This document shows, in pieces, positions 1-64,000 of a DNA stretch of 64,000 bases. Source of the stretch: Terriglobus sp. TAA 43 (lineage in GTDB: Bacteria; Acidobacteriota; Terriglobia; Terriglobales; Acidobacteriaceae); assembly GCF_000800015.1 (NCBI RefSeq), contig NZ_JUGR01000001.1, forward strand, positions 2,170,001-2,234,000. Direction: 5' to 3'. The notes beneath the pieces are model-generated. The model was not told where the DNA came from. It saw only the letters and a list, made by a program, of their open reading frames with translations, and did not search any database. The first letter of the stretch is position 1, and each line of letters begins with the position of its first letter. Made by a program: the position numbers and the translations under genes.

Positions 1-2
1 GC

Positions 3-857
3 CTGGCGGAAGCCAGGGTGCTGTATGAGCTGGCCCAATGCCAGGAACAGACCGCTGCAGACATCATTCGCAGCCTCGGGATGGACAAGGCTCATGTCAG
101 CCGAATCGTCGCGCGATTTCAAGAAGCAGGCCTGCTGAAACATCGAATCAGCCCGGAGCACGGCAAGCACAAACTTCTATCACTGACCTCCGCTGGCCGA
201 AAGGCATTTCAGAGACTGAATGATGGCACCGAGTCTCAGATTGCCTCGCTCCTCGAGCCACTCTCTCCTGCTAATCGCCGACGCCTTGCAAAGGACATGC
301 GGGAGATTCAAAACATGCTGACCGCAAAAACGCTGTCACCGCAGGATGTGCAACTTCGAGCGCTCAGGGTGGGTGATCTGGGATGGATCGCCCATCGACA
401 AGCAGTCCTCTATGAGCAGGAGTATGGGTGGGATTGGACGTACGAGGGGCTCGTAACGCAGATCTTAGGTGACTTCGTTGCCCACTTCGATACGAGCCGC
501 GAAGACGCCTGGGTAGCCGAGCTTGAAGGAGAAGTTGCGGGCTCTGTCTTCCTCATAAAGAGCCAGGACGCACAAATCGCGAAGCTGCGACTTCTGTACG
601 TGGAGCCATCTGCCCGCGGGCTGGGTATCGGCTCCCGCCTGGTCAAGCAATGCATTCAGCGTGCGCGGGACTTGGGATACAGCAAGCTGACTCTCTGGAC
701 AAATGACGTCCTCGTGTCCGCACGAAAGATCTATCAGGCTGCCGGATTCACCTTGACCGAAGAGAACAGCCACCACATGTTTGGCAAGGACCTCGTAGGT
801 CAGACCTGGATGCTCGATTTGAAGGCCGACGGAAACAAGTCGCGCGAAACGATATAA
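3..857 (+). CDS. MarR-family regulator fused to GNAT acetyltransferase (5' end missing)
   Basis: The reading frame is open from base 3, and the first codons read LAEARVLYEL, which sits inside a MarR winged helix. The true start therefore lies left of the window. Residues up to about 110 form the MarR domain, with the recognition helix near MDKAHVSRIVARF. The rest is a GNAT N-acetyltransferase with the acetyl-CoA loop ARGLGIGSRLV and a typical C-terminal AARKIYQAAGF-like segment. MarR-GNAT fusions are a known bacterial family; the substrate and regulated genes cannot be told from sequence. A strong two-way terminator follows at 931-965. Confidence 0.85.
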   Translation: MAEARVLYELAQCQEQTAADIIRSLGMDKAHVSRIVARFQEAGLLKHRISPEHGKHKLLSLTSAGRKAFQRLNDGTESQIASLLEPLSPANRRRLAKDMREIQNMLTAKTLSPQDVQLRALRVGDLGWIAHRQAVLYEQEYGWDWTYEGLVTQILGDFVAHFDTSREDAWVAELEGEVAGSVFLIKSQDAQIAKLRLLYVEPSARGLGIGSRLVKQCIQRARDLGYSKLTLWTNDVLVSARKIYQAAGFTLTEENSHHMFGKDLVGQTWMLDLKADGNKSRETI

Positions 858-930
858 CCAGCCACAGAATGAGCGCGCCGAACCACTATCCCGTTGCCGC
901 CACAACGACAGAAACAGCACTGACCAAAAA

Positions 931-965
931 CAAAAGACACATGGCGAGCCATGTGTCTTGTTTTT
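931..965. terminator. Bidirectional intrinsic terminator
   Basis: An 11-bp perfect stem (934-944 with 949-959, loop cgag) is followed on the plus strand by gttttt. On the minus strand it is followed by a T-rich tail (ttttgttttt). It separates the plus-strand MarR-GNAT gene from the convergent end of the respiratory operon and probably serves both. Confidence 0.85.
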
Positions 966-983
966 AACTAAATCGGTTGAACC

Positions 984-1376
984 TTACCACTGACCCCATG
1001 CGCGCGAGACATAGTCCAGCAGGCTCATGAACACCAGGATCAGGAAGGTGAAGAATCCGGCCGCAACCGTCAGCTTCACCAGTCGCGAGCTGTACTTCAC
1101 GTGCATGAAGAACAACACCACGAATACGGCCTTCGTCACAGCGATGCCGATGGCGATAGGTGCGTTGAACGGTCCAAGGTTCACCATGGACGCGCCCACG
1201 GTCAGCAGCGTGCCAACCATCAGCACGCCAAAGATCATGCCGTAAACCGCCGGGCTCACAATGTGATGAGCAACGTGCTCCGGGTTTGTAACATTCGCCG
1301 GATCGTGCACATCCAGATTGTGATGCTGTGCGTCGACGGGCGTCAGGTTCTGCGATGTTGCCTGGTGGTCGCTCAT
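984..1376 (-). CDS. ctaF: Cytochrome c oxidase subunit IV (prokaryotic type)
   Basis: This 130-residue protein is the last gene of the oxidase operon. A hydrophilic His/Asp-rich N-terminus is followed by three predicted membrane segments (about residues 42-62, 70-95 and 100-120). The middle one contains AVFVVLFFMHVKYSS, typical of bacterial subunit IV / CyoD-like proteins. Subunit IV is non-catalytic and helps assembly or stability of the heme-copper oxidase. The start has a good ribosome site (aaggaag) 5 bases upstream. Placement directly after subunit III supports the call. Confidence 0.85.
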   Translation of the reverse strand: MSDHQATSQNLTPVDAQHHNLDVHDPANVTNPEHVAHHIVSPAVYGMIFGVLMVGTLLTVGASMVNLGPFNAPIAIGIAVTKAVFVVLFFMHVKYSSRLVKLTVAAGFFTFLILVFMSLLDYVSRAWGQW

Positions 1377-1411
1377 GCGCTTCCTTTTACTGCGATCTCT
1401 TCGGTGTTACC

Positions 1412-1432
1412 GGGCAGACATACCGTCTGCCC
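1412..1432. other. Hairpin between oxidase subunit III and IV genes
   Basis: A perfect 8-bp inverted repeat (gggcagac with gtctgccc, 5-base loop) lies in the 78-base gap between the two genes. There is no U-run on the minus strand, so it is more likely an mRNA-stability or processing element than a full terminator. Function is inferred. Confidence 0.4.
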
Positions 1433-1454
1433 TTGATTCATTACTTGGCCGAAC

Positions 1455-2204
1455 TCAGTGCCTGTTAATCAGGTAGAGGAACGGGAACAGGAAGATCCAG
1501 ACAATATCGACAAAGTGCCAATACAATCCGAAGTTCTCAATCGGCTGTACATACCCTGAGGTGTAGATACCGGTGCGCGCCTTCCAAACCAGAACGAACA
1601 GGATGGCGATACCGATGATCATGTGCAGGGCGTGAACGCCTGTCATAGCGAAGTACAGCGAGAAGTAAATCTGCGTCTTGTTCGCCATGTCCACGGTAAG
1701 CGGCTTTTCCAGGCTGCCCTTGGGTGGGTTCACGAAGTCCTTGATATCGAACGAGGCGCCAGGGACGTGGTGCTCCACGAACTTGTCGTGGTACTCGACG
1801 GTCTTAATGCCAAGGAAGACAAATCCCAGCAGGATGGTGACCCACAGGAACAGCTTCAACTTCTTCAGGTCACGAATCTCTGAGGAATGCACCGCCATCG
1901 CCATGGTGAACGAAGACGAGATCAGCACGATCGTGTTGACCAAACCCAGCGGCATATTCAGAGAGTTCGAAGCAGAGACGAATGCCTCGTAGTACCAGTT
2001 GCGATACAGCAGGTACGCGAAGAATAGGCCGCCGAAGAACATGATTTCCGTCAGCAGGAACAACCACATGCCGAAGCTGGCGGCTTCACGCTGCTGTTCC
2101 GCCGTCTCGAAGTGGTGCTTCTGATAGAACGGGTGCTCATGCACGTCGTGCGACGGATGGATCTCCGGCTCCGGCGGATGCGTAATGGTCGAAGCGATCG
2201 ACAT
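1455..2204 (-). CDS. ctaE: Cytochrome c oxidase subunit III
   Basis: The 249-residue membrane protein carries family landmarks: FGMWLFLLTEIMFFGGLFFAY near residue 45, the paired FTMAMAVHSSEI helix, and the C-terminal block with GVHALHMIIGI and FGLYWHFVDIVWIFLFPFLY. Subunit III binds lipid and stabilises the proton-pumping core. The start follows a gagaggg ribosome site. It lies 79 bases after subunit I; that gap contains a 7-bp stem (2242-2248 with 2262-2268). Confidence 0.95.
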   Translation of the reverse strand: MSIASTITHPPEPEIHPSHDVHEHPFYQKHHFETAEQQREAASFGMWLFLLTEIMFFGGLFFAYLLYRNWYYEAFVSASNSLNMPLGLVNTIVLISSSFTMAMAVHSSEIRDLKKLKLFLWVTILLGFVFLGIKTVEYHDKFVEHHVPGASFDIKDFVNPPKGSLEKPLTVDMANKTQIYFSLYFAMTGVHALHMIIGIAILFVLVWKARTGIYTSGYVQPIENFGLYWHFVDIVWIFLFPFLYLINRH

Positions 2205-2283
2205 CGAATACCCTCTCGTACTGCGTAAATCTTGTGTTGCCCGGGCTGAGGTTTTACGCTGCAGCCCGATAAATCAAATGCCG

Positions 2284-3945
2284 TTAGCCAACGTGCTGCA
2301 GTTCGCGTTCCTGCTTCTTCGCCAGCCACTCGTAGTCGTAAGCTTCCTGCGTCACGATCGGAGTTTCGATGAAGTTTTCCGTCAGCGGCGGCGACTGAAT
2401 CTGCCACTCCAGGCCGGTTGCCTGCCAGGGGTTCGCACCTGCAATGGCGCCATACTTCAGCGACCAGGCCAGGTAGAACAGCGGCAACATGTAACCAACA
2501 CCCAGAACCGTAGCGCCTGCGGTCGACAGCACATTCAGCACCTGGTACTCAGCGGGATACGCTGCGTAGCGGCGCGGCATGCCAAGGTAGCCAACCACAA
2601 ACTGCGGGAAGAACGTCAGGATGAATCCGATGAACGTCACCACAGCAGCGAACTTCGAAACGCCTTCCGGATACATGCGGCCGGTCATCTTGGGCCACCA
2701 GAAGTGAATGCCCGCGAGGAACGCCATCAGCATGCCGCCCACCATCACGAAGTGGAAGTGGGCCACAACGAAGTAGGTTTCCGTCAGCATCACGTCCATA
2801 CCCAGCGAGCCGAGGAACACGCCCGTCAGACCGCCGATGGTGAACAAGCCGATGAAGCCGAACACATACAGCATGGGGGTCTCAAACGTGATGGAGCCCT
2901 TCTGCATGGTGAACGCCCAGTTGAAAATCTTGATGGCCGAAGGAACCGCCACGAGCATGGTCAACAGTGAGAAGACCAGCGCGGAGTAGTTCGACACACC
3001 CATGATGAACATGTGGTGGGCCCATACGAAGAAGCCGAACACCGCAATCGCCACCGAGGAGAACGCCACAGCCGTGTAGCCGAAGACGCGCTTACGGGTG
3101 AAGGTCGAGACCACTTCCGAGATCACACCAAAGCCGGGCAGAATCATGATGTACACGGCAGGGTGCGAGTAGAACCAGAACAAATGCTGGAACAGCAGCG
3201 GATCGCCACCCTTGGTCGGATCGAACACGCCGATACCAATCGTGCGCTCCAGAGCCACCAGGACAATCGCGATTGCCAGAACCGGGGTGCCCAGAACCAT
3301 CAGCACCGAAGCTGCGTAGTTCGACCACACGAACAGCGGCAGACGGAACCACGTCATACCCGGTGCACGCATACGATGCACGGTCACGATGAAGTTCAGA
3401 CCGGTGAAGATCGACGAGAAGCCCGCGATGAAGATACCGGTCGCAGTCGTCGCAACGTGCGTGTTCAGGTAATGCGTGGAGAGCGGCGTCGTAAACGTCC
3501 AGCCCGTGTCCACACCACCCAGCACCAGCGTCGTGATCACGAAGATACCGGCGGCCATGTACAGGTACCAGCTCAGCAGGTTGATCTTCGGGAACGCGAG
3601 ATCCTTCGCACCGATCATGATCGGCAGGAAGAAGTTACCCAGCGTTGCCGGGACCGACGGCACCAGGAACAGGAAGATCATCACAATGCCGTGCATCGTG
3701 AACATCTTGTTGTAGGTGTCGGCAGCCATCAGGTCGCCAGCCGGTGTCAGCAGTTCCAGGCGAACCATGCCCGCGAAGAAACCGCCGATGAAGAAGAAGA
3801 ACGTGATGCTGAACATGTACAGCAGCGCGATCCGCTTGTGATCCGCAGTCAGCAGCCAGCTCAGCAGGCCGTGCTCGGCGTTGATGTAGTTCTTCTTCGG
3901 CAGCGTTGCCGTGCTCTGATCAGGGAGCGAGACGATGGTACTCAT
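2284..3945 (-). CDS. ctaD: Cytochrome c oxidase subunit I (aa3/caa3, A2-type signature)
   Basis: This is the catalytic subunit (553 residues), reducing O2 at a heme/CuB centre and pumping protons. Twelve membrane helices are expected. Visible landmarks are HKRIALLYM (N-terminal), the helix VI block [17 protein letters not shown] with the CuB histidine and the His-Tyr pair, the CuB histidines in FVWAHHMF, and HFHFVMVGG with heme ligands near residue 395. The proton-channel glutamate of A1 oxidases (GHPEVY) is replaced here by YSHPAV, the signature described for A2-type oxidases. The start codon overlaps the subunit II stop as ATGA, implying translational coupling. Confidence 0.97.
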
Positions 3946-4994
3946 TGCGTCACCTTCTGCGAAGCCACGGGTGTGATGGGCGCCGCGTCATCGGACTTTG
4001 ACGTGTCCAGCGTCTGCTGCACACGATAGTTGGTCTTCAAGCCCTTGATGTATTCCACCAGGTCAATCAGGCCTTCTTCGCTGATCTGCCCCTGGTATGT
4101 CGGCATGATCGGCTTGTAACCGTAGGGAACGTGCTGCGAAGGATTCAGGATCACGTCGCGGAGGAAGCCGTCCGTGGCCACCTGCTCCGTACCGTCGTCC
4201 ATCTTAATTTTAGACCCGTAAACACCGGCCAGACTCGGTCCAGAGGCCGTCGCATTGCCCGAGTGGCAGGAGATGCAGCCAAGCGATGCAAAGAGGCGTT
4301 CGCCATTCTGCGCAAGGCTCATGCCGCTCGTCGATTCCTCGGTCCACTTCTGGTAATCCGCCGGATCCATCACGGTGATCTCACCGATCATGCCCGAGTG
4401 CAACGTGCCGCAGTACTGCGTGCAGAACAGGTGATACGTTCCCGGCTTCGTCGCGTTGAACCAGACCGTGGTGTAACGACCGGGGATCACTTCACGCTTC
4501 ACGCGGAAGGCCGGGATCGAGTACGAGTGGAACACGTCCTGCGAAATCATGGTCAACTGCACCGGACGTCCCGTGGGAACGTGCAGCGCATTAATCTCGT
4601 GCTGGCCGCCGGGATGCTCAGCCTTCCACATCCACTGCTTGCCCACAACGTACACCTGCATTGCATCTGCTGGCGGGTTGTAGATGCGGAAGTACAGCCA
4701 TGCGCCCCACACAAACACAAACAGGAAGATACCCAGTGGAATGATCGTCCACGTGGCTTCCAGCAGCGTTGAGCCTTCAATCTGCACTGCCTCGGGATGA
4801 CGCTCCTTGCGGTAGCGGATGGCGAAAAATAGCACAAGCGCGCCCACCAGGATCACGCCCACCACTGTCATCAGCCAAAGGAAGATGTAAAGCGCGTCCG
4901 CCCAGGGCGCAATTGTGGAGGCCTGGTCGGGCCAAAGCGCCGAGCTGGTGAGCCATTTGGTTAGGAACTGCCAAAGCACTGGACTGATCTGCAT
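3942..4994 (-). CDS. ctaC: Cytochrome c oxidase subunit II with C-terminal cytochrome c domain
   Basis: This 350-residue protein has two N-terminal membrane hairpin helices (about 35-60 and 80-105), then a periplasmic cupredoxin domain with the CuA ligands: His in DVFHSYS and the run [14 protein letters not shown] c-type cytochrome domain follows (CISCH near residue 235, methionine ligand probably in PIMPTY). The fused heme makes this a caa3-type oxidase that can take electrons directly from the Act complex or a soluble cytochrome. Its end overlaps the subunit I start. Confidence 0.96.
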
Positions 4995-5082
4995 CGTTGG
5001 CCTTTATCTCTTCCTGTCCGTTCTCTCGTTCGGGTCCTGCGGTCTCTTGTCCGCAAAGTTCAATGCGCTGGTGCGCCGGTCG

Positions 5083-6000
5083 TTACGTCCGGTCGTCCTT
5101 GCGGGTCAAAGCTTGCTCACGGCCAAGTTTCAGGTCGCGGCGAAACATCAAAAACATAAATCCGCCCAGCCCCGCCACGGTGATCATGCCGCCAAGCTGG
5201 ACAACGCGGGCGACGATCAGACTGTGTTTGTTGCGGTGCGGATCGTAGTGATAGCAATACGTCAAAATGTTGGCGACCGGCGATCCGATCTTGTGATCCG
5301 ACGCCTCCACAAGTCCCAGAAGAAGATCCTTCGGGGCATACTCAACGCCGAGGTAGTACTGCGCAATCTTCGCCTCGGGCGTCAGAATCTGGATCGCGCT
5401 GGCGTGCGCAAACTGCGTAGTCTTGCCGTCCGGGCTGGGAATCTTCACATAGCCAAAGCCCACAGCCTTGGTCACAGCATCGATCGAAGCCTGCTGGCCA
5501 GTCAGGAAGTGCCATCCACCCTCGGTACCGGGACGCGCATACCGCTTGGTGTACAGCTTCTTTTCCTTCAGAGCATCGGTCGGCGTATCGGTCGGGTCGA
5601 TGCTGACCACCAGGACATTGAAGTCCTTGGCCGGATCAAGATGAACCATCGCCAGGCCCTGAACCAGACCATCCAGCTCTTCGGAGCACAGCATCGGGCA
5701 CTTGAAGTAAACCAGCGCCAGAACCGCAGGCTTGCCATTGCTGAAGTAGTCGGTCGTATTGACCGGCTTTCCCGTCTCGTCCACAAAAGGAACGGACGGC
5801 AGAGTCGTATTCAGATGCTGATCAATGACCGCACCTTTCAACACAGAGGGAAGCTCGCTGCCGGAATTCTCTCCGGTCGTCTTATCCCCAATGCTGGATA
5901 CCTGGGCGGAAACAGCCGCAGGCAACAGGCCGAACATCAACGCCAGCATAGCCAACAGGCCGCCCATGCGCTTTCTCCGGATTGTCTTCTGCAGCTTCAT
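5083..6000 (-). CDS. SCO1/SenC-family copper chaperone
   Basis: Sco proteins deliver copper to, or reduce the thiols of, the CuA site of subunit II. After a signal peptide (LLAMLALMFGLLPAAVSAQ) comes a thioredoxin-like domain with the copper motif CPMLC near residue 105 and the later conserved histidine in FAHASAIQIL. A C-terminal membrane helix (GGMITVAGLGGFMFLMF) anchors it. The start chosen (ATG at 6000) follows ggag at 6 bases; in-frame ATGs at 6006 and 6012 are alternatives. It lies directly upstream of the oxidase genes, as expected for an assembly factor. Confidence 0.92.
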   Translation of the reverse strand: MKLQKTIRRKRMGGLLAMLALMFGLLPAAVSAQVSSIGDKTTGENSGSELPSVLKGAVIDQHLNTTLPSVPFVDETGKPVNTTDYFSNGKPAVLALVYFKCPMLCSEELDGLVQGLAMVHLDPAKDFNVLVVSIDPTDTPTDALKEKKLYTKRYARPGTEGGWHFLTGQQASIDAVTKAVGFGYVKIPSPDGKTTQFAHASAIQILTPEAKIAQYYLGVEYAPKDLLLGLVEASDHKIGSPVANILTYCYHYDPHRNKHSLIVARVVQLGGMITVAGLGGFMFLMFRRDLKLGREQALTRKDDRT

Positions 6001-6022
6001 TCCCATCTCCATCAACTACGAC

Positions 6023-6757
6023 TTACTTCTTGGCTTCCTGTGCTTCTTTTTCCACGGCCATCTTCTGCTCGCGGCTTTCAATCTGCTCCAGCTCATAGCC
6101 GGTGCGCGCAAATCCGTTCGTCAGCGGCGCAACGGCCTGGAACTGCTTGTCGCCCGCCATCTTCGTCTGCACGGAGGTTGCCGGGGAAGCTGCCGTCGGA
6201 AGACCACGCTTCACAACCAGAGCCATCGCCTGTTCCACCGGAATGTGGATGGTCCCTTCCGGGCCCTCCGACGGATCGGCGTAGGTGTAGTGCTCCAGCA
6301 GCAGGTCCTCGCGGGCATGCATATCCGCGGTTTCCTGATCATCGTCGTCCACCGGAATACGGGGCGAGGGGAAGCTCTGCGCGATGCGTGCTGCATCTGC
6401 CTGCTCCTGCTCCGGATTCGTCGCCAGGCTGGCGCCGCGATGCTGCACCGCTTGAGGACTACCGCCCGCATAAGGCGACTTCGACGCATCCTGAATATCC
6501 TGCTTCAGCAGGCCATAGTTGATGGCCTTACCCATCACGTAGCACAGGCCGAAGAAGATGATCAGGAATCCAACCAGGCCGCCGATGAACACTGCGACAC
6601 CGTTGGTGTTAACGTCCGTGACTTCGTATCCCGGATGTTCCGGGTCAAACTTCGGCGAGGGATGCGGCTCCGGCTTCGGAAGACCGTGTTCGTCGTGAGA
6701 GGTCGAGGGTCCCTTGACGCTCTCGATGTGATCGCGCTCGTTGAACTCAGTGGGCAT
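6023..6757 (-). CDS. Uncharacterised single-span membrane protein of the act-cox operon
   Basis: This 244-residue protein starts at an ATG 7 bases after ggag and overlaps the end of actF by 11 bases. Residues 1-50 are hydrophilic and rich in Pro/His/Glu. A membrane helix follows (GVAVFIGGLVGFLIIFFGLCYVMG, about 52-75), then a soluble domain containing HAREDLLLEHY and the block IPVEQAMALVVKRGLP. A Glu/Lys-rich tail may form a coiled coil. The RED..LL..Y and IP...AM.L...RGLP pattern recurs, as I recall, in small proteins next to Sco/oxidase genes in several phyla, but I know of no assigned function. A role in assembly or bridging of the Act-oxidase supercomplex is inference. Confidence 0.75.
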   Translation of the reverse strand: MPTEFNERDHIESVKGPSTSHDEHGLPKPEPHPSPKFDPEHPGYEVTDVNTNGVAVFIGGLVGFLIIFFGLCYVMGKAINYGLLKQDIQDASKSPYAGGSPQAVQHRGASLATNPEQEQADAARIAQSFPSPRIPVDDDDQETADMHAREDLLLEHYTYADPSEGPEGTIHIPVEQAMALVVKRGLPTAASPATSVQTKMAGDKQFQAVAPLTNGFARTGYELEQIESREQKMAVEKEAQEAKK

Positions 6758-8099
6758 GTTCGGGCTCCAGGACCTCCGCGGTGTGCGGGTCATTCAGGAC
6801 AAGCAGCGGCCGCGAGGCGAGGTTCGTGAAGTAGAAGTAGAGCCAGATGCCGCCGATGGCGACCGGCACAGTAACGTATGCGAAGAGTCCGGCGCTCAGG
6901 TGGAAGTTGCGCGCAGCATCCGGGAAGTTCGGCTCAATCAGCCAGAACAGATCAAAGCAGCGAGCAAACACCATCCACATGGTCAGGCCAAGCATCTTGC
7001 GGTTGTCGTACTTGAAGCTGCGGCTCAGCAGGCAGCAGAACGGCACAACCCAGTGGAAGATGAAGTCCAGCGAAGTGAACACCCACCATCCACCGCCAAT
7101 GCGGTTTAGGTACCACGGAATCTCTTCCGGCGAGTTCGCAGACCAGATGATCAGGAACTGCGCGAAGCTCAGGTAGATGTTCAGCATGACGAAGGCCAGC
7201 ATGAACTTGCCCAGATCGTACTGCTCGGTCTTGCGAAGGATGGTCTTCAGCGGCTCGTACAGGCTCAGGCGGATGGTCGTATTCACACCCAGCGCCAGCA
7301 CCGCATAGCCCTGCCCCACCAGGAAGATCAGACCGTACATCGTGGAGTACCACGTGATGTCCAGAGCCATCACAAAGTCGATGGCAACCAGGGTCAGCAA
7401 TCCCGAGTAGAGCAGGATGCCGATACCCGACAGGTTCTCCGACTTGATACGCCAGTACTCGTACGACGCCTGTGTACCACGCTCAGGATCAGCATCACGC
7501 TGCAGCGACCAGCGGTTCAGCAACGTCGTACAGACCGCGATGAATCCCAGAACGATAGCAATCTGAACAGTCACGCTTGCGGGCGAAAGCATGATGCGCT
7601 TCCAATCCAGCGAATGCGCCTGGCTTTCGGTCAGCAGATGATTACGCAGAGCCTCTTCGACCTTTTCATGCGTCGGATAAGCAGCCCACAGCCACAGGCG
7701 CTTGCCAAACACGAAGAAGGGGATGCAGAGTGCAGCCACAACCCACCACGTAGCCGCCATGGCTTCCAGAGGACGACGCAGGACCAGGCCCCACTTACCG
7801 CCGGAAATATACTGCAGCATCAGAACGCACAGTCCGCCGCCGCACAGGCCGAAGACCAGCATCCATGCCTGCAGGTAGGCGCGGGCGACGTGGTTAAAGT
7901 CGAGGACGCCAAGAATTCCGGAGAGCACCAGGCCCACCACTGCAACGATGAGGCTGCGTGTCTTCCACGCGGCAACCGCTGGGGGTGCGCTCAGGTCGGC
8001 TGGAAGCACTCGCGGCCCGTGATCGGCGTGCAGCGCGCTATGAGCTGCGCCGGGATCGCCGGCTCCTTCCAGTGCGTAATGTTCGTGTCCGTGTGCCAT
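6747..8099 (-). CDS. actF: Alternative complex III subunit ActF (NrfD-like quinol-binding membrane protein)
   Basis: This 450-residue polytopic membrane protein (about ten helices) is the second NrfD/PsrC-like subunit of alternative complex III. The N-terminus is hydrophilic; helices start near residue 48. Landmarks include DWKRIMLSPASVTVQIAIV, DFVMALDITWYSTMYGLIF and the histidine-bearing FIFHWVVPFCCLLSR. It helps form the quinol-side membrane core. Start follows aagg at 9 bases, 31 bases after actE. It is more distant from classical NrfD than ActC. Confidence 0.9.
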   Translation of the reverse strand: MAHGHEHYALEGAGDPGAAHSALHADHGPRVLPADLSAPPAVAAWKTRSLIVAVVGLVLSGILGVLDFNHVARAYLQAWMLVFGLCGGGLCVLMLQYISGGKWGLVLRRPLEAMAATWWVVAALCIPFFVFGKRLWLWAAYPTHEKVEEALRNHLLTESQAHSLDWKRIMLSPASVTVQIAIVLGFIAVCTTLLNRWSLQRDADPERGTQASYEYWRIKSENLSGIGILLYSGLLTLVAIDFVMALDITWYSTMYGLIFLVGQGYAVLALGVNTTIRLSLYEPLKTILRKTEQYDLGKFMLAFVMLNIYLSFAQFLIIWSANSPEEIPWYLNRIGGGWWVFTSLDFIFHWVVPFCCLLSRSFKYDNRKMLGLTMWMVFARCFDLFWLIEPNFPDAARNFHLSAGLFAYVTVPVAIGGIWLYFYFTNLASRPLLVLNDPHTAEVLEPEHAH

Positions 8100-8130
8100 T
8101 CGTTGCGGCCTTATCCTTCAGGGAACTCGA

Positions 8131-9270
8131 TTACTTGCTTGCTGCCAGAAACGCGACGATGTCGTTCACGTTCTCGTTGGAAAGTTGTGGAAACGCCGGC
8201 ATCGGCGGTTTCGATGTGGGTGACCCGTTGGCCACCTGCGCGTGAATATGTGCCGCTCCTACGCGGGCCACAATGCCCACAAGCGACGGAATCATTGGCG
8301 GCATACCCTGGCGTGTCGGCTGGTGGCACACGCTGCAGTTCGCCATATATAGCTTCTGCCCATTCGCTACATCGCCCGCGGCGGCATGCGGAGCAGCGGC
8401 CGACGGAACCGAAGCACTGGCTTCCGTCTTGGCTGCCGCAGCGGTTGCCGCGGTCGGCTTGGCTCCAACTGGCAGGGCAGATGCCAGGGGAGCCGACTTA
8501 GGGTTTGCTTCAGATACCTGCGCGGGCTTCGCTGCATCGACAGCGGGCTGCGGCATGGGCTGCGGAAGCGGAGCGGCCATCACCTGCGACTTCTGGATCT
8601 GGCCAGCCGTTGCCGGCAGGTCCCATTCCTTTACGAAGTTCGCAGACAGGCCTTCGGCCTTCTCCACATCTTCCATCTTCTCAATCTTTGCGCCGCCCGC
8701 ATCCGCCGTCGTAGCGTGCTGCGAGAGCTGCAGAGCGCGGATGTAAGCTGCAATCGCCCAGCGGTCTTCCACGGTGACCTGTGCCTGGTAATCCGGCATC
8801 GCGCCGTAACCGTTCGAGATCACGTTGAAGAAGTGGCCCAGCGGAGCCGAACGCAGGCGCTCCGTGTGCAGATTGCCTGCGGGGAAGAACCCACGCATCA
8901 CAACCATGCCGCGACCATTGCCGGTACGCGAGTGGCAGGATGTGCAGTAGATGTTGTACCGCTCCTGGCCACGCTCAATCAGTTCTGCCGTCAACGGCAC
9001 CGGAAGGCCATCGCCTTCTGCGCCGCTGATCAGGCCAGTGCGGTAGTAAGAGCCTTCGTCTTCCTGGCCACGTGCCACGGTGCCCTGCACCTGCGGACGC
9101 ACCGAACGGCCGTCAGCATAGAACGACGTTCCGCGTTGCGGGAAGAACTTCGGCTGGTCGTGCATATCCTGACGGCAGCCGGCAAGACCCAGCATGCTCA
9201 GACAGGCCACCGACGCAGCCAGAAGGCGGCGGGACATGTTTCCCTGTTCCCTGTTGCCGATTGCCTGCAT
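8131..9270 (-). CDS. actE: Alternative complex III subunit ActE, two cytochrome c domains
   Basis: This 379-residue lipoprotein (lipobox LAGC) has a first cytochrome c domain (CTSCH near residue 109) and, after a long Ala/Pro-rich linker (about 225-305), a second cytochrome c domain (CSVCH near residue 313, methionine candidates in PPMIPS). Described ActE proteins carry one heme, so this reads as ActE fused to an extra cytochrome c. The ATG at 9270 overlaps the actD stop as TAATG and has ggagg 10 bases upstream; an internal ATG at 9237 would give a shorter, more standard lipoprotein signal. Confidence 0.9.
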   Translation of the reverse strand: MQAIGNREQGNMSRRLLAASVACLSMLGLAGCRQDMHDQPKFFPQRGTSFYADGRSVRPQVQGTVARGQEDEGSYYRTGLISGAEGDGLPVPLTAELIERGQERYNIYCTSCHSRTGNGRGMVVMRGFFPAGNLHTERLRSAPLGHFFNVISNGYGAMPDYQAQVTVEDRWAIAAYIRALQLSQHATTADAGGAKIEKMEDVEKAEGLSANFVKEWDLPATAGQIQKSQVMAAPLPQPMPQPAVDAAKPAQVSEANPKSAPLASALPVGAKPTAATAAAAKTEASASVPSAAAPHAAAGDVANGQKLYMANCSVCHQPTRQGMPPMIPSLVGIVARVGAAHIHAQVANGSPTSKPPMPAFPQLSNENVNDIVAFLAASK

Positions 9271-9811
9271 TACAGATCTACCTCCACCACGCTTACCGCG
9301 CGGAACTGCTCCAGGAACTCGCGCGTTTCGCCAAGCTCAAACTTGGGATCCGTCGCCTCCAGGCACAGGAAGAACTTGTCATCCGTCGCGCCAACACGGA
9401 AGTTGGGCGCGTTGAACAGCGGGTGGTACGGCTGCGGCAGACCATTCAGTCCCAGCATGCCGAACGCCGCGGAGAGACCCGCGAACAAAATCGTCCATTC
9501 GTACGCCGGGATAATGAACGCCGGCCACGAGAACAGCGGACGACCCGCGATGTTAATCGGATACGAGAGCGCGGACATCCACGTCTGCATCAGGAACGCT
9601 GTCGTCAGACCCATCACGCCGCCCATCAGCGTCAGCAGCGGAACACGGTTGCGGTGCACATCCAACGCGGTGGCTGCTTCTTCCACCGGGTAGGGTGAGT
9701 AGCATTCCATGCGGCGGTAGCCCGCGGCGCGTGCGGCAACAGTGGCTTTCACCATCGCCTGCGGCGTATTGAACTCGGCCAGGAGGCCGTAGACTCCCTC
9801 TTCGACCGGCA

Positions 9812-9812
<1 letters not shown>
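9270..9812 (-). CDS. actD: Alternative complex III subunit ActD (DUF3341)
   Basis: This 180-residue membrane protein matches DUF3341: an N-terminal ferredoxin-like stretch (GVYGLLAEFNTPQAMVKA), the segment YRRMECYSPYPVEE, then two helices (PLLTLMGGVMGLTTAFLMQT and AYEWTILFAGLSAAFGML) and a C-terminal part with ATDDKFFLCLEATD. ActD is a small structural subunit of alternative complex III. Its start overlaps the actC stop (TGATG) and its stop overlaps the actE start, so translation is coupled through the series. Confidence 0.93.
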
Positions 9813-11259
<1,447 letters not shown>

Positions 11260-11260
<1 letters not shown>

Positions 11261-14200
11261 TACGCCATCTCCAGCTCAGGATTCGGGTTAGACACGCCAG
11301 CGGTGTAGCTGGTGCGCGGCCGGTAGTTGAGGTCGGCCAGAACTTGGTAGTCCCGCTCCTCAGCCTTGCGCTTCGCAACCCGGCTGCTCTTGTCGTTAAT
11401 GTTGCCGAAGACGATCGCGTCCGTCGGGCAGGCCTGCTGGCATGCCGTAACGATTTCGCCGTCCTGGATTGCGCGACCTTCCTTGTCGGCTTCGATCTTC
11501 ACGGCCTGGATACGCTGCACGCAGTAGGTGCACTTCTCCATCACGCCGCGCGAACGAACGCTGACATCGGGGTTACGCATGAACTTGAGGCTCTCCGTAT
11601 CGAAGTCCGAGTACAGGAGGAAGTTGAAGCGACGAACCTTGTATGGGCAGTTGTTCGAGCAGTAGCGCGTACCCACGCAACGGTTGTAGACCATGGTGTT
11701 CAGGCCTTCCGGCGAGTGCACCGTAGCGCCTACCGGGCAAACCTGTTCGCAACCGGCGTTTTCGCAGTGCTGGCACAGCATCGGCTGGAAGTGCGCCTTC
11801 GGAGCATGCAGATCGCCCTCGAAGTAGGTGTCGATGCGGATCCAGTCCATCTTGCGGCCGATCTTCACCTGCTCGCGACCAACAACTGGGTTGTTGTTCT
11901 CGGCGTAGCAGCTCACCACGCAGGCGTTGCAGCCAATGCAGGAGTTCAGATCGATCGACATGCCCCAGGCATTCTGCATCTTGCCGCTGGACTTGTCGGT
12001 CTTGTCGTACTTCCAGTCATCCGGGAAGAACGACTCTTCCTTCGGCGGCGTCTCGTAGAGCAGGTTGCCTTCGTGCGCGTAGCCCGGATTCTTCTGTGCT
12101 TCCGCCAGCGTGGCCGTGCGGATCACACCGCGCTCCATCGCTTCATGGCCTGGCTCAGAGATTGCAGCCTTCGAATCAGTCGGGTGCAGAAGATCGCTCT
12201 GGGCGAGCTTGCCACGGTGATCCAGATCATGCACCTGGGTCACGCAGAGGTCATACACGCCGTCGGTCTTCTTCGCCTGCAGGCCAGCCTGCGACCACTG
12301 CGCATTGATCGAACGCAGCTTGTTCGCATCGGAACCCACATACTGACCCACGCGACCAAACCAGCGACCACCACCAAGGTGGACCGTGATCACGCCATCC
12401 GGGTGTCCCGGAATCATCAGTACGGGGAAGTTCACCTTCTGGCCGTTGATGTTCAACTCAACCAGATCGCGCTCTTCTACCTTCAGGGCGTCCATGGTGT
12501 TCATGGACATCAGCGCGGCGTTATCCCACGCCATACGCGTGACCTGCTTCGGAACTTCCTGCAGCCAGCCGTTGTTGGCGAAGCGTCCGTCGTAAACCGA
12601 AGGATCAGCCTTGAACGCGATTTCGTAAGCGCCAGCCGCTGCAGCCAAGCCAGAGATATCCAGCGAAACAGCCTTGCCGGAAACACCCGACTTCGGCTCG
12701 AACGCTGTTCCCTCAACCCAACCGTCGTGCAGGGCCTTCTGCCACGCGGTAGCGTCGCCGCTCTTTGCGTAGGTCTTGAAGTTCTCCTGAACCACCTGGT
12801 ACGACGTCTTCTGCGGATTGTCCAGAACAGCCTGCAGAACATCGTGCGATGTCTTGCCGCCATACAGCGGATCAATCATCGGCTGCACGATCGAGATCGT
12901 ACCGTCGTATGCACGCGCATCCGACCAGCTCTCCAGATAATGAGCAGCATTCACGTGCCAGTGAGCGCGCTGACCGGTCTCATCCAGGTGCTGACCAAGG
13001 TGCGCAACAAACGGCACCTTCGAAACTGCATCGCCGAACTTAAGATCAGCCGGAGCACTGTAGATCGGGTTCACGCCGAGGATCACCACCACGCGCGCCT
13101 GACCGGAGTTCATCGCGGCAACCATCGCCTTCAGATCATCCGCGCCCACCGACGGCAGTGCCTGCACCGTTTCGGTGTAGACCACGGTGGAACCCACCGC
13201 GCCAAGCTGAGCATTCAGAGCGTGCGCCGCAGCCTGAACAGCCGGGTGGCTCTGTTCGCCCGCGATCACCACCGCACGGCTGCCAGCCTTCTTCAGGTCG
13301 GCCAGAACTGCAGCAAAGAACTTCTGCGAGTACTCGTCGCCTGCGAACGATCCACCATTCGCCAGCGCCGATGCAAACTTCGCAACATCGCTCGGCTTCA
13401 GGCCCAAACGATGCTCTGCCTTCGCGCCGGTCACGGTCGGCATGCTCTCAACCGTGTACAGGCGGTTCATTACCTTGCCCGACTCGTAACGATGACGCTC
13501 TGCATACGCAGCCGACAGCGGCAGGAAGCCCGGGTACGCCGACGAGGACAGGAAGTCAGCATCCAGCGAGAGAATGACGTCTGCATTCTCCAACTTGTAC
13601 TGCGCGTCGTAGTAGTCGCCCAGTGCAGCCTTCGAAGCAATGCGTGCCGAATCATTGTTGACCGCCGACCACTGAACCAGCTTCGCGCTCGGATACTTTG
13701 CAGCAAGCTGCTTCCACTGCGCCGCCAACGACGGCGAAACGATCGGCTCAGACAGGACATAGATACCCTGACCACCGCTCATCAGCACAGCCGAACGGAA
13801 TGCATCGGAGAACGCACCGAAATCCGAGTTCAGCGACATGCCGCCAACATGCTTCACAACATGCGCGGAACGGTCCGGATCATACAGATCCAGCAGCGAA
13901 GCCTGCGCGAACAGATCGCTGCGGCCCTTCGATACCGGATGCTCCGGGTTACCGTCGACCTTGATCGGACGGTATGCCTCACTCTTCACCAGGACCGGCA
14001 GAGCGCCCGTCGCGAAGGGGTAGGCAGTTGCAAAATAGTTGGGCTTGCCGAGAACCAGGTCCTCAGGAGCCTTCACATACGGGAAGATCGGCTCGTCCGG
14101 CTGCTTGGTGCAACCCGTGGTTGCAGCCAGTGCCAGCGACGCGCCCATCACCTTCATGAAGCCGCGGCGGCTGATGCCGTCCGTCAGCTCCGAAGCCTGC

Positions 14201-14412
14201 TGCGGAAACTCTTCGTGCAGCATCTCGGTGAAGCCCGGCGCTTCGGCCAGCTCATCCATGCTCTGCCAGAAGCGCTTGCCACGCTTGCCGTCAAGCTTGG
14301 CGCGAACCTCCGCCAGCGTCATCTTGGCCGGAGCGATCGAAGTGATCACGGTTGCGCCGGTTGCGTTGTTCTCAGCCATACCATTTCCGTTCGGGTTGCT
14401 CATCGGTGGCAC
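11260..14412 (-). CDS. actB: Alternative complex III subunit ActB (molybdopterin-like plus iron-sulfur protein)
   Basis: This is a fusion of a molybdopterin-oxidoreductase-like region (about residues 80-780) and a four-cluster ferredoxin region (about 800-1010), 1050 residues in all. A twin-arginine motif (SRRGFMKVMGASLALAATTGC) lies near residue 83 after a short N-terminal domain, as is usual for ActB. Iron-sulfur ligands are in CIGCNACVVSC, CQHCENAGCEQVCP, CVGTRYCSNNCP and CTYC with CQQACP. Family knowledge says the Mo-like domain holds no molybdenum cofactor; electrons pass from the ActC quinol site to the clusters and then to ActA hemes. Its start overlaps the actA end by 13 bases. Confidence 0.96.
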
Positions 14413-15305
14413 ACCTCGCAGCTCTGCAGCTCATTCGGTGTGCGGATGCGGTACTTATCCGCCAGGTACGTTCCCAGCTCGCGCTGCGACGTGAACTTGT
14501 GATAGCTGGACGGCAGGATCGCCATCGGAGGTACATCCGACATCGTTGCGCCAGCGCCGTTCAGAGCATGTGGCTGCAGCCTCACGCCGCCGCTCGTATC
14601 CTGGCCATCCGAAGCACCCTTCTGCAGGAATGCAAGCTGCGGATTACCCTCGCCCGGATCCTTTGTCGTGCAGGTAACAGCCTGCGACGTGGGAGCCAGC
14701 TTGCCGGTATCGGCGCACCAGACCGGCTTGTCGCCGGAAGCGCCAGCCCAGGCCATGTTGTAGATCTCGCTCGTCGGGCGAAGGTTCTTCACCGGATCGC
14801 GATGGCAGTTCAAGCACCACTCCATCTGCAGCGAGTTCTCGGCATACATGATGGGCATTTCATCCACGCGGCCGTGGCAGCTTGCGCAGCCGATGCCCTT
14901 GTTCACATGGATTTCGTGATTGAAGTACACGTAGTCCGGCAGATCATGCACGCGGACCCACGGAATCGATTCGCCCGTTGCCCAGCTCTTGCGAACCGGC
15001 TCCAGCATCGTCGCGTTCGTCCAGATCTCCGCATGGCAGTTCATGCAGGTCTTGGTCGGGGGGATGCCGGCATACATCGACTTCTCCACCGACGTATGAC
15101 AGTACTGGCACTGGAGACCAACGCCCTGTACGTGGTGGCGATGCGAAAACGGCACCGGCTGGTCAGCCCGCTGGCCTTGCCGGGTAACCCACGGGGAGCG
15201 CTGCAACTGGTTCAGTGCCACGCCCAGTGCGACCACGATCAGTCCCGTCAGCACGAGGGCTGCACGGGCCAGAGCGTTCGAACTGCGGTCAAAAACTTGC
15301 GCCAT
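14400..15305 (-). CDS. actA: Alternative complex III subunit ActA (pentaheme cytochrome c)
   Basis: The first gene of the operon encodes 301 residues with an uncleaved N-terminal membrane anchor (ALARAALVLTGLIVVALG) and five heme motifs in order: CQYCH, CMNCH, CASCH, CLNCH and CEVCH. ActA takes electrons from ActB and hands them to ActE or the oxidase. The start (MAQVFDRSS) is set by aggaag 7 bases upstream; a longer frame to 15383 lacks a site and reads unlike a signal. The histidine-rich segment FSHRHHVQGVGLQCQYCH is a usual ActA feature. Confidence 0.95.
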   Translation of the reverse strand: MAQVFDRSSNALARAALVLTGLIVVALGVALNQLQRSPWVTRQGQRADQPVPFSHRHHVQGVGLQCQYCHTSVEKSMYAGIPPTKTCMNCHAEIWTNATMLEPVRKSWATGESIPWVRVHDLPDYVYFNHEIHVNKGIGCASCHGRVDEMPIMYAENSLQMEWCLNCHRDPVKNLRPTSEIYNMAWAGASGDKPVWCADTGKLAPTSQAVTCTTKDPGEGNPQLAFLQKGASDGQDTSGGVRLQPHALNGAGATMSDVPPMAILPSSYHKFTSQRELGTYLADKYRIRTPNELQSCEVCHR

Positions 15306-15857
15306 GTGAGTGCTTCCTGCTCTCTCTTGTCCATCCCGAAGGTTAGGCGGGGGACTACCCTTCGAAAAGATTGAAACCTGCAAAACACCCAGGGAAACCC
15401 ACCACGGGTTTGCCCTGTTTAATCCGTTCCTGCGACCTTTCGGCCGAGGTGGAGTCTAAGTGTGATTCCACCTAAAACTATAGCAGCGTAGAAACCGCTT
15501 GAACTGTACGTCGCATTATGCCGAAACGACTTTCTTTCATCGACTTCGATAATCGAACCAATGGTCCAACCACTGCGGCACTACATATCGTGTCCCGATG
15601 CATTGGTTCTGCACCAGACCACAACATCTACCCTCTCGCACAGGCATCCGGCTTGTAAATTCCGTCCAAATTGGTCCGGGTTCTTTTGTTCGATCTTCGC
15701 GCAACTACGAAAATCACTATCGCAGACCAAACATGAAAGCACTGTGACGACCGTCACGCAACAGGCAAAACAAGCAGGTATCCCGGTCTTTTCACGCGTC
15801 CACAGGAACCACCCCGAGCCGCTGTCCGTATCATCCACATCAAGGAGTTTCAAACGC
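15306..15857. promoter_or_regulatory. Divergent control region between the act-cox operon and the TIGR03435 gene
   Basis: About 550 bases without a convincing gene. On the minus strand a weak sigma-70-like pair reads ttcaag (15503-15498) and tatagt (15482-15477) with a 15-base spacer, a low-confidence operon promoter. A leader hairpin lies at 15390-15400 with 15406-15417 (11 pairs, one bulged base). A 9-bp inverted repeat, gaaccaatg (15555-15563) with cattggttc (15601-15609), could be an operator for either direction. The plus-strand gene has ribosome site aaggag at 15842. Confidence 0.4.
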
Positions 15858-16703
15858 ATGCTCCGCTTCGCTCAGCGACTCTTCGTTCTCCTCGCCTGTG
15901 TCTCCACCCTCTCCGCCCTCGCACAAACACCCATCACTGAAGAACCGGATTACAAACCGACGCTCACCTTCGACGTAGCCACCATCCGCGTCGCACCGCC
16001 ACCGGGAGCCAACTTCCGCGTCTCCGTAACCAGCCCACGCGACTCCAGCCGCTTCGACGCGACCAACCTCCCCGTCCGCACCTTGCTGCAGATCGCCTAC
16101 GGCTACGACGCTCCCTTCGTCAACGCACCAGACTGGGTCAACAACAGCTTCTACGACATCCACGCACGCTCTGACGAAGCCGCCGACGCACGCCTCGCCA
16201 AACTCCCTGTCAACGAAGTGCGTCTCGAAAAGCGCCATGCCATCCGCCTGCTCCTCGCGGACCGGATGAACCTCAAGTCCCACATTGAAACGCGCAGCAG
16301 CGCCATCTTCCATCTCGTCGTCGCCAAAGGCGGCCTGAAGATGACACCCATACCGACACCAGCGCCCTCAGCCGACGGTGAAAAGCCTCGCGTCCCGCCC
16401 GTCGATACGCAGGCGCACCCCTCGCGTCATGGATTGGAATTCGTAGGCACCAACGCCAACATGCAGGCCATCACCAGCGTGCTCAGCACCATGATGGAAG
16501 CGCCCGTAATGGATAAAACCGGCCTCGCAGGCTATTACAACTACACCCTGCAAATCGGCCGCGAATGGTCCGCTCACGACCCCGACACCTTCCCGGACAT
16601 CCTCACCGCCGTCCAGGAACAACTCGGCCTCAAACTCGAATCCGTGCGCGAACCCGTACCCAACCTGGTCTTCGACAACATCACCAAACCCACCGAAAAC
16701 TAA
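15858..16703 (+). CDS. TIGR03435-family secreted protein
   Basis: The 281-residue product starts at the ATG 10 bases after aaggag and has a signal peptide (LFVLLACVSTLSALAQ). The body matches the Acidobacteria-expanded TIGR03435 family: FDVATIRVAPPP near the N-terminus, the central LPVRTLLQIAYGYDAPFVNAPDWVN with the family AYG..D....P.W, the ..R..LLADRMNLKSHIETR block, and the C-terminal MDKTGLAGYYNYTLQIG and QEQLGLKLESVREPV segments. Function of the family is unknown; many copies occur per soil acidobacterial genome. It sits alone, upstream of a dense palindromic region. Confidence 0.9.
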   Translation: MLRFAQRLFVLLACVSTLSALAQTPITEEPDYKPTLTFDVATIRVAPPPGANFRVSVTSPRDSSRFDATNLPVRTLLQIAYGYDAPFVNAPDWVNNSFYDIHARSDEAADARLAKLPVNEVRLEKRHAIRLLLADRMNLKSHIETRSSAIFHLVVAKGGLKMTPIPTPAPSADGEKPRVPPVDTQAHPSRHGLEFVGTNANMQAITSVLSTMMEAPVMDKTGLAGYYNYTLQIGREWSAHDPDTFPDILTAVQEQLGLKLESVREPVPNLVFDNITKPTEN

Positions 16704-16737
16704 GAACAAAACAGCAGGTCCGGAAAGCGATGCTCAA

Positions 16738-17105
16738 ACGAACGAAGTTCGTCCACCAGCGAAGCTCAAATGGTCGAAAGGCCGTCATCCTGAACGGAGC
16801 GAAGCGCAGCCGAAGGACCTGCATTCCCATCCCTCACTGCAATTTCTCTGGAAGCCATCAACGCCGAAAACAACGACAGGCATGTATGAGGTACCAACGA
16901 ACGAAGCGCTAGAGGCGTGAGTAGATGCACGGGGAACCGGCGCACTAGGCGCCAAAGGCGCGACCAGATATTAGCCTAGGCCGAAGGCCTAGGTAGCCCC
17001 GCCCCACGAACCCCAAGGGCCAAAGGCCCGCCCTATCCTGCCTGCCACAAATCTGCCATCGCACGAAGTGCGACCACGCGTAGCGTCGAGAACGGTACGA
17101 AGTAC
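16738..17105. repeat. Cluster of short triloop inverted repeats
   Basis: At least seven mini-palindromes with exactly three-base loops lie in about 370 bases: acgaac-gaa-gttcgt (16738-16752), gcgcc-aaa-ggcgc (16949-16961), cctaggcc-gaa-ggcctagg (16975-16993), gggcc-aaa-ggccc (17017-17029), tcgcac-gaa-gtgcga (17059-17073), acgc-gta-gcgt (17076-17086) and gtac-gaa-gtac (17095-17105). Stems differ in sequence while the loop is conserved as GAA or AAA, so selection looks structural. The last one abuts the stop codon of the minus-strand gene ending at 17105. No coding potential is seen. Function unknown. Confidence 0.7.
16783..16821 (+). repeat. Possible dispersed intergenic element
   Basis: The stretch beginning cgtcatcctgaacggagcga and ending gaaggacct resembles a short sequence I recall as frequent between genes in many environmental bacterial genomes (gtcatcctgag..gaag..cgaaggacct). 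Only one copy is visible in this window. Identification is from memory and would need a genome-wide count. Confidence 0.35.
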
Positions 17106-17809
17106 TAGAACTTCACATCCGTAACCTTGCCATCCTCAAACACCACCTGCATCCCGCGATAACTCCACTGGGACTTCGGACCAAAATTGACCTTCTTGTC
17201 CGGAGCACCCAGCGCCTTCAAAACATCCGCCTCAGTCATACCCGGCGCAATGGAGGCATCCTGCGTAGCAACAGGCCCCGGCGCAGCCGCGGCGGCAGGT
17301 GCCGGTGAAGCAGAAGCGGCACCACGACGCCCCATCAGCTTGGCTGAGTTTTCCTTCGTCCAGTGGTCAATGCTCGAAGCCATATTGCTCGCAGCCAGCC
17401 TCCACGAAAGCGACGACTCCGACTGCATTGGAATCTCAGAATTCCCCACCAGCAACGTCACATGCAGTTCATTGATCGTCTGGACAGTTGGAACGGTCGT
17501 CTTCGTTGTGGACTTACCATCGTCGCTCTTATTGGAATAGGTGTTCATCGCAGACGTCTCTTTACGGACGTTGCGAGAATCCACGCGAGCCACCACATCG
17601 GCATCGGCTGCAGAATCGACAACCGTCAAAGTCTGCGACTTGCCGAGCAACGCCTTCCGTAGATCCAGCGCGGAATCACTCGCCCCATTCGCAGCAAAAT
17701 CACCGCTACCCGCCTGCACATACACGCGGATCAAGGTCTGTGACCACACCACTGGCGCGAACAAACCAATAGCAAACAACAAGGCGAAAGAAAGCCGACG
17801 AAAGCTCAT
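17105..17809 (-). CDS. Secreted protein with BamE/SmpA-like C-terminal segment
   Basis: A 234-residue product starts at the ATG before FRRLSFALLFAIGLFAPVVWSQ, a clean signal peptide. Residues about 25-160 are predicted beta-rich, of no family I recognise, and carry Ser/Thr/Lys-rich stretches. After an Ala/Pro linker (SPAPAAAAAPGP), the C-terminal 50 residues read GMTEADVLKALGAPDKK then WSYRGMQVVFEDGKV, the pattern of small BamE/SmpA-like outer-membrane assembly domains. It stands alone. A cell-envelope role is inferred only from this domain. Confidence 0.65.
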   Translation of the reverse strand: MSFRRLSFALLFAIGLFAPVVWSQTLIRVYVQAGSGDFAANGASDSALDLRKALLGKSQTLTVVDSAADADVVARVDSRNVRKETSAMNTYSNKSDDGKSTTKTTVPTVQTINELHVTLLVGNSEIPMQSESSLSWRLAASNMASSIDHWTKENSAKLMGRRGAASASPAPAAAAAPGPVATQDASIAPGMTEADVLKALGAPDKKVNFGPKSQWSYRGMQVVFEDGKVTDVKF

Positions 17810-18230
17810 AGATCTCGTTTCCTTCAAAGAAGAATGGCTAGAGAAATAGGGGATGCAAAACAAAAATGCAAACCCATCCTACTCGACTTCAAAGAACAGA
17901 AATCCCCGGCAAGCCAGAATCCTGTCAAGCCCCAAAACCACTCAACTTCAACAAACCAAAGCAAATAAAGTTGGCATGGTATTTCGCTGAAAGCTCTAAA
18001 ATAGAAACAGGCACCACGCAGGTTGAGTTACTAAGTCGGAACCCGATACCAGTAACTCCTTTAGAAAGATAATTTTGCCCCTAACCCCAATGGGCAGACG
18101 ATTTTACAGCCACCCGCGCCGTAAGCCCAATAGATAGACGATTTTAGAAAAACAGGGGGGAGGGGTACCCTCCCGGTACAAACTGAAAAGTTCTCATCTC
18201 GTTCAGCGCACGATATGCTGAAAACCGGAA
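17810..18230. other. Intergenic region with an imperfect 40-base direct repeat
   Basis: About 420 bases between the BamE-like gene and tRNA-Arg. Two 25-base blocks, 18082-18106 and 18122-18146, share 21 of 25 positions with a 40-base period, both ending agacgatttta. A weaker third partial copy (agataatttt at 18068) may precede them. No gene is supported here. The repeat lies about 85 bases ahead of the tRNA and could touch its promoter. Confidence 0.5.
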
Positions 18231-18307
18231 GAACCAGTAGCTCAGCTGGATAGAGCATCTGCCTTCTAAGCAGAGGGTCGCAGGTTCGAGTCCTGCCTGG
18301 TTCACCA
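18231..18307 (+). tRNA. tRNA-Arg (anticodon TCT)
   Basis: A complete 77-base cloverleaf: acceptor gaaccag pairs with ctggttc, the D-arm is gctcagctggatagagc, the anticodon stem tctgc/gcaga encloses cttctaa, and the T-arm is gcagg-ttcgagt-cctgc. Discriminator A and an encoded CCA follow. The anticodon TCT reads AGA/AGG arginine codons. Confidence 0.97.
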
Positions 18308-18323
18308 CAGATTGCACATGAGA

Positions 18324-18349
18324 AAGGGGATCGCGTCTGCGATCCCCTT
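18324..18349. terminator. Hairpin terminator shared by tRNA-Arg and the convergent gene
   Basis: An 11-bp perfect stem (aaggggatcgc at 18324-18334 with its complement at 18339-18349, loop gtct) lies 17 bases after the tRNA and 5 bases from the stop of the minus-strand gene. U-runs are weak on both sides, so termination efficiency is uncertain. Confidence 0.65.
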
Positions 18350-18354
18350 CTCCG

Positions 18355-18762
18355 TTACTTCTGCGGTGGTTGCGGCTGGTTCGTAGGTGGAGTCGTCGGT
18401 GCGGGCGGCGGTCCAGAAGTGGTTGGAACCGGCGGTTCCGGGCTGGAACTCGGGTTCACTGGATCAACCACCGGCTTATCACCGGCAGGCGTCTCGGGTA
18501 CGTCCATGCTGTTAGGGTGTGCCGTGCTGTTGGACTGTGGTGTGCTGGTGGATTGCGGCGTGCCGGTGGATGTTGCCGTTCCGTGGCGCTTTCCGGTCTG
18601 TTTCGGCTGGGGAGCCGTTGCGGAAGTGCCCGTACTGGATGCGGTGGATCCTGCATTAGTGGAGCCCGACGTGTTCGACCCGGAACTCTGCGCGTGAATG
18701 GCTACTGGCGCCATCAGCGCCACTGCCATCAGGGGAAGTGCAAGTCTGCCAGAGAAGCTCAT
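18355..18762 (-). CDS. Secreted low-complexity Ser/Thr/Pro-rich protein
   Basis: A 135-residue product with signal peptide (LALPLMAVALMAPVAIHAQ). The start is set by aggagg 8 bases upstream. The mature part is almost entirely Ser, Thr, Gly, Asn and Pro, with TSTPQSNSTAHPNS-type repeats, then a Pro-rich tail ending PPTNQPQPPQK. No fold or enzyme motif is seen. Such sequences are often exported, disordered and possibly glycosylated. It lies downstream of the MFS gene on the same strand (63-base gap). Confidence 0.65.
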   Translation of the reverse strand: MSFSGRLALPLMAVALMAPVAIHAQSSGSNTSGSTNAGSTASSTGTSATAPQPKQTGKRHGTATSTGTPQSTSTPQSNSTAHPNSMDVPETPAGDKPVVDPVNPSSSPEPPVPTTSGPPPAPTTPPTNQPQPPQK

Positions 18763-18825
18763 CGTGGTGCCCTCCTGTGCAGAGGTAAGAAGCCGCCCCA
18801 CGCGCAGGAGATGCCCGCCGTGGTG

Positions 18826-20100
18826 CTATTCGGCAACCGTGTAAGGCGCGGTCTCTGCGCTGGCCACGATCGGTTTGCCAGTGACATGCCGCAGTACCGC
18901 CAACACGATCACCACGAACTCCAGCGTGGTGATGCCGGCAGCGCCAAAGTGCTGCCAAAGCACCGGCGAAAAGGCCGACGCAATGGAACCACCGACGAAG
19001 TACGCGGTCATGTAGATGGTGTTCAGCCGGGCACGCGCCTCAGGTCGCAGGGCGAAGTTACGGGCCTGGTTGCCAATCTGCATGCCCTGCATGCCCACAT
19101 CCATCCAGATGACGGCAAACCCGAGCGACAGCAGGTACAGGATCACATGCAGATGTCCCGCAGCCTGCGCACGGACGGCATAACGTTCCACGAGGTACAT
19201 GCTCAGGTAGGCAGCGGCCATCAGCGCCACGCCGATGGACAGCACATGCCGCGGTCCCTTGCGGTCCGCCATCCGGCCCCACACGCTGGCCCCCAACGCC
19301 CCCGCCGTAGCCACCAACCCAAAGCTCCCGGTCACAGCCGCGCCCAATCCGTGCGATTCCATCACGAACGCAAACGTGTTCCAGAAAGCGGAGAATGCAC
19401 CGAAGCACAGCGCGCCCATCCAGCAACTCTCACGGAGCAACGGCTCCTCACGCAGCAGCTCCCACAGCGACCGCATCGCCTGCGGATAAGTCAACGTGCT
19501 CTTCGGTGGAAGCTCCGGCATCATGCGGCCAACCAGCGGTACCAGCGCCGCAGACACCAGCGCTGCCACGGCAAACACCACGCGCCAGCTTGCCACGCGA
19601 TGCGTCAGGTGTGCCGCGCCCTCAGACAACCATCCGGCAAACGTACGTCCCAGCAGAACGCCACTCAGCAAGCCAGTCATCACCGCACCAATGGCCTTGC
19701 CACGCTCCTCAGGAGCCGCCAGATCCGGCGCAATGGGCAGCACCAGATGCGTCACGCACGCCATGAACCCTGACGTAGCACTCAGTAGCAGAAGCAGCGG
19801 CAGCGACGGCGCACAGGCCTGCAGCAGCAGCGCCACCGCCACCAGCCCGAACATCCGCTGGATCATCCCCCGCCGCTCGCGGATGTCGCCCAGCGGCGTC
19901 ACCGTGAGCATGCCAATGGCATACCCCACCTGCGTAGCCACACCCACCTGCCCCGCCGCAGCGGCATTGGCCCCGAACGTGGCCCCCATCTCAGGGAGCA
20001 GTGGCTGGCAAAGGTAGATGGTTGACACGCCCACGCCGCAACAGAGGCCGAGGAAGCCAAGGTGTGCTTTAGGGTGGGTGGGGGGAGCGTCGTGCTGCAT
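18826..20100 (-). CDS. MFS transporter
   Basis: A 424-residue permease with twelve predicted helices. The N-half carries the MFS loop signature as GDIRERRGMIQRM after helix 2; the C-half counterpart reads GRMADRKGPRHVL. The family resembles DHA1-type drug/metabolite efflux pumps more than sugar symporters, but the substrate is not readable. It is 42 bases downstream of murQ on the same strand, so co-transcription and a link with cell-wall recycling are possible but unproven. Confidence 0.88.
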   Translation of the reverse strand: MQHDAPPTHPKAHLGFLGLCCGVGVSTIYLCQPLLPEMGATFGANAAAAGQVGVATQVGYAIGMLTVTPLGDIRERRGMIQRMFGLVAVALLLQACAPSLPLLLLLSATSGFMACVTHLVLPIAPDLAAPEERGKAIGAVMTGLLSGVLLGRTFAGWLSEGAAHLTHRVASWRVVFAVAALVSAALVPLVGRMMPELPPKSTLTYPQAMRSLWELLREEPLLRESCWMGALCFGAFSAFWNTFAFVMESHGLGAAVTGSFGLVATAGALGASVWGRMADRKGPRHVLSIGVALMAAAYLSMYLVERYAVRAQAAGHLHVILYLLSLGFAVIWMDVGMQGMQIGNQARNFALRPEARARLNTIYMTAYFVGGSIASAFSPVLWQHFGAAGITTLEFVVIVLAVLRHVTGKPIVASAETAPYTVAE

Positions 20101-20142
20101 CCCTCAATTTTACTGGAGTTTTAAGGGTTTCTCGCGATTTGG

Positions 20143-21039
20143 CTACTGCAACGCGCGGCGAATGCTCTGACCGGAGGCTTCCAATGCCGCTTCTGCATCC
20201 GCGCGAGAGAAGCCACGCTTCTGCATCACGATCGCCACGCGCACACTCCCCGCCTGCTTCAGCAACTCCGCTGCCTGCTCCTGCGGAATGCCGGTTGCAG
20301 CGCTGATAATGCGTTCGGCGCGATCCACCAGCTTGATATTGGTGGTCTGCACATTCGTCATCAGGTTGCCGTAGACGTAGCCCAGCTTGATCATCAGGCC
20401 GGTAGAGAGCATGTTCAGCACCAGCTTGGTCGCTGTGCCTGCCTTCATGCGTGTAGAACCTGTCACAACCTCAGCACCAGTCGCAGGCGAGATAGCGATG
20501 TCCGCCGCCTGCTCCACGGGTGATCCCGGAACGCATGACAGACCAATCGTCAGGCAGCCATGATTCCGCGCCGTCTCCATAGCACCCAACACATACGGCG
20601 TACGTCCACTCGCAGCAATGCCCACTAGCACATCGAGTCCCGGCGACTGGTTGAACCCATTCAGCAACAGGTCCGCGCTGCCCTGCTCGCGGCTATCTTC
20701 CGCGCCTTCCTGGCTAACACGCAACGCCGGTTCACCACCCGCAATGATGCCCACCACCATGTCGCGAGGCACCCCATACGTAGGAGGACACTCGCTGGCA
20801 TCCAGTACTCCCAACCGCCCACTGGTGCCGGCACCCATATAAAAAAGTCGGCCGCCTTCCGAAACACGCTCAAAGATCGCGTCGACTGCTTGTGCAATCT
20901 GCGGCAACACTTCATTGACGCGTTGAATCACCGTCGCGTCTTCGCGATTCATGATGGCGAGCATCTCTTCGGTCGAGACGATGTCGATGTTTTCCGATGC
21001 GGGATTGCGCGATTCGGTAAGTAGGTTTCCTAACTTCAT
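20143..21039 (-). CDS. murQ: N-acetylmuramic acid 6-phosphate etherase
   Basis: MurQ cleaves the lactyl ether of MurNAc-6-phosphate to GlcNAc-6-phosphate and D-lactate in peptidoglycan recycling. The 298-residue length is normal. Landmarks are LTESRNPASENID at the N-terminus, the SIS-domain phosphate site GRLFYMGAGTSGRLGVLDASECPPTYG, the catalytic-region glutamate in EDSREQG, and the block GAEVVTGSTRMKAGTATKLVLNML. No MurP-type PTS permease or anmK is nearby; the adjacent MFS carrier might serve instead (inference). Confidence 0.97.
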   Translation of the reverse strand: MKLGNLLTESRNPASENIDIVSTEEMLAIMNREDATVIQRVNEVLPQIAQAVDAIFERVSEGGRLFYMGAGTSGRLGVLDASECPPTYGVPRDMVVGIIAGGEPALRVSQEGAEDSREQGSADLLLNGFNQSPGLDVLVGIAASGRTPYVLGAMETARNHGCLTIGLSCVPGSPVEQAADIAISPATGAEVVTGSTRMKAGTATKLVLNMLSTGLMIKLGYVYGNLMTNVQTTNIKLVDRAERIISAATGIPQEQAAELLKQAGSVRVAIVMQKRGFSRADAEAALEASGQSIRRALQ

Positions 21040-21054
21040 CTCTCTGCCTTTAGA

Positions 21055-22917
21055 TCAACGCGGTTGAGGTGCCTTCTCTTCGTTGGGACTGTAGCTTTCC
21101 TTCTGCTTCTTACCTGTGGGATCAAGCTCCTCATCATCCGCGCTGGGCCGCTGATCACTGTCCTGGATGGTGCGCTTCGGGGCCGCAAACGGCTGCTTGA
21201 TTCCCTGCTCGGCAGCCGCACGCACATCCGCCTGCGCTCCCGGGGTATTCATCGCTGACTTATATTCCGCAACGGCCTTCGAACGATCCGGATTCTGTTG
21301 TGCGTCATACAAACGGCCCAGGTACACATGTGACCATGCAACGGTGCGCGGATCCTTGGCGGAAACCACGATCTTCTGGAAACGGTCGAACGCCTCCTGC
21401 GGCTCGCCTTGCAGCAACTTCAAACGCGCCAGCATGTATTGCGCTTCTGCATCTGAGGGATTGGCCGCGAGCTGCTTCTCTGCAATTTCCTCCGCGCCCA
21501 GCTTGTCACCCTTCTGCAATTTCAGCTCGGCCTGATCCATCACCGAGAGCGTGCGCTTGGGAGCGCGTGCGCGCGTGACGCCCGCTCCTGCAACAAGGTT
21601 GTTACTGTCTGGCGCGAAGAACGGAATCTTCTTCGCTGCAGCCGCTTCATGCGGCACATCCATACCGTAGACCATCTCGGCGATGCTATCCCGAAGCGTA
21701 ATGCCGTCCTTGTCTTCCTTCATCAACGAGTCATAGAACGAGCCTGTAAGAACCCATCCAGACTCCATGTCGAGCACCACCTGCTTACGACGCACGGCTT
21801 CGGCACGACGGTCATAGTCGATCAACGCCTGGTTGTAATCACCAATATCGATCCGTGCTTTTACCGTTCCCGGCTTGCGAGGCTTGTCAAAGCCAACATC
21901 CATCAAACGTGCTTCAATGGCCTTCACAAGACACTCGGTGGTGAATGCAACAATGTCGTTCTTGTAATTGAAGTCAATGGGCGCATCCTGAACCACCTTC
22001 AGAATCGGCAAAAGACGGTTCGTCGCCTGCGCACGCGCATAAATGAGCGGATCAACCTGGTAGAGCAGATAGATGTGCTTCACCTGTTCCATCTGCAACC
22101 CACCTGCATGGGATCCGATAGACAAACGTGAGCCGTACGACGACTTGGTCGGCGTGTTTTCATCAATGCTCGTCGGTGACGTCACGATGAAATAGTCAGA
22201 ACCATACACACGGGCATTGACTGCCTGCGGGCTGAGCATGGGTTCGAGCAGAACGAGAAAGCGGCGCCCGTCATAAATGCTGACCGGCTGGTGCAGGTAC
22301 GAATTCGTCTCCAGGAGGAGACGCGTCATGCTGTCGTGCGCCTGAGCGGCAGCCGCTTCATATTGGGCATGGTGACGCACGAAGATGAGGTGCAGATCCA
22401 CCTTCTGCGCAAAGTCCTTCAACAGCGGCAACACACCAACGACCTGTCCTGCATCGGGCGAAAGATCACCTTCGCTCACTGACAACGTGAGGTCGGGCGG
22501 AGGCGACAGGAACAATGCCAGAGACACGTATTGCGCCAGGTTTTGCGCACCGCCCTGCGAGTGGCTCGCAATGTATTTGCAGAGTGCGATCTGGCTTTCA
22601 CGGACATCAACGGAACGATCCAGTGCGGAACTCACCTCCGCACGAATCTCCGCGCGCACCGGCAAAGAGCTTTCCAGTCCGTTGTCATAGCCGCAGGAGT
22701 TCAGCGCGGCCGCCATTGTGAACATAGTCTCGCTGGTTTCCAGCGAAACAGCAGAGCCTGCCTGCTCCACACCGCGACGCGGAATCACCGTGGAAGACGG
22801 CTGCTCTTCCACCTGCTCACCGGTGGAAGACGAAGACGAGGACGATTTCTGCGCATGCACGGGCAACAACACCAGGAGTGCTACGAGAGAAAGGACGGAA
22901 CGGGAAAAAAGTCGCAC
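21055..22917 (-). CDS. Secreted TPR-containing protein of unknown function
   Basis: A 620-residue product with signal peptide (SVLSLVALLVLLPVHAQ) followed by a poly-Ser tract. Residues about 60-370 are a helical domain with CGYD, YVSLALFLSPPP, RRFLVLLEPMLSPQAVNARVYG and HIYLLYQVDPL; I recall this arrangement from acidobacterial proteins without assigned function. Residues about 470-580 hold TPR-like helices (KLQKGDKLGAEEIAEKQL, AQYMLARLKLLQGEPQEAF, HVYLGRLYDAQQNPDRSKA). The tail is charged and disordered. No protease or glycosidase motif is seen. It precedes murQ by 15 bases, suggesting one transcript. Confidence 0.75.
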   Translation of the reverse strand: MRLFSRSVLSLVALLVLLPVHAQKSSSSSSSTGEQVEEQPSSTVIPRRGVEQAGSAVSLETSETMFTMAAALNSCGYDNGLESSLPVRAEIRAEVSSALDRSVDVRESQIALCKYIASHSQGGAQNLAQYVSLALFLSPPPDLTLSVSEGDLSPDAGQVVGVLPLLKDFAQKVDLHLIFVRHHAQYEAAAAQAHDSMTRLLLETNSYLHQPVSIYDGRRFLVLLEPMLSPQAVNARVYGSDYFIVTSPTSIDENTPTKSSYGSRLSIGSHAGGLQMEQVKHIYLLYQVDPLIYARAQATNRLLPILKVVQDAPIDFNYKNDIVAFTTECLVKAIEARLMDVGFDKPRKPGTVKARIDIGDYNQALIDYDRRAEAVRRKQVVLDMESGWVLTGSFYDSLMKEDKDGITLRDSIAEMVYGMDVPHEAAAAKKIPFFAPDSNNLVAGAGVTRARAPKRTLSVMDQAELKLQKGDKLGAEEIAEKQLAANPSDAEAQYMLARLKLLQGEPQEAFDRFQKIVVSAKDPRTVAWSHVYLGRLYDAQQNPDRSKAVAEYKSAMNTPGAQADVRAAAEQGIKQPFAAPKRTIQDSDQRPSADDEELDPTGKKQKESYSPNEEKAPQPR

Positions 22918-23000
22918 GGATGTTCGACGGACCTCAGCGAAAGGTGTACCAGAGGCTGAGTCTAGGCTGCTGGCGAAAGGTGGTCAAACCCGCGCACTAA

Positions 23001-23636
23001 TCAGCCACGCACCACAACATCGCCAAAGGTGAGCAGCACGCTGCCCCGGACCGGATGGTCAAAGACACGTGCAGGCTGGAAGACACCAGTCAGCATGCGT
23101 TGACGCAACGCCTCTAAAGCATTGGAATCCAACGCGCCTGACAGTACCTGGTAGTCATACACGCGGCCAGTGGAATCCACCATTGCCTTCACGATAAGCG
23201 GCGCTTCATTCACGCTGGCGAGCGGAAATTCTCCCGAAGGCGAATACAGATAACGCGGTGCAGAGAAGCCAGCCAGGGGTTCGTCGTTTGCTTCCACAGC
23301 CTGTTGCGGAGCGCTCAACATGAGAGCGCCGCCTGTAATCGATACCAACGCCACAGTTGCGACGCCAGCCTGCACGGCCATAGGCCGCAACGTGTTCTCC
23401 AGGAACAACTCCACACGTTCCTTCACCCGATGCAGCCAATTATGTTGTGCGCGCACGCGTTCCTTGGAGAGAGCGACGCGGATGCGCAACGAAAGATCGC
23501 GCGGTGGCTGAGCCGGAGCAAGCGTACGCAAGGCGTTATCCGTCAGCGAACGCTCAAAACCAAATTCCTCCTGTTGCGACTCATCTTCATGAAGACGCCC
23601 CAACAGGTGCTCCAAATCTTTGGACGAAAAACTCAT
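23001..23636 (-). CDS. Probable anti-sigma factor with TonB-C-like extracytoplasmic domain
   Basis: The 211-residue product begins inside the sigma-factor stop (ATGA overlap), the usual place for a cognate anti-sigma factor. Residues 1-75 are cytoplasmic, helical and free of cysteine, so not a zinc-finger type. One membrane helix follows (VQAGVATVALVSITGGALML, about 90-110). The periplasmic part (about 140-211) reads PLIVKAMVDSTGRVYDYQVL, then ALEALRQRMLTGVFQPARV and VRGSVLLTFGDV, the pattern of TonB/TolA C-terminal domains. The anti-sigma role is inferred from position and topology. Confidence 0.7.
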   Translation of the reverse strand: MSFSSKDLEHLLGRLHEDESQQEEFGFERSLTDNALRTLAPAQPPRDLSLRIRVALSKERVRAQHNWLHRVKERVELFLENTLRPMAVQAGVATVALVSITGGALMLSAPQQAVEANDEPLAGFSAPRYLYSPSGEFPLASVNEAPLIVKAMVDSTGRVYDYQVLSGALDSNALEALRQRMLTGVFQPARVFDHPVRGSVLLTFGDVVVRG

Positions 23637-24388
23637 CGTGCCTCCTTGGATGTCGCAGAGGAGGCTTTCGCTGCTGCCTGCGGCATCTTTTTGGGCGCGA
23701 CTTGTGCAAATTCGGGAAGGCGTGCGCCCAGGCTCGTTCGCAAAGCTGCGCGACCACGCATCAGCCTGCTCTTCACCGTCCCGATGTGGATATTCAGAAT
23801 CTCTGCAATCTCGTCGTAAGCCATGCCTTCGATCTCGCGCAGGATAACGACGGTTCGAAAACTTTCCGGAACCTCGCGCAGCGCAGCTTCCACCACGGAA
23901 CGAAGTTGCGATTGCCGCGCACTCTCAAAAGGCGATTCACGATGGTCCGCAAGCGTATCTCGCAGAGAGAAATTCAATTCACCATCGTCTTCGTTGCTGT
24001 CGCCGTCAATCGTGACTTCGGCCTTCTTATGGCGCACCCACCAGCGGCGACTGTTCGACGCTTCGTGCATGGCGATGCGATAAATCCATGTGCGAAGACT
24101 GCTGTCGCCGTGGAAGCTGCCAACGGAACGAAAAATCTTGATGAACACGTCCTGCGTGACGTCTGCGGCATCTGCCGGGTCGGCTAGCGAACGCAGCAAC
24201 AGCGAATACAACGGGCCACTGAATTGTGAAATGAGTTGGCGAAAGGCATCCTCAGATCCCGCCTGCAAAGCAGCCACCAGGGCTACTTCTTCCACGGGCA
24301 GTTCCGGACGCGAGGCCGTCATGCCGCCCGCCTTGGAAAATCCACCGATCGTGCCGGTAACCGGATCCATCACCGCTGCCCCGTTCAT
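23633..24388 (-). CDS. ECF RNA polymerase sigma factor (RpoE-like)
   Basis: A 251-residue sigma-70-family extracytoplasmic function factor. Region 2 reads DVTQDVFIKIFRSVGSF then LRTWIYRIAMHEASNSRRWW; region 4 reads REIEGMAYDEIAEILNIHIG then VKSRLMRGRAAL. The N-terminal 50 residues and a Lys/Ala-rich C-terminal tail are extra. The start (MNGAAVMDPV) follows aaggag; a longer frame to 24442 has no site. It is coupled to the downstream anti-sigma gene and has an RpoE-like promoter at 24509-24538 that suggests autoregulation. Confidence 0.93.
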   Translation of the reverse strand: MNGAAVMDPVTGTIGGFSKAGGMTASRPELPVEEVALVAALQAGSEDAFRQLISQFSGPLYSLLLRSLADPADAADVTQDVFIKIFRSVGSFHGDSSLRTWIYRIAMHEASNSRRWWVRHKKAEVTIDGDSNEDDGELNFSLRDTLADHRESPFESARQSQLRSVVEAALREVPESFRTVVILREIEGMAYDEIAEILNIHIGTVKSRLMRGRAALRTSLGARLPEFAQVAPKKMPQAAAKASSATSKEAR

Positions 24389-24508
24389 CTTTACTGCTCC
24401 TTTTAAGGTACGGCCCCAGTGCATTTCCTTGCAATGGCACATTCCCGAGGTGAAGAAAACGGCTCATCCGCCGGCGGATGAAAGAGTGCTCTCGCTCACT
24501 CTGAACGT

Positions 24509-24538
24509 ATAGACACCGGGTGCCGCAGGCTTTGTTCC
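24509..24538 (-). promoter_or_regulatory. Candidate ECF-type autoregulatory promoter
   Basis: On the minus strand ggaacaaa (24538-24531), a 16-base spacer and gtctat (24514-24509) match the RpoE-type consensus (GGAAC, about 16 bases, GTCTA/TCTGA). It lies about 120 bases upstream of the sigma-factor start. Found by eye; not scored statistically. Confidence 0.5.
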
Positions 24539-24592
24539 CGTCCTGCAAGAAAGATTTTCACAATACGCCAGAAAGATTTCTCTTTTGGGACA

Positions 24593-24621
24593 GCAACCTG
24601 AAATAAGGTAGCCGTGTCTAT
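24593..24621 (+). promoter_or_regulatory. Candidate ECF-type promoter of the YXWGXW gene
   Basis: On the plus strand gcaacctg (24593-24600), a 15-base spacer and gtctat (24616-24621) resemble the promoter facing the sigma gene; the -10 hexamer is identical. The downstream start is at 24673. If real, the small secreted protein belongs to the regulon of the adjacent sigma factor. Confidence 0.4.
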
Positions 24622-24672
24622 CCGAACACGATGGCGACCTAGGCATTGGTCAGCAAAGAGGTTGATTTACAA

Positions 24673-24996
24673 ATGACGAAATTTACCGGAATCGGACTTA
24701 CAGCCATACTGCTGGGAACAGCACTCGCCCCTGTGGTTGTCGATGCGCAACCCCGTTACGGCCCGCCACCTCCTGGACCGCGGATGGGCCCACCGCCACC
24801 GCCGATGGAACGTCGCCCTCCTCCGACACGTCCAGGATGGGCTTGGCATGGCGGCTATTACCGCTGGGGCGGTGGACGATACGTGTGGGTTCCTGGCAGC
24901 TACATGGCCCCGCCTCGTCCGGGCGTGATCTGGGTCGCCGGACGATGGATCAGCACACCGCGTGGATGGGTCTGGCGCGAGGGTTACTGGCGCTAG
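24673..24996 (+). CDS. Secreted YXWGXW-repeat protein
   Basis: A 107-residue product with signal peptide (GIGLTAILLGTALAPVVVDAQ), a Pro-rich stretch (GPPPPGPRMGPPPPPMERRP) and a Trp/Tyr/Gly-rich C-terminus with WHGGYYRWGGGRYVWVPGSY, VWVAGRW-like and WVWREGYW units, the YXWGXW motif. These proteins are exported to the envelope; their function is unknown. ATG at 24673 is chosen because it directly starts the signal peptide; an upstream in-frame GTG at 24646 adds nine hydrophilic residues. Confidence 0.8.
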   Translation: MTKFTGIGLTAILLGTALAPVVVDAQPRYGPPPPGPRMGPPPPPMERRPPPTRPGWAWHGGYYRWGGGRYVWVPGSYMAPPRPGVIWVAGRWISTPRGWVWREGYWR

Positions 24997-25003
24997 AAAG
25001 AAC

Positions 25004-25035
25004 TCAGAGGCCACCTTGCAACGGGTGGCCTCTGA
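25004..25035 (+). terminator. Hairpin terminator after the YXWGXW gene
   Basis: A 12-bp perfect stem (tcagaggccacc with ggtggcctctga, 8-base loop) begins 8 bases after the stop codon. No clear U-run follows, so it may act as an mRNA 3'-end protector as well as a terminator. Confidence 0.65.
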
Positions 25036-25087
25036 CATGGCTGTAAGGTTTACGGAATCGCGGAATCACGGTATTCTAAGAACCAGT

Positions 25088-25163
25088 GGGCCTGTGGCGC
25101 AGCTGGGAGCGCGCTTCCATGGCATGGAAGAGGTCATCGGTTCGATCCCGATCAGGTCCACCA
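25088..25163 (+). tRNA. tRNA-Ala (anticodon GGC)
   Basis: A 76-base cloverleaf: acceptor gggcctg with caggtcc (one G-U pair), D-arm gcgc-agctggga-gcgc, anticodon stem cttcc/ggaag around atggcat, T-arm atcgg-ttcgatc-ccgat, discriminator A and encoded CCA. It marks the left border of the polysaccharide cluster. Confidence 0.97.
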
Positions 25164-25798
25164 ACTATTCAGGCATCTAAAATGCCCTACGATCCGCTGC
25201 TTAGTAGCAATCCCCGAATCATCAGAATAAATGAGCTCAAGAGACCTCAACCGAGGCTCCGGCATGCCGCTGTTACCCATGAGCACACTAGAACAATTCC
25301 TACCTTTAGGCCTTCTCGCGACAACTCATCGTGGGCCGCATCGACCAATTCGCTACGACAGAACAATCAGTATGGAACAGACTGAGGTCTTTGCACGGTC
25401 GGGTGACACAGCATTTTTTGAACACCTTCACAGATTTTTTCACCAAGATTGCGATCTTCCTCTTCCCTGCACCTGAAGTAAGCAAGGTAGCTAAATCTCC
25501 TCCACTAGATCAGGAACTATCGCGGAGGAAAGCACATAGCAGGGAAAGAAACCAGCCGAGCAATGATGGCACCGATATCGCTACAGACTCCCTCGCTCGC
25601 TGCCTGAAAGTAATTTTGAAGTGGTTTCCACTCCGCAAGCGGTGCCGTCTATTGAGGACGAGAAGTCCGCAGGAGAGGATTGCAGCATGCTCTGTTATCA
25701 CGTCGAGTAAACTTACGGACGGCTCTCAATTCAACAGCGGTCGCCAACAGCGGACCGTCCCAATATCAGAAACAACGGAGCGCGAGCAAACAACGGCT
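25164..25798. other. Non-coding or decayed stretch left of the polysaccharide cluster
   Basis: About 635 bases between tRNA-Ala and the Wzz-like gene. The frame of the Wzz-like gene stays open back to 25331, but the upstream translation is hydrophilic, Arg/Ser-rich, lacks a recognisable domain and would put about 156 residues before the first membrane helix, so I do not accept it as coding. Base composition is already AT-richer than left of the tRNA. No integrase, repeat of the tRNA 3' end or RNA element was recognised. Confidence 0.45.
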
Positions 25799-26992
25799 AT
25801 GACATCGGATCCAGAGAATGAGAAGACTGAACCCACTGTGACAGAGCGACCAGCAGACGATGGAGCTATAGACCTTTTGGCAACAGCCGCAAGACTGTGG
25901 ACCGGTCGACGAGTCCTAATCAAATATATGCTCGTGCTTGGTCTTGTCACAGGGGTGGTTGCGTATCTTCTGCCTCTTTCATTTACAGCCGAAGCTTCGT
26001 TTATTCCACCCGAGTCAGGCAGTGGATCAAGCCTAATGGCGCTAACCAGTCAGATTGGACTCGGGGGTGGGAGCTCACTTCTATCGGGCGTTAAGACACC
26101 CGGAGAAATGTATGCGGGCATTCTGCAGAGCAAACTTGTCTTGGACAGTTTGATCAACAAGTTTCAACTGACCGACGTTTATCACACGAAGAAGATGAGC
26201 CAGGCGGAAACGCGTCTTCTGAGTAAGACATCCGTGAAGCTAGATACGAAGCAGAATATTGTTTACATCAAGGTAACTGATTCTAAGCCAGAGCGTGCTC
26301 GTGATCTGGCAAATGGATACCTAGATGCCTTGGATGCCGCAAACTCTCAGATGGCAATCACGTCGGCGGCGCAACGACGGTTGTTCTTTGAGCGGCAACT
26401 GAAGTCAGAGAAAAATGCACTAGCTGACGCCGAGGTCGACCTGAAACGCAGTCAGGAAGCGACAGGCGTTCTCCAACCTGCAGGCCAAACTACGCTGCAA
26501 TTGCGAACCATTGCTGAGACGCGGTCACAGATTGCTGCTCGTCAGGTGGAACTAGCTGCTCTGCGACAGACATCCACCGAGCAGAATGTGGATGTGGTCC
26601 GCTTAAAAAGCCAAATTGCGAATCTTGAGGCACAGCTGCACTCGATGCAATCAGGTTCTGGTGAGGAGGGAGCACTTCCAACAGCAAAAGTGCCTGAAGT
26701 TGCTCTTGAGGTTGTTCGAAAAGAACGTGAAGTTAAGTATCACGAGACCTTGTTTGAAATGCTTGCTCGACAATACGAAGCTGCCAGGTTAGAGGAAGCA
26801 AAGGAAGGCACGATAGTTCAGGTGCTGGACCGTGCCAAGCTCCCAGATATGAAGTCATTCCCGCCACGGATGGCGCTCATCGCAGTAGGAATGATGGTGG
26901 GTTTGATGATAGGAGTATTTCGCATTCTATTTCTGACAACCAATCAGATGGAGGAACTTCGCTCACGCTTCCGCTCTACTCCAACAGCTTGA
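25799..26992 (+). CDS. Wzz/GumC-like polysaccharide co-polymerase
   Basis: This 397-residue inner-membrane protein controls chain length or export in Wzy-type pathways. It has helix 1 near residues 41-62 (VLIKYMLVLGLVTGVVAYLL), a periplasmic Wzz domain (TAEASFIPPESGSGSSLMAL, GVKTPGEMYAGILQSKLVLDSL), a long coiled coil (about 180-330) and helix 2 near 365-385 (FPPRMALIAVGMMVGLMIGV) preceded by the usual Pro-rich FPPR. There is no C-terminal tyrosine-kinase domain, so it is not a full Wzc. The ATG at 25799 is chosen because it sits just before the conserved part; its ribosome site is weak. Confidence 0.85.
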   Translation: MTSDPENEKTEPTVTERPADDGAIDLLATAARLWTGRRVLIKYMLVLGLVTGVVAYLLPLSFTAEASFIPPESGSGSSLMALTSQIGLGGGSSLLSGVKTPGEMYAGILQSKLVLDSLINKFQLTDVYHTKKMSQAETRLLSKTSVKLDTKQNIVYIKVTDSKPERARDLANGYLDALDAANSQMAITSAAQRRLFFERQLKSEKNALADAEVDLKRSQEATGVLQPAGQTTLQLRTIAETRSQIAARQVELAALRQTSTEQNVDVVRLKSQIANLEAQLHSMQSGSGEEGALPTAKVPEVALEVVRKEREVKYHETLFEMLARQYEAARLEEAKEGTIVQVLDRAKLPDMKSFPPRMALIAVGMMVGLMIGVFRILFLTTNQMEELRSRFRSTPTA

Positions 26993-27002
26993 GAGAGTAG
27001 CT

Positions 27003-28259
27003 TTAAACCCGCTCAGGAAGTCCCGATAGACCAGATCTTAGTGCTGGCGCCGTTATCTCCGCGGGATTGCTCATCGCTTTCCCAATGTCAGCTCCAAGGA
27101 AGATAAGAAGTATCTGGACCACCGGATTAATCTCGAAGATCACTGTTGTTGCCGAATAAGCAATCAAAGTGAAAAATAGCATTTTGTTGCGGAAGTATCG
27201 ATACGTCGTAAGTATGAAGGCAAGCATGATGATGGCGGGTACTATTCCCGCGTTATAGATAAGACCTACATAGGTGTTGTCGGCAATGATGGCGCCATCC
27301 TGCCCCGAGATGAAGGCCTGCGAGGTTGCGATGCCCATACCTTTTCCGAAGATCAGCGTTCCGACATTCGATGAAACATCAGCGATGATACCTATGCGCG
27401 AGCTTGCCGACTCAGTAGCGCCTTCGCCACGGCCGGTGATGGCCCCAAGATTCAACGCAACAGCTAACCCGATCAAGGCGACAATCGAAGCATAGATCGG
27501 ATATGCAATAAACCGCGGCTTCATCTTGTTGCGATAAGCAAACATGTAATACACAATGAAGACCAGCCGGGCAGAGGAGCTATTAGACAGCAATAATGAC
27601 GCCAATGCACCGACTTTCAACAGTGTGCTGTCCATATCAATAGCAACGGCATAGATAACCAGTGCGAAAAACCCCGCGGTAGCCGGGACAATAAACATGC
27701 CGGGAGACCGATGTTCGGCATACACGGCATATCCGAGATCAAGAGCGTACTGCCACACCTGAAGCACAATTTGCAGCACGAAAAGCGCAACGAACGCCTT
27801 ATTGATTAACCTTCTGGAAAAATGATGGAATGCAGCTCCGGCGTAAACGAGTCCTAGAACCCAATACCCGCGAACTCCCATGAGAACAACTTCCAAAGGG
27901 AGCCAGAATATCGATACTGCTGACTGAAAAAGGATAAGTACGACGAAAATATTCAGCAGTACGAAAGGTCCTCGGGAAAACATGCGGCGAAGCTTCGAAT
28001 CACGTAGCCACGCATGTGCGAGCAGTAGCAGAGCCCCGACAAGAAAAACATCCTTGAAGACTTTAAGATATGCAGGAGTGAGTGCCACAGCCCACGGCGC
28101 GACGCCATCGACTGGCAGTAACAATCCCACCATCATGGCCCCGACTTCAAATGAGTTGTTCAGTGGCGACAGCAACAAAAACCCGAGAAACAATCTCTCA
28201 AACCATATTTCGTGATGGAAGCGATTTGTTTTCATAGGGGTTGTTTGTAGACGTGCCAT
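27003..28259 (-). CDS. Polytopic membrane protein, candidate Wzy polymerase / O-antigen ligase-like
   Basis: A 418-residue protein with about eleven hydrophobic segments and a larger extracytoplasmic loop before the last helices. SRLVFIVYYMFAYR-like and GEGATESASSRIGI, then GKGMGIATSQAF and IADNTYVGLIYNAGIVP, give the topology and Asn-Thr-Tyr block common in Wzy polymerases. Sequence conservation in this family is poor, so polymerase versus ligase cannot be settled. The start could be 28259 or 28235; neither has a clear ribosome site. It converges with the Wzz-like gene (10-base gap). Confidence 0.7.
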   Translation of the reverse strand: MARLQTTPMKTNRFHHEIWFERLFLGFLLLSPLNNSFEVGAMMVGLLLPVDGVAPWAVALTPAYLKVFKDVFLVGALLLLAHAWLRDSKLRRMFSRGPFVLLNIFVVLILFQSAVSIFWLPLEVVLMGVRGYWVLGLVYAGAAFHHFSRRLINKAFVALFVLQIVLQVWQYALDLGYAVYAEHRSPGMFIVPATAGFFALVIYAVAIDMDSTLLKVGALASLLLSNSSSARLVFIVYYMFAYRNKMKPRFIAYPIYASIVALIGLAVALNLGAITGRGEGATESASSRIGIIADVSSNVGTLIFGKGMGIATSQAFISGQDGAIIADNTYVGLIYNAGIVPAIIMLAFILTTYRYFRNKMLFFTLIAYSATTVIFEINPVVQILLIFLGADIGKAMSNPAEITAPALRSGLSGLPERV

Positions 28260-28331
28260 GTCTTGGCGAAGGAGATTTCATTCTATAAGCGAAACATGTT
28301 CACTTGGGCACACAGCAAATGGTTCTGTCCA

Positions 28332-29669
28332 TCAGCCAGGAATGTCATGCTTCCAGAAACGTGTCGGAAGAAACGACCGCATCTGCATATAGAAAATTGG
28401 ACGCATGCTGGCACTGAAGGCATTGGCGAAGACGCTGGAGATGGCATAAGAAACAACCGTGGCCAGCGCGGCCCCCATCACGGAATACCGTGGAATAAGA
28501 TACAGGTTCATAACCACGTTGATCACGGCCCCCGCAATGGTGTGATACAGGGACTGCTTCAAAAGATTGTGCGCTATGTTCCAGGGTGATTGGGCCACCC
28601 CGAGAAAGACGAATACGGACGCCCAGACGTGTGCAGCAAGGACAGGCCCTGCACCGGCGTAGCTGTGGGAATATAACAACCTGACAATGGTGTTGGATAG
28701 CAACGCCACGACCGAACCGATCAAACAAGCGGTGACCGTCATCAGAGAGAACAGCTTACGTTGTCGTTCATAGAACAGGACAGGATCGTTCTTGACGCGA
28801 ATGATAGACGGTTGCACGGATGAGACAACGGCCGCAGGGATGAAATACCAGACCTCGGAAATCCGAGTGGCAGCTGAATACAAGCCGACAGCAGCGTCAC
28901 CCTTCATCACTTTCAGCATGATCATGTCTAGGCGCATGTATACCATGATGGCCATTGCTGAAAATATGATCGGCCAGCTCTGTTGAATGAGCGCTTTGGC
29001 CCGTGCACGGCTTACCTTCCATTGCGCGAGATGACCACCGGCTACGCGGTACCCTATCACTAACCCCACAGCCCCCAGCCCGAACTCTCCCGAAGTGGCG
29101 ACAGCGAACGCCCATAGTGGGGCATGCAGGAGGATGAGGATGACCTTCACACCAGCACAGATCAGGAACGCACCGTTCTTTGCCCAAACGGTTATTTTTG
29201 ACCGCACCTCAGACTGGAAGAAGGAGTCAATGGTGTCAAAAGCTTGAAATAAGAGCTGGGGAGACAGGATAGCCACAATCAAAATGGCCAGATGATCTTG
29301 AGGTTGCAGAAGTTTGACAGCTCCCACCACTAAGAACATGGATAGCAGCCCCGAAAGGGCCCTCAGAACAATTGATGTTCCGAGAATCTCGCGGGCATGT
29401 TCTGGCTTCTCCAACAACTCCCGAACAATAATGGATTCCAGCCCGAGAGTTGTAGCCGTTGCAAAGAGCGCTACAAACGCAATACCGAAGTTGAAAATCC
29501 CGAAGTCGCCGGGACCGAGATATCGTGCGGTCCACACCCCGACCACAAGTCCCATGCCCATCCGCACAATACGGTCAATGAACAGCCAACCCATGTTTCC
29601 GGTGACTTTGCGAAGACCTGGGCTGAGTTTGTCGAACTTGTCCGAAAGCTTTGCACGAAACGCCTGCAT
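28332..29669 (-). CDS. Wzx-like polysaccharide flippase (MOP superfamily)
   Basis: A 445-residue integral membrane protein with about 12-14 helices. The N-terminal NMGWLFIDRIVRMGMGLVVGVW and ARYLGPGDFGIFNFGIAFVAL are the classical start of Wzx/RfbX flippases, which move lipid-linked oligosaccharide across the inner membrane. The second half begins near WPIIFSAMAIMVYMRLDMIML. ATG at 29669 is used; an upstream GTG (29684) is possible. It reads on the same strand as the Wzy-like gene (72-base gap) and diverges from the glycosyltransferases. Confidence 0.88.
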   Translation of the reverse strand: MQAFRAKLSDKFDKLSPGLRKVTGNMGWLFIDRIVRMGMGLVVGVWTARYLGPGDFGIFNFGIAFVALFATATTLGLESIIVRELLEKPEHAREILGTSIVLRALSGLLSMFLVVGAVKLLQPQDHLAILIVAILSPQLLFQAFDTIDSFFQSEVRSKITVWAKNGAFLICAGVKVILILLHAPLWAFAVATSGEFGLGAVGLVIGYRVAGGHLAQWKVSRARAKALIQQSWPIIFSAMAIMVYMRLDMIMLKVMKGDAAVGLYSAATRISEVWYFIPAAVVSSVQPSIIRVKNDPVLFYERQRKLFSLMTVTACLIGSVVALLSNTIVRLLYSHSYAGAGPVLAAHVWASVFVFLGVAQSPWNIAHNLLKQSLYHTIAGAVINVVMNLYLIPRYSVMGAALATVVSYAISSVFANAFSASMRPIFYMQMRSFLPTRFWKHDIPG

Positions 29670-29846
29670 GGTCAAACGAAACACCCTTCTACGCTGCGCT
29701 GGAACCCTGACAGACGCCGCGGATAGGCACGGGCAAGTCTTCCGCAGACTGTATACTAACGCAAGCCACGGGTCGTTCTACAGGCTGATGCAATGCCATG
29801 CGCCTCAAAACCGCGACCAAATCCTTAGCACTGGTACCGCGTCTCT

Positions 29847-30770
29847 ATGCAGTCAAGGCCTCTTGAAACTCCTGTCGTAATGTTCGTTTTCAATCGGCCT
29901 GCAACCACGCAAAGAGTCTTCCGTGCAGTTGCACAGGCACGACCACGCACGTTGCTGCTGGTTGCGGATGGGCCACGTTTAACAAAAGTTGGCGAAGCGG
30001 AAGCATGCGAACAGGTGCGTTCCATTGTCAACGAGGTGGACTGGCAGTGTGATGTGAAAACCAACTTTTCCGACAGCAATCTGGGCTGCCAGGAGAGGAT
30101 TATCAGCGGTTTGGATTGGGTCTTCTCCTTGGTGGAAGAAGCAATCATCCTGGAAGATGATTGCCTTCCTGCCCAATCCTTCTTTCCATTTTGTCAGGAA
30201 TTGCTTGAGCGATATCGCCACGATAATCGCATTGCGGCAATTTCGGGAACAAACCTCGTGCAAAATTACGTCACAACATCTGAGAGCTATTACTTCTCTC
30301 AGTTAGGCGGCATTTGGGGCTGGGCAACCTGGAAAGAGATGTGGCAGCGTTATGATCGCGACCTCAACGACTGGCCTCGATTTAAGGCAGGGAAGAAACT
30401 CCATGAAATCTTCAGTGATAACAACGTCATAGCATATTGGACAGACGTGTTCGACACCATGTATGCAAAGGAAAACGCGCCCAACACCTGGGACTACCAG
30501 TGGATATTCTCGTGCTTGAAAAATAATTCACTTATCGCGATGCCTCGAGTGAATCAAGTTACAAACATAGGTTTTGGGGTGGGCGCCACACACACTCAGA
30601 GTGAAGATGAGCGACTCATTCAGAAAACCACTGAGCTTGAGTTTCCTCTCATCCACCCGCTCGACTTCGTGCCAATGCGAAGCCTCGACCGTCGTTTTCT
30701 GTCGCTGTACCGGCAAGGTTTTCTGCAACGCATTAGGAACCGTTTTCGCTACGCACTGTTTTCTGCGTAG
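29847..30770 (+). CDS. Glycosyltransferase (GT-A fold, HlpA-like)
   Basis: A 307-residue cytoplasmic transferase. The opening TPVVMFVFNRPATTQRVF, the acidic metal motif ILEDDCLPAQSFF near residue 97, and GGIWGWATWKEMWQRYD near residue 150 are typical of family-2-like transferases often annotated as hemolytic protein HlpA-like or nucleotide-diphospho-sugar transferases. Donor and acceptor are unknown. First gene of the plus-strand run of the cluster; 177 bases separate it from the divergent flippase gene. Confidence 0.8.
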   Translation: MQSRPLETPVVMFVFNRPATTQRVFRAVAQARPRTLLLVADGPRLTKVGEAEACEQVRSIVNEVDWQCDVKTNFSDSNLGCQERIISGLDWVFSLVEEAIILEDDCLPAQSFFPFCQELLERYRHDNRIAAISGTNLVQNYVTTSESYYFSQLGGIWGWATWKEMWQRYDRDLNDWPRFKAGKKLHEIFSDNNVIAYWTDVFDTMYAKENAPNTWDYQWIFSCLKNNSLIAMPRVNQVTNIGFGVGATHTQSEDERLIQKTTELEFPLIHPLDFVPMRSLDRRFLSLYRQGFLQRIRNRFRYALFSA

Positions 30771-30845
30771 CTGGCACTCTAAATACGAGAGTGGACCGGA
30801 GTGAACTTAGTAGGCTGACTTCAAGCTGTTAGGAAGCGACTTTAG

Positions 30846-31427
30846 ATGTTCGATTTAGCAAAGCGGATATTGCAATCCCAAGCTAGGCGCAAGGTGCTTG
30901 CGCTTCCAAACATCGTGATCCATCCCGGTGCAAAGGTTAACTTTCGCGGCATCCGATTCAATGCAGCCAGCACATTGCATATAGGTTCCGGCAGCATAGT
31001 GGAGGGTACTCTCGTAGCGGAACGCGAAGGCGCCTCGATCATAATCGGCGAAAATACCTTCATCGGAAGCTCGACGATCGCGGCAGCAGAACGCATCGAA
31101 GTCGGCAGTGATGTGCTTATCTCCTGGGGATGCAACATTGTCGATCACAACTCGCATTCAATCGCCTGGAGCGAACGTTCCCGCGATGTCGTAGATCATT
31201 ACAACGGCCTTAAATCATGGGCTCATGTTCCAATCCGGCCAGTGCGGATAGGAAACAAGAGTTGGATTGGCTTGAACGTTATCATCTTAAAAGGTGTAGA
31301 AATTGGCGAAGGTGCGGTGGTGGGTGCTGGAAGCGTCGTAACTCGCAGCATTCCTCCCTGGACTATCGCGGCTGGAAACCCCGCCCGTATTTTGCGAGAA
31401 ATTCCCGAAGAGGCTCGGCACACATAA
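30846..31427 (+). CDS. Hexapeptide-repeat acyltransferase (left-handed beta-helix), copy 1
   Basis: A 193-residue LbetaH protein with imperfect hexapeptides (IGSGSI, IIGENT, IGSSTI, VGSDVL, IGNKSW, IGEGAV, VGAGSV) and the C-terminal PPWTIAAGNPARILREI typical of sugar O-acetyltransferases. The catalytic histidine is probably in VDHNSHSI near residue 99. It likely acetylates a sugar of the exported polysaccharide. It is a paralogue of the next gene. Confidence 0.85.
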   Translation: MFDLAKRILQSQARRKVLALPNIVIHPGAKVNFRGIRFNAASTLHIGSGSIVEGTLVAEREGASIIIGENTFIGSSTIAAAERIEVGSDVLISWGCNIVDHNSHSIAWSERSRDVVDHYNGLKSWAHVPIRPVRIGNKSWIGLNVIILKGVEIGEGAVVGAGSVVTRSIPPWTIAAGNPARILREIPEEARHT

Positions 31428-31533
31428 GCACCGGAACGAACGCATATGCAGAATATGAGATGAAACTTCAGTATTTCTACGCTAGACAGCGCTCAGCACA
31501 TGCTGCGTCATGGACTCGAAGAAGGACTCCATC

Positions 31534-32142
31534 ATGAGGATATTGGCTTCAATTGCCGGGAAGTTCTTCGGCTTTATCTCACGCTTGTCCAGCGTTTTCC
31601 ATCGAATGCGGTATAAGAATGCTTGCGTACTCGCCGGAGATGCGCGTCTGACACTTTCAAGCGTCATTCATAATCCTCAGAACAACCCAAATGCCATTTC
31701 AATCGGGGTGAGGTCACAAATTGCGGGACAGCTGCATGTCTTCGGACATGGTGGGCACATTCGAATCGGCAGCGACTCTTATGTAAGTGAAGGGTCTCGG
31801 ATCTGGTCGGCTGACTCGATCGTTATCGGAGACCGCGTCTTGATCTCGCACAATGTCAATATTCATGACTTCAACTCTCATTCGCTTTCTGCCCGAGCGC
31901 GACACGAACATTTCCGACAAATTGCATCAGGTGGCCATCCAACGCAGTTGCACGACGTGCCCTCTGCCCCGATAGTTATCGAGGATGATGCTTGGATCGG
32001 ATTTAATGCCTCCATTCTGAAAGGTGTGACGATTGGACGGGGAGCGGTTGTTGGAGCGGCCAGCGTTGTCACGAAGGATGTGGCCCCCTACACTATTGTG
32101 GTCGGCAATCCGGCTCGCGTAATTGGAGAGTCGCTGGCATAG
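31534..32142 (+). CDS. Hexapeptide-repeat acyltransferase (left-handed beta-helix), copy 2
   Basis: A 202-residue LbetaH protein sharing layout and motifs with the preceding gene: IGVRSQI, IRIGSDSYV, IGDRVLIS, the active-site-like HDFNSHSL, then IGFNASILKGVTIGRGAVVG and a C-terminal VVGNPARVIGE. The start at 31534 is chosen for aagga 7 bases upstream; an in-frame ATG at 31510 lacks a site. Probably O-acetylates a different position or sugar than its neighbour (inference). Confidence 0.85.
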   Translation: MRILASIAGKFFGFISRLSSVFHRMRYKNACVLAGDARLTLSSVIHNPQNNPNAISIGVRSQIAGQLHVFGHGGHIRIGSDSYVSEGSRIWSADSIVIGDRVLISHNVNIHDFNSHSLSARARHEHFRQIASGGHPTQLHDVPSAPIVIEDDAWIGFNASILKGVTIGRGAVVGAASVVTKDVAPYTIVVGNPARVIGESLA

Positions 32143-32162
32143 AATGAAAAAGATTCCGATTT

Positions 32163-33101
32163 ATGCCAGACACCCTGCACCATACTGCTCTCGTTACCGG
32201 TGCCAATGGTTTCATTGGTCGCCACATCAGCCGTGAACTTTCCGCACTTGGCTACCAGGTCGTGGGCATCGGTCATGGGAAATGGGAAGAAGCGGAGTGG
32301 AAGGCCTGGGGCATCGGTCGCTGGGCTGAACAGGACATTCACCGCGACGCACTCGTTGAATTGAACATTACGCCCTCGCTGATCTTCCATTGCGCAGGTG
32401 GCGGCTCAGTCGCGTATTCGATTGATCACCCGCTGTCCGACTTTGAGCGAACCGTAACGGCAACGGCCAACGTGCTGGAGTATGCCCGCCTGTACGCACC
32501 TTTGGCGCGCATCGTCTATCCGTCCAGCGCCAGCGTCTATGGCACGGTGGCCACCGTGCCAATCCAGGAAGAATCCCCGATCCTGCCGATCTCGCAGTAT
32601 GGCATCCACAAACTCATGGCCGAACAAATGGTCTTATCCTACGGACGTCAATTTAACCTTCCGGTTGTCATCGTTCGCTTGTTCTCGGTGTATGGAAATG
32701 GATTACGCAAACAGTTGCTATGGGATGCCTGCAAAAAGCTGCATGCAGGTGACTTCAGTTTCATGGGCACCGGCGAGGAGACACGCGATTGGCTGCATGT
32801 CGAAGATGCAGCCAGCCTGCTGATCCACGCATCGGGCTTTGCATCCTCGCAATGTCCTGTTGTAAACGGCGGCACCGGAGAAGGCGTCGTGGTCCGGGAT
32901 ATCGTGTCATGTCTGTGCAACATTCTTGCGTGTGGGGCGCAACCATGCTTTACCGGGACTGCACGCATAGGTGACCCCATGCGCTACATTGCCGCCATGG
33001 ACCGCCTAAGCGCATGGAACTGGCAACCCACAAAAAAATGGCGCGATGGCATCACAGCATACGCGGAGTGGTGGAAGGCGGAACATGCTGTCCAAGAATA
33101 A
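32163..33101 (+). CDS. NAD-dependent sugar epimerase/dehydratase (extended SDR)
   Basis: A 312-residue short-chain dehydrogenase-like enzyme with the Rossmann motif TGANGFIGRHIS near residue 13, the serine block YPSSASVYG near residue 120, and the catalytic YGIHK near 145. The C-terminal substrate part reads GTGEETRDWLHVEDAA. It should modify a nucleotide sugar for the polysaccharide (epimerase, dehydratase or reductase; not resolvable). Its end overlaps the next start by 17 bases. Confidence 0.88.
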   Translation: MPDTLHHTALVTGANGFIGRHISRELSALGYQVVGIGHGKWEEAEWKAWGIGRWAEQDIHRDALVELNITPSLIFHCAGGGSVAYSIDHPLSDFERTVTATANVLEYARLYAPLARIVYPSSASVYGTVATVPIQEESPILPISQYGIHKLMAEQMVLSYGRQFNLPVVIVRLFSVYGNGLRKQLLWDACKKLHAGDFSFMGTGEETRDWLHVEDAASLLIHASGFASSQCPVVNGGTGEGVVVRDIVSCLCNILACGAQPCFTGTARIGDPMRYIAAMDRLSAWNWQPTKKWRDGITAYAEWWKAEHAVQE

Positions 33102-34257
33102 CCCGCAACGTAACATTGCTTTTCTGGTTCCTGCGGGATTTTGGAATGGCGGCAAGAACTATATGAAAAACCTGTTCCTGGCCATGCGGACGATACCAGG
33201 AACACCATACCTTCCGATTGTTTTCACAGGTACCGACAACGCAATCTCGCCCACCGACTACGCCGGCGTGACCGTTGTTCAAACACCTTTACTCACGCGC
33301 AAGAGCATACCCTGGATAGTCCGCAAAGCCATCTCTGTTGCTCTGGGCAAAGACATACTACTGGGTCGACTGCTTCGTCGGCACTCAGTCGTCGCGCTAT
33401 CTCACATCATGCAAGCCAACGCCACCGTTGGCCTCCCCACCTTGGCATGGATTCCTGATTTCCAGCACGTTCATCTTCCGCAGTTTTTTGATGAGGAAGA
33501 ACGAGCCTTTCGCGACCGCAACCTGAAGGGTCTCTGTGCAAGCGACAAGATTATTGTGAGCAGCCTTTCCGCACAGAAAGATCTTGAAGCGTTCGACTCG
33601 TCGTCCATTGGCCGGATCGAATGCCTTCGTTTTGTAGCAAGTCCGATTTCTGGTGTTAACTCACCTTCTTCTGCAGAGATTGCAGAACGATATGGATTTG
33701 CGGGACCGTTTTTCTTGCTGCCAAACCAGTTCTGGGAGCACAAGAATCACCAGGTTGTAGTGGATGCGCTTGCCATCCTAAGGAAACGCGGAGAACGCAT
33801 TCTTGTACTCGCAACCGGCCCGACACACGATGACCGTCGACCACAGTTCTTCGACAGCCTGATGGCTCACGTCGCGGAGCAGAACGTTACCGAGCAGTTC
33901 CGCGTATTAGGGCAGATCCCATTTGATGATTTGCTTGGCCTTATGCGCGACTGCGTTGCCTTATTAAACCCCTCAAAATTTGAGGGATGGAGCACCAGCG
34001 TCGAAGAGTCAAAGTCTATGGGGAAACACGTCATCCTTTCAGACATTCCTGTTCATCAGGAACAGGCTCCGAAGCTAGGACACTATTTTGCGGTGAACGA
34101 TGCAGAGTCATTGGCCAACGTCATGCAGGCTGTATTGCAATCATTCTCCGCGGAACAGGACCGTGCGATGCGTCAACGTGCACACGAAGAATTTCCGGAG
34201 AGGCAAAAACATTTTGCAAAACAGTATGCAGAAATTCTTGATCGCGCGCTGATCTAA
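33085..34257 (+). CDS. Glycosyltransferase family 4-like protein
   Basis: A 390-residue GT-B transferase. The C-terminal half carries the donor-binding region: FFLLPNQFWEHKNHQVVVDAL, LGQIPFDDLLGLMRDCVALL and the E-x7-E-like NPSKFEGWSTSVEESKSMGK. The N-terminal half has AFLVPAGFWNGGKNY. ATG at 33085 is chosen for the aagg site and the fit to GT4 starts; it lies inside the end of the epimerase gene, implying coupling. Confidence 0.87.
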   Translation: MLSKNNPQRNIAFLVPAGFWNGGKNYMKNLFLAMRTIPGTPYLPIVFTGTDNAISPTDYAGVTVVQTPLLTRKSIPWIVRKAISVALGKDILLGRLLRRHSVVALSHIMQANATVGLPTLAWIPDFQHVHLPQFFDEEERAFRDRNLKGLCASDKIIVSSLSAQKDLEAFDSSSIGRIECLRFVASPISGVNSPSSAEIAERYGFAGPFFLLPNQFWEHKNHQVVVDALAILRKRGERILVLATGPTHDDRRPQFFDSLMAHVAEQNVTEQFRVLGQIPFDDLLGLMRDCVALLNPSKFEGWSTSVEESKSMGKHVILSDIPVHQEQAPKLGHYFAVNDAESLANVMQAVLQSFSAEQDRAMRQRAHEEFPERQKHFAKQYAEILDRALI

Positions 34258-34338
34258 TTTCCCAAATTCGTCGTTCCGTCCATCACGTCGCATCATAGAA
34301 ACTACGAATTGCATCTTCGCGTGCAGGGGGCTAAAGAT

Positions 34339-35577
34339 ATGAAGATTTTGTTCGCAAGCGCCCATCTCCCAAGCTCGACTGCGCGGCAGGCTGGGTCACG
34401 AACCAGTTACGGCATTTGCGAATGGCTCGCGCGCAATCACGACGTCCATTTGCTTTCATTCGCCACGGCGCTGGAAGCGGAGACCTTTGATGACACGCAA
34501 CGCAGCATCTTCAAATCCAGCAGAGTATTTCCGGTATCCAATAAAGACCGGGTCAAGGGACTCCTTCGTTCGCCCTCGCTACCGACACTGATTGCTGCCC
34601 GGTCCTCAGAGCCATTTGCGGTGGCCTTCCAAGAGATTCAACGTAGCATCCTATTTGATGTTGTCATTTTGGACCACGGACAGATGCTGCAGTACCTTCC
34701 TCTGTGCGATCCTCGTTCGGTAACAGTAGGGTCATTGCACGATATCTACTCGCAAATGTGGGAGCGACGGACATCTAGTGAGCAGAACGCCTTAAGAACC
34801 CTCGCATATCGAGTCGAAACAAAGCGCGTGCGGCACTGGGAGAGATCTGCATTTCAGAGAACCGACCTTCTTGTAACGCTTAGTGGCAAGGACCGCGATA
34901 TCGTCCTGCGCGAATCACAACCGAAAAACCCACCCACTTATATTCATCCTAAGATTGAATCGCTTCGGACAAACCTTGTCACCACAGGTTCGCGTCCGCA
35001 GAATAGGCTGCTGTACTGGGGGGCTATGAATCGCATGGAAAATGTTGATGCGGTCACGTGGGCCATCCAAGAGATTCTGCCTCGAATACGGCGCAAAATC
35101 CCGGATGCCCGGTTGTATATTGCCGGTCATGGCAGTGACACCATTACCCCCTCACTCAAGAACGCGGCAGGGGTTCATGTGGTGGGATTCGTTGATGACG
35201 TATCTGCAATGATGGCAAGTGTTACTGCCGCTCTCCTTCCTTTAAGGCTCGGCGCCGGCATCAAGATTAAAACGCTGGAATGCATGGCTGCGGGATTGCC
35301 GGTGATAACAACGCATGTCGGTGCAGAAGGCACTGGTATCCAAAATGAGGTACATGCACTCATACGCGAAACGGCAGAAGAGCTGGCCCATGCCTGCATT
35401 CTGATTCTCAACTCATCTGCACGAGCGGCGGAAATCAGTAAAGCCGGACAGGAGAAGATTCAGGAATTTCATGAGTTCGACCAAAAGATGCAGCTTGCAT
35501 GGGACCGTGTGACGGAGTTAGTGGAGAATAAAGACCGGATAGACTTCGGTGCAGGCCGCACAAGGATGCAGCCATGA
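34339..35577 (+). CDS. Glycosyltransferase family 4/1-like protein
   Basis: A 412-residue GT-B transferase. The N-terminus KILFASAHLPSS opens the first Rossmann fold; the C-terminal fold has LLYWGAMNRMENVDAVTWAI, ARLYIAGHGSD, VVGFVDDVSAMMASV and the nucleotide-sugar block LRLGAGIKIKTLECMAAG with its glutamate. The start follows a g-rich site (caggggg) 9-10 bases upstream. The stop overlaps the next start (ATGA). Confidence 0.9.
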   Translation: MKILFASAHLPSSTARQAGSRTSYGICEWLARNHDVHLLSFATALEAETFDDTQRSIFKSSRVFPVSNKDRVKGLLRSPSLPTLIAARSSEPFAVAFQEIQRSILFDVVILDHGQMLQYLPLCDPRSVTVGSLHDIYSQMWERRTSSEQNALRTLAYRVETKRVRHWERSAFQRTDLLVTLSGKDRDIVLRESQPKNPPTYIHPKIESLRTNLVTTGSRPQNRLLYWGAMNRMENVDAVTWAIQEILPRIRRKIPDARLYIAGHGSDTITPSLKNAAGVHVVGFVDDVSAMMASVTAALLPLRLGAGIKIKTLECMAAGLPVITTHVGAEGTGIQNEVHALIRETAEELAHACILILNSSARAAEISKAGQEKIQEFHEFDQKMQLAWDRVTELVENKDRIDFGAGRTRMQP

Positions 35578-36494
35578 ATGCGCCTTCTGATCAGGCTCAG
35601 AGATTGCCGATATCTTTCTGCGGTGGGCGCAGACTAACTGGGATCTCTCCATGGAAGAACCCGGTGGAACCGACCATCTCTGTCGTAACCGTTACGTTCA
35701 ATGCGAAAGACTCTCTCCTGCAAACGCTTCGCAGTGTTCGTGAGCAGACATATGGCAACGTTGAGTACATCGTGATTGACGGCGGTTCAACCGATGGAAC
35801 ACTTGAGGTTCTTAAAGAACACTCGCAAGACATCGATTACTGGGTCAGTGAGCGAGACAATGGCATCTACGATGCCTTTAATAAGGGCAGCAAGACACTC
35901 ACCGGTGAATGGACCATATTTCTGGGTGCTGGCGATGTTCTCCACAGCGAGAATGTCTTAAAGGAAATCGCGAAGGCAGCGACCGCCGTTCCTCCGGAAG
36001 CCGAAATCCTCTATGGCCAGGTCGCAATTGTCAGCCTCGATGGAAGGCTCGTAGAGATTGAAAACGCAGCATGGTCTGAAACGAAAGGCCGATGGAGCGG
36101 TGGGCGTCCCCTGATCCCGCATCACCAGGGAGTCTTCCACCGTCGGGCGCTTCTTGCAGGAGACACTCCATTCGATACGTCGTATCGTATCTGCGCGGAC
36201 AGCAAGCTCGTGATTCGCAGTGTGCTAAGACACGAGCCTCGCTTTGCGAACGTTGTTGTCACCTCATCGCCACTCGGCGGTATCAGCACACAGCCGAAGT
36301 ATGCATGGCTGCGAGCGAAAGAGGTGTTACGAGTCAATCGCGAGGTCGAATATCGCAATGTCTGGAATGAGGGGTTCTTCTACCTGAAAACCATGACGAA
36401 GATTCTGTTGCAAAAGTTTGGTGGCGAACAAGTCTTAAAACGGGCCACCGACCTCTATCGGAGATCCACCGGACGTACCGCTCGGTGGAATTGA
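35574..36494 (+). CDS. Glycosyltransferase family 2 (WcaE-like)
   Basis: A 306-residue GT-A transferase. ISVVTVTFNAKDSLLQTL, VIDGGSTDGTLEVL and WVSERDNGIYDAFNKG are the standard WcaE/GT2 block; the acceptor-side region includes IPHHQGVFHRRALL. Translationally coupled to the preceding GT4 gene. Sugar specificity unknown. Confidence 0.9.
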   Translation: MNAPSDQAQRLPISFCGGRRLTGISPWKNPVEPTISVVTVTFNAKDSLLQTLRSVREQTYGNVEYIVIDGGSTDGTLEVLKEHSQDIDYWVSERDNGIYDAFNKGSKTLTGEWTIFLGAGDVLHSENVLKEIAKAATAVPPEAEILYGQVAIVSLDGRLVEIENAAWSETKGRWSGGRPLIPHHQGVFHRRALLAGDTPFDTSYRICADSKLVIRSVLRHEPRFANVVVTSSPLGGISTQPKYAWLRAKEVLRVNREVEYRNVWNEGFFYLKTMTKILLQKFGGEQVLKRATDLYRRSTGRTARWN

Positions 36495-36664
36495 CCATCG
36501 GACCGTACGACGAGGCACCCGCACGGTGGTCAGTGTCGGATGGCTCGTGACACACGGTCGGCCCGATTCCCCATTCACGCCCCGCTAAATCCTGCATCGA
36601 TTCCGCCCCGCCAGCAACCGTTCGGCGTGCCAAGAGGTAGTGATAGGCTGGGGAGAACGCTTTT

Positions 36665-39484
36665 GTGAATGTCCAAAGACGTTCGGCATCATCCGTAGAA
36701 ATGGGGCAGCAGCACGTGGAACCTTCTGGCCGTCGCGATCGAATTTCCCTCTTCATCCGTCAGCGAAGGTCGTTACTTCGACCACTTATGCTCACCGCTC
36801 TTGTCGTTGCGACAGGACAGTACATTTGTGCCCAGGATTGCAATAGCTCCCTTTTTGCTGCTCCTGGGTTGTGTCAAACACAAGCTACCCAGGATTCCCA
36901 GCAGCCCTCTGCAAACAATCAGGGATCGACTCAATCGGACAGTCAGCAATCTACCCCTCTTACATCCCGCCAGAATGACACCACGCAGGTGTATGTGGAC
37001 TCGGCAGGAATGAGTGAAAGGCGTAGTACGATCCCCAACGAGCGAAACCAATTGCGCTTCCCCCCGGATCCTGTCACGGACCTGCAGAAGTTAGCTCGCT
37101 CTTCGACTGGACAGACGCTACCTGTATTTGGAAGGGATCTGTTTCAGCAACCACCTTCAACATTTGCGCCGGCCGACCAGATTCCTGTGACTCCCGATTA
37201 CGTGATTGGCCCTGGGGACGAGGTACTGCTTCGAATCACCGGCGTGGACCAGGTCAACAACAATAGCCAGCTCACAGTGGATACGTCAGGCAGGATTTAT
37301 CTGCCCCGTGTGGGCGCAATCCAGGTCTCGGGCCTCAGGGCTAGCGAATTACAGGCTCGTATTTCCAGAGAGATTGATCATTATTTTCGTAATTATCAAC
37401 TCTCCGTAAGCCTCGGGCGGCTCCGCTCCATTCAGATCTATGTAGTGGGTGAGGCTCGCCGACCAGGCGCTTACACGATCAGCGGCCTGTCGACCGTTTT
37501 AAATGCGCTTTTCGCATCCGGTGGGCCAAATGTAGGCGGCTCCATGCGTAATATTCAAGTCCGTCGCGGCGGACAGACAGTTACAACGCTTGACCTCTAC
37601 GACCTCATCCTCCGTGGGGATAAGAGCCGCGATATCAGGTTAGAAAGTGGAGACACGCTGTTTATCCCTGCAGTGGGTCCACAAGTGGCACTGGCAGGCA
37701 GCGTGCGCCATCCAGCCGTATATGAACTAAAGGAAGACAACGCGGGACAGGTCGCCAGTTCATTGAGCGATCTGCTGACCGTAGCTGGTGGACTCGGCCC
37801 AACCGCCAATCCCAACCAGCTGCGTCTAGAGCGCATTGATTCGAATCTGCAGCGGCACGCCGTCACGATCGCGTTGGACACAGCAGGCAAGGCGATGCTG
37901 CTCCATGACGGAGACATTCTCTACGCCAACCACATTGAATCCGGATTCGAGAGGACCGTAACTATTCGTGGCAACTTGGCAAACCCAGGGCGTTTTGCCT
38001 GGAAGCCAGGAATGAGGCTGAGCGACATTTTGCCGGACCGTGAGGCTCTGCTCACGGGTGACTACTGGCGCGAACGGAATCGTTTAGGAGTACCAACTCC
38101 TCTGTTTGAGCCCGACGAGTTCAATACACCCCCTGCCACGCAGGGCTCGATCACTGATTCAATCAAAATGCGAAACGGTGTGATCGAACCGCCCCCCGGA
38201 CAAACAACTCAGCGAAACGCTCTCACCACCGTATTGCCTCCGAATGCCACAGGCGAAGACCAGACTCAGGGAACGTTGGCAGCAAGCGGTGTTATTTCGC
38301 AGTCTGCCGCACAGATGGATCGAAATGCCGCACTGGAAGCTGGCTCGAGGCAGGCCAACCTCAATCCCTCTTCTGCTGTGCAGAACAGCTCCCCTCTTGG
38401 ACAGCAGGGTACCGGCTCCGCTGGACAGCAACTGAATCTACCAACAGGTACGAACAGTCAGCAGTTGCAACAGCAACAACGAGCCCCGCAACCCGTCGTT
38501 GCAACACTCTCGAAAAACATTATCCGTCTTCCGGCGCCCGAAATTGATTGGTCTTATGCCGTAATCGAACGCCTGAATCCTACAACTCTGAAAGCGGAGT
38601 TAGTACCATTCAACCTTGGCAAGCTGGTACAGGACCATGACCCCACCCAGAATCTGGAGCTGCAGCAAGGAGATATTGTTACGATTCTGAATCAGCGAGA
38701 CATCCTGGTTCCCCAAGCGGAACAAACCAAGTTTGTACGCTTGGAAGGAGAGTTTCCTGGCGCAGGTGTCTACAGCGTAAAACCGGGCGAAACGCTCGAC
38801 GAACTAGTCACACGCGCCGGTGGTTTCACAACAAACGCCTATCTCTACGGATCCAGCTTTCAGCGTGAAAGCACGCGTGCGTTTCAACAGCAGCGGCTGG
38901 ATGACTACATCGCCCAACTTTCTGCCGATATGAGTCGCCAAACCGCAGTACGCGGGGCTTCCACATCCACCGGTGTATCAGATCCCAATGCTCTGACTCT
39001 GGAGCGCAATCTGGTTTCGCAATTGCGTGAGCTGCGTGCAACAGGACGTATTGTTCTCGAGTTTTCCCCTGATAGCTCGAGCAATGTTGTGGTACCACAT
39101 ATTCCGTTGGAGAATGGCGACGTATTCCACGTCCCTTCTCGTCCTAATACAGTGAGCGTAATTGGCGCCGTCTACGGACAGAATGTCCTGCTCTATAAAC
39201 AGAATCGACACGTGTCCGACTATCTCGCGCTGGCAGGAGGTCCCAATCGAATTGCCGATAAGGACCACGCGTTCATTGTTCGAGCGGATGGCTCCGTCTA
39301 CAGCCGGCTACGAGCGAAAGGGGTCATCACGAATCATTTTGAAGAAAGCCAGATCTACCCTGGAGATAGTATCGTGATCCCGGAAAAGCCGATTGCGCCA
39401 AGCCTGACCAAGCGCCTGCTTGATTACTCTCAGATATTGAGTGCCTTCGGCCTTGCCGTCGCTGCAATCAATGTCATTCAGTAA
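36665..39484 (+). CDS. Polysaccharide export protein with several SLBB domains (Wza/BexD-like)
   Basis: A 939-residue outer-membrane export candidate. After a signal-like helix (LMLTALVVATGQYICAQ) come the Poly_export domain (ITPDYVIGPGDEVLLRITGV-like, about 170-260) and SLBB/beta-grasp domains (VYVVGEARRPGAY-like, LAGSVRHPAVYEL, VTIRGNLANPGRF, VRLEGEFPGAGVYSV, VSVIGAVYGQNVLL), with a C-terminal helix (FGLAVAAINVI). A Gln/Asn/Ser-rich linker (about 515-610) splits the SLBB series. It is far longer than E. coli Wza (about 380). The GTG at 36665 is preferred for ggggag 9 bases upstream; ATG at 36701 is an alternative. Confidence 0.88.
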   Translation: MNVQRRSASSVEMGQQHVEPSGRRDRISLFIRQRRSLLRPLMLTALVVATGQYICAQDCNSSLFAAPGLCQTQATQDSQQPSANNQGSTQSDSQQSTPLTSRQNDTTQVYVDSAGMSERRSTIPNERNQLRFPPDPVTDLQKLARSSTGQTLPVFGRDLFQQPPSTFAPADQIPVTPDYVIGPGDEVLLRITGVDQVNNNSQLTVDTSGRIYLPRVGAIQVSGLRASELQARISREIDHYFRNYQLSVSLGRLRSIQIYVVGEARRPGAYTISGLSTVLNALFASGGPNVGGSMRNIQVRRGGQTVTTLDLYDLILRGDKSRDIRLESGDTLFIPAVGPQVALAGSVRHPAVYELKEDNAGQVASSLSDLLTVAGGLGPTANPNQLRLERIDSNLQRHAVTIALDTAGKAMLLHDGDILYANHIESGFERTVTIRGNLANPGRFAWKPGMRLSDILPDREALLTGDYWRERNRLGVPTPLFEPDEFNTPPATQGSITDSIKMRNGVIEPPPGQTTQRNALTTVLPPNATGEDQTQGTLAASGVISQSAAQMDRNAALEAGSRQANLNPSSAVQNSSPLGQQGTGSAGQQLNLPTGTNSQQLQQQQRAPQPVVATLSKNIIRLPAPEIDWSYAVIERLNPTTLKAELVPFNLGKLVQDHDPTQNLELQQGDIVTILNQRDILVPQAEQTKFVRLEGEFPGAGVYSVKPGETLDELVTRAGGFTTNAYLYGSSFQRESTRAFQQQRLDDYIAQLSADMSRQTAVRGASTSTGVSDPNALTLERNLVSQLRELRATGRIVLEFSPDSSSNVVVPHIPLENGDVFHVPSRPNTVSVIGAVYGQNVLLYKQNRHVSDYLALAGGPNRIADKDHAFIVRADGSVYSRLRAKGVITNHFEESQIYPGDSIVIPEKPIAPSLTKRLLDYSQILSAFGLAVAAINVIQ

Positions 39485-39507
39485 CGTTCTTGTAGTGGGG
39501 TATCTCT

Positions 39508-39620
39508 GCTGTCAAACCTGTCTCAATCAGGTTGACAGCGTGGTGCGTCTTCGTTCGTTTCCCCCCGCGCACGGCATAAGTCTTTGTGACCCGTGTAGGT
39601 AATCACACGGGCTTTCTCCT
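39508..39620 (+). terminator. Two hairpins ending the export gene
   Basis: The first is 39508-39520 with 39528-39539 (12 pairs, one bulge) without a U-run. The second is cccgtgt (39590-39596) with acacggg (39605-39611) followed by ctttctcc. Together they probably end transcription of the glycosyltransferase/export block before the Wzi-like gene. Confidence 0.55.
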
Positions 39621-39702
39621 CACCAGGCTTGGTTAACATTTGGAAGGCTGCAGACAAAACACTGGGCGCTACAGCATTGACGGCGAACTTGAGAATCCAC
39701 GG

Positions 39703-41556
39703 ATGAGTGATCGTACATTGAGTTTGTCGACGCGTTTTGCAGGTTGTCTGATTCTCCTCTCATGTTCCGCGGCCGTCGCGCAACTCCCAAACGCTCCATC
39801 TTCGTCGGCAATTTCATCCGTCCCTCGGTTTTCCTTCCTCTCCATGGAGCCCCCAGCAGGGCCAGGAACGAATTCTGTCGATCCAGTAGCAACGCAATCA
39901 GGTACTGGAAACGACGCCAGCTATCAATCTCTGGACAATGACCATACCGGTTCAACCCTAGTTTCCATGGATAGCTGGGTCTATCCAGCACTGGAACGGC
40001 TTGCCGCCATGGGACTTATCCCCTCACAGCAAGTTGCCATCCGCCCATGGACTCGCCAGGAGTGCAGGAGGCAGGTACGTGAGGCAGAGGAATCGCTGCA
40101 CGGATTTGTCACTATGGACCATCCGGTCTCCGCAAGCGTGCAATCCGAGGCGGAAGCGATGTTGCCAGAATTGGAGCACTACCTGCGCGAGCCGGAATCG
40201 CAATCCAAGGTGGTACTGGAATCTGTCTACGCGCGCTATGGTTCCATTATGGGACCTGCGCTCACAGACGGTTTTCACACCGGGCAGACCTGGTGGAATG
40301 ATTACGGTCGTCCCCTAGGCCGCGGGGGAAGTCTGATCGCTGGCTATGCCTTGCGCGCTACCTCCGGCCGCTACTTCTTCCATGTCCGGCAAGAGATGCA
40401 GACCACGCCTGGCGCACCTGCGGTCTCGCAATCATTGGCCGATTATTACGATCACATCGACAATTACAATTTTGGCTCCAGGCCTTCCGACTTTAATCTT
40501 GCATCTCCGGCAATCGGAGCCTATGTACGACAACGTCCGATCGACCTCTATGCGGGCATGACCTTTAGCGGATACAACCTGTCCTTTGGTAAACAGGAAA
40601 TCTATTGGGGTCCAAACATCATGGGACCGCTGTCGTTTTCGAGCAATGCAGAACCGACATACAATCTGCGCCTCATGTCCAGTCGCCCGCATGACCTTCC
40701 GTTCATTCCCTCTCTGGGAACCTACAGTATCGATCTTGTCTTCGGGAAACTTTCTGGACACCACTATCCCGCGCGACCGTATTTCAACGGACAGAAAATT
40801 AACTTCAATTTTGGTCGCAATCTCGAAATGAGTTTTACTCGATGGTCCATCCTTTGGGGGGTAAATCACCCCATGACCCTCGGTTCACTCAAAGACAATT
40901 TCTTCAGCGCGAACTCCACAGGTGCAACAGGATACGGTGCACGGAACGACCCGGGAGACCGCAAAAGCGCATTTGATTTCCGTTTGCACGTCCCAGGGCT
41001 TGCGAATTTTGTAACCATCTACGCCGATTCCTACGCGGATGATGATCTCAGTCCTTTGGCTGCACCTCGCAGAAATCCGTGGGCACCCGGCATCTATATC
41101 GCTCGACTGCCACGAATTCCCAATATGGATTTTCGCTTCGAGATGACATCAACCCAAGAACTCTCGCAGGATGAGGGAAATCACCGCATCTACATCAACA
41201 ACCAATACCGCGATGGAAACACCAACAAGGGCTTTCTACTTGGGAATGTTACCGGTAGAGATGCGCGGAGCTTCGAAGGACGTCTCGGCTATTGGGTTTC
41301 TGCGAAGACTCACATCGAAGGCGGATACCGTCAGGAAAAGATCAGTCCCTTGCATCTGACCAACGGCGGCACCGTCTCGGATGGCTTCTTCCTGGGAAGG
41401 TATGCAATTGGAAGAGATTGGAATGTTGAATTGTTTTCGCAGGTCGAACGATTCCTCATTCCGGCATTCATGACAGGACGACAAACTAACGGAAGCGTCC
41501 GAGTGCAGATCACCTGGGATCCTGGAAAGGCAATCGCGAACCTCCGTTCACACTAA
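39703..41556 (+). CDS. Wzi-like capsule assembly outer-membrane protein
   Basis: A 617-residue secreted protein with signal peptide (FAGCLILLSCSAAVAQ). A low-complexity region (to about residue 85) is followed by a helical segment (WVYPALERLAAMGLIPSQ) and a large beta-barrel-like part: GRYFFHVRQEMQTTP, YAGMTFSGYNLSFGKQEIYWGP, GPLSFSSNAEPTYNLRLMS and FGRNLEMSFTRWSILWG, the usual Wzi (PF14052) pattern. Wzi anchors capsule or assists surface polysaccharide assembly. The start chosen directly precedes the signal peptide; the ribosome site is weak. Confidence 0.85.
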   Translation: MSDRTLSLSTRFAGCLILLSCSAAVAQLPNAPSSSAISSVPRFSFLSMEPPAGPGTNSVDPVATQSGTGNDASYQSLDNDHTGSTLVSMDSWVYPALERLAAMGLIPSQQVAIRPWTRQECRRQVREAEESLHGFVTMDHPVSASVQSEAEAMLPELEHYLREPESQSKVVLESVYARYGSIMGPALTDGFHTGQTWWNDYGRPLGRGGSLIAGYALRATSGRYFFHVRQEMQTTPGAPAVSQSLADYYDHIDNYNFGSRPSDFNLASPAIGAYVRQRPIDLYAGMTFSGYNLSFGKQEIYWGPNIMGPLSFSSNAEPTYNLRLMSSRPHDLPFIPSLGTYSIDLVFGKLSGHHYPARPYFNGQKINFNFGRNLEMSFTRWSILWGVNHPMTLGSLKDNFFSANSTGATGYGARNDPGDRKSAFDFRLHVPGLANFVTIYADSYADDDLSPLAAPRRNPWAPGIYIARLPRIPNMDFRFEMTSTQELSQDEGNHRIYINNQYRDGNTNKGFLLGNVTGRDARSFEGRLGYWVSAKTHIEGGYRQEKISPLHLTNGGTVSDGFFLGRYAIGRDWNVELFSQVERFLIPAFMTGRQTNGSVRVQITWDPGKAIANLRSH

Positions 41557-41562
41557 GGTACC

Positions 41563-41610
41563 GTTATTACGCCGTCTACTGTGATATCTCAGAGCAGACG
41601 GCGCAATAAC
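41563..41610 (+). terminator. Long hairpin after the Wzi-like gene
   Basis: A 15-bp stem with one mismatch (41563-41577 with 41596-41610) starts 7 bases after the stop and is followed by cttaataccattt. The remaining 260 bases up to the next gene at 41873 show no gene or further structure I can name. Confidence 0.6.
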
Positions 41611-41872
41611 CTTAATACCATTTCTAGCCGACACTTGCATGCCGCTTGGACAGCCTCGTCGCGTAGTCTCGGGCAGGTGTTCTTCATTACAATGAAGGTG
41701 TAGTCTGGAACCTTTCTGGCAACCCTGAAGCGGGATTACAAACGCCAGTTTTAACCCGATCAAATGCGCCTGAAGTGATCTAGATGGGGCATCCCATCGT
41801 CGGCACGAAACTTTATGCCAGACATCGGTCTTGAAGCTGTTGTAAAAGAATTACTTAGCGGAGACGGAAATA

Positions 41873-42940
41873 GTGGCATCGCATACATCACCGTTCTGGA
41901 AGCCACTTGATTCCCTCCCCCAGGAAGAACTGAAAGACGACCTCTCTCCGTCACAAACAGTCGAACAAGCTCCAGCACTTGCCACAACAGAAAACACAAC
42001 CACCGAACGAACCCTGTCCCCTCTCGCGGACGTGGCAGTAATCATCCCGACATACAACGCGGGCCCAGAGTTCACATCACTCAGAGACTCGCTCCTTGCG
42101 TCCGGCTTGCAGGTCCATCAGATTCTGGTTCTCGACTCTGAATCCAAAGACCAAACCTACGAAATTGCGACAGCCGCCGGATTTCGCGTGCAAAGCATTC
42201 CATCGCGGGAGTTTCGTCACGGAAAAAGCAGGCAGCTTGCAACCAGCTTTGTTCCAAATGCAAAAATTTTAGTGTTCATGACGCAAGATGCGATGCTGGC
42301 GGACACGCAAGCCATTCGCAATCTCATCCATACCTTTGATGATCCAACGGTCGGTGCAGCGTTCGGGAGACAACTTCCACGAGAAGGCGCGGGCGCGATC
42401 GAGCGTCACGGGCGCCTGTTCAACTACCCGGACAGCCCCTATGTGAGGGCGTACGAAGACCGCAAACGGGTTGGTTTTCGAGCTGCTTTTTTCTCAAACA
42501 GCTTCTCCGCCTATCGACGCACCGCCTTCGATGCCCTCGGCGGCTTTGATCCTAATGTCATCATTGGTGAAGACGCCACCATGGCTGCACGAATGCTCGC
42601 GGGTGGCTGGAAAACGGCCTATTGCAGTGACGCAAAGGTAATTCATTCCCACGACTTCAACTTCTCGCAGGTACTGTCGCGCTACTTTGACACTGGCGTA
42701 TATCACGCGCGCATGCCGTGGCTCATGGAAACATTTGGTGGAGCAGGAGGCGAAGGTCGCAAGTTTGTCGTTTCGGAATTGAAGTACCTCAGAAAGCACG
42801 AACCATTCGCAATACCCCGCGCGGTACTGCTCACTTTCGCCAAGTATCTGGGTTACAAGCTCGGCCGCATGGAAGCACACCTACCTCTGTCCCTTAAGCT
42901 CAGACTGACTGGACAGCGCTCGTATTGGGATGCGTCATAA
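41873..42940 (+). CDS. Glycosyltransferase family 2 (rhamnosyltransferase-like)
   Basis: A 355-residue GT-A transferase. After a hydrophilic 45-residue leader come DVAVIIPTYNAGPEF, VLDSESKDQTYEIA, the FMTQDAMLA metal region, and FGRQLPREGAGAIERHGRLF with GGFDPNVIIGEDATMAARML, matching rhamnosyltransferase-type GT2 enzymes. GTG at 41873 is used with ggag about 10 bases upstream. It is the last gene of the polysaccharide region and convergent to moaC. Confidence 0.85.
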   Translation: MASHTSPFWKPLDSLPQEELKDDLSPSQTVEQAPALATTENTTTERTLSPLADVAVIIPTYNAGPEFTSLRDSLLASGLQVHQILVLDSESKDQTYEIATAAGFRVQSIPSREFRHGKSRQLATSFVPNAKILVFMTQDAMLADTQAIRNLIHTFDDPTVGAAFGRQLPREGAGAIERHGRLFNYPDSPYVRAYEDRKRVGFRAAFFSNSFSAYRRTAFDALGGFDPNVIIGEDATMAARMLAGGWKTAYCSDAKVIHSHDFNFSQVLSRYFDTGVYHARMPWLMETFGGAGGEGRKFVVSELKYLRKHEPFAIPRAVLLTFAKYLGYKLGRMEAHLPLSLKLRLTGQRSYWDAS

Positions 42941-42964
42941 CGCAACGTGCGTGAAGGGGCCGTC

Positions 42965-43459
42965 TTACTCTTCAGACCGGACGTAGTCTCCGCCCTTGCC
43001 GCCTTTTTTGCTCAGCAGCACCACTTCGCGGATGCGGATGCCCTTATCCAGCGCCTTTGTCATGTCGTAGACAGTGAGCGCCGCGACGGCGGCGGCGGTC
43101 ATCGCTTCCATTTCCACGCCTGTTCCCGCGACGGTCGCTGCAGTAGCACGGATGCGCACGCCTCCACCGGTTTTCAATAGCGCTGCTGGATACACAATGG
43201 TCGCTTCCACATCCACGAAGGAAAGTGGCAACGGGTGACACATGGGAATCAGATCCGCGGTCTTCTTGGCAGCGGTAATACCTGCAAAACGCGCTACTTC
43301 CAGAGGGTTTCCCTTAGGATTCTGGGGCAATGCAGCGAGAACTTCGGCATTCAGTTCCACAAACGCTTCGGCAACCGCCTCGCGGCGCGTTGGTTTTTTG
43401 TCGCTCACGTCGACCATGTGCGCTTCGCCAGCTTCGTTGTAGTGCGATAGCTTGCTCAC
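42965..43459 (-). CDS. moaC: Cyclic pyranopterin monophosphate synthase
   Basis: MoaC makes cyclic pyranopterin monophosphate in molybdenum cofactor synthesis. The 164 residues match: KLSHYNEAGEAHMVDVSDK at the N-terminus, LIPMCHPLPLSFVDVE with the active-site CHPL, and GVEMEAMTAAAVAALTVYDM with the conserved EAMTA and YDM(T)KA. The GTG start at 43459 overlaps the upstream small gene's stop (GTGA) and gives the normal family start. The partner moaA is not in the window. Confidence 0.96.
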   Translation of the reverse strand: MSKLSHYNEAGEAHMVDVSDKKPTRREAVAEAFVELNAEVLAALPQNPKGNPLEVARFAGITAAKKTADLIPMCHPLPLSFVDVEATIVYPAALLKTGGGVRIRATAATVAGTGVEMEAMTAAAVAALTVYDMTKALDKGIRIREVVLLSKKGGKGGDYVRSEE

Positions 43460-43653
43460 AGATCTTCTCCGCGACTCAGCATCAATCCCAGTATCAGCAC
43501 GCCTGCATCCACCGCAAGCCATTTCAATAGCTGCTTCTGTTCAATATGGATCAGGAAGTAATGGCTTTCCACGATGAGCCCCGCCACGGCCAGCGCAGGC
43601 ACGATCACGGCTGCACCAATCAAAAGTTTGCCCAGGCGCGCGGTCTTGTTCAT
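43456..43653 (-). CDS. Small two-helix membrane protein between moeA and moaC
   Basis: A 65-residue product with helices near residues 9-28 (LLIGAAVIVPALAVAGLIVE) and 44-60 (LAVDAGVLILGLML) and a conserved-looking polar middle (HYFLIHIEQKQLLKW). It starts 10 bases after moeA and its stop overlaps the moaC start, so it is very likely translated with the Moco genes. I do not recognise the family; no cofactor motif is visible. Confidence 0.65.
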   Translation of the reverse strand: MNKTARLGKLLIGAAVIVPALAVAGLIVESHYFLIHIEQKQLLKWLAVDAGVLILGLMLSRGEDL

Positions 43654-43663
43654 GTGTATGAGC

Positions 43664-44887
43664 CTACCGCAGCAGCACCGTCACAGTGGCCCCGGAAGTA
43701 AGAGAATCCGCATCCGATGGCACGACGATGTAGCCGTCGGCACGAGCATTGCCGACTAAGTCCCCCGAGCCATGTGATTCGACAGGCTCAGCACTTACGA
43801 CATCCAGCGACGAATAAAGCCTTGCGGGGACAAACCGTGTCAGGCCAGGACGCACCTTCATCGCAGATGCAAGTGCCGCCTGTACAAATCGTGGCTTTGG
43901 AGAGGACTCACCGCCCAGTGCTCTCAACATCGGCATAGCGAACAGCAGCGCCGTTACCAGCGTGGACACGGGGTTACCGGGCAGACCAAAAATCCACTGC
44001 TCCGCGTGTATGTCGGTCGCAGGCAAACGCCCAAACACGACCGGCTTGCCCGGCTGCATGAAAACACCAGTGAAATAGAACTCTGCTCCCAGCGCCAGCA
44101 GCACATCTTCGACCAGGTCATACTTCCCTGCTGAGACACCACCACTGAGCAACAACAGATCGCCGTGTCGTGCTGCGGTCAAACGCTCCAGAAGAGATTC
44201 GCGACTATCCAACGCAGGTGATAGCACACGCGGCACACCGCCATTCTGTCGAGTGAGCGCTGCCAGCGTATGGGAGTTGCTATTGCGTATCTGATGCGGC
44301 GCAGGAGTTTGATCTACCGACACTAATTCATCGCCCGTTGCTAATATCGCCGCCACAGGCTGCACATACACATTGAGTTCCGCAGCCCCAACAGAAGCCG
44401 CAAGGGCAATCTCTGCCGCAGTCAAACGGACTCCGGCACGCAGCAGGACATCGCTTGTACGTGCTTCCTGCCCACGCGGAACTACGTTGTCACCAGCACT
44501 CGGCAAGTGATTGTCGGCGATGCTCACTCCTTGTGGCACAACCTCCACGTGCTCCAGCATCACCACGGCATCGGCGCCCTCCGGAACCGGAGCACCGGTC
44601 ATCACCTCAATGGCTTCTCCTTGGGCTAGAGGCGCGCCGGTCCATACTTCACCCGCGCGGACGGAACCAACAAGTCTCCTCACACCATGATCTACAGCTC
44701 GCACAGCATAACCATCACGAGTGGAACGGGGAAACGGCGGCTGATCACGGTCGGCATGAATGGGTTGTGCAAGAACGCGCCCCAGTGCCTGTTCCAATGG
44801 CAAACGATCCACCTTTGTACGCGGCGAGAACGCGGCGATATAAGCAGCGACGAGATCTAGTGCTTCCTGGCAGGTGATCAGCGCCAT
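43664..44887 (-). CDS. moeA: Molybdopterin molybdotransferase
   Basis: MoeA inserts molybdate into adenylated molybdopterin. The 407-residue protein shows domain I landmarks (PPFPRSTRDGYAVRA), the catalytic domain III motif LLSGGVSAGKYDLVEDVL, and FGLPGNPVSTLVT, then a beta-barrel C-terminal domain (SGDLVGNARADGYIVVP). Start 44887 follows tgagga and avoids overlap with hemG (10-base gap). No mogA or moeB-type partner is nearby. Confidence 0.96.
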   Translation of the reverse strand: MALITCQEALDLVAAYIAAFSPRTKVDRLPLEQALGRVLAQPIHADRDQPPFPRSTRDGYAVRAVDHGVRRLVGSVRAGEVWTGAPLAQGEAIEVMTGAPVPEGADAVVMLEHVEVVPQGVSIADNHLPSAGDNVVPRGQEARTSDVLLRAGVRLTAAEIALAASVGAAELNVYVQPVAAILATGDELVSVDQTPAPHQIRNSNSHTLAALTRQNGGVPRVLSPALDSRESLLERLTAARHGDLLLLSGGVSAGKYDLVEDVLLALGAEFYFTGVFMQPGKPVVFGRLPATDIHAEQWIFGLPGNPVSTLVTALLFAMPMLRALGGESSPKPRFVQAALASAMKVRPGLTRFVPARLYSSLDVVSAEPVESHGSGDLVGNARADGYIVVPSDADSLTSGATVTVLLR

Positions 44888-44897
44888 GCGAGTGTCC

Positions 44898-46262
44898 TCA
44901 GGATGCCAGCAATTCGCGTGCAGCGGCTCGGCCATCGCGAATCAGATCTGGCAGCCCAACACCACGATATCCGTTACCAAGCAGATGCAGAGATCCCAAC
45001 TCATTTACGCGCTGCTGTAACTCTGCCATGCGTTCGCCATGTCCCACGCCATACTGTGGCAGCGAAGACGGTAAACGACGCGCAAATGCAATGGCAGGCT
45101 GCGGTAAGGGGCCCAGCACCTTCTCCATCTCACGAGTCGCGGCTGCAATGATCGCCTCATCGCTTTCCTGTTGCAAAGCTTCTGCCTCTCTGCCACCAAA
45201 GAAAGCACGCAGACTCTTGCCGCCTTCCGGCACGCGATGGGTGTATTTCTGATCAGAAAACGTTGCAGCCAACAGCGTGCAATCCTCACCTTCTGGCGAC
45301 AGAAATCCGAATCCCTTAGGAGTGGCAGGCGCATTCTCCGGAAGATAACCAAAACCAACGATGACGGCGGAACTCGTCGGCTGCACAATCAATTCCGCCA
45401 TGCGCTCATCTGTCGCTGCAAGGAGTCGCGATGCGTGATGCACAGGCAACGCCAACATCAGGTGATCAAACGCCTCACCGTCAATCAACCAGCCGGCAGT
45501 AGTGCGCTCGACCTTCTTTACTCCTGCATTCAGGCGGATAAAAGCATCAGGCAAAGTCTCTGCCATGCGTTCCACCAAAGTTCCCGTGCCCGTCTTGAGC
45601 GAAGTAAAGACAGGCGAAGCAGGTCGATCCCCACGTTGTGCCCTCTTCGAAGCAAGCCCGCGAATCAACGATCCATACTCGCGCTCCATCTGCACAAACG
45701 CTGGCATCACGGCACGGACGCTGAGTTGATGCACGTCGCCACCAAAGACACCACCAAGCAATGGAGCTCCGATGACTCGCAGAACCTCTTCACCGAAGTG
45801 ACGCTGTATAAAGCTCGCCACAGACTCATCCTGTGCCGGTGCTGCAGCCTTTAACTCATCTGCACGGCGCTCTTCAGCAATGTATGCACTGCGCGCGCCC
45901 TCACTGAACAATGGCGATTGCAGAATGGTGTCCACGTTTTCTGGAACCATCATGCGCATGTTATCCGGCATGGGAAGCAGGTTGCCTTGCTGCAACACCC
46001 ACGTGATGCGCTCGTGATCGTTGGAAGTGATGAGCTCGTCTTCCAAGCCGAGCTCAATTGCAAGCTCGCGCGCCCACGGCTTCTCTGTGACCCAGCCATC
46101 CGGGCCGCGTTCAATCACAAAGCCATCCTGTCGCAGCGTGTCTACGATGCCACCCAAGCGATCACTTTGCTCAAAGAGAGTGAAGCTATGGCCATTGCGC
46201 TGAAGTTCATAAGCAGCCGATAGGCCCGCCAAGCCCCCGCCAACAATGGCAATGCGCTTCAT
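44898..46262 (-). CDS. hemG: Protoporphyrinogen oxidase (HemY-type)
   Basis: An FAD enzyme of late heme synthesis that oxidises (copro)protoporphyrinogen. The 454 residues open with the FAD-binding RIAIVGGGLAGLSAAYEL and the FERGPDGW-like IERGPDGWVTEKP, the latter diagnostic of HemG/HemY. The C-terminal FAD block reads HLLGNGYRGVGLPDLIRDGR. It follows hemH by 3 bases. Which substrate (copro- or protoporphyrinogen) is used cannot be told by eye. Confidence 0.95.
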   Translation of the reverse strand: MKRIAIVGGGLAGLSAAYELQRNGHSFTLFEQSDRLGGIVDTLRQDGFVIERGPDGWVTEKPWARELAIELGLEDELITSNDHERITWVLQQGNLLPMPDNMRMMVPENVDTILQSPLFSEGARSAYIAEERRADELKAAAPAQDESVASFIQRHFGEEVLRVIGAPLLGGVFGGDVHQLSVRAVMPAFVQMEREYGSLIRGLASKRAQRGDRPASPVFTSLKTGTGTLVERMAETLPDAFIRLNAGVKKVERTTAGWLIDGEAFDHLMLALPVHHASRLLAATDERMAELIVQPTSSAVIVGFGYLPENAPATPKGFGFLSPEGEDCTLLAATFSDQKYTHRVPEGGKSLRAFFGGREAEALQQESDEAIIAAATREMEKVLGPLPQPAIAFARRLPSSLPQYGVGHGERMAELQQRVNELGSLHLLGNGYRGVGLPDLIRDGRAAARELLAS

Positions 46263-46265
46263 GCC

Positions 46266-47498
46266 TTACACCGATGCCTGTTCTTCCACTGGCGCAAGTG
46301 TCTGCACAACTTCCGCAGGCTGCGCCGTTGTGTTGAGAGGATGCTGTGGCAGACTGCGTGTGCCGCGTCGTGCCAGATCAGCCAGGGCGCCGATCAGTGT
46401 CGGTGAATCGTTCAGGCTCTCAGGACGCGATAGGGTGATGCCCAGTTCCGCTGCGGTCTTCTGGAACGCAATGTCAATGTCGTACAGAATCTCAACGTGA
46501 TCGCACAGAAAACCAATGGGATCCAGGATCACGTGTTGATAGCCGCCATCGCGCAGTGCCTTCAGCGTGTCTTCAACACTTGGTCCAATCCACGGACCAC
46601 CGCTCATGCCCTGTGACTGGAAGCAGAAATACCAGTCACTTTCGCTGATCTGCTCGCTGAGTTCGTTCGCAATGAGTGCCGCTGTTGCTTTGCACTCAAT
46701 CGCATAAGTGTCCGCTTCCGTGGTCAACAACATGCCATGATGTTCGCTTGGCTTTGACTGGATCGTGCGGCAAGGAACGGAATGCGCTGTAAATAGCACA
46801 GCCGTTTTCTTGTCCTGCGGTGCGACTTCGAGCGCTTTGCGCAAACGTTCTGTAAAGGCACGAATCAGCAGCGAGTGTTCGCTCCATCCAGCAACGAAGT
46901 CGATTTCAAATGCGCCATCGGCTGCCGTTTCCATAGCGCGACGATACAGCCCCACACTGGTGCGCGAGTTCTGTGGCGCGAGACAGATGGCGCGCACTTT
47001 CTTCACGCCGTCCTGCTTCATCTGCGCCACGGTGTCCGCGATAAACGGCTTCCAGTTGCGCATGCCGATGTAAACCGGCATGTCCGTACGCTCACGCAAT
47101 AGCTCAGCTTCACGCAGCGTCCACCGCGTCAGATGTGGGCCTTCTGCGGTTGGCTCATCCTTCAAGCCAATTTCGGCATAACGCTCCTGCAACTCATGCA
47201 CTACATGCGGGGGAACACCACGGCCACCAGTGACCAGCTTCAGATACTCGTCCATCTCACCCAGCACATCTGGTGTGCCGTGTGCGAGAAGAACGATGGC
47301 ATCAAAGTACTCTGGTTCCGGTTGCGTCACAGCAGGAGCAGCCATAGCCGCGGCAATCTGATCTGCATTGCTGATCTCGTACTGCGCAAGGATGCGCGCT
47401 TCCTTCGCCGCCACGGCGGGCGCGGTCATCTGCTCCTGCAGCTTGAGCTTCTCGCTCGCAAGACCAATGAGAAAAAAAGGAAGATCGCGCAGGCTCAT
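46266..47498 (-). CDS. hemH: Ferrochelatase with N-terminal extension
   Basis: HemH inserts Fe2+ into the porphyrin. The 410-residue protein carries the catalytic histidine segment LFTAHSVPCR, SQGMSGGPWIGPSVEDTL, and the C-terminal VILDPIGFLCDHVEILYDID with its conserved acidic residues. The opening LLAHGTPDVL stands where most family members have LLNLGTP. About 70 residues before that (Ala-rich, charged helix) are additional. ATG at 47498 overlaps the hemE stop (ATGA). A tail of about 45 residues after the core is Thr/Pro-rich. Confidence 0.93.
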   Translation of the reverse strand: MSLRDLPFFLIGLASEKLKLQEQMTAPAVAAKEARILAQYEISNADQIAAAMAAPAVTQPEPEYFDAIVLLAHGTPDVLGEMDEYLKLVTGGRGVPPHVVHELQERYAEIGLKDEPTAEGPHLTRWTLREAELLRERTDMPVYIGMRNWKPFIADTVAQMKQDGVKKVRAICLAPQNSRTSVGLYRRAMETAADGAFEIDFVAGWSEHSLLIRAFTERLRKALEVAPQDKKTAVLFTAHSVPCRTIQSKPSEHHGMLLTTEADTYAIECKATAALIANELSEQISESDWYFCFQSQGMSGGPWIGPSVEDTLKALRDGGYQHVILDPIGFLCDHVEILYDIDIAFQKTAAELGITLSRPESLNDSPTLIGALADLARRGTRSLPQHPLNTTAQPAEVVQTLAPVEEQASV

Positions 47499-48583
47499 CG
47501 CGCACTCAACTCCTTCACCCACTTGCTGACAGCAATCACATTGTCAACGGGGGTTCCGGGGACAATACCGTGTCCTAGGTTGAAGATATGACCTGGACGA
47601 TTTGCGGCCTTGTCCAGAACATCTTTTACTCGCTGCTTCAGCAGATCCTGCGGAGCGAACAGCGCGATAGGATCAAGGTTTCCCTGCACACCGCATGTGT
47701 CTCCGGCAAGCTTCCAGCCTTCATCCAGCGGTACGCGCCAGTCGAGGCCCAGAACGTCGCAGCCAGTTTCGCTCATGGTGCCGAGCAATGATGCGGTATC
47801 CACACCGAAGTAAATCACCGGCACACCAAGCGCCTTGACGCGCTGCACCAGATCACGCGTGTGCGGCAACACGAAGTCGCGATAGTCATTGACGGCAAGC
47901 GCGCCAGCCCAGCTATCGAAGATCTGGATGACGTCTGCGCCTGCCTGCACCTGCTGTGCGGCGTATTCCGCAAGCACGGTATTCAGCTTCTCCATCAACA
48001 GCGACCACGACGATGGATCGCCATACATGAGGCGCTTCATCTCCACGTAGTTGCGCGAAGAACCGCCTTCAATCATGTAGCTGGCCAGCGTAAACGGCGC
48101 GCCGATGAAGCCAATGATGCCAAGACGGTCGCCGTCGGCACGCGGTGCTGCAAAGTGGCTGCGCACCTTTTCAATGGCCTTTGCGACGTAGATGAGCTCT
48201 TCCGCCCGGTCAGTACGCAGAGCCTCGATCTGTTCGCGTGTCCGGATGGGCTGATGCACCACCGGGCCTTCGCCATTCACGAACTCAAAATCAAGCCCCA
48301 TGGGCGTGAACGGCAGCAGCAAATCCGCGAAGATGATGGCTGCGTCCACATCCAGCCGTTCTGCTGCGGTGATAGTCACCTCGGCAGCAACATCGGGCGT
48401 GCGGCAAATATCCAGCAGCGAATGCTGCCGGCGCACTGCCATGTATTCCGGCATGTAGCGGCCTGCCTGCCTCAAAAACCACACAGGTGTGCGATCCACG
48501 GGCTGACGCAGACACGCACGCACAAAACGACTGTCAACGACGTTACGCTTTGATGATTCGATAACTATAGAAACGTCCGTCAT
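47495..48583 (-). CDS. hemE: Uroporphyrinogen decarboxylase
   Basis: HemE removes four carboxyls from uroporphyrinogen III. The 362 residues show the N-terminal signature PVWFLRQAGRYMPEY, the IIFADLLLPFTPMGLDFEF block, GFIGAPFTLASYMIEGGSS, and the C-terminal FNLGHGIVPGTP with the active-site region. It starts one base after the YggX-like gene ends and is coupled to hemH. Confidence 0.97.
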   Translation of the reverse strand: MTDVSIVIESSKRNVVDSRFVRACLRQPVDRTPVWFLRQAGRYMPEYMAVRRQHSLLDICRTPDVAAEVTITAAERLDVDAAIIFADLLLPFTPMGLDFEFVNGEGPVVHQPIRTREQIEALRTDRAEELIYVAKAIEKVRSHFAAPRADGDRLGIIGFIGAPFTLASYMIEGGSSRNYVEMKRLMYGDPSSWSLLMEKLNTVLAEYAAQQVQAGADVIQIFDSWAGALAVNDYRDFVLPHTRDLVQRVKALGVPVIYFGVDTASLLGTMSETGCDVLGLDWRVPLDEGWKLAGDTCGVQGNLDPIALFAPQDLLKQRVKDVLDKAANRPGHIFNLGHGIVPGTPVDNVIAVSKWVKELSAR

Positions 48584-48856
48584 TTACGCCGTCGGAGCGA
48601 CGTATTCCTTGGGAAGCTCGCCGCCAGAGCCGTAGAAGAACTCGTTCATCTGCTCCACCAGGAACTCCTGCGCCTGAGGGGTCCAGGGCTGCAGACGATA
48701 CTCGTTCAGCAGCATCTTCTGGCGCTCAATCCACTCGCCCCACGCCTTCTTGCTGACGGTGTTGTAAATCTTGTTGCCGAAGTCGGAGTCGAAGGGAGGC
48801 TCGTCCAGCCCCTCCAGCTCCTGCTTGTACTTTGAGCAGAAAACCATGTGTGCCAT
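48584..48856 (-). CDS. Fe(2+)-trafficking / oxidative damage protection protein (YggX-like)
   Basis: A 90-residue cytosolic protein matching YggX: MVFCSKYKQELEGLDEPPF with the conserved cysteine, GNKIYNTVSKKAWGEWIERQ and KMLLNEYRLQPWTP. YggX is linked to iron handling and protection of Fe-S clusters from oxidation. Its position directly before hemE, in an operon that ends with ferrochelatase use of iron, makes an iron role plausible. Confidence 0.9.
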   Translation of the reverse strand: MAHMVFCSKYKQELEGLDEPPFDSDFGNKIYNTVSKKAWGEWIERQKMLLNEYRLQPWTPQAQEFLVEQMNEFFYGSGGELPKEYVAPTA

Positions 48857-48875
48857 GTGTGTCTCTTTCCGTTTT

Positions 48876-49061
48876 CTATTCTAAATTGCCGGGAAGCTGT
48901 TCGCCTTTGCCCGGCACCAGATCGCCATTTTCGTCGTAAGGGCAGTGGCGACAGCCATTCCCGCAGCATGAACCACGTTTGCGATGATATGCCGCTGTAA
49001 AGACCAGGAACGGGCCGTCGTAATAGAAATCCTCATCGGCCAGCGTCGGCTGCGTGCTCAT
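48876..49061 (-). CDS. DUF5522-type small cysteine protein
   Basis: A 61-residue protein with the pattern EDFYYDGPFLVFTAAYHRKR followed by GSCCGNGCRHCPY. The four cysteines suggest a metal or Fe-S site; the domain (DUF5522) has no assigned function. Its ATG overlaps the lhr stop (ATGA) and it precedes the YggX-like gene by 19 bases, so it belongs to the same operon. Confidence 0.85.
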   Translation of the reverse strand: MSTQPTLADEDFYYDGPFLVFTAAYHRKRGSCCGNGCRHCPYDENGDLVPGKGEQLPGNLE

Positions 49062-52000
49062 GCGAACAAGCTGTCCTGCGGTTGGGGTGTTTCTGCACGC
49101 GGGGTTTCCAGCTTTGGAGACGCATTCCGTCTGATCCCCAGCGGCGTCGCGACCGCGTCAATTGGATTCCCCTCAGCATCACATGCCAGCCCATTGCGCA
49201 GATGCGCTTTCCGGCCCGCGACGGCGCTGGTCCGTTCACCTGGAACCACGATGCCAATGAGATTCACCGGATCGCTGGCAGCAAGAGTGAGTACTTCTTC
49301 GTGCTGCAGATCGCGGGTGGCTCGCAAGCTCTCCACCGCTTCTGGTAAAGCAAATTGCTCGCCATGGAAGCCCTGCACAAAACGGCCTCCACGCACTTCC
49401 CCACGAGCCTCCATGCGGCGCAACATGCGCTGCAGATCCCGCCAGCGTGGCGCGTTGGATTCACGCGTAAGAATATCGCGGAAAACCACTCCATAACGTG
49501 CCAGCAACATACGCGCAGCGGCCACGAGCGAGGTCTCTTCTTCTCGCGCACGTTCGGTTATGGTGAGTTGTCGATGCTCATCTTCGATGAACAGTGACCA
49601 TCGACCGGCTGTGCTGCGAGTGGCTCGCCGCGCGGCGTTTGTCACCGGCTCTGCGGCCAGCGGTTTGCGCTTCGGGTCCATCATGATGCGGAGTTGATCG
49701 AAACCATCTGCCGAAGCGAGACCCGCCGTTGCAAGTTCCCACAATGCACTTTGCGTCTGTTGTTTGCTGAGTACGCAGAAACGTTGCAAATCACTGGCGA
49801 AGGACGCGCCACGTTCGCGTAAAGCATTTCGTACTGAAAGAGCTTCAGGACTCAGCGCCTGTTGCAGCTTCGTTTCATCAATTGATTTCTGTGCCAGCGC
49901 GGCAGGCAGCCAATCAGCGGATTCACGCAGGTAAAACGTGATGGGCGCCATGTTCGTTGGGATCACGCGGCGCGGCGCCGCGCCATCACCCGCAGCCCAT
50001 GCCGGGTGCGGCGAGATGCGTCCCCATCCCACGGCACCGGAGAGGCACAACGCATCCAGCCACTTGCCGTCGTAATCCTTCACACGCTGCGGCAATAGGT
50101 TGCGCTCCCACTCAATGGCGGGCGCTTCAAATCCTTCCAACCGCACCAGCGCTTCCAGCACACCTTCTTCACCGCTGAGCTGTGTCTGCGGTTGCAGATG
50201 CTGCCATCGCGTTAGCCAGCGTAGATAAACAGCAGGTGTAACGGCGTCAATTTGTTTGCGCAGTGCACCAAGCGTAAGACGATGAATGCGTTGCAGAATG
50301 CGGCGTTCGCACCACTCCAAATGCTGGTCGTTCTCTGCGGGACCACTGCCTTCGAAGATGCCGCGCAACGCCAGCCCCTGCACTTCAATAGCGACAAGCT
50401 GTTGCGCGATGGCGCGCGGCTGCAGTTCAAGCAGCTCTGCAATCTGCGTAGCCGTAGTCGGCCCCAGAAGTTGCAGAAATCCCTGCGTCAACAGACGGAG
50501 CGATTCGCCGATGCTTACAGCGTTTTCACTCTGTTCGCAAGCCACAGGCACAGAGACGCTCTGCGAGATGGATTGCAGGAGTTGTACGTGAGGCAGACGT
50601 TCGGTCGCAACCCAGCAATCCTGTGTCCCAAAACGAATGAGAATTGCACGACCGCGTTGTTGCAGACGTTCAAAAAACAATGGCCAATGACGACTGCTAT
50701 GGATGCGATGCGACTGCACTTCTTCACCGGCACATGCAGCCAGCGGATTCTGCTCTGTGAACAGTGCCACAGGCAAAGCGATGGCACTGAAGAGAAGATC
50801 ATGCAGTTCGTGTTCGTCGCGCAGGTCGGGCCATATCTCGCAACGTGTCTGCCGAATGGCGGCAGGATCAAGTCGTCCTGCCTCACCCAAAACAGAATCC
50901 GGAATACTACCGCGCAGGGACACAGCACGAGCGCGACGCTCGCCCAGATCAGCTTCATCCAGAAAGGCGTTCTGATTCGCATTAAGCAGTTCATGCGAGA
51001 AGACCGATGGCACCGGCGTATCGACGGCAATGCAACGGATTTTACCGCCATCCATGTCGCGCAGAACTTGCTGCAAGCCGGCAAGGTCCATCGCCTCCTG
51101 CAACACGTCCTGCATCACTTCGCGGACCAGAGGATGGTTGGGGATCTCGATATCGCCAACAATCGTTTCAAAGCACGCCGCCGCCTGCGGGAATACGCTG
51201 GCGAGCAAATCTTCACCACGCGTGCGCTGTACCTGCGGCGGCACCTTGCGTCCCTTTTGGAAGCGCAGCAGTTGCAGAGAACGATTCGCAGCCCAACGCC
51301 AGCGCGTCTTGAAAATAGGCGATGCCAACGATGCCTGTTCCAGCAACTCCTTCGCTGTGACTTCCGTAAGGAAATGGAACACATCGGCCAGCGGAAAGCT
51401 GTGTTGTTCCGCGAGACAGATATTGATGCCGTTATCCGTTGCGGCAGCCTGTAGTTCGTAGTTGAAGCCACGGCAGAAGCGCTTGCGCAGCGCCAAACCC
51501 CACGCGCGATTAATGCGGCCACCAAAAGGTGCATGCAAGATCAACTGCATGCCGCCACCTTCATCGAAGAAACGCTCTGCAATAATCGTGTTCTTGGTAG
51601 GCACACGACCGAGAACAGCACGGCCATTCGCGATGTATTGAATCAGTTGCAGTGCAGCAGATTCACACAAGCTGCACTCTTCCATGAGCCATGCCAGCGC
51701 TGCATCCACACGCACATCATCGCGCGTGACCATCTCATGATGCACACCTTCTGTTCGAAAACTGATCTCTTCACGAAGCCCTGCGACGAAGTCGCTAAGT
51801 ACGTCGGTACGTTGTGGAGCTTCGCCCTCCCAGAAAGGGACGGAAGGCGGTGCGCCATGCGCATCTTCCACCAGCACGCGGCCTTCTTTTTCTACTGTGA
51901 GGATGCGCCAGCTTGCATTGCCAAGCTGCACCACATCGCCAGGGCCACTATCCACGGCAAAGTGCTCGCCCAGCGTGGCAATCTGAACACCTTCGGGCAT

Positions 52001-53596
52001 CAGGATAACGGAGAAGATCGACGTATCCGGAATAGCGCCACCGTTGCCAATAGCGGTCATACGCGCACCGCGGCGTGGATGCAGTATGCCCGCAACGCCA
52101 TCGCGCAAGAGATACGCGCCATAACGTCCACGCGAATTCTCAATGCCGGTATGCAGCAGCGTGACGAGTTCATCAAACTCATCACGGGTTAGAAGACGAT
52201 ACGGATACGCACGAGTCATCACGCGGTACATCGCATCTTCTTCCCACGGCTCCGCACCACACATCGCCACCATCTGCTGCATCAACACATCCAGCGGTTG
52301 CGGCGGAATCTCAAGCCGGTCAAGCTGCCCGGTGCGCATAGCACGAATGAGCGCTGCCTGTTCTAAAAGATCGTCACGTGTGGTGGCGAAGAAACGTCCT
52401 TTCGGAATAGCCCCGCGCCAATGACCCGCCCGACCTACTCGTTGCATGGCTACCGCAATATCGCGTGTGCTGTTGAGTTGCAGAACAAGATCAACTGCGC
52501 CGATATCAATGCCCAATTCCAACGAGGCTGTTGCAACAAGACACTGAATCTCGCCCGCTTTCAATCGCTGCTCTGCATCGAGCCGAAGCGCACGTGAGAG
52601 CGAACCATGATGCGCCGCGACATTGTCCTGTCCGAGTCGCTCGCCCAGCGCACAGCACAAACGCTCCACCATGCTGCGGGTGTTCGCAAAGACTAGTGTG
52701 GAACGATGTTGCGTGCACAGCTCTGCCATGCGATCCACCACTTCAAGCCACATCTTGCTGTCACGAACGCTGGTGAGTTCCGAGAATGGAATCTCAATAC
52801 CAAGATCGAGTGTGCGTCTCTGCCCTACCTGCACAATGGTGGCGCGTGTGCGATCTGCGGCAATGCCCGTAAGGTAATCCGCAACCAGCTCAATCGGATT
52901 CTGGGTTGCGGAAAGCCCAATGCGCTGCGGACGTTTCGCAAGCCCCATCAACATGCCGCTGGGCGCAAGCCTGTTCTCGCCCGTCACTAAAGCATCCAGG
53001 CGTTCTAAGGTGAGTGAAAGATGCGCTCCGCGCTTGTCATCCACCATGGCGTGGATCTCATCCACAATGACGGTGTGCACGTGGCGAAGATTCTCGCGTG
53101 ACTTTCCAGCGGTCAACAGCAGATACAGCGATTCCGGCGTGGTGACAAGAATATGCGGCGGCTCTTTGAGCATGGCAACACGCTCTTTAGGAAGCGTGTC
53201 ACCGGTGCGCACACCCGTGCGGATACGCGGACAAAGATATCCCTCTTCCAATGCAAGTGCGAGGATCTCGCGCAACGGCTCATCGAGGTTCTTTTGAATA
53301 TCGTTGCCTAGCGCTTTTAGCGGCGAGACATAAACAACCTGCGTATACGCAGGCAACGATCCCTCCAGCGCTTCCGTGACAAGCCGGTTGATAGCAACAA
53401 GAAACGCCGTGAGCGTTTTGCCACTGCCGGTGGGCGCGGAAATAAGCGTATCGTCGCCACGAAGGATGGAAGGCCAGCCCTCTACCTGGGGTTCGGTAGG
53501 CGAACTGAATTTCTGCACGAACCAATGCCGCACGACGGGGTGCGCCCATGCCAGCGATGCATGGATTGCCGAGATGGGGGTAACGGCAGCAGTCAT
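49058..53596 (-). CDS. lhr: Large ATP-dependent helicase Lhr with C-terminal domain
   Basis: A 1512-residue superfamily 2 helicase, close to the full-length E. coli Lhr (about 1540). Motifs in order: Q-motif region SPTEPQVEGW, Walker A APTGSGKTLTAFL, DEIHAMVDDKRG, SATQNP, LVATASLELGIDIGAVDLV and QRVGRAGHWRG. The Lhr-core winged-helix and domain 4 follow, then about 600 residues of Lhr-CTD (from about 870). Lhr proteins act in DNA repair; full-length E. coli Lhr has uracil-DNA glycosylase activity in the C-terminal domain. First gene of the nine-gene minus-strand operon. Confidence 0.95.
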   Translation of the reverse strand: MTAAVTPISAIHASLAWAHPVVRHWFVQKFSSPTEPQVEGWPSILRGDDTLISAPTGSGKTLTAFLVAINRLVTEALEGSLPAYTQVVYVSPLKALGNDIQKNLDEPLREILALALEEGYLCPRIRTGVRTGDTLPKERVAMLKEPPHILVTTPESLYLLLTAGKSRENLRHVHTVIVDEIHAMVDDKRGAHLSLTLERLDALVTGENRLAPSGMLMGLAKRPQRIGLSATQNPIELVADYLTGIAADRTRATIVQVGQRRTLDLGIEIPFSELTSVRDSKMWLEVVDRMAELCTQHRSTLVFANTRSMVERLCCALGERLGQDNVAAHHGSLSRALRLDAEQRLKAGEIQCLVATASLELGIDIGAVDLVLQLNSTRDIAVAMQRVGRAGHWRGAIPKGRFFATTRDDLLEQAALIRAMRTGQLDRLEIPPQPLDVLMQQMVAMCGAEPWEEDAMYRVMTRAYPYRLLTRDEFDELVTLLHTGIENSRGRYGAYLLRDGVAGILHPRRGARMTAIGNGGAIPDTSIFSVILMPEGVQIATLGEHFAVDSGPGDVVQLGNASWRILTVEKEGRVLVEDAHGAPPSVPFWEGEAPQRTDVLSDFVAGLREEISFRTEGVHHEMVTRDDVRVDAALAWLMEECSLCESAALQLIQYIANGRAVLGRVPTKNTIIAERFFDEGGGMQLILHAPFGGRINRAWGLALRKRFCRGFNYELQAAATDNGINICLAEQHSFPLADVFHFLTEVTAKELLEQASLASPIFKTRWRWAANRSLQLLRFQKGRKVPPQVQRTRGEDLLASVFPQAAACFETIVGDIEIPNHPLVREVMQDVLQEAMDLAGLQQVLRDMDGGKIRCIAVDTPVPSVFSHELLNANQNAFLDEADLGERRARAVSLRGSIPDSVLGEAGRLDPAAIRQTRCEIWPDLRDEHELHDLLFSAIALPVALFTEQNPLAACAGEEVQSHRIHSSRHWPLFFERLQQRGRAILIRFGTQDCWVATERLPHVQLLQSISQSVSVPVACEQSENAVSIGESLRLLTQGFLQLLGPTTATQIAELLELQPRAIAQQLVAIEVQGLALRGIFEGSGPAENDQHLEWCERRILQRIHRLTLGALRKQIDAVTPAVYLRWLTRWQHLQPQTQLSGEEGVLEALVRLEGFEAPAIEWERNLLPQRVKDYDGKWLDALCLSGAVGWGRISPHPAWAAGDGAAPRRVIPTNMAPITFYLRESADWLPAALAQKSIDETKLQQALSPEALSVRNALRERGASFASDLQRFCVLSKQQTQSALWELATAGLASADGFDQLRIMMDPKRKPLAAEPVTNAARRATRSTAGRWSLFIEDEHRQLTITERAREEETSLVAAARMLLARYGVVFRDILTRESNAPRWRDLQRMLRRMEARGEVRGGRFVQGFHGEQFALPEAVESLRATRDLQHEEVLTLAASDPVNLIGIVVPGERTSAVAGRKAHLRNGLACDAEGNPIDAVATPLGIRRNASPKLETPRAETPQPQDSLFA

Positions 53597-53707
53597 GCGG
53601 TCATTGTATTCTGTTCGTCATTTCTTCGCTTTCAAGAACAAGGCTTTGCTACTTCCGACATGGCTGGACCACGCGTCAGCGTATTCACTTTCTGCGATGA
53701 TGGACAC

Positions 53708-54301
53708 ATGGATGCAGAACTGAAAGCACGCGCAGAAAAGATCAAAGTCATTGTGTTTGATGTGGATGGGGTACTTACAGACGGAACGCTATGGTTCATT
53801 CCCACTGGCAAACGTGAAGATGGCTTTATTAGCAGCGTAGAGATTAAAGGGTTTTCGGCGCACGATGGCCTGGGTATGGGCATTGGCCGCATTGCGGGCT
53901 TGCGTTTTGGCGCCATCACCAAACGCACCAGCGACACTGTTGAAGTTCGTTTGCGCGATCTGAAAGTGGAGTTCATTCACCAGGGATCGCAGCAAAAGAT
54001 GGACGCCATTCGCCAGATCATGCAGGAAGGCGACGTCACTCTCGAGGAGATCTGCTACGTTGGCGATGACATTATCGATCTTCCACCTATGCGCTCCGTG
54101 GGTCTGGCCATTGCTACGTGGAATGCGCGTGAGCCTGTAAAGGCCGTCGCACATTACGTAACGACACATGCCGGTGGCCACGGTGCAGGACGCGATGCGA
54201 TCGAACTCGTGCTGGAAGCAAAAGGCGTGCTCGCCGATGCAATTGAAGATTATTTACGTGAAGCTGGCGGCGCACGCGACATTGGCCATAACGTGCAATA
54301 G
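53708..54301 (+). CDS. kdsC: KdsC-like HAD phosphatase (KDO 8-phosphate phosphatase)
   Basis: A 197-residue HAD enzyme without a cap domain. The nucleophile motif is VIVFDVDGVLTDG; KGFSAHDGLGMG, GAITKRTSDTVEVR, and the late motif CYVGDDIIDLPPMRSVGLAI are all KdsC features. KdsC releases phosphate from KDO-8-P for lipopolysaccharide core synthesis. ATG at 53708 gives the normal length; an in-frame ATG at 53660 adds 16 residues. Divergent from lhr across 111 bases; no kdsA or kdsB nearby. Confidence 0.88.
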   Translation: MDAELKARAEKIKVIVFDVDGVLTDGTLWFIPTGKREDGFISSVEIKGFSAHDGLGMGIGRIAGLRFGAITKRTSDTVEVRLRDLKVEFIHQGSQQKMDAIRQIMQEGDVTLEEICYVGDDIIDLPPMRSVGLAIATWNAREPVKAVAHYVTTHAGGHGAGRDAIELVLEAKGVLADAIEDYLREAGGARDIGHNVQ

Positions 54302-54307
54302 CAAATG

Positions 54308-55417
54308 TTAGACCTGCGTATCTCCCTCTAGTGAATGAATCTTTGGCGGTTTAATGTGCAGCAGCCTGCGTCCGTAGCGAAATGCAATATGGACGCTCAA
54401 TGCAACACCTGTACCTATGAGCGTGGCCATCACGCGATGCAGTAGCACCTCGCGTGGTGGCTGGCGCGCAACCGCCAGTACGAAGCAGATGTAGCCAGTC
54501 AACGTGACGGCAAATGCGCCGTAATTGACCGTGTTCAGCAGATACGTGGCCGCCTGAAAAACCAGAACATAAAACGCAAGCCACATGCCGCTGGGATGAA
54601 ACTCCACCACAATCAGCGTGCATAGCGCCGCACCAATCAGAGTGCCTGTAGCGCGCAGCAGACCACGCGCCATGGTCTGCACAAACTCCGGCTTGGGAAG
54701 AAGCAGCGCGGTCATGGCTATCCAGTAAGCGCTCGTCCACGTTTGCGCCTTATAGATCCAGACAGCTACAGTCGCCGTTACAGCCATGCGCAGCGCAAAC
54801 TGAAATGTGCCACTGCCGGGTGAGAGCTGTTCCCTCAGAAAAGCTCTCTGGAATCGCGTTGGATCAAAATCGATGCGGCTGAACTTTGTATGTGCCTCCG
54901 GCAGCCACAAGCGGAAGACCCACAAAATCGCAAACTGCAGCAAGCCACCCGCAAGCACACCTGCCCCTCTCAGCAACGCGGAGTACAGCAGGTCATGCGT
55001 CGTTCCCGGCGTGTTCGGAGCTGCTGCCGAAATAACAAGGAAGATGCAGCATTGCTGCCCAACCCACGCGGTCGCGGTGCTGATGCTGTTGGAGAACGCA
55101 TAGAGAACAGCCCAAAGGATTGTTGTGAGTAGCAGCGCGACGGTATTGTCACGACACAACGCTCCTACGAGAGCAGAGAGGGCGATGCCGAACGAAGCTG
55201 CAAGCATCGCGCCCGAACGCGTAAACAACGGCTGCTGATAGGACCCGAAGCCCACACACTGCGCCCCGCCCACCATCAGCGCCGCAGTGCCGGGATAACC
55301 GTAGTGGATGCCCACAATCAACGGCAGCGCCAAGCCCGGCATGCAAAGCAATGCGTGCAGCGGCTCCGACTTGTGCCAGTCAAAACGGGCGACTAACTTG
55401 CGAACAGATTCAGACAC
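54308..55417 (-). CDS. FUSC-family inner-membrane protein
   Basis: A 369-residue protein with two sets of membrane helices (about residues 25-165 and 215-350) separated by a cytoplasmic stretch (FSRIDFDPTRFQRAFLREQL), the layout of the FUSC / aromatic-acid-exporter family. The second set has YWIAMTALLLPKPEFVQTMARGLLRATGTLIGA-type sequence, the family hallmark. No periplasmic adaptor or outer channel gene is adjacent, so export partners are unknown. Convergent with kdsC (6-base gap). Confidence 0.85.
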   Translation of the reverse strand: MSESVRKLVARFDWHKSEPLHALLCMPGLALPLIVGIHYGYPGTAALMVGGAQCVGFGSYQQPLFTRSGAMLAASFGIALSALVGALCRDNTVALLLTTILWAVLYAFSNSISTATAWVGQQCCIFLVISAAAPNTPGTTHDLLYSALLRGAGVLAGGLLQFAILWVFRLWLPEAHTKFSRIDFDPTRFQRAFLREQLSPGSGTFQFALRMAVTATVAVWIYKAQTWTSAYWIAMTALLLPKPEFVQTMARGLLRATGTLIGAALCTLIVVEFHPSGMWLAFYVLVFQAATYLLNTVNYGAFAVTLTGYICFVLAVARQPPREVLLHRVMATLIGTGVALSVHIAFRYGRRLLHIKPPKIHSLEGDTQV

Positions 55418-55457
55418 GTCAGTCTGATGCTAACGCCTTAGGAATAAGAAAAATGTA

Positions 55458-55487
55458 AAAGAAAAGGCCCGCAATAAATCGCGGGCC
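55458..55487 (-). terminator. Intrinsic terminator of the TonB receptor gene
   Basis: On the minus strand ggcccgc-type 7-bp stem (55481-55487 with 55466-55472, 8-base loop) is followed by ttttctttt. It lies 26 bases after the receptor stop codon and before the FUSC gene, separating the two. Confidence 0.85.
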
Positions 55488-55512
55488 CTAGTGGGATGTT
55501 TGTAGATGACAA

Positions 55513-58275
55513 TCAGCGTTTGCCCAGCGCTACACGCAAACCGCCAAATACAGCGATGGGTGCTCCTGGTGCAAGGTAGGTCGTGTTGCGTACGGCATAG
55601 TCGCCCGAAGCATACGCCGTGAAAGGCCGCGCAACGAAGTTGCCATTCGCGTCATACGGCGTGGTGGCAAGCTGACCCGCCGTGTAGTAATGGCGGTTCA
55701 ACAGGTTGTTGATCTGCGCAAAGAGCTGGAAGTGTGAGGTGATGTTGTAGCTGGAGCCCAGGTTCACAACGCCATAACCAGGGCTCTTGCCGCTGCCCAG
55801 GTAGTAGACGCCATCGGCCTGATGCTGATTGTTCTCGTTGCCGCGAACATAGCTTGAGCCGATGAGGTTGAAGTCCGCGCTGATGCCCAGCTTCCGCAGC
55901 GGATGATAATCCGCGTAGAGCTTGAACATCTGCTGCGGCACCTGCGGAATGTTGTTGCCTGGCTGGATGGTAATTAATCCTCCATCCGCCACGCCCTTTT
56001 CGCCGCTCTTTGCATTGCTGTTGCTGCTGTTGCTGTCTGCTTCGATCGTCTGCGAGCTCTGATAAGTCGCCTGCAGGAAGGTGTATTCCGCACCCGCATC
56101 CAGCTTACGCAGATGTGCTGAAGCGGATGCCTCCACGCCTTGACGACGCGTCTTGCCAAAGTTCTGGAAGTATCCATAACCAGTGGCCTGTGCTGCCACG
56201 AACAACAAGTCATCGTAGTTGTTGGTGTGAAAGTATCCAGCGGACCAGCGATAGCGTCCATCAGGATTGCCACGGAAGCCGAATTCATAAGTACGGCTCA
56301 CCACCTGCTTCAACGGCGGGTCACTTACGAGCGCATTCGGCAGCGAGCAAGGGAAGTCCGGATCGGCGCAACCAAGTTCCGTAGATGTTGGGGCACGACT
56401 GCTTTCGCCGTAGTTGAAGTAGCCGTTGAGCAAACTGCTGGCCTTGTACACAATGCCTGCAGTCGGATTGAAGCGCTGGAAGTTGTTTACCGCTGTCAGC
56501 GTGCCGCGATAACTGGCAGGAGGCAGGCGATCCACATTGTTGATACTCGTGTGGTTGTAGCGTCCACCAACATTCAGCACCCACTTGTTCAGACTGAAGG
56601 TATCGGTCACGAAGAAGCTAGGCGTCGTTGTTGTGCTGTGCAGGTTCACACGGTTGTCGACTACTGAGCCGTCGTCGTCGGTGTACGTGCCATCCAGAAA
56701 TGCGTTTACGCGTGTGATGCTAATGCCATCCGCATTCAGATAGCCGAACTGACCCGTTTGTTGAAAGGTCAGCCCACCTCGATCAAAGCCTGCGCCCACG
56801 GAGAGCTTGTTATGCGTCGTGTTCCAGTTCAGTACGCCGCTGAAGCCATAGGCATGCTGTCGCGTAACGGTATCTGTGTCCACGCCGGTGCACTTCTCGT
56901 ATGGTTCATCCTTTTGCAGAGTCTGCGCGATGCAACGGAGATAAGGAAATGGAACCGTCGAAGCATTTTGCACGGTGCTGGGATAAGGAATACCCGCATT
57001 GGTCAGCGCTGTTTTGTCACCGGCGCTTAGCGTATACAACGACTGGTCAAAGCTATCGTCATTCGCATCGCCATTAGTGGTGTTCTGCCGCGTATAGCGT
57101 ACGTAAGCATTCGCGTTAATCGTTACAGAACTGGAGACCGCCTGCGTCACATTCAGAGTGGCGAAAGGTTGGTGCTGATACGTGACGTCGGGAATGGTGT
57201 ACACGCTGTTGTAGCCATGATTCAGGCCCGTGGTGCGATTGATGGCGCGGAAATCCTGCGTTCCATTGCCGGTCAGATTGTTGATAGCATAACCGCCAGA
57301 CAGTGACACCAGCGTGCCGCCATGCGCATAACCCAGCTTGGCAAAGCCCTGCCGCACACTGGACGGCGAAAGAGTACGCCATCCATCTTCGTGATACAGC
57401 GTGCCCGCAGCAAACCAGTTCCAAGGCCCCTTGTTACCGCCATACTCCGCATCCACTGCGCGACGACCGAACGAGCCTCCGTAACCGGAGATGACAAAGC
57501 CTTGGTTCGCAATACCGTCCTTGGTCTGCACAGCAATGGCGCCGCCAAGCGTGTTCAGGCCGTACAACGGATTCGAACCGGGGATCAGCTCCATGGAGCT
57601 GATGGCGACCTTCGGAATCAGATCCCACTGCACCACGTCGCCAAAGGGCTGATTCTGGCGGACGCCATCGAGATACACAGACAGTCCGGCAGGCGAGCCC
57701 ACAAGCGGCGACGCTGTGTAGCCGCGATAGTTCACATCGGGCTGGAACGGATTGTTCTGATTCTCGTTCACGTAGACACCATTCAGGCGGCGCTTCATGG
57801 CATCGGTCAGATCAATGGCATTCGTGTCGAGCAGCGTCTGCGCGGACAATGTCTGCACCGGCACGGGCACATCTTTCAGCGGCACATTCAAGGCGCCAAT
57901 CGGCGTGGACGCGATGACATCCACCGTCGTATTCACACCGCCCACGGTCAGGATGATGTCCTGTGTAGTAGTCGTTCCCGACCTCACAACGAAGGTGCTA
58001 CGCCGCTCCGCAAATCCCGGCTGCGAGAGTTCCAGCGTGTAACGGCCCGGAGCTAGATCACTGACCTGAAGCGATCCGTCTGAGGCGGCCTCCACCGCCT
58101 GCGAATGTCCACCGGTGGGGCCGTAAAGAGTACCTTTGGCAGAGATAGCGGCGCCCGAAGAGTCACGCACGTGAAGACGAAGATTACCGGCTGATGATTG
58201 TGCCGTAGCCGTGACGCATGCCTGGGCCAAACCTAACCCGGCGAGCAAAAGAGCGGAGCGTTGATATCTGTACAT
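55513..58275 (-). CDS. TonB-dependent outer-membrane receptor with carboxypeptidase-like N-terminal domain
   Basis: A 920-residue receptor: signal peptide (ALLLAGLGLAQACVTATAQ), a CarboxypepD_reg-like domain (about 25-105; NLRLHVRDSSGAAIS to RSTFVVRSG), the plug (about 120-250; VPVQTLSAQTLLD, PLYGLNTLGGAIAVQTKDG) and a 22-strand barrel. The plug lines LDGVRQNQPFGDVVQWDLIP and MELIPGSNPLYG are typical of ligand-gated channels. The C-terminal residue is not aromatic. The ligand is not readable. ATG at 58275 is chosen as it starts the signal peptide. Confidence 0.92.
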   Translation of the reverse strand: MYRYQRSALLLAGLGLAQACVTATAQSSAGNLRLHVRDSSGAAISAKGTLYGPTGGHSQAVEAASDGSLQVSDLAPGRYTLELSQPGFAERRSTFVVRSGTTTTQDIILTVGGVNTTVDVIASTPIGALNVPLKDVPVPVQTLSAQTLLDTNAIDLTDAMKRRLNGVYVNENQNNPFQPDVNYRGYTASPLVGSPAGLSVYLDGVRQNQPFGDVVQWDLIPKVAISSMELIPGSNPLYGLNTLGGAIAVQTKDGIANQGFVISGYGGSFGRRAVDAEYGGNKGPWNWFAAGTLYHEDGWRTLSPSSVRQGFAKLGYAHGGTLVSLSGGYAINNLTGNGTQDFRAINRTTGLNHGYNSVYTIPDVTYQHQPFATLNVTQAVSSSVTINANAYVRYTRQNTTNGDANDDSFDQSLYTLSAGDKTALTNAGIPYPSTVQNASTVPFPYLRCIAQTLQKDEPYEKCTGVDTDTVTRQHAYGFSGVLNWNTTHNKLSVGAGFDRGGLTFQQTGQFGYLNADGISITRVNAFLDGTYTDDDGSVVDNRVNLHSTTTTPSFFVTDTFSLNKWVLNVGGRYNHTSINNVDRLPPASYRGTLTAVNNFQRFNPTAGIVYKASSLLNGYFNYGESSRAPTSTELGCADPDFPCSLPNALVSDPPLKQVVSRTYEFGFRGNPDGRYRWSAGYFHTNNYDDLLFVAAQATGYGYFQNFGKTRRQGVEASASAHLRKLDAGAEYTFLQATYQSSQTIEADSNSSNSNAKSGEKGVADGGLITIQPGNNIPQVPQQMFKLYADYHPLRKLGISADFNLIGSSYVRGNENNQHQADGVYYLGSGKSPGYGVVNLGSSYNITSHFQLFAQINNLLNRHYYTAGQLATTPYDANGNFVARPFTAYASGDYAVRNTTYLAPGAPIAVFGGLRVALGKR

Positions 58276-58305
58276 GATGCGAGGCGGCCTCAAAAACAAA
58301 ATCGG

Positions 58306-58355
58306 CGGGCTGTAGCCCGTAAGAAAAACCACTCCACCGGCAGGGACCAGTGGAG
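58306..58355 (-). promoter_or_regulatory. Terminator-like leader of the TonB receptor gene (candidate attenuator)
   Basis: On the minus strand, 46-80 bases before the receptor start, a 9-bp stem (58355-58347 with 58340-58332, loop tccctg, one G-U pair) is followed by tggtttttctt, a credible intrinsic terminator. A second 6-bp stem with 2-base loop (58319-58306) is followed by a T-rich run. An upstream cactcc (58365-58360) can pair with ggagtg (58335-58330), which would break the terminator. No known riboswitch class was recognised. Confidence 0.45.
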
Positions 58356-58472
58356 GGAAGGAGTGAGCATTCAATTGCTAATTCCGGTGGAATCGATTTT
58401 GTTCAGGATTTTTTTCGAAATTCTTCCGCGCGACAACCACACCTTTCGTCACGCATAATTGGGTCGCGAATC

Positions 58473-59048
58473 ATGTCTTTCCTGTCCAGCAGCCCTGAAG
58501 GTTTTTTCAACCCATCCGCGACAATAGTTTCGGCGGAGAAAACGGCTGCGCTGCAGGCAGAAGTACTTTCGCTTTACGACACGCTGCACAGCCGATTGCT
58601 GCGCTATTCCGTCTCGTTTGGTCTGTCTGTCCCAGATAGCGAAGATGTTCTTCAGGAAGTATTTCTTGCCCTCTTCCGTCACCTGCGTGCCGGACGTTCA
58701 CGCGAAAATCTTCCCGGGTGGGTGTATCGCACCACACACAATCTCTCGTTGAAGCGACGCGCCAGCGTCCATGCCGAACAGAGGGTCGCTGTGGTGGAAG
58801 CCAACGCCGAAATGGAAGTCAGCGATCATCAACCCGGCCCTGAAGAAACGGTTCTCTTCCAGGAACGGCAGCATCGTCTTCGTGCAGTGGTGGAAGCGCT
58901 GACAGAGACAGACCGCATGTGTCTTCTACTGCGCGCAGATGGTTTGCGTTATCGTGAAATCGCATCCACACTGGGTATCTCACTGGGCAGTGTGGCAGCA
59001 TCTTTGGCGCGATCATTTGATCGCCTGCAGAGGATGGAACAACGATGA
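58473..59048 (+). CDS. ECF RNA polymerase sigma factor
   Basis: A 191-residue sigma factor. Region 2 reads DSEDVLQEVFLALFRHL then LPGWVYRTTHNLSLKRR; region 4 reads RMCLLLRADGLRYREIASTL then ISLGSVAASLARSFDRLQ. ATG at 58473 lacks a strong ribosome site but gives the normal length. It is coupled (ATGA) to the anti-sigma gene and diverges from the TonB receptor. Confidence 0.9.
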   Translation: MSFLSSSPEGFFNPSATIVSAEKTAALQAEVLSLYDTLHSRLLRYSVSFGLSVPDSEDVLQEVFLALFRHLRAGRSRENLPGWVYRTTHNLSLKRRASVHAEQRVAVVEANAEMEVSDHQPGPEETVLFQERQHRLRAVVEALTETDRMCLLLRADGLRYREIASTLGISLGSVAASLARSFDRLQRMEQR

Positions 59049-59857
59049 CCTCCCCTCACATTTCGGACGAGACACTCCTGCTGATGATGGATGGCGAGTT
59101 GCCCGAAAGTCATGCAGCCGCAGTCGCCGAACATCTGGAACAGTGCGCCGAATGTCGCCAGCGCCGCGATGCCTTTACCGGATTGCTCGCAGAAGTCACC
59201 GTGCTGGAACCGCAGGTCGCACCGCCGGATACCGTTCGCGAAGGCATGGCACAACGTATCGCGGTGACCGCAGAAGCACGCCGTCCCGCGTGGCTAAGTC
59301 CTCGGCTCATGATGAAGGTTGCCGCGGTTCTCCTGTTGGGCATCGGTGCGTTGGCCTATCGACACTTTTATGCACTGCCCCGCAACGCGATGGTTTCCTA
59401 CGAGGAAACCGGCCCGGAACCGAACCACAACATCACACCCGGAGCGGTGCGAAACGCGGACTTATCGGAACTGTGCATCATGCCGGATGACAACCTGGAT
59501 CCGGTTGTGACCCCGGAAAAACAGCGAGCGGTCTTTGAGGCTTATGGTCTGGATGATCGGGCCTCGCGCGCATACCAGGTGGACTACCTTATCAATCCCC
59601 AGCTTGGTGGCAATGACGAGTTTCAAAACCTGTGGCCGGAACCGTATCACGCTACAGTTTGGAACGCTCAGGCCAAAGACGCGCTGGAGACCCGCCTGCA
59701 CGGCATGGTGTGCAGCGGCCAGATGACACTGGAAGAAGCACAGCGTCAGATTGCCACTGATTGGATCGGCGCTTACAAAAAGACCTTTCACGCGGATCGC
59801 CCGGTTCGCGTACAGGCAGCCATCGACTCTGAATCCAAAGCCAGCGACGTGAAATAG
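59045..59857 (+). CDS. Zinc-finger anti-sigma factor with extracytoplasmic HNH-like domain
   Basis: A 270-residue protein. Residues 1-45 hold the zinc-binding anti-sigma domain (ISDETLLLMMDGELPES, then H30, C34, C37 as HLEQCAEC). One membrane helix lies near 90-106. Residues 130-247 follow a pattern I know from secreted HNH-type proteins: TPGAVRNADLSELC, YQVDYLINPQLGGND, NLWPEPY, then KDALETRLHGMVCSGQ and AQRQIATDWIGAYKK. Those proteins usually read VDHLIPLELGGSN; here the histidine is tyrosine (Y181) and the loop is altered, so catalysis is doubtful. C144 and C223 may form a disulfide. A sensing role is inference. Confidence 0.8.
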   Translation: MTSPHISDETLLLMMDGELPESHAAAVAEHLEQCAECRQRRDAFTGLLAEVTVLEPQVAPPDTVREGMAQRIAVTAEARRPAWLSPRLMMKVAAVLLLGIGALAYRHFYALPRNAMVSYEETGPEPNHNITPGAVRNADLSELCIMPDDNLDPVVTPEKQRAVFEAYGLDDRASRAYQVDYLINPQLGGNDEFQNLWPEPYHATVWNAQAKDALETRLHGMVCSGQMTLEEAQRQIATDWIGAYKKTFHADRPVRVQAAIDSESKASDVK

Positions 59858-59862
59858 CAAAA

Positions 59863-59884
59863 GGGCGCGGCCATAGCCACGCCC
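59863..59884. terminator. Hairpin between convergent anti-sigma and cytochrome c genes
   Basis: Stem gggcgcggc (59863-59871) with gccacgccc (59876-59884): eight pairs plus one mismatch, loop cata, followed on the plus strand by cttctattctt. It starts 6 bases after the anti-sigma stop and can serve both directions. Confidence 0.7.
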
Positions 59885-59903
59885 CTTCTATTCTTCAGTC
59901 CGC

Positions 59904-60239
59904 TTACAGCGTCTTCAGATACTCCACCAGTTCCTTGATCTCTTCCGGCTTCAATTGATCCTTGAACGGCGGCATGGGGACCTTGCCGTTTTCAATGCGC
60001 TCCGTAACGGTCGCATCGGTGACCTTGGTGGTGCCATCGGCCAGCGTGCCGCGTGCGTACAGCCCCTTCAGGCCCGGCCCGATCTTCTTGTCGGTGCTGT
60101 CAGCGTTGTGGCACAGGGCACACTTCGCATCGAAGGTGGCCTTGCCGTGAGTGGCGGCCTCGCTCAACTGAGCGTGGGCGCCTGCGGCAAAGGTCAGCGT
60201 GGCGGCAAGGAGCGAAAGGGTCAGGGTCGGTCGCATCAT
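59904..60239 (-). CDS. Small secreted c-type cytochrome
   Basis: A 111-residue periplasmic monoheme cytochrome: signal peptide (LTLSLLAATLTFAAGAHAQ), heme motif CALCH near residue 44, GPGLKGLYARGTLADG, and the distal methionine in KVPMPPFKDQL, ending in the helix EIKELVEYLKTL. Start ATG 60239 (or 60236) follows aagga. It is downstream of the lipoprotein beta-propeller on the same strand (132-base gap) and may accept electrons from a periplasmic dehydrogenase not in the window. Confidence 0.9.
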   Translation of the reverse strand: MMRPTLTLSLLAATLTFAAGAHAQLSEAATHGKATFDAKCALCHNADSTDKKIGPGLKGLYARGTLADGTTKVTDATVTERIENGKVPMPPFKDQLKPEEIKELVEYLKTL

Positions 60240-60371
60240 TTTCCTTTCCGGCAAACTGGCTGCCGGATATGTTCTGTCCTAAAGATAGACGGCAAACGGA
60301 GATACAAAGTCGCGGTGCCGTTGCAACGGCTTTGCATGCTGTGAAACTCCGTCTGCCGTAGTACGGAAAGT

Positions 60372-61445
60372 TTACGGCAGAACGACCAGTCCCCACGGGC
60401 TGCCGCCGGACGGTGCCTTAGCTTTGACCGTAAGTGTAGCCAAATCAACAGCGCTTACGTCGTTCGATGGGCCATTGGCGGAATACAGCATCTTGCCGTC
60501 AGGCGAAAGCGCAATTCCCCACGGACGCTTGCCCACTGCCACGTCACCGGCAACCGTGTTGGTGGCCGTATCAATGGCGGCAACTTTGCCACCGCGGCCT
60601 GTGGAAACGTAAAGCTTGGAAGCATCCGGCGACAGCAGCACAAACATGGGCTTTACTTGTCCTGGCGTTCCCATCTCAATCGTCTTCACCATCTTGTGCG
60701 ACGCAACGTCCACAACCACCACGGAAGCGTCGTTCTCAGCATTGATGTATGCCGTCTTGCCGTCGGCAGTGAAAGCAACATTGCGCGGACGGTGGCCCAC
60801 CTTGAAGGTGCCCGTGATCTTCTTCTTCACCGGATCCAGCACGGAGATTGTACCCGTCTCTTCGCTGGTGACGTAAACGAACGTACCGTCCGGCGAAGTC
60901 TTTACACCTTCCGGCTGGGCACCCATCTTCATCGTGGCTTCGACCTTGCCCGAATCAATGTCGATGATGGAAACAGCCGATTCGTCCTCGTTGGAGACGT
61001 AAATCTTCTTGCCGTCCTTGCTCAGATCAAAGTTCTCCGGATCGCTGCCACCGGGGATGATCTTCACCAGCTTGTTCTGCGCCACATCAAAAACACCAAT
61101 ACCGTCCTTCGAGTGATCGCTGGGCGGCAGCGTGCTCTCATCTACGCCGGGGCCGGCAATAGGCGTTCCGCTCAGCGCAATGTAGACCGTCTTGCCGTCG
61201 AGAGCAGCGTGGATACCGCGCGGACGCGTACCAATCTTCAACTGCTCCAGCTGCGTCATGGTGGTCGCGTCAATCACTGTCAGTTCGCCGGAGACTTCAT
61301 CCGTCACATAGATACGCGGCCCCTTCGCCGTGTCCATGGTCAGCGGAGCGGGACCAGAGGCTGTTTCGGTTTTCGGAGCAGATTTGCAGCCGGTCAGAAC
61401 CATGAGAAGGCCTGCCGAGAGAAGAAGGGAATGCGAAGAGCGCAT
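60372..61445 (-). CDS. YncE-type beta-propeller lipoprotein
   Basis: A 357-residue lipoprotein (lipobox LTGC, signal SSHSLLLSAGLLMVLTGC). The mature part is a seven-bladed YVTN-type propeller with repeats such as GPRIYVTDEVSGELTVID, KKIYVSNEDESAVSIIDID, TFVYVTSEETGTISVLD, KTAYINAENDASVVVVD and KMLYSANGPSNDVSAVD. Such proteins bind ligands or partner proteins; none is enzymatic by itself. The start is set by aaagga. Outer-membrane anchoring plus a nearby TonB receptor recalls BtuG-type surface propellers, an analogy only. Confidence 0.87.
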   Translation of the reverse strand: MRSSHSLLLSAGLLMVLTGCKSAPKTETASGPAPLTMDTAKGPRIYVTDEVSGELTVIDATTMTQLEQLKIGTRPRGIHAALDGKTVYIALSGTPIAGPGVDESTLPPSDHSKDGIGVFDVAQNKLVKIIPGGSDPENFDLSKDGKKIYVSNEDESAVSIIDIDSGKVEATMKMGAQPEGVKTSPDGTFVYVTSEETGTISVLDPVKKKITGTFKVGHRPRNVAFTADGKTAYINAENDASVVVVDVASHKMVKTIEMGTPGQVKPMFVLLSPDASKLYVSTGRGGKVAAIDTATNTVAGDVAVGKRPWGIALSPDGKMLYSANGPSNDVSAVDLATLTVKAKAPSGGSPWGLVVLP

Positions 61446-61711
61446 GCGATGTCCTTTTGCAAAAAGTTGAAGGTAGCTTGATTCCGTATTCTGTCCGGCC
61501 CGATCCTGTTCAGGCTTTTCACCGCAGTGGCGCAACGCGGCGGCTGGCGTTGCCGATTATAAAAGCCCACCGTACGGATGGCGATTCCTACGGACCCGCC
61601 ATTCTCCGCTACGAATGGATCAACCCATCGTAGTAGCCCCGCCGTAACGCTTGACAAGGCATGGAAGAGTTTTCATGAATGGGTCAAGTTCGAGAATTTG
61701 CGGAGGCTTCT
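61446..61711. promoter_or_regulatory. Divergent control region of two beta-propeller genes
   Basis: 266 bases that must hold both promoters. I see no convincing -35/-10 pair or operator. Ribosome sites are visible at both ends (aaagga toward the minus gene, ggagg at 61702 toward the plus gene). Confidence 0.35.
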
Positions 61712-62842
61712 ATGGCGATTCCTGCAAGAGACTCAAAACACGTTTGCCCCCATCATCTCAGTGCAACCGCCAGCTTCGCCAGAAGACTGTCAGCAGCAGC
61801 CATCATCGCTGCTTTCCTCGTGGCCGGCATAACAGTGCAGGCGCAAGACACGCCCAAATCCGCCCTACTGGTCATCTCCAAACGCGAACATGCATTGGCC
61901 ATCGTAGATCCCAGCAACCTGAAGGTGATCGCAAAGGTACCCGTCGGCGACGATCCACATGAAGTCACCGCCTCATCCGACGGCCACACAGCCTATGTTT
62001 CGAACTACGGTTCCGGAGCGTTTCACTCTCTGGCGGTGATTGATCTCGTGCATCATCAAGCTCTGACCGCCATCGATCTGGGAGCACTGACGGGACCGCA
62101 TGGACTCACCTTTGTGGATGGCAAAGTATGGTTCACCGCTGAAGGCGCAAAGGTGATGGGCCGATACGACCCCGCTGCAGACAAAGTCGATCTCGTCGTG
62201 GGCACGGGACAAAACCGCACGCACATGATTTCAGTCACACCGGGCGGCGATCACATCATCACCACGAATGTCAGTTCCGGCACAGTCAGTCTCATCGACA
62301 AAGAGTCCGTCCGCATTCCCGGACCTCCGCCCGGCATGACTCCACCTCCGGGTGCTCCGCGACCTCCGCAGAGTGGCCCCGGAGCGCGTACCGACTGGAA
62401 TCAAACCGTGGTGCGCGTAGGCAATGGCTCTGAGGGCTTCGACCTTTCACCTGACGGACGGGAGGTCTGGGTTGCCAATGCGCAGGATGGCACCATCTCC
62501 ATCATCGACCGTCAGAGTAAAAGTGTGGTGCAAACCCTGCAGGTGAATGTTGCTGGAGCGAACCGACTGAAGTTCACACCGGACGGTCGTCGCGTTCTTG
62601 TTTCAACCCTGAGCGGCTCCGACCTAACCATTCTCGACGCACATACCCGCAAGGTGGAGAAGCGAATTCCCATAGGGCACGGCGCCGCAGGCATCGTGAT
62701 GCAGCCGGACGGCAAGCGTGCGTTCGTCGCCTGCTCACCAGATAACTACGTCGCCGTCATCGATCTGAATCAACTCACAATGACAGGAAAGTTTGCAGTC
62801 GGCGACGAACCAGACGGAATGACATGGGCTGCCCGTCCTTAG
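61712..62842 (+). CDS. Secreted YncE-type beta-propeller
   Basis: A 376-residue paralogue of the divergent lipoprotein, but with a cleavable-looking signal (FARRLSAAAIIAAFLVAGITVQAQ) and no lipobox. Propeller repeats include SALLVISKREHALAIVD, HTAYVSNYGSGAFHSLAVID, DHIITTNVSSGTVSLID, REVWVANAQDGTISIID and RAFVACSPDNYVAVID. A Pro/Gly-rich insertion (about residues 202-228) sits between blades. ATG at 61712 is set by ggagg 5 bases upstream; an in-frame ATG at 61679 is less likely. Convergent with the ABC gene (12-base gap). Confidence 0.85.
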   Translation: MAIPARDSKHVCPHHLSATASFARRLSAAAIIAAFLVAGITVQAQDTPKSALLVISKREHALAIVDPSNLKVIAKVPVGDDPHEVTASSDGHTAYVSNYGSGAFHSLAVIDLVHHQALTAIDLGALTGPHGLTFVDGKVWFTAEGAKVMGRYDPAADKVDLVVGTGQNRTHMISVTPGGDHIITTNVSSGTVSLIDKESVRIPGPPPGMTPPPGAPRPPQSGPGARTDWNQTVVRVGNGSEGFDLSPDGREVWVANAQDGTISIIDRQSKSVVQTLQVNVAGANRLKFTPDGRRVLVSTLSGSDLTILDAHTRKVEKRIPIGHGAAGIVMQPDGKRAFVACSPDNYVAVIDLNQLTMTGKFAVGDEPDGMTWAARP

Positions 62843-62854
62843 AGAAATAGAAAC

Positions 62855-64000
62855 TTAAAACTGCAACTGATCGACATTACCGCGATCGATCTTCAGCGGC
62901 TTGCCCAGAATGATCTCGCTTCCCTGCACCGTCAGATCGCCCAGGCGTCCCGCATGGAACGACGTAGCGTTGGCCGGAATCTTCCCCTCCGCCTTCATCG
63001 TTCCGGCATAGACAGTCAGATAGCCAAGGTCCTTGGTGTTCCACAGATAGATCGCCTGCACCGTGCCGCGATGAATGTACGTACGGCAGATGCTCGGGAG
63101 CGAAAGCCCGATCACGTCAACATCCGAACGGCCGGATTGCTGCACCGCTTCAGCCGCTCCCGGGACAGCAGGCGCAGAGATTGCGATCACCATCTTCACC
63201 TGCGGATACGCCTTCAAAATCGTTTGCGTAGCGCTGAATGCTTTGTCGCGATCATCATCGCTGGGCTGAATAGTCGCCAAGCGCAGATTCGGATGCGCTG
63301 CTGCAACACGCGCTTTGATATTGCGAATCCAGTCATTCTGGTTCTCCGCACTCAACGCGCCCGTGACGATGGCGAAGTCACCTCCCTGGGGCAACAACAA
63401 CGCCGCTTCATCAGCAAGTGCAGTACCGATGCCTTCCGGCGTCGCCTGATTCAGAAAGTAATCGCGCGCATCTGTCTGCGCATCAGCATCCCAGGTCAGC
63501 ACTGCGATCCCATGTTCACGCGCCTTACGCAAGACCGTAGAGATGCTGCCCTTGTTTTCAACGGCAACCACAATCGCGTTCACGCCACGCGTAATCCAGT
63601 TTTCAACCAGCTCATTCTGCTGTGACGCATCCAGACTTGTAGGGCCGTCCCAGATCATGTTCACATGCAGCTCTTTCGCCGCTTCTTCCGCCCCAGCACG
63701 TGCACTAATGAAGTAAGGATCGCCCTTCGCCTTCGGCATGACAGCGACAGTGAGTTGCTGTGCACTGCCGCCATGTTTTCCACGCATCGCAAAGAAGACA
63801 CCGACTGCCAGAAGCGCAACCACGGCAACTGCAATCAGAGGCGTACGTTTTGTCGCTCCCGTTTCCGATGGTGCCTTCTTCCTGCGAAGCTGATCCGCCG
63901 AAACAATCAGCAGCAGCAACACGCCGGTCAACACACCGTTCAGTTCGCTCGGCAACGCCATCAGGTGCATGCCGTTCTGCAGCACGCTCAGGAAGAACAG
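62855..64000 (-). CDS. Sugar ABC transporter permease tail fused to periplasmic binding protein (5' end outside window)
   Basis: The frame is open to the right edge (381 residues seen). The first visible part, LFFLSVLQNGMHLMALPSEL then GVLTGVLLLLIVSADQL, matches the last helices of RbsC-type permeases. After a basic linker and another helix (PLIAVAVVALLAVGVFFAM) comes a complete Peripla_BP_4 sugar-binding domain: QLTVAVMPKAKGDPYF, NELVENWITRGVNAIVVAVE, VLTWDADAQTDARDYFLNQ, MVIAISAPAVPGAAEAVQ and VIGLSLPSICRTYIHRGTVQ. This reads as permease and binding protein in one chain, the binding domain tethered in the periplasm. Substrate unknown. Confidence 0.82.
   Translation of the reverse strand: MFFLSVLQNGMHLMALPSELNGVLTGVLLLLIVSADQLRRKKAPSETGATKRTPLIAVAVVALLAVGVFFAMRGKHGGSAQQLTVAVMPKAKGDPYFISARAGAEEAAKELHVNMIWDGPTSLDASQQNELVENWITRGVNAIVVAVENKGSISTVLRKAREHGIAVLTWDADAQTDARDYFLNQATPEGIGTALADEAALLLPQGGDFAIVTGALSAENQNDWIRNIKARVAAAHPNLRLATIQPSDDDRDKAFSATQTILKAYPQVKMVIAISAPAVPGAAEAVQQSGRSDVDVIGLSLPSICRTYIHRGTVQAIYLWNTKDLGYLTVYAGTMKAEGKIPANATSFHAGRLGDLTVQGSEIILGKPLKIDRGNVDQLQF

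What the first reader, a model, noticed from the sequence alone, without database searches (positions are those of the whole stretch)
59045..59857. Anti-sigma factor carrying an apparently inactivated HNH-like extracytoplasmic domain
Seen: a zinc-finger anti-sigma N-terminus (H30, C34, C37), one membrane helix, then residues 130-247 with TPGAVR...C, VDYLINPQLGGND, NLWPEP and a VCSG...AQ..IA.DW.GAYKK tail. Established, from memory: secreted stand-alone proteins with VDHLIPLELGG...NLWP look like HNH-type nuclease folds. Inference: the fold has been recruited as a periplasmic sensor, with the key histidine replaced by tyrosine and two conserved cysteines kept. I know of no described anti-sigma factor with this output/sensor pairing.
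Basis: partly seen in the sequence, partly recalled or inferred. Interest (0 to 1): 0.72.

Follow-up and report, generated by a model that had tools for sequence, protein, structure and literature searches.

The report
Anti-sigma factor with dead nuclease domain
In acidobacteria a membrane-anchored switch protein carries, outside the inner membrane, what looks like a disabled DNA-cutting domain, and it appears to control production of an outer-membrane uptake receptor, suggesting that a dead enzyme was reused as a signal relay.

Summary
The 270-aa ORF 59045-59857 is a zf-HC2 anti-sigma factor behind an ECF sigma gene (ATGA overlap), with one membrane helix and a C-terminal domain (about residues 126-250) that no curated library recognises. 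The domain is homologous to secreted stand-alone proteins; modelled folds and profiles point, each weakly but consistently, to HNH/His-Me nucleases. All 111 aligned stand-alones keep the histidine; 104 of 111 anti-sigma copies have Y/F. The stand-alone signature R-K-E-D-H-N-K-D-E (107 of 110) is absent from all 110 zinc-finger anti-sigma factors tested. Trees give one recruitment, Y ancestral, with a few later returns to H. New: the sigma/anti-sigma pair is usually divergent from a TonB-dependent receptor, and a promoter-like element, CTGAACA-N14-GGAATA, points at that receptor (70 of 73 loci with the receptor, 2 of 29 without). Where no divergent receptor is seen, the element was found before a receptor elsewhere in 7 of 12 genomes scanned. 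A strict form occurs in 11 of 26 carrier genomes and 0 of 106 searched non-carriers. Best reading: a cell-surface-signalling-like circuit in which a nuclease-derived pseudoenzyme is the periplasmic part of the anti-sigma factor. The signal, and contact with the receptor, are not shown.

The parts
58473..59048 (+). ECF sigma factor (191 aa)
   Evidence: Pfam Sigma70_r2 and r4_2 above cut-off
59045..59857 (+). anti-sigma factor with HNH-like periplasmic domain (270 aa)
   Evidence: overlaps sigma stop as ATGA
59087..59158 (+). zf-HC2 zinc-finger anti-sigma part (residues 15-38; H30, C34, C37)
   Evidence: Pfam PF13490 E 1.3e-6
59309..59362 (+). membrane helix, about residues 89-106; basic residues on its N-terminal side suggest N-in, C-out (positive-inside rule, recalled)
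   Evidence: read from sequence; hydropathy maximum 1.7 (L001)
59420..59794 (+). HNH/His-Me-like domain, about residues 126-250
   Evidence: alignment with stand-alones; AF2 model pLDDT 90.1; structure and sequence comparison
59585..59587 (+). Tyr181 in place of the invariant stand-alone histidine
59474..59476 (+). Cys144, likely disulfide partner of Cys223
   Evidence: both present in 110 of 110 anti-sigma; lost together in 4 of the 5 stand-alones lacking either
59711..59713 (+). Cys223
   Evidence: as Cys144
58381..58405 (-). promoter-like element TGAACA-N14-GGAAT pointing at the TonB receptor gene
55513..58275 (-). divergent TonB-dependent receptor (CarboxypepD_reg + Plug + barrel); start codon chosen by eye
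   Evidence: Pfam; conserved partner
54308..55417 (-). FUSC_2 membrane protein downstream of the receptor (possible operon partner; no BLAST match in the 25 wide loci, many of which do not reach that far)
   Evidence: Pfam

Best explanation
This is a sigma/anti-sigma switch for an outer-membrane TonB-dependent receptor. The zinc-finger domain holds the ECF sigma factor in the cytoplasm; one helix crosses the inner membrane; the periplasmic part is a catalytically dead HNH-type nuclease domain held by a disulfide. A signal (substrate-loaded receptor, through its periplasmic N-terminal CarboxypepD_reg domain, or the ligand itself) changes this domain and the anti-sigma factor lets go, probably by regulated proteolysis. 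Free sigma then transcribes from CTGAACA-N14-GGAATA, raising the receptor gene and in some genomes its own operon. Shown here by comparison: architecture, single recruitment, loss of the histidine, the element's association with receptor and system. Inferred: nuclease ancestry (good), sigma reading the element (strong), receptor-to-anti-sigma contact and proteolysis (by analogy with FecARI-type signalling).
Confidence: 0.6

Rival explanations
1. The dead nuclease domain senses its own periplasmic ligand (nucleic acid or nucleotide, sugar, or metal through the retained D180/N195/K211/D212/E215 site); the receptor is only the target gene and does not take part in signalling.
For: D180, N195, K211, D212 and E215 are kept in all 111 aligned anti-sigma copies, so a binding site may survive. 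The receptor is unlinked in several genomes while the element persists. RsiV is a precedent for an anti-sigma factor that is itself the sensor (PMC4183432, abstract).
Against: The retained residues could be structural. Close, usually divergent pairing with a receptor (73 of 102 loci) favours receptor involvement.
Confidence: 0.3
2. The domain is not derived from an HNH nuclease; the stand-alone family is a separate secreted fold with a look-alike motif.
For: No curated family hit above cut-off; low Z and high E values.
Against: Independent comparisons agree: two of four stand-alones have weak Pfam matches to HNH (0.042) or Endonuclea_NS_2 (0.057, 0.1), the other two an unrelated match or none; structural neighbours span several His-Me nuclease families; EVDH aligns with EVHH of Cas8-HNH; the model has strand-strand-helix with the H/Y at the end of the first strand.
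Confidence: 0.1
3. The domain still acts as a nuclease or other hydrolase.
For: Seven copies carry His; D, N and helix residues retained.
Against: The position of the presumed general base is Y/F in 104 of 111; K160 is Q, A, R or E in 90% and R153 kept in only 38% of the Y/F copies; no zinc-finger anti-sigma factor has the full signature.
Confidence: 0.04
4. The element before the receptor is read by another regulator, and the sigma factor has other targets.
For: No experiment ties this sigma to the element; a self-directed copy is seen in only 38 of 103 loci at fixed spacing.
Against: In the 150 genomes the strict element was found only in genomes that carry the system; it precedes the receptor also when that is unlinked; and it also faces the sigma operon in some loci.
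Confidence: 0.1

Closest known systems
Class I (ASDI, zinc-binding zf-HC2) membrane anti-sigma factors of ECF sigma factors
   Same: Hx3Cx2C anti-sigma domain, one membrane helix, C-terminal extracytoplasmic domain, gene directly after sigma
   Different: The C-terminal domain is HNH-like and matches no Pfam family; in PMC7406223 (section 6 part 1 read; word search of main text) HNH, nuclease and Acidobacteri do not occur
Cell-surface signalling systems FecA-FecR-FecI / FoxA-FoxR-FoxI
   Same: TonB-dependent receptor gene tied to an ECF sigma and a one-helix anti-sigma factor with a periplasmic C-terminal domain
   Different: Anti-sigma is zf-HC2, not FecR; receptor N-terminus is CarboxypepD_reg, no STN found in the window's receptor; periplasmic domain is HNH-like
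RsiV/sigma-V of Bacillus subtilis
   Same: Anti-sigma factor whose extracellular part is proposed as the sensor itself (PMC4183432, abstract)
   Different: RsiV binds an active enzyme (lysozyme); here the domain itself seems to descend from an enzyme. That the folds differ is recalled, not tested
HNH / His-Me finger nucleases (Cas8-HNH, EcoKMcrA, Gme HNH, NucA/EXOG type)
   Same: strand-strand-helix core with D-H...GG...N-L motif in the stand-alone relatives
   Different: Presumed general-base His lost in most of the anti-sigma clade; disulfide; added C-terminal helix; secreted

Membership tests
zf-HC2 / ASDI anti-sigma factors | Hx3Cx2C zinc motif in an N-terminal anti-sigma domain | tested here: met
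   PF13490 E 1.3e-6, above gathering score
zf-HC2 / ASDI anti-sigma factors | Co-encoded with an ECF sigma factor | tested here: met
   window; 105 of 110 loci
zf-HC2 / ASDI anti-sigma factors | Binds and inhibits the sigma factor | not testable with these tools
   needs experiment
HNH / His-Me nucleases | beta-beta-alpha core fold | tested here: inconclusive
HNH / His-Me nucleases | Catalytic general-base histidine | tested here: not met
   Tyr181; Y/F in 104 of 111 anti-sigma copies, His in 111 of 111 stand-alones. That this His is the base is inferred from the HNH motif (recalled)
HNH / His-Me nucleases | Nuclease activity | not testable with these tools
   needs assay
FecARI-type cell-surface signalling | TonB-dependent receptor regulated with ECF sigma and anti-sigma | tested here: inconclusive
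   conserved linkage and promoter-like element; no expression data
FecARI-type cell-surface signalling | FecR-type anti-sigma factor | tested here: not met
   Pfam finds zf-HC2 only, E up to 1
FecARI-type cell-surface signalling | STN domain at receptor N-terminus | tested here: not met
   window's receptor: Pfam gives CarboxypepD_reg, Plug and barrel only, E up to 0.001

The most novel reading that the evidence does not exclude
Acidobacteria evolved their own trans-envelope signalling circuit, parallel to FecARI, in which a dead secreted HNH nuclease became the periplasmic signalling module of a zinc-finger anti-sigma factor and a CarboxypepD_reg domain stands where STN stands in TonB transducers; the module may still use its ancestral substrate groove to read a ligand.
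Probability: 0.4. Interest if true: 0.78.

Novelty: new variant of a known kind. Interest (0 to 1): 0.64.

Why it matters
It would be a clear case of an enzyme turned into a bacterial transmembrane signalling domain, placed on a tree with near relatives that look active. It also gives a handle on regulation of TonB-dependent receptors in Acidobacteria, where this one genome holds about 40 Plug-domain matches, with a promoter element that can be tested at once.

Tried and rejected
Naming the domain by curated libraries: no hit above cut-off. Foldseek on the window model alone: the 50 rows shown are mostly noise, largely maltose-binding protein fusions, with two Cascade rows; the stand-alone model was clearer. 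The window-led profile A3 against PDB sequences gave three Cas8-HNH variants (E 0.21-0.25) and one unrelated protein. hhalign to 25 HNH proteins of the family aligns at the motif with low probability; those 25 (of 30 loci) were cut out by a pattern that itself contains the DH...GG...N motif, so the place of alignment is not independent.

'All anti-sigma copies have lost His' was rejected: 7 of 111 carry it. They lie in three places inside the Y clade (4 changes between H and Y/F). The careful tree, thinned to 115 rows with the H/Y column masked, needs 5 changes, so the number of reversals is uncertain. G395 and G511, from the family of the His-bearing L225-L227, were not fetched, so 7 may be too few.

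'Broad regulon' was rejected for the window's genome: of 17 pattern matches with spacing 14-17, four have spacing 14; two of the other three lie in long ORFs, one has no called ORF nearby, and none carries the flanking A-tracts.

A nucleic-acid signal was considered; nothing seen in the neighbourhoods supports it. Neighbours in some genomes hint at sugar oxidation instead, too few to call.

Papers: seen were listings, the outline, one section part and a word search of PMC7406223, word-search passages of PMC7074687, PMC3174227 and PMC11637429, an empty word search of PMC8103513, and abstract and outline of PMC4183432. Nothing in what I saw describes this pairing. The large 2021 ECF re-classification was not held, so it may be listed there. 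The fused form was searched for only in Acidobacteriota and by one narrow pattern scan of genome contigs.

Rows dropped and limits of counts: ten duplicate loci (L123, L124, L133, L136, L138, L140, L142, L144, L149, L152); L007 and L116 (short or broken); L232, and L035, L172, L215 and L232; L079. In one search viral stand-alones were thinned to about a third. Of the 139 matches, 80 without loci were fetched, and the weakest and some others were not. In one search a copy was called anti-sigma if it had the zinc-finger motif or Tyr; this moved one row, L005, which has Tyr but no readable zinc finger. The 110 stand-alones were selected by having His (L232 left out). Viral stand-alones include near-identical contigs. 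In one search, 75 of 105 upstream regions were used (29 had no anchor, one was too short), 70 after thinning. Receptor-directed copies number 77 of 103 with up to 2 mismatches and spacing 14-18, 67 of 103 at spacing 14 in a trimmed region, 72 of 102. The receptor N-terminus profile was trained on 15 receptors (the window's and 14 loci), some with doubtful starts and most from genomes that are also scored, so that count is not fully independent; flanks there are short, so 'no receptor' means none seen. The element was found in these same loci; searches are the independent check, and the 16 genomes were chosen by me. L307's receptor matches the window's by BLAST (35%) but in Pfam only OMP_b-brl_4.

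Full report
Observation. Pfam recognises only the zinc finger. The gene before it is an ECF sigma factor and the two overlap by ATGA. The window's genome has one copy of the domain.

Relatives. A search with the domain found it in 41 of 200 genomes of the family, and a profile in 119 of 399 of the class and 17 of 396 of the phylum; these samples overlap. Reading frames show two kinds. Kind one: zinc finger, membrane helix, domain, with the sigma gene upstream (110 loci with the zinc finger, 105 with sigma seen). Two more lie outside the class, L242 and L243. Kind two: short proteins, most with a hydrophobic stretch before the domain (103 of 110 by a crude hydropathy test on the open frame), in bacteria, on 50 plasmid records of many genera where two Methylocella copies are annotated HNH endonuclease, and in many viral contigs.

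Inactivation. On an alignment of 222 domains, the residue at 181 is His in all 111 stand-alones and Y/F in 104 of 111 anti-sigma copies. The nine-residue signature at 153, 160, 178, 180, 181, 195, 211, 212, 215 is RKEDHNKDE in 107 of 110 stand-alones (that set was chosen by having His) and in 0 of 110 zinc-finger anti-sigma factors: the Y/F copies lack the His, and none of the seven His copies has K160. The loss is graded: among Y/F copies K160 is Q, A, R or E in 90%, R153 is kept in 38%, E178 in 71%, while D180, N195, K211, D212 and E215 are kept in all. Pro185 replaces Leu in every anti-sigma copy. C144 and C223 are present in all 110 and were lost together in 4 of the 5 stand-alones lacking one, as for a disulfide.

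History. Anti-sigma domains form one side of a branch: SH-aLRT 99 with 167 rows, 99/92 in a careful tree of 115 rows with the H/Y column masked (bootstrap not fully settled). The seven His copies sit inside the Y clade in three places, so His seems to have been lost at the root and regained by few changes (Tyr and His codons differ by one base). This reads as one recruitment, then a relaxed position.

What it controls. Unprompted word counting in 70 non-redundant upstream regions found ATTCC-N15-GTTC in 40, where three shuffles reached 4 at most. Read on the other strand it is CTGAACA-N14-GGAATA with upstream A-tract, spacing nearly fixed; coding regions as control gave 7 hits in 105 regions, against 43 regions with a sigma-directed and 77 with a receptor-directed hit among 103 upstream regions. 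It mostly points away from sigma, at a TonB-dependent receptor: the window's is CarboxypepD_reg + Plug + barrel. Of 25 loci read with wide flanks, 18 show a receptor by BLAST to the window's and two more by Pfam (L297 and L311); five show none. In L307 the receptor is codirectional and the element sits before it. Over 102 loci the receptor-directed element is present in 70 of 73 with a divergent receptor and 2 of 29 without.

Independent checks. I scanned 14 carrier and two non-carrier genomes of my choice: 16 sites in 10 carriers, none in four carriers and the two non-carriers, one hit of the reversed control pattern. Eight distinct sites lie directly before a same-subfamily receptor, two before sigma, one before an anti-sigma gene, one before Gluconate_2-dh3, one before a GFO/IDH/MocA oxidoreductase, three before nothing clear. 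Twelve of the carriers have no divergent receptor at a scored sigma locus; 7 of these have a receptor-directed site: G299, G302 and G254 within about 4 kb of the anti-sigma gene, G034, G130, G169 and G506 elsewhere. G351, G459, G493, G520 and G218 gave none. A strict form was then sought in 150 genomes of the order: 11 have it, once each, all 11 carry the anti-sigma factor, and the reversed pattern has none; 26 of the 150 are known carriers, 106 were searched without finding the fused form, and 18 (G875-G892, new handles) had not been searched for the domain (Fisher). In the window's genome there are 40 Plug matches, and the window's site is the only spacing-14 one before a receptor.

Mechanism. 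By analogy with cell-surface signalling, where the signalling domain of a TonB transducer contacts the anti-sigma factor's periplasmic domain and protects the anti-sigma factor from proteolysis (PMC11637429, passages), I propose that the receptor's state is read by the dead nuclease domain. The alternative, direct ligand sensing as proposed for RsiV (PMC4183432, abstract), is not excluded. Receptor contact, proteolysis and the ligand are untested. The -35/-10 reading is from general knowledge of ECF promoters, not from a call.

Novelty. I found no description of an HNH-derived domain on an anti-sigma factor in the searches; the open library is partial and the 2021 ECF re-classification was not held. 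I rate it a new variant of a known kind.

Noticed in passing
L037-L124 (viral contigs): Stand-alone secreted ExDH nuclease-like proteins are common in metagenomic viral contigs (211 of 287 candidate stretches confirmed, 80 kept), yet tblastn with one of them found none in 50,697 phage records at E up to 1e-3.
   Followed up: partly
59904-61535: Cytochrome c and a YVTN/lactonase-like beta-propeller gene follow the anti-sigma gene on the other strand and are kept in L002-L006; in L004 and L006 a di-haem CCP_MauG peroxidase lies further on.
   Followed up: partly
L346:1562-2197, L363:6794-8500: In G506 the element also faces a Gluconate_2-dh3 gene followed by a protein that looks like a GMC oxidoreductase (by eye); in G254 one faces a GFO/IDH/MocA oxidoreductase: a hint of sugar oxidation in the regulon.
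   Followed up: partly
L130, L146, L156, L157, L225, L226, L227: Seven anti-sigma copies carry His at position 181 inside the Tyr clade; apparent reversals, activity unknown.
   Followed up: partly
L315: Nearest paralogous sigma in the window's genome (35% identity) is followed by a zinc-finger anti-sigma factor with a long C-terminal part that looks unrelated by eye.
   Followed up: no
L005: In this Terriglobus MAG the anti-sigma frame keeps the Tyr domain but its zinc-finger part and the sigma gene were not found; a receptor frame and the element are present.
   Followed up: no
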